A model generated the notes under the pieces. The model was not told where the DNA came from and searched no databases. It saw only the letters and a program-made list of their open reading frames with translations. The position numbers were made by a program, and so were the translations under genes. Positions 1-7,959 of a DNA stretch of 7,959 nucleotides are shown here, piece after piece. The stretch comes from Treponema sp. (GTDB taxonomy: Bacteria > Spirochaetota > Spirochaetia > Treponematales > Breznakiellaceae), in assembly GCA_031275035.1 (NCBI GenBank), contig JAISPH010000098.1:1-7959 (forward strand). Reading direction: 5' to 3'. Each line of letters starts with the position of its first letter. Within the stretch, counting starts at the first letter, position 1.

Positions 1-2
1 GG

Positions 3-107
3 GCCGGTATAATAATTGCCCCAATAATTTGTGGGACAGGTGTACTAATATCATTTGCCGGAACAAGAACGGTTTATGAAAAAGGCAAAAGAACAAGGAA
101 GAATTAA
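3..107 (+). CDS. C-terminal end of a possible membrane protein (partial)
   Basis: An open frame enters from the left edge and ends at TAA 105-107 after 34 codons. It reads as one hydrophobic stretch of about 20 residues (starting AGIIIAPIICGTGVLISFAG) followed by a strongly basic tail rich in Lys and Arg (ending KGKRTRKN). That is the usual look of a last membrane segment with a cytoplasmic positive end. The other two plus frames close sooner, within the first 80 bases. It would be convergent with the minus-strand ATPase gene that ends at 586. No family can be named from so short a piece, and the frame could be chance because it is short and AT-rich. Confidence 0.4.
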   Translation, partial: AGIIIAPIICGTGVLISFAGTRTVYEKGKRTRKN

Positions 108-285
108 AAATAATTGAAATGGAAAGGTGGAAAAATATTAGAACCCGGGATCGGGAAACAGAAGCATCAAATAGAATTATTGGAAGAAGAAAACAAGAAA
201 TAAGATAAAACAATAAGAATTAGGCCGGCCTGGCCTGCGTCCTCACTCCTATGCCGGCCTCCGCCCACTTTTGCGGCCCTGGTCG

Positions 286-300
286 CGTACCTTCGGTACG
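286..300. repeat. Short perfect hairpin CGTACC-TTC-GGTACG
   Basis: Six-base arms CGTACC (286-291) and GGTACG (295-300) enclose a three-base loop. There is no following T-run on either strand, so it is not a classic terminator. It is one member of the hairpin cluster in this spacer. Confidence 0.6.
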
Positions 301-330
301 GTACTCCGCAAATCCTTATCGGGCCGGCAT

Positions 331-345
331 CGTTCCAAAGGAACG
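331..345. repeat. Short perfect hairpin CGTTCC-AAA-GGAACG
   Basis: Six-base arms CGTTCC (331-336) and GGAACG (340-345) enclose AAA. The GTTCC...GGAAC core also occurs in the larger hairpin at 420-452, and a related GGAACC/GGTTCC core occurs at 491-508. This suggests a repeated structural unit rather than chance. No T-run follows. Confidence 0.6.
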
Positions 346-419
346 CAACGCCGCGTACAGCCGGGGTGTTATGTGCAATTGCGCTAAAAAAGTTAAAAAA
401 TACCTGAAAAAATATATGC

Positions 420-452
420 AGCTGTTCCAAAGCTTCAGCTTTTGGAACAGCT
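420..452 (-). terminator. Probable rho-independent terminator for the ATPase gene
   Basis: Left arm 421-433 (GCTGTTCCAAAGC) pairs with right arm 438-451 (GCTTTTGGAACAGC), with one bulged base and the loop TTCA; A420 and T452 extend it. Read on the minus strand, the hairpin is followed after a few bases by a run of six T (about 406-411) and then further T-rich sequence. That is the expected order for ending transcription of the minus-strand ATPase gene, whose stop lies about 130 bases upstream. On the plus strand the following bases are less T-rich, so it is better as a minus-strand terminator, although it lies between convergent genes and may work both ways. Confidence 0.6.
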
Positions 453-490
453 TCCTTGAATTTGATCGCGGGCTGGAACTTCGCATACAG

Positions 491-508
491 CCGGAACCTT
501 GGTTCCGG
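491..508. repeat. Perfect 8-bp hairpin CCGGAACC-TT-GGTTCCGG
   Basis: Arms 491-498 and 501-508 are exact reverse complements around a TT centre. It lies between the ATPase stop and the probable terminator. No T-run follows on either strand. It may be an RNA-stabilising 3' hairpin or part of a repeat element, but its function cannot be told from sequence. Confidence 0.6.
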
Positions 509-585
509 AAAAGTTCGTGGTGGTCGGTGAGGTCATGGCTGTTTATCCGTGTTTTTAGCTTGAACAGCCTGCCGGGTTCGCCGGA

Positions 586-1569
586 TCAGCCCTCGGGCGC
601 GTTAAAACACCGGATCCGGTGGCCTGTCACCATCTCCCCCGTTTCCGGGTGTTCGGCGAAACAGCGTTCCCGGGCCTCCGGGCAGCGGGGGGCGAAGGGG
701 CAGCCCGGGGAAAGATCGGAGGTGTCGGCGGGGGCCGGCCGGCCTCCCGGCCCGGTAACCGCGGTCCCCGGCCGGGGGATCCCCGTGCCGCTTACCGAGG
801 AGAAGAGGAGTTTTGTATAGGGGTGCCGGGCGTTCCGGTAGAGTTCCGCCGCCGGGGCCTCTTCCATGAGTTCGCCCCGGTACATCACCCCGATCCGGTC
901 GCAGAAGTAACAGGCCACCCGGAGATCGTGGGCGATAAAGAGGAAAGAGAGGCCCCGTTTCTCCCGGATATCCAGGAGCAGGTTGAGGATCTGCCCCTGG
1001 ATAGACACATCCAGGGCGCTTACCACCTCATCGCAGATAAGAAGTTCCGGCTTGAGGAGCAGTCCCCGGGCTATGGAGATCCGTTGCCGCTGACCGCCGG
1101 AGAACTCGGAAGGCCGCCGTTCCAGATCTTCCCGGACAAGGCCCACCTCCTCAAGGATGTCCCCCGCCTCCTGGCGGGCGCTTTTTTCGCCGTGAAAGCG
1201 GGAGGAGTAGCGGTAACCCGAGACCAGCACCTCGTAGACGCTCATCCGGGGGTTGAGGGATCGGGCGGGATCCTGGAAGATGTACTTTACCTTTTCCCGG
1301 TATGCCTTGAGGGCCTTTCCCGAAAGCCCGCCCGCGTCCGTGCCGTCCCGGTAAAGGATGCTGCCGCTGTCCCTTTCGTACATCCGTACCAAAAGCCGGG
1401 CGGTGGTGGTCTTGCCGCAGCCCGATTCCCCCACCAGCCCGTAGGATTCGTTCTCCCCGATAGAGAAGGAAACCCCGTTTACCGCGTACACAAAACGGCC
1501 GAAGCGGGCAAAGAAACCGGCTTCCAGGTTGAAACGTTTGCTCAGATTTTCTACGCTCATTACAGGCAC
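586..1569 (-). CDS. Opp/Dpp-type ABC transporter ATP-binding protein (OppF/DppF-like)
   Basis: A 327-residue ATPase that would power a peptide/nickel/oligosaccharide-family importer at the inner face of the membrane. All nucleotide-binding elements are present in order: Walker A GESGCGKT (47-54), Q-loop FQDP (98-101), signature FSGGQRQR (156-163), Walker B LLICDE (176-181), D-loop SALD (184-187) and the switch His214. The C-terminal Oligo_HPY region follows: HPYTKLL (249-255) and four cysteines (290, 296, 303, 321) in the CPFAPRC arrangement that some Dpp/Opp ATPases use for an iron-sulfur site. Length is normal. The start is a GTG with AAAGGGG seven bases upstream; an ATG at 1558-1560 is possible but too far from that site. 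No permease, binding protein or second ATPase of this family is visible in the window, so it appears orphaned here. It has its own promoter at 1591-1620. Confidence 0.95.
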   Translation of the reverse strand: MPVMSVENLSKRFNLEAGFFARFGRFVYAVNGVSFSIGENESYGLVGESGCGKTTTARLLVRMYERDSGSILYRDGTDAGGLSGKALKAYREKVKYIFQDPARSLNPRMSVYEVLVSGYRYSSRFHGEKSARQEAGDILEEVGLVREDLERRPSEFSGGQRQRISIARGLLLKPELLICDEVVSALDVSIQGQILNLLLDIREKRGLSFLFIAHDLRVACYFCDRIGVMYRGELMEEAPAAELYRNARHPYTKLLFSSVSGTGIPRPGTAVTGPGGRPAPADTSDLSPGCPFAPRCPEARERCFAEHPETGEMVTGHRIRCFNAPEG

Positions 1570-1590
1570 GGAACTACCCCTTTCAGTGCC

Positions 1591-1620
1591 AGTATAACAC
1601 GGGAAAGGGGCTTGTGAAAG
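1591..1620 (-). promoter_or_regulatory. Extended -10 promoter for the ATPase gene
   Basis: On the minus strand, TATACT (1596-1591) is preceded by TGT, which makes an extended -10 element. A weak -35 candidate CTTTCA (1620-1615) sits 18 bases upstream. Transcription would start near 1584, giving a leader of only about 15 bases before the GTG start. It lies in the 88-base gap after the large hydrolase-like gene, so the ATPase can be expressed separately. An inverted repeat GGGAGG/CCTCCC (1635-1640 and 1652-1657) between the two genes has no T-run and is at best a weak terminator. Confidence 0.6.
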
Positions 1621-1657
1621 CGCCGGTCCTGCCGGGGAGGGCCGCCCGGAACCTCCC

Positions 1658-4240
1658 TTATGCCCTAAGGTTTACCCTAATCACATGGTAGGGGAAGGGG
1701 TACTCCGGGTGATAGATCCCGGGCAGCATAAGGCAGGCGCCGGAAACGCCTTGAACGGTTACATAGACCTGGATATCCCAATCGGGGCTCACATAATCCG
1801 CCGGGATTTCCGCCGTCCAGGATGTCCCCCGGTTTTTCATCTCCCCGGTGCAGAAAAGGCCCTCTGTCTGGTCCGTGTGGCGGTAGTGCAGTGTCGGCGC
1901 GGTATCGGAGAGCTTAAAGCCTGAGCCCCTTACCGTAATGGCAACGGCCTTTCCGGCCTCGGCGGTTTCGGGGAAAGAAGCCGCAAGCTGGCAGCGTTCC
2001 ACCGGGAATTCCGCTTCCCGGTAACAGCCCGCAAGCTCTGCCCCGGCGGCCGCGTCCCGGGCTTTCATCAGATCCGCCAGAGCCGCCCGGTCCGCCAGAA
2101 GTTCCGGCGTCAGATCCGCCCAGGTACCCCGCCTGGTAAGGGAACCCCGGGAACCGAAAACAAGGTCCGGGTAGTAGTTTTCCTTGCCCCTTTGGGCCAG
2201 GGCTTCCCAGTGCCTAATGGCCTTATCCAGAAGCAGCAGGGCGTCGGAAAGCCGGCTTTTGTCGCCGCTGATCCGCCACAGGGCCAAAGCCGTTGCCGCC
2301 CTGAGCTTCTCCGCGTGGTACCGGGCAAGATCGCGGAGCATGGAAATGTCAACTTTCATAGCCAGGTATTCAGGATTCTTTTGATCCTTCCCAAGGTTTT
2401 CCGCGCCGGCCATGAAGCTGTCCGCGGCCTCCGCGAGATTTTCAAGCCAGCCGGCGGTCTGGAAGGGCGTGTACTTCCCCTGGAATTTTCCTGCCGCCAG
2501 ATCCCCGGCGTATTCATCGACACCGTAAAAAAGCCCGTGATCGCCGGGCTCGGTAGAACCATAGCTCGGGCGGGGCTCTATGTTCTTAACTTTGTAGATG
2601 TTGTTTTCCGGAAACAGAGAATAGCCGGTACTCATCTCGGGCCAGTAGGTGTTTGAGGGGTGGACCGGCATATGAATAGTCGTGATAAGGGGAATAATCT
2701 TGCTGGCCGCCGCCAGGGCCTTTTCCAGGGCCTCGCCGGCGCAGCCGAAACGGGCGCGGAATTCATCCTGCCAGACCGCGGGATCCGTATCGGGGTTGTA
2801 ACCCAGGCGGCCGTAAACGGTGTACCACATCCAGTAGCGCTGGTCCTCCCAGTTTCCGGAACGAAGCTCCTCCTTCGCAAAGGTATGCCAGGCTTCTCTG
2901 TGCCAGGGCTCATGGTTGTACTTGAGTGCCAGGGGAGTGTTGATCTGAAAACCCGCGGAACCAGAAAGGCCGCAGGCCAGGGAGAAACGCCGGGCGTAAT
3001 CCGCATCGCCCCAGATAAAGAGATTGGTGGAACCGTAGTTCCACAGCCGGAAGATCATGTCGTAATACCGGGGCTTCTTAAGCATATTCGCGTAGGAGTA
3101 GCGGCGGGAAAAATTGAAGTTATCCAGCCTTTCCAGTTCTTCCCTGCGCATGACCGAGAGATGGTAAGGCAGGGCCGCGTGTTCGCACCAGAATTTGGTG
3201 GCCACCTCTACCGGGAGGCCCAGGGCGAAGGCGTGGTCTACCATGCCGTCGGTCATGCCCTTGGCCCTGAGATCCAGCGTGATGTCGCGGCCCGTCTCCG
3301 CGGCAACATCGGCCACCGCGTCGGCGCAGCGGTTCCAGAAATCTTCCGCCGAAACCTGGGTTCCTACGCCGGATTCATGGTTTACCCGGAATTGTACCAC
3401 ATCAATTTCGGGTACCGCGGCAATGAGGGTTTTAAGCCCCTTAAAACAGTATTCGCCCAGGTCCGCGACATCTTCCGGAAGGCCCATGACGGTTTGTTCT
3501 TCCCTGTTTTTCGACGGCCTTTGAGACCAGGAGGCGAATACGAATCGCATTCCGTAGCGGTGACAGAGACTGCCGATCAGACGCAAGGCCGCAAGGTTCT
3601 CCGCCCTCATCCGGGCCTCGAAATTCCTGACATACACATCGGGGTAGTCCGGCATTTCCACGAAATAGGGATACGGCGGCGCCATCCAGGGCGTATCAAA
3701 CCCGATGATAAGGCAGAAACGGTTGAACCGGGCCCGGGCCATGCGGCTTAAAAGGTAGTGCCAGAATTCCTCCGAAAAAAACCATTCGTTATCAAGGTGT
3801 CCCAAAAGGTAGCGGTCTACACAGCGAACCTTGTTTTGCGGCGATTCGATAAGGTCCCCCGCCTTATTGAGGGCGCCAATCCCCTCCGCCCCGACACGGC
3901 GGGCTGTCTCCAGGAGGTTGTACATCAGTCCCGCGCTGTCGCTCCCGCCGATAAGCAGGGCCTTTCCCCCGTCGGGAAGATCACAGGTTTTGCGGATCAC
4001 GCTTTCGGGATCGAGCCGCCGGTCAAGGCCGGCGTTTGAAAGCAGCAGTTGTATACGGCGGTTTTCCGTCGTGCCGATAAGCAGCACGGGAGTTCCCCCG
4101 GGAAGCCCTTGCCAGTGCTTTACCTTTGTAATACCGGTGCCGCTCTTTTCCAGGGCGCCGTAAAATTCACCAAGGCCGAATCGGGCGCAACCGGATACAT
4201 CAAGTTCGATAACAAACACGCCGGTAGAACTAAACTCCAT
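1658..4240 (-). CDS. Large cytoplasmic glycoside-hydrolase-like protein (GH67/GH20-like architecture)
   Basis: An 860-residue protein with no signal peptide, so probably cytoplasmic and acting on imported material. Residues about 50-115 look like the alpha/beta N-terminal domain that precedes the barrel in alpha-glucuronidases and hexosaminidases: VLLIGTTEN (52-60), then LLIGGSDSAGLMYNLLE (95-111). From about 138 a TIM-barrel-like part begins: RCVDRYLLGHLDNEWF, then RFNRFCLIIGFDTPW (171-185), YGMRFVFASW (229-238), VVQFRVNHESG (281-291), TLDLRAKG (321-328), ATKFWCEH (347-354) and LFIWGDADY (407-415). Asp181, Glu289, Glu353 and Asp412 lie at such strand ends and are candidate active-site acids (inference). 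A helical part (about 590-735) and a C-terminal Ig-like beta domain (about 745-835) follow. I cannot assign a known family or substrate. The start is supported by AAGGAGG ten bases upstream and a strong promoter. Confidence 0.88.
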   Translation of the reverse strand: MEFSSTGVFVIELDVSGCARFGLGEFYGALEKSGTGITKVKHWQGLPGGTPVLLIGTTENRRIQLLLSNAGLDRRLDPESVIRKTCDLPDGGKALLIGGSDSAGLMYNLLETARRVGAEGIGALNKAGDLIESPQNKVRCVDRYLLGHLDNEWFFSEEFWHYLLSRMARARFNRFCLIIGFDTPWMAPPYPYFVEMPDYPDVYVRNFEARMRAENLAALRLIGSLCHRYGMRFVFASWSQRPSKNREEQTVMGLPEDVADLGEYCFKGLKTLIAAVPEIDVVQFRVNHESGVGTQVSAEDFWNRCADAVADVAAETGRDITLDLRAKGMTDGMVDHAFALGLPVEVATKFWCEHAALPYHLSVMRREELERLDNFNFSRRYSYANMLKKPRYYDMIFRLWNYGSTNLFIWGDADYARRFSLACGLSGSAGFQINTPLALKYNHEPWHREAWHTFAKEELRSGNWEDQRYWMWYTVYGRLGYNPDTDPAVWQDEFRARFGCAGEALEKALAAASKIIPLITTIHMPVHPSNTYWPEMSTGYSLFPENNIYKVKNIEPRPSYGSTEPGDHGLFYGVDEYAGDLAAGKFQGKYTPFQTAGWLENLAEAADSFMAGAENLGKDQKNPEYLAMKVDISMLRDLARYHAEKLRAATALALWRISGDKSRLSDALLLLDKAIRHWEALAQRGKENYYPDLVFGSRGSLTRRGTWADLTPELLADRAALADLMKARDAAAGAELAGCYREAEFPVERCQLAASFPETAEAGKAVAITVRGSGFKLSDTAPTLHYRHTDQTEGLFCTGEMKNRGTSWTAEIPADYVSPDWDIQVYVTVQGVSGACLMLPGIYHPEYPFPYHVIRVNLRA

Positions 4241-4276
4241 AAGACCCGCGCCTCCTTAAGGGAACTTATTAGAGTT

Positions 4277-4329
4277 GTCCGGAAACTTCAGTTCCTGAAC
4301 AACAACCGCTTAAAACCCGTTTTCCGGAC
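4277..4329 (-). promoter_or_regulatory. Structured 5' leader of the hydrolase-like gene
   Basis: The promoter at 4394-4422 implies a leader of about 145 bases with no ATG in it. It holds a perfect 9-base inverted repeat, GTCCGGAAA (4277-4285) and TTTCCGGAC (4321-4329), enclosing a small hairpin TTCAG-TTC-CTGAA (4287-4299). An alternative six-base pairing joins AGTTCC (4290-4295) to GGAACT (4261-4266), just upstream of the ribosome binding site at 4251-4257. It would exclude the small hairpin. A self-complementary CGGACGTCCG (4325-4334) overlaps the outer arm. This could be a translational switch or a protein site. It matches no riboswitch class I recognise. A weak AT-rich inverted repeat, TTAATATTCAGAATTAA (4360-4376), lies just inside the transcript and could be an operator. 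Confidence 0.45.
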
Positions 4330-4393
4330 GTCCGCCGCCCGTCTCAGGTCCAGCAAATTTTAATATTCAGAATTAAATATCAATAATTACAAA

Positions 4394-4422
4394 AGTTTAC
4401 CAGGGAAATTCGGGTTTGTCAA
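4394..4422 (-). promoter_or_regulatory. Strong sigma-70-type promoter for the hydrolase-like gene
   Basis: On the minus strand a perfect -35 TTGACA (4422-4417) and -10 TAAACT (4399-4394; five of six consensus bases) are separated by exactly 17 bases. Transcription should begin near 4387 and read into the gene starting at 4240. It is the best promoter in the window and separates this gene from the ThuA operon further upstream. Confidence 0.8.
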
Positions 4423-4605
4423 GCCTTTCGGTAACATTTCAAAATGAGGCATTTCGGCCGCCGGCCGGCCGAGTTTTTGGAGGAAAAGCCTTGGGCGAGC
4501 CGAGCCGCAGCCGGGTTTGATAAAGCAAAACGGCCTTAAGAATGGGAGAAGAGGAAAGTCATAGGGTGTCCGTCATGGGGCAGCCTCCTGCCTGATTCCG
4601 AAAGC
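4423..4605. other. Spacer between the two operons, with inverted repeats and a composition change
   Basis: No complete gene is present. On the minus strand, 14 bases after the ThuA-like stop, lies a small hairpin GGCAG-GAGG-CTGCC (4592-4579) that contains the AGGAGG of an apparent start site (see 4536-4576). Further on is a GC-rich inverted repeat TCGGCC/GGCCGA (4454-4459 and 4467-4472) that includes the octamer GGCCGGCC. It is followed by TTTTT only on the plus strand, so it does not look like a terminator for the minus-strand operon. No convincing rho-independent terminator for that operon was found. Base composition changes from AT-rich upstream to GC-rich downstream across this stretch. 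Confidence 0.5.
4536..4576 (-). other. Two overlapping mini-ORFs behind a good ribosome binding site
   Basis: AGGAGG (4589-4584) stands seven bases before an ATG (4576-4574), ideal spacing, but the frame reads only MTDTL before TGA (4561-4559). That stop overlaps a second ATG (4562-4560), which reads MTFLFSHS before TAA at 4538-4536. The placement, 29 bases after the ThuA-like stop, is where a next operon gene should begin. It could be the decapitated start of a lost gene, a regulatory mini-ORF, or chance. Confidence 0.3.
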
Positions 4606-5253
4606 TTATTGCTTTGTACACCAATGCAAGGCATTAAGAAGGAGTTGCTGAAAAGAAGGATGTTCCCAAACAGACAAAATGTGTCCGGGGGTCATGACAC
4701 AAAGCCGGCCCTTGCCCATTTCCCGCGCATATCCGCCGATTTGCCGTCCCCCCGCTTCCGAGGAGGTAAAAAAAAGTTCTACCGCATCTGTCGCAAAATA
4801 ATCCAATTGATAGTGTTCATCCCGGATTGAAAAATTCTCAACCCCCCGCACGATGGGATGGGTACCACTTATAATAACATCAATTTCGCAGCGCGGAGGA
4901 TGTCCTAAAAAGATATTACCCACAAATTCCCCGTACTCCTCCCCTTTTTTTGCCGTATTGGCGGCATGTATAGAAAGGAATCCGCCGCCACCGCAGACAT
5001 AGTCCCGAAAATCCTTGACCCCGGTCTCGGTAACGCCATCTTCAAACCAAGGGGCGCTATTAGCGGAGTTTAAATTGTTGCCTTTACAGTTGATAATTGC
5101 CGGATAATATTTAAGCATCCGGGGAGTAAGAATATCCTTGGCATCCATAACAAAATCAAAAGCAAACGGGCTGCTTTTAAAATTCCGGAGTCCTCTTTTG
5201 ATCACTTCGGCGGGGTGCCAATAGTCATCACATAACACCAAAACGTTAATCAT
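4606..5253 (-). CDS. ThuA-like domain protein
   Basis: A 215-residue protein of the ThuA-like family (class I glutamine-amidotransferase-like fold), whose founder takes part in trehalose and related disaccharide catabolism in rhizobia. Visible hallmarks are the N-terminal strand NVLVLCDD, GGGGFLSIHAAN (88-99) at the position of the GATase nucleophile elbow, with His97 and no Cys there, FLGHPP (115-120), GTHPIVRGVENF (130-141), DEHYQLDYF (145-153), the GKGRLCVMTPGH stretch (181-191, ending at His191) and HPSFQQLLLNALHW (198-211). Length is typical and there is no signal peptide. I chose ATG at 5251-5253, with AAGGAG seven bases upstream; a TTG one codon earlier is in frame but too close to that site. 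It is the last gene of the operon, 26 bases after the short SDR-like gene. The company of SDRs and transporters supports a role in sugar conversion, but the substrate is unknown. Confidence 0.9.
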   Translation of the reverse strand: MINVLVLCDDYWHPAEVIKRGLRNFKSSPFAFDFVMDAKDILTPRMLKYYPAIINCKGNNLNSANSAPWFEDGVTETGVKDFRDYVCGGGGFLSIHAANTAKKGEEYGEFVGNIFLGHPPRCEIDVIISGTHPIVRGVENFSIRDEHYQLDYFATDAVELFFTSSEAGGRQIGGYAREMGKGRLCVMTPGHILSVWEHPSFQQLLLNALHWCTKQ

Positions 5254-5279
5254 CAAATATCTCCTTGAATTTAGAATAT

Positions 5280-5834
5280 TTACCAGGGATATTCTATCTC
5301 AAATCTACCGCGGATAACAAGCCTGTTTTCATCCGAATGGGCTTCCGATTCTTTTTCAAGGCTCCGGTTTCTGATAAAATAGTCCGCTATATATGGACAC
5401 TCGTCGCTGCTTTCAAAATTCTCCGCCCCATAGAGCCTGAATGTATATCCGGCCGGACGCAGCCTGTTAAACAAAATTTTTATTGCCATATTGCAGGATG
5501 CCGAAATAATCCGTTCAAAGCCACCATCAAATATGCCGGCGAAATTTATAGAAGAAGCCAACCGGTTAATAAAACACAGACGTTTACCTTCCCCTTGTTC
5601 CATGCGGGGTAAAAGCCGGGAGACCGCGTTAAGCAGCCCTATTGCCGTGGACTGGTACCCCGATAACAAATTTCCGTAATCATTCCTGCCGCAGGGCGGC
5701 GGGTCAATAATATATACAAACATATCCACAGTCTTATTATCATCCCCCGGCAGAAATCCCATATCCTTGAAGCGAGCTAATAGGGATGCGGCAAATTGAG
5801 GATTATCTCCTCCGATTTCAACTGTTTTTTTCAT
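5280..5834 (-). CDS. Shortened, catalytically dead SDR-like protein (tandem paralogue)
   Basis: A 184-residue protein related to the SDR encoded just upstream. Residues 84-140 align without gaps to residues 132-188 of that neighbour with 23 identities, including KRLC, NMA, K.LF and P.GY.FRLY. The active-site positions are all changed: neighbour Asn110 is Thr63, Ser139 is Arg91, Tyr155 is Glu107 and Lys159 is Ser111. The NAG motif is replaced by IID (43-45). Of the cofactor glycines at 9, 13 and 15, only Gly9 remains. About 40 residues of the cofactor half (neighbour about 30-70) are absent. The C-terminus EYPW matches the neighbour's TWPF. AAGGA eight bases before the ATG, an intact frame and an 11-base gap argue that it is expressed. 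It cannot be a normal dehydrogenase. A partner or regulatory subunit of the active SDR is my inference; a decaying duplicate is the alternative. Confidence 0.87.
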   Translation of the reverse strand: MKKTVEIGGDNPQFAASLLARFKDMGFLPGDDNKTVDMFVYIIDPPPCGRNDYGNLLSGYQSTAIGLLNAVSRLLPRMEQGEGKRLCFINRLASSINFAGIFDGGFERIISASCNMAIKILFNRLRPAGYTFRLYGAENFESSDECPYIADYFIRNRSLEKESEAHSDENRLVIRGRFEIEYPW

Positions 5835-5845
5835 TCTGCATATCC

Positions 5846-6559
5846 TTAAAAGGGCCAGGTAACATTTTCATTATCTATCAAACGAAGTATATCTTCAGGG
5901 AATTCATCTTTTAGAAAATAACGGACGGCCGATTCTGCCGTTTCTTCCGGCTCAAATTTTCCGTTAAGACTTTTTTCCCCCGACATGTATGAACGTACCC
6001 ATCCGGGATGGTACAAACGGAAAGAATAACCCCGGGGATATAAGTCTTTAAAAAGGAGTTTTACCGCCATGTTCGGGGCCGTTTTCGACATGGGATAAAT
6101 AAACCCGTCCTGACGGTGGCAGACACCGATGCTTCCCGCCTCAGAAGAAACGTAGCACAGTCTTTTTAAAGAACCGGGGTGATCCGTCAACGGTAAAAAG
6201 AAATCGGTTATCCGCAAAGCACCTATACAGTTCGTATTAAAAATATCCGCCCCTCTTTTGTCATCAAAGGTGTAAATATCCCCACCGCTGCCACTAATCC
6301 CGGCGTTACTTACGATCATGTCAATACATTCTGCCATGGACGCAACAATCTTGTAAGCCTCTTTGATAGAAATGTCATCCGATACATTAAAGGGAATAAT
6401 ATGAAGGGTATCCGGATAACGCCCCTGTAATTCGACAAGTTCACCCCAACCTTTCATATATTGACCGGCAAACACTGCCCACCCTTCCTGCAAAAACGAT
6501 TTTGTCAAAGCAAAACCAATTCCTCGATCGGCGCCGCTTATCAATACCTTTCTTGGCAT
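5846..6559 (-). CDS. Short-chain dehydrogenase/reductase (classical SDR)
   Basis: A 237-residue NAD(P)-dependent oxidoreductase of the classical SDR family, cytoplasmic. The Rossmann motif is GADRGIG (9-15), DxxG-type sequence is weak, and NAG is at 85-87. The active-site set is Asn110, Ser139 (in YVSSEAGS) and YPMSK (Tyr155, Lys159). HPGW (184-187) closes the cofactor pocket. The protein ends in WPF, resembling the aromatic-Pro-aromatic tail of its shortened paralogue. Length is close to the usual 250. The start codon has AAAGGAGG five to six bases upstream and overlaps the MFS gene by 19 bases, which indicates translational coupling. Operon context suggests oxidation or reduction of an imported sugar or polyol; the actual substrate and the NAD or NADP preference are not readable with confidence. 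Confidence 0.94.
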   Translation of the reverse strand: MPRKVLISGADRGIGFALTKSFLQEGWAVFAGQYMKGWGELVELQGRYPDTLHIIPFNVSDDISIKEAYKIVASMAECIDMIVSNAGISGSGGDIYTFDDKRGADIFNTNCIGALRITDFFLPLTDHPGSLKRLCYVSSEAGSIGVCHRQDGFIYPMSKTAPNMAVKLLFKDLYPRGYSFRLYHPGWVRSYMSGEKSLNGKFEPEETAESAVRYFLKDEFPEDILRLIDNENVTWPF

Positions 6560-7767
6560 TCTGCCTCCTTTTTCCTTTCTGCAACTGTATCTGTTACAAC
6601 AAAAACCGTGGTAACCAGGATAATCGATATTATACCAATAATGTACATTGCGCGATATCCAAGACTCCCGATAACCAGGCCGCCCAGGGTATTCCCTATT
6701 ATGCCGCTTATTCCGTAATAAAAGGCATAAGCGATGGTTTGATATGTTATTCTCAGTTGTTTTGGCGCAATATCATCCAAATAATAAAGGGTTCCTATGG
6801 TAAAAAGCGCAAAAGATGGGCCGTCCAGGACGGCTATTATCATAATATGAAAAGGACTTGTCGCAACGGCGTATCCGGCCTGCCAGATGATAAAAAATAC
6901 CGAGGATCCCACAATAAGATATTTTGCTGATATATTCGACAATAATTTTTTTGACAAAAATAGTAATACTGCTTCCGAGACAAACATGATGGCGCTGCAA
7001 TATCCGACCATGTCTTTTGAACCACCCAAATTCTGTAACAAGGCAGGATAAAAGGTATATGCGGCCCTGTGAGGATACTGCATTATAACAACAAAACCCA
7101 AAAATACAAGGAATGACTTGTTTTTGTATATTAATGATAAATCAATTTTCTCCATTTTTATTGTTCTGTCCTTTTTATCATGTGTCTTTATCGCTGACAT
7201 TGTAGCGGCAATTATCAACAAGACGATTGAAAATACGGGAATTATATCACTTGTAGAATGGTTGTTGATAAAGATACCCGATATAATACTGCTGGCGGCA
7301 AATCCAAGACAGCCCCAAAGCTTAAGCTGGCCCAATGATTTTTCATCCTTTATCCTTTTTACCGCATTCAGGCTCCATGTATCAAGCAGGGTGCCTTCCG
7401 GAGAAGAAAAAAAAGTATAGAAGCAAAAACACGGGGCTATTAAAAAAAATCCTTCCGAGCGTACAAGCAGCAATGATATCAAGCCCTGGCCTATCAAACA
7501 GATTATTAAGGTAGCCTTTACGGACTGCAATTTATCGGAAACAAGTCCCCAAAAGGGTTGTGCCAATATTATTACAAAAGAATTAATGCCCATTATGATA
7601 CCGATAAATTCTACATCAAGGCCCTTTTCATTTAAATATACGGTAATAAATGGATTAAATATCGCCCTGGCCGACATAAAAAACAGGTAGACCAGGGCAA
7701 AGGTTATTTTTGTTTTTTCCGCCATTCCGGCATTAAATTCTTCTTCCGCCGAAATTTTGTTTTTCAC
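6541..7767 (-). CDS. MFS transporter, MFS_1-like (LacY/phenylpropionate-permease-like)
   Basis: A 408-residue inner-membrane carrier with about twelve hydrophobic segments in two halves, split by a charged cytoplasmic loop (about 193-217). Motif A follows the second segment (GLVSDKLQSVK, 74-84: Gly74, Asp78, Lys84). LLDTWSLNA (127-135) and LGQLKLWGCLGFA (145-157) fit the pattern typical of the MFS_1-like group that includes sugar and phenylpropionate proton symporters. It probably moves a sugar or small organic compound with protons. The GTG start lies three bases after the solute-binding protein stop, and AAAAGG is directly against it with no spacer. Initiation therefore either depends on ribosomes finishing the upstream gene or occurs at ATG codon 15 (MAEKTK). 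Its last 19 bases overlap the SDR gene. It is clearly poorer in GC than the genes below 4240. Confidence 0.93.
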   Translation of the reverse strand: MKNKISAEEEFNAGMAEKTKITFALVYLFFMSARAIFNPFITVYLNEKGLDVEFIGIIMGINSFVIILAQPFWGLVSDKLQSVKATLIICLIGQGLISLLLVRSEGFFLIAPCFCFYTFFSSPEGTLLDTWSLNAVKRIKDEKSLGQLKLWGCLGFAASSIISGIFINNHSTSDIIPVFSIVLLIIAATMSAIKTHDKKDRTIKMEKIDLSLIYKNKSFLVFLGFVVIMQYPHRAAYTFYPALLQNLGGSKDMVGYCSAIMFVSEAVLLFLSKKLLSNISAKYLIVGSSVFFIIWQAGYAVATSPFHIMIIAVLDGPSFALFTIGTLYYLDDIAPKQLRITYQTIAYAFYYGISGIIGNTLGGLVIGSLGYRAMYIIGIISIILVTTVFVVTDTVAERKKEAECQERY

Positions 7768-7770
7768 CTT

Positions 7771-7959
7771 TTATTTCCATTCATTGTTTGCGTCTACATG
7801 CGCATACCACTGCTTGATATATAATTCATGCAGTTTGTCCATGCCCGCAGCTTCGGCATTTTTCAAAAATTCATCGATCGCCGTATCCACATTGTCCACC
7901 ATTCCGGCTTGCAGCGGAACCAGATATTGGGTAACGACATTCATCAAAGCCGCCCGTTC
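7771..7959 (-). CDS. Extracellular solute-binding protein, family 1-like, C-terminal end (partial)
   Basis: The frame enters from the right edge and gives 62 residues before TAA (7773-7771); the start lies outside the window. The fragment begins ERAALMNVVTQYL, continues with a short Asp-rich turn and an amphipathic helix (VDTAIDEFLKNAEAAGMDKL), then LYIKQWYAHV and a hydrophilic end (NNEWK). The order NVV-QYL-PLQAG-VD-FLK-AGMDK-QW is what the last two helices of LplA/YtcQ-like sugar-binding lipoproteins look like. Such proteins work outside the membrane with two ABC permeases, which would be expected just beyond the window edge. The MFS gene begins three bases later, so the two are cotranscribed. 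Confidence 0.75.
   Translation of the reverse strand, partial: ERAALMNVVTQYLVPLQAGMVDNVDTAIDEFLKNAEAAGMDKLHELYIKQWYAHVDANNEWK

Follow-up and report, generated by a model that had tools for sequence, protein, structure and literature searches.

A short SDR pseudoenzyme encoded beside an active SDR in Treponema, a probable non-catalytic subunit of a heteromeric enzyme

An SDR heterotetramer with pseudoenzyme subunits is already known. In BbsCD, which we cite from its title, one of the two SDR subunits is an inactive pseudoenzyme, as we propose for the locus analysed here, but BbsCD serves a CoA thioester pathway whereas the substrate here is probably a sugar. The human mitochondrial ketoacyl reductase is likewise an SDR heterotetramer of two paralogues, although its genes are not a bacterial tandem and both of its subunit types reportedly bind cofactor. 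A third point of comparison is the ThuA/ThuB pathway (thuEFGKAB), in which ThuA and an oxidoreductase make 3-keto derivatives of disaccharides (PMC4765114). There, as in our locus, a ThuA-family protein is found beside an oxidoreductase and a sugar transporter; here, however, the oxidoreductase adjoining the ThuA-family protein (PF06283) is an SDR pair, and none of the seven window proteins scanned is a ThuB-like Gfo/Idh/MocA protein. The patulin-detoxifying SDR (PDB 7xwh-7xwn) differs in being described as one enzyme, with an unrelated substrate.

The window (the whole stretch of 7,959 nucleotides that was analysed) carries on its minus strand, in the order of transcription, genes for the end of a DUF3502 protein, an MFS transporter, an SDR (A), a shorter protein (B), a ThuA-family protein, an 860-residue protein and an OppF-type ABC ATPase (Table 1). 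A matches the adh_short model with 75 bits, and no Pfam or NCBIfam model matches B. The preliminary description had credited the short gene with an intact frame and a good ribosome binding site, and both open reading frames are indeed found: B begins 11 nt past A, with AAGGA placed 8 nt ahead of its ATG. The overlap of this AAGGA with the TAA of A makes translational coupling of the two genes likely.

Table 1. Coordinates of the SDR pair, its neighbours and selected residues of B within the window
Feature	Coordinates	Strand	Basis and remarks
A, 237-aa active-type SDR (adh_short, PF00106) with GADRGIG, NAG, N110-S139-Y155-K159 and HPGW	5846..6559	-	ORF, Pfam, alignment, model
B, 184-aa putative SDR pseudoenzyme	5280..5834	-	ORF, short orthologues, model; without Pfam or NCBIfam match
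Ribosome binding site of B, AAGGA, overlapping the TAA stop codon of A	5843..5847	-	Sequence reading
B Thr63, position of catalytic Asn110	5646..5648	-	Alignments
B Arg91, position of catalytic Ser139	5562..5564	-	Alignments
B Glu107, position of catalytic Tyr155	5514..5516	-	Alignments; Glu in 24/24 short orthologues
B Ser111, position of catalytic Lys159	5502..5504	-	Alignment
B residues 165-175 (AHSDENRLVIR), C-terminal tail, conserved in the B lineage	5310..5342	-	Alignment, conservation scoring
ThuA-family protein (PF06283, 85 bits), gene after B	4606..5256	-	Pfam
MFS sugar-symporter-like transporter (MFS_1_like, LacY_symp)	6541..7767	-	ORF, Pfam; 19-nt overlap with the start of A
860-aa protein, outside the conserved pair	1658..4240	-	Weak local match to alpha-D-galacturonidase model
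OppF-type ABC ATPase	586-1569	-	Domain profiles
DUF3502 protein, end only (PF12010, 40.9 bits)	7771-7959	-	Pfam

The homology of A and B goes beyond chance, because a single BLASTP comparison gives 29 identities over 77 residues (E 4e-13) and the best gapless stretch of 57 residues contains 24 identities, whereas none of 150 shuffled versions of B gave more than 16. Registers shifted from the best one give 23, the count originally reported. The alignments also agree with the preliminary description in that all four catalytic positions of A are replaced in B (N110 by T63, S139 by R91, Y155 by E107 and K159 by S111), the cofactor glycine loop is lost (GADRGIG of A aligns with GDNPQFA), NAG is absent, and FRLY and an aromatic-Pro-aromatic end are retained (YPW in B, WPF in A). 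Some 40 residues of the nucleotide-binding half had been thought missing; the aligned gap is of ~43 residues, with ~14 more missing from the HPGW loop. In the model of B, beta2-alphaB-beta3-alphaC are absent and the order of elements is beta1-alphaA-beta4-alphaE-beta5-alphaF-beta6-alphaG followed by the C-terminal tail; Foldseek returns the human mitochondrial ketoacyl reductase (PDB 4cql) at rank 19. A therefore has what defines a classical SDR (adh_short, GxxxGxG, NAG/NNAG and the N-S-Y-K tetrad). B, with T/R/E/S at the tetrad and GDNPQFA at the glycine-rich cofactor motif, falls outside the classical SDR enzymes and belongs to the SDR fold superfamily through the descent and fold of its core.

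A protein search found 24 short B proteins of 148-208 residues, counting that of the window, to which the other 23 are 47-81% identical. These are the closest relatives of B, and the paralogy first proposed for the two neighbours goes back to an old duplication; B is not a local copy of A. A source name is present for 20 of the 23 relatives and is 'hypothetical protein' every time; together with the absence of Pfam and NCBIfam matches, this means that the second half of a probable enzyme has been overlooked. An NCBI organism is given for three, namely Treponema (two) and Spirochaetia (one). All 24 short orthologues have Glu at the old Tyr position, and in the alignment none of them restores the catalytic tetrad. 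As an indirect sign of pairing, an A-type protein is apparently on the same contig for 11 of the 23 relatives among the 120 A matches listed, contigs of ~1 kb being too short for both genes. Conservation within the short clade is highest in beta6 (0.92), tail residues 165-175 (0.89), beta5 (0.86) and alphaF (0.85), and lowest in what remains of the HPGW loop (0.53) and in the linker that stands in place of the deleted part (0.57). The best PDB sequence match to the short family has an E value of 0.14, and the viral contigs searched hold no relatives.

The pairing of A and B recurs across genomes. A scan for B in one genome per species gave 28 loci, 24 of them tandems of two SDR genes on one strand; L015 starts inside B at a contig end, and in L026, L027 and L028 only fragments were found, with no intact A or B. 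Searching the family of the Treponema locus matched 18 of 195 genomes and found the pair in 16, the other two being the genome of L015 (G001) and one with one SDR (G021), while the family of the Lachnospiraceae locus gave matches in 6 of 397 genomes at a stricter cut-off. With A as query, 13 of 391 matched in the class of the Lachnospiraceae locus; a degenerate B adjoins A in five of these (L072, L073, L074, L078 and L079), and the examined flanks of the other eight contain no second SDR near A. The pair is found in the Treponema family, Lachnospiraceae and other Clostridia, that is, in two phyla, and the idea of a Treponema-specific pair was accordingly rejected. When HMMs of A and B were applied to all loci fetched, A lay directly upstream of 47 of the 48 distinct B-like frames, the exception being a 95-residue fragment in L026, so that the expectation of a full-length SDR always beside the short protein is upheld apart from that fragment. 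Conversely, of 55 distinct A-like frames scoring over 300 bits, eight lack a degenerate B in their vicinity: four are the genes of active-active tandems, and the others are L075-L077 and L094, an A-clade SDR with no B neighbour. Because B served as the query for most loci, these counts under-sample A living without B. Among 18 single SDRs of neighbouring branches (L075-L077, L080-L084, L086-L091 and L095-L098), none has a second SDR in flanks of up to ~1.5 kb.

After removal of repeats we compared 50 pairs, of which 48, the window included, combine an active A with a degenerate B and two (L011 and L093) are active-active. A keeps Ser-Tyr-Lys and the PG of the HPGW loop in 48/48, the full tetrad in 47/47 scorable proteins and the three-glycine motif in 40/47, the middle glycine being Asn in the remaining seven (A of L012 is cut by a contig end and could not be scored for tetrad or glycines). 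B has neither the three glycines nor the PG in any of the 48. The BbsCD-type arrangement, one SDR gene with and one without catalytic and cofactor residues, is present in the window; over the 48 pairs B lacks the cofactor motif throughout and the tetrad in 33. The 15 that keep N-S-Y-K (L037-L039, L041-L049, L051, L052 and L079), all lacking the three-glycine motif and the HPGW loop, come from the Treponema-family search with the sole addition of L079. Catalytic residues kept in orthologues, which would have spoken against the original suggestion, are not seen in the short clade and are confined to these 15 among the more distant B proteins. In 40 of the 48 pairs no more than 40 nt separate A from B. 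A pattern in the tail (DE, then 1-3 residues, then L-V-like, any residue and R-like) occurs in 47/48 B and 0/48 A, the terminus of A being a stretch related to the B tail.

Of 25 pair loci (the window and 24 others), 21 have ThuA in the flanks examined, 19 of them by BLAST cluster, all Pfam-matched, and two more by HMM; the cluster list has it immediately adjacent in 17. In Clostridia ThuA is usually found close to the pair. A LacY-like MFS transporter accompanies the pair in 9/25. ThuA also adjoins several single SDRs and both active-active tandems, and is therefore probably the older partner. In longer flanks, fetched for 13 of the 16 Treponema-family pairs, ThuA is present in two and no family except A and B is present in more than five; only A and B are constant there, and the A-B link is tighter than the link to ThuA. 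By analogy with ThuA chemistry in the thuAB system, and given the neighbouring transporter, the pair probably functions in keto-sugar metabolism, its substrate probably being a sugar derivative taken up by that transporter. ThuA does not occur in the passages of PMC5673643 consulted, and among the titles and abstract openings found for ThuA none describes an A-B pair. The window is rich in transport genes, with the MFS protein, OppF and the protein ending in DUF3502, a domain which we take to be the C-terminus of LplA-type solute-binding proteins.

The explanation that we consider likely is that A and B are the catalytic and non-catalytic subunits of one heteromeric SDR, a complex suggested by the conserved pairing, the losses in B, selection in its relatives and the fold model. 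SDRs dimerise mainly through helices alphaE and alphaF, and their C-terminal tails often extend to a neighbouring subunit. B retains alphaE, alphaF, beta6, alphaG and the C-terminal tail, and because the SDR pairing helices are among the parts kept, it most likely replaces a subunit of A. B would then take the place of one subunit in an A dimer or tetramer, provide A with an interface and stabilise it, and its tail may shape or cap the A active site; together with ThuA and the transporter, the complex would probably interconvert the hydroxyl and keto states of a sugar derivative that has been imported. Several observations speak against such a heteromer. Co-transcribed genes can travel together without their products binding; L094 means that A can work alone in some lineage; the 15 B proteins with N-S-Y-K imply that some could bind a ligand or act otherwise; and the Asn at the middle glycine of seven A proteins, like the higher dN of B than of A in 15 of 17 comparisons, counts on the same side.

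A second explanation, to which we give a small chance, makes B a regulator or ligand sensor in its own right, folding alone, binding a sugar or metabolite and transiently modulating A, ThuA or the transporter. The lost cofactor site and the invariant Glu at the Tyr position would fit a new ligand site, and a sugar-transporter-like MFS gene adjoins the pair in the nine loci counted above, but the regions of highest conservation (beta6, tail, beta5 and alphaF) do not obviously outline a new pocket, and the pairing persists without ThuA and with changed neighbours, which means that the target of any sensor would be A. The sugar sensor offered as an option in the preliminary description is left without specific support. 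We think it improbable that B is instead an enzyme of other chemistry, such as a dehydratase, epimerase or lyase acting on a keto sugar with an SDR scaffold and no NAD(P). Retention of N-S-Y-K without the cofactor motif in 15/48 B, together with Glu, Asp and Arg residues that never vary within the short clade, would agree with this, yet one shared chemistry would not tolerate the variation seen at the old site between B lineages (N/Q/Y and seven more residues at position 110; at 139 S/T/R/K/D, at 155 Y/E/Q/G/R and at 159 K/W/R/Q/L, each with others besides), and the PG of the substrate loop is gone from every B.

The relatives of B are under purifying selection. In the 12 of 17 related-pair comparisons with finite dS, dN/dS of B is 0.058-0.199, the five with infinite dS being excluded from this range, and in the 14 of 17 with finite dS that of A is 0.056-0.405; some of these relatives are near-copies, and several dS values are high and near saturation. 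For B of the window itself, near relatives supply DNA for just the final 37 codons of the gene (in L015), over which there are 5 non-synonymous changes per 87.8 sites and 11 synonymous changes per 23.2 sites, a ratio of 0.08. None of these values is near 1, no internal stop codon occurs in the listed B match rows, and B shows neither the relaxed selection nor the broken frames of a pseudogene. Selection for a non-catalytic role beside the active SDR, as originally suggested, is thus supported by residues, frames and dN/dS alike. That B is a decaying gene, slowly being lost beside A by chance, would suit the progressive loss of motifs and the three fragment-only loci, but is scarcely credible and was rejected on the dN/dS of 0.06-0.20, the uninterrupted frames, the absence of intact A as well as B from the fragment loci and the retention of the pair in two phyla.

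How the heteromer might have arisen was approached with two trees. The careful tree, of 64 rows that we chose (21 of the 48 pairs and both active-active tandems) and rooted on distant single SDRs, recovers A as one clade (95/83) and B as another (99/80). Active proteins make up the base of the latter, namely L075/L077, the first gene of each of L011 and L093, and P0032/P0033, and all degenerate B rows form one branch together with P0025 (95/98). On this tree the idea that B arose recently by tandem copying of the gene next to it was rejected. The quick tree, of 101 rows, midpoint-rooted without an outgroup and with nine near-copy or partial pairs left out, places the active B-like rows with A, which speaks against the heteromer, and splits the degenerate B rows into several branches. 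Degenerate B may thus have derived once from an active B according to the one rooted tree, from which the quick tree differs. In the proposed course of events, an old duplication of a ThuA-linked SDR would have given two active tandem paralogues, after which both cofactor binding and the substrate loop would have disappeared from B, once; most B lineages would next have lost the catalytic residues, and the lineage of the window also beta2-alphaB-beta3-alphaC. In the careful tree, A and B of the window both group with Lachnospiraceae loci L001 and L072, and in both trees those Treponema-family pairs that were sampled stand apart in a clade of their own, so that the pair has probably moved between phyla.

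Compared with BbsCD, the novelty lies in a different lineage that spans two phyla, a pseudo-subunit reduced to 184 residues, with no beta2-alphaB-beta3-alphaC, and the existence of living intermediates. More tentatively, and with the odds somewhat against this fuller picture, Clostridia and Treponema could share an obligate heteromeric SDR group, of which we found no description (an absence that shows little, as most subscription papers lie outside the search), coupled to ThuA instead of ThuB and devoted to keto-sugar chemistry. The pseudo-subunit of the window lineage would then be half a nucleotide-binding fold with a tail that completes the active site of its partner, and the active-active relatives would preserve the steps from a homomer to an obligate heteromer with a dead subunit. 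Obligate pseudoenzyme subunits are hard to observe in mid-evolution. The related loci offer a series running from single SDRs through active-active tandems and pairs in which B has lost the cofactor site and substrate loop with the catalytic residues kept, to loss of those residues and finally of half the fold, so that a few proteins would suffice to test directly which came first, the heteromer or the loss of catalysis.

Some individual loci and proteins deserve mention. Neglectibacter timonensis (G005) has two A-B pairs, L006 and L016, from different clades, and in the quick tree both members of a pair fall into the clade of that pair, the partners being unswapped. At L028, in a complete Lachnospiraceae genome record, the preceding ThuA frame is open, A has no match in the locus and B is reduced to short pieces in different frames (8001-8218); A and B appear to have been lost together. 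A search for natural fusions with A and B joined gave one long protein, P0163 (395 residues), in the best 120 of 1463 matches; it joins an A-like SDR to the opening half of another SDR of active type, a part that is not the B pseudoenzyme, and may be a frame error in a tandem, or a fusion. The 860-residue protein of the window has no match in Pfam and solved-structure searches; its sole match is to NF049878 (alpha-D-galacturonidase), local to residues 612-690 and scoring 43.6 bits against a cut-off of 1300, and it possibly represents an undescribed group of glycosidases.
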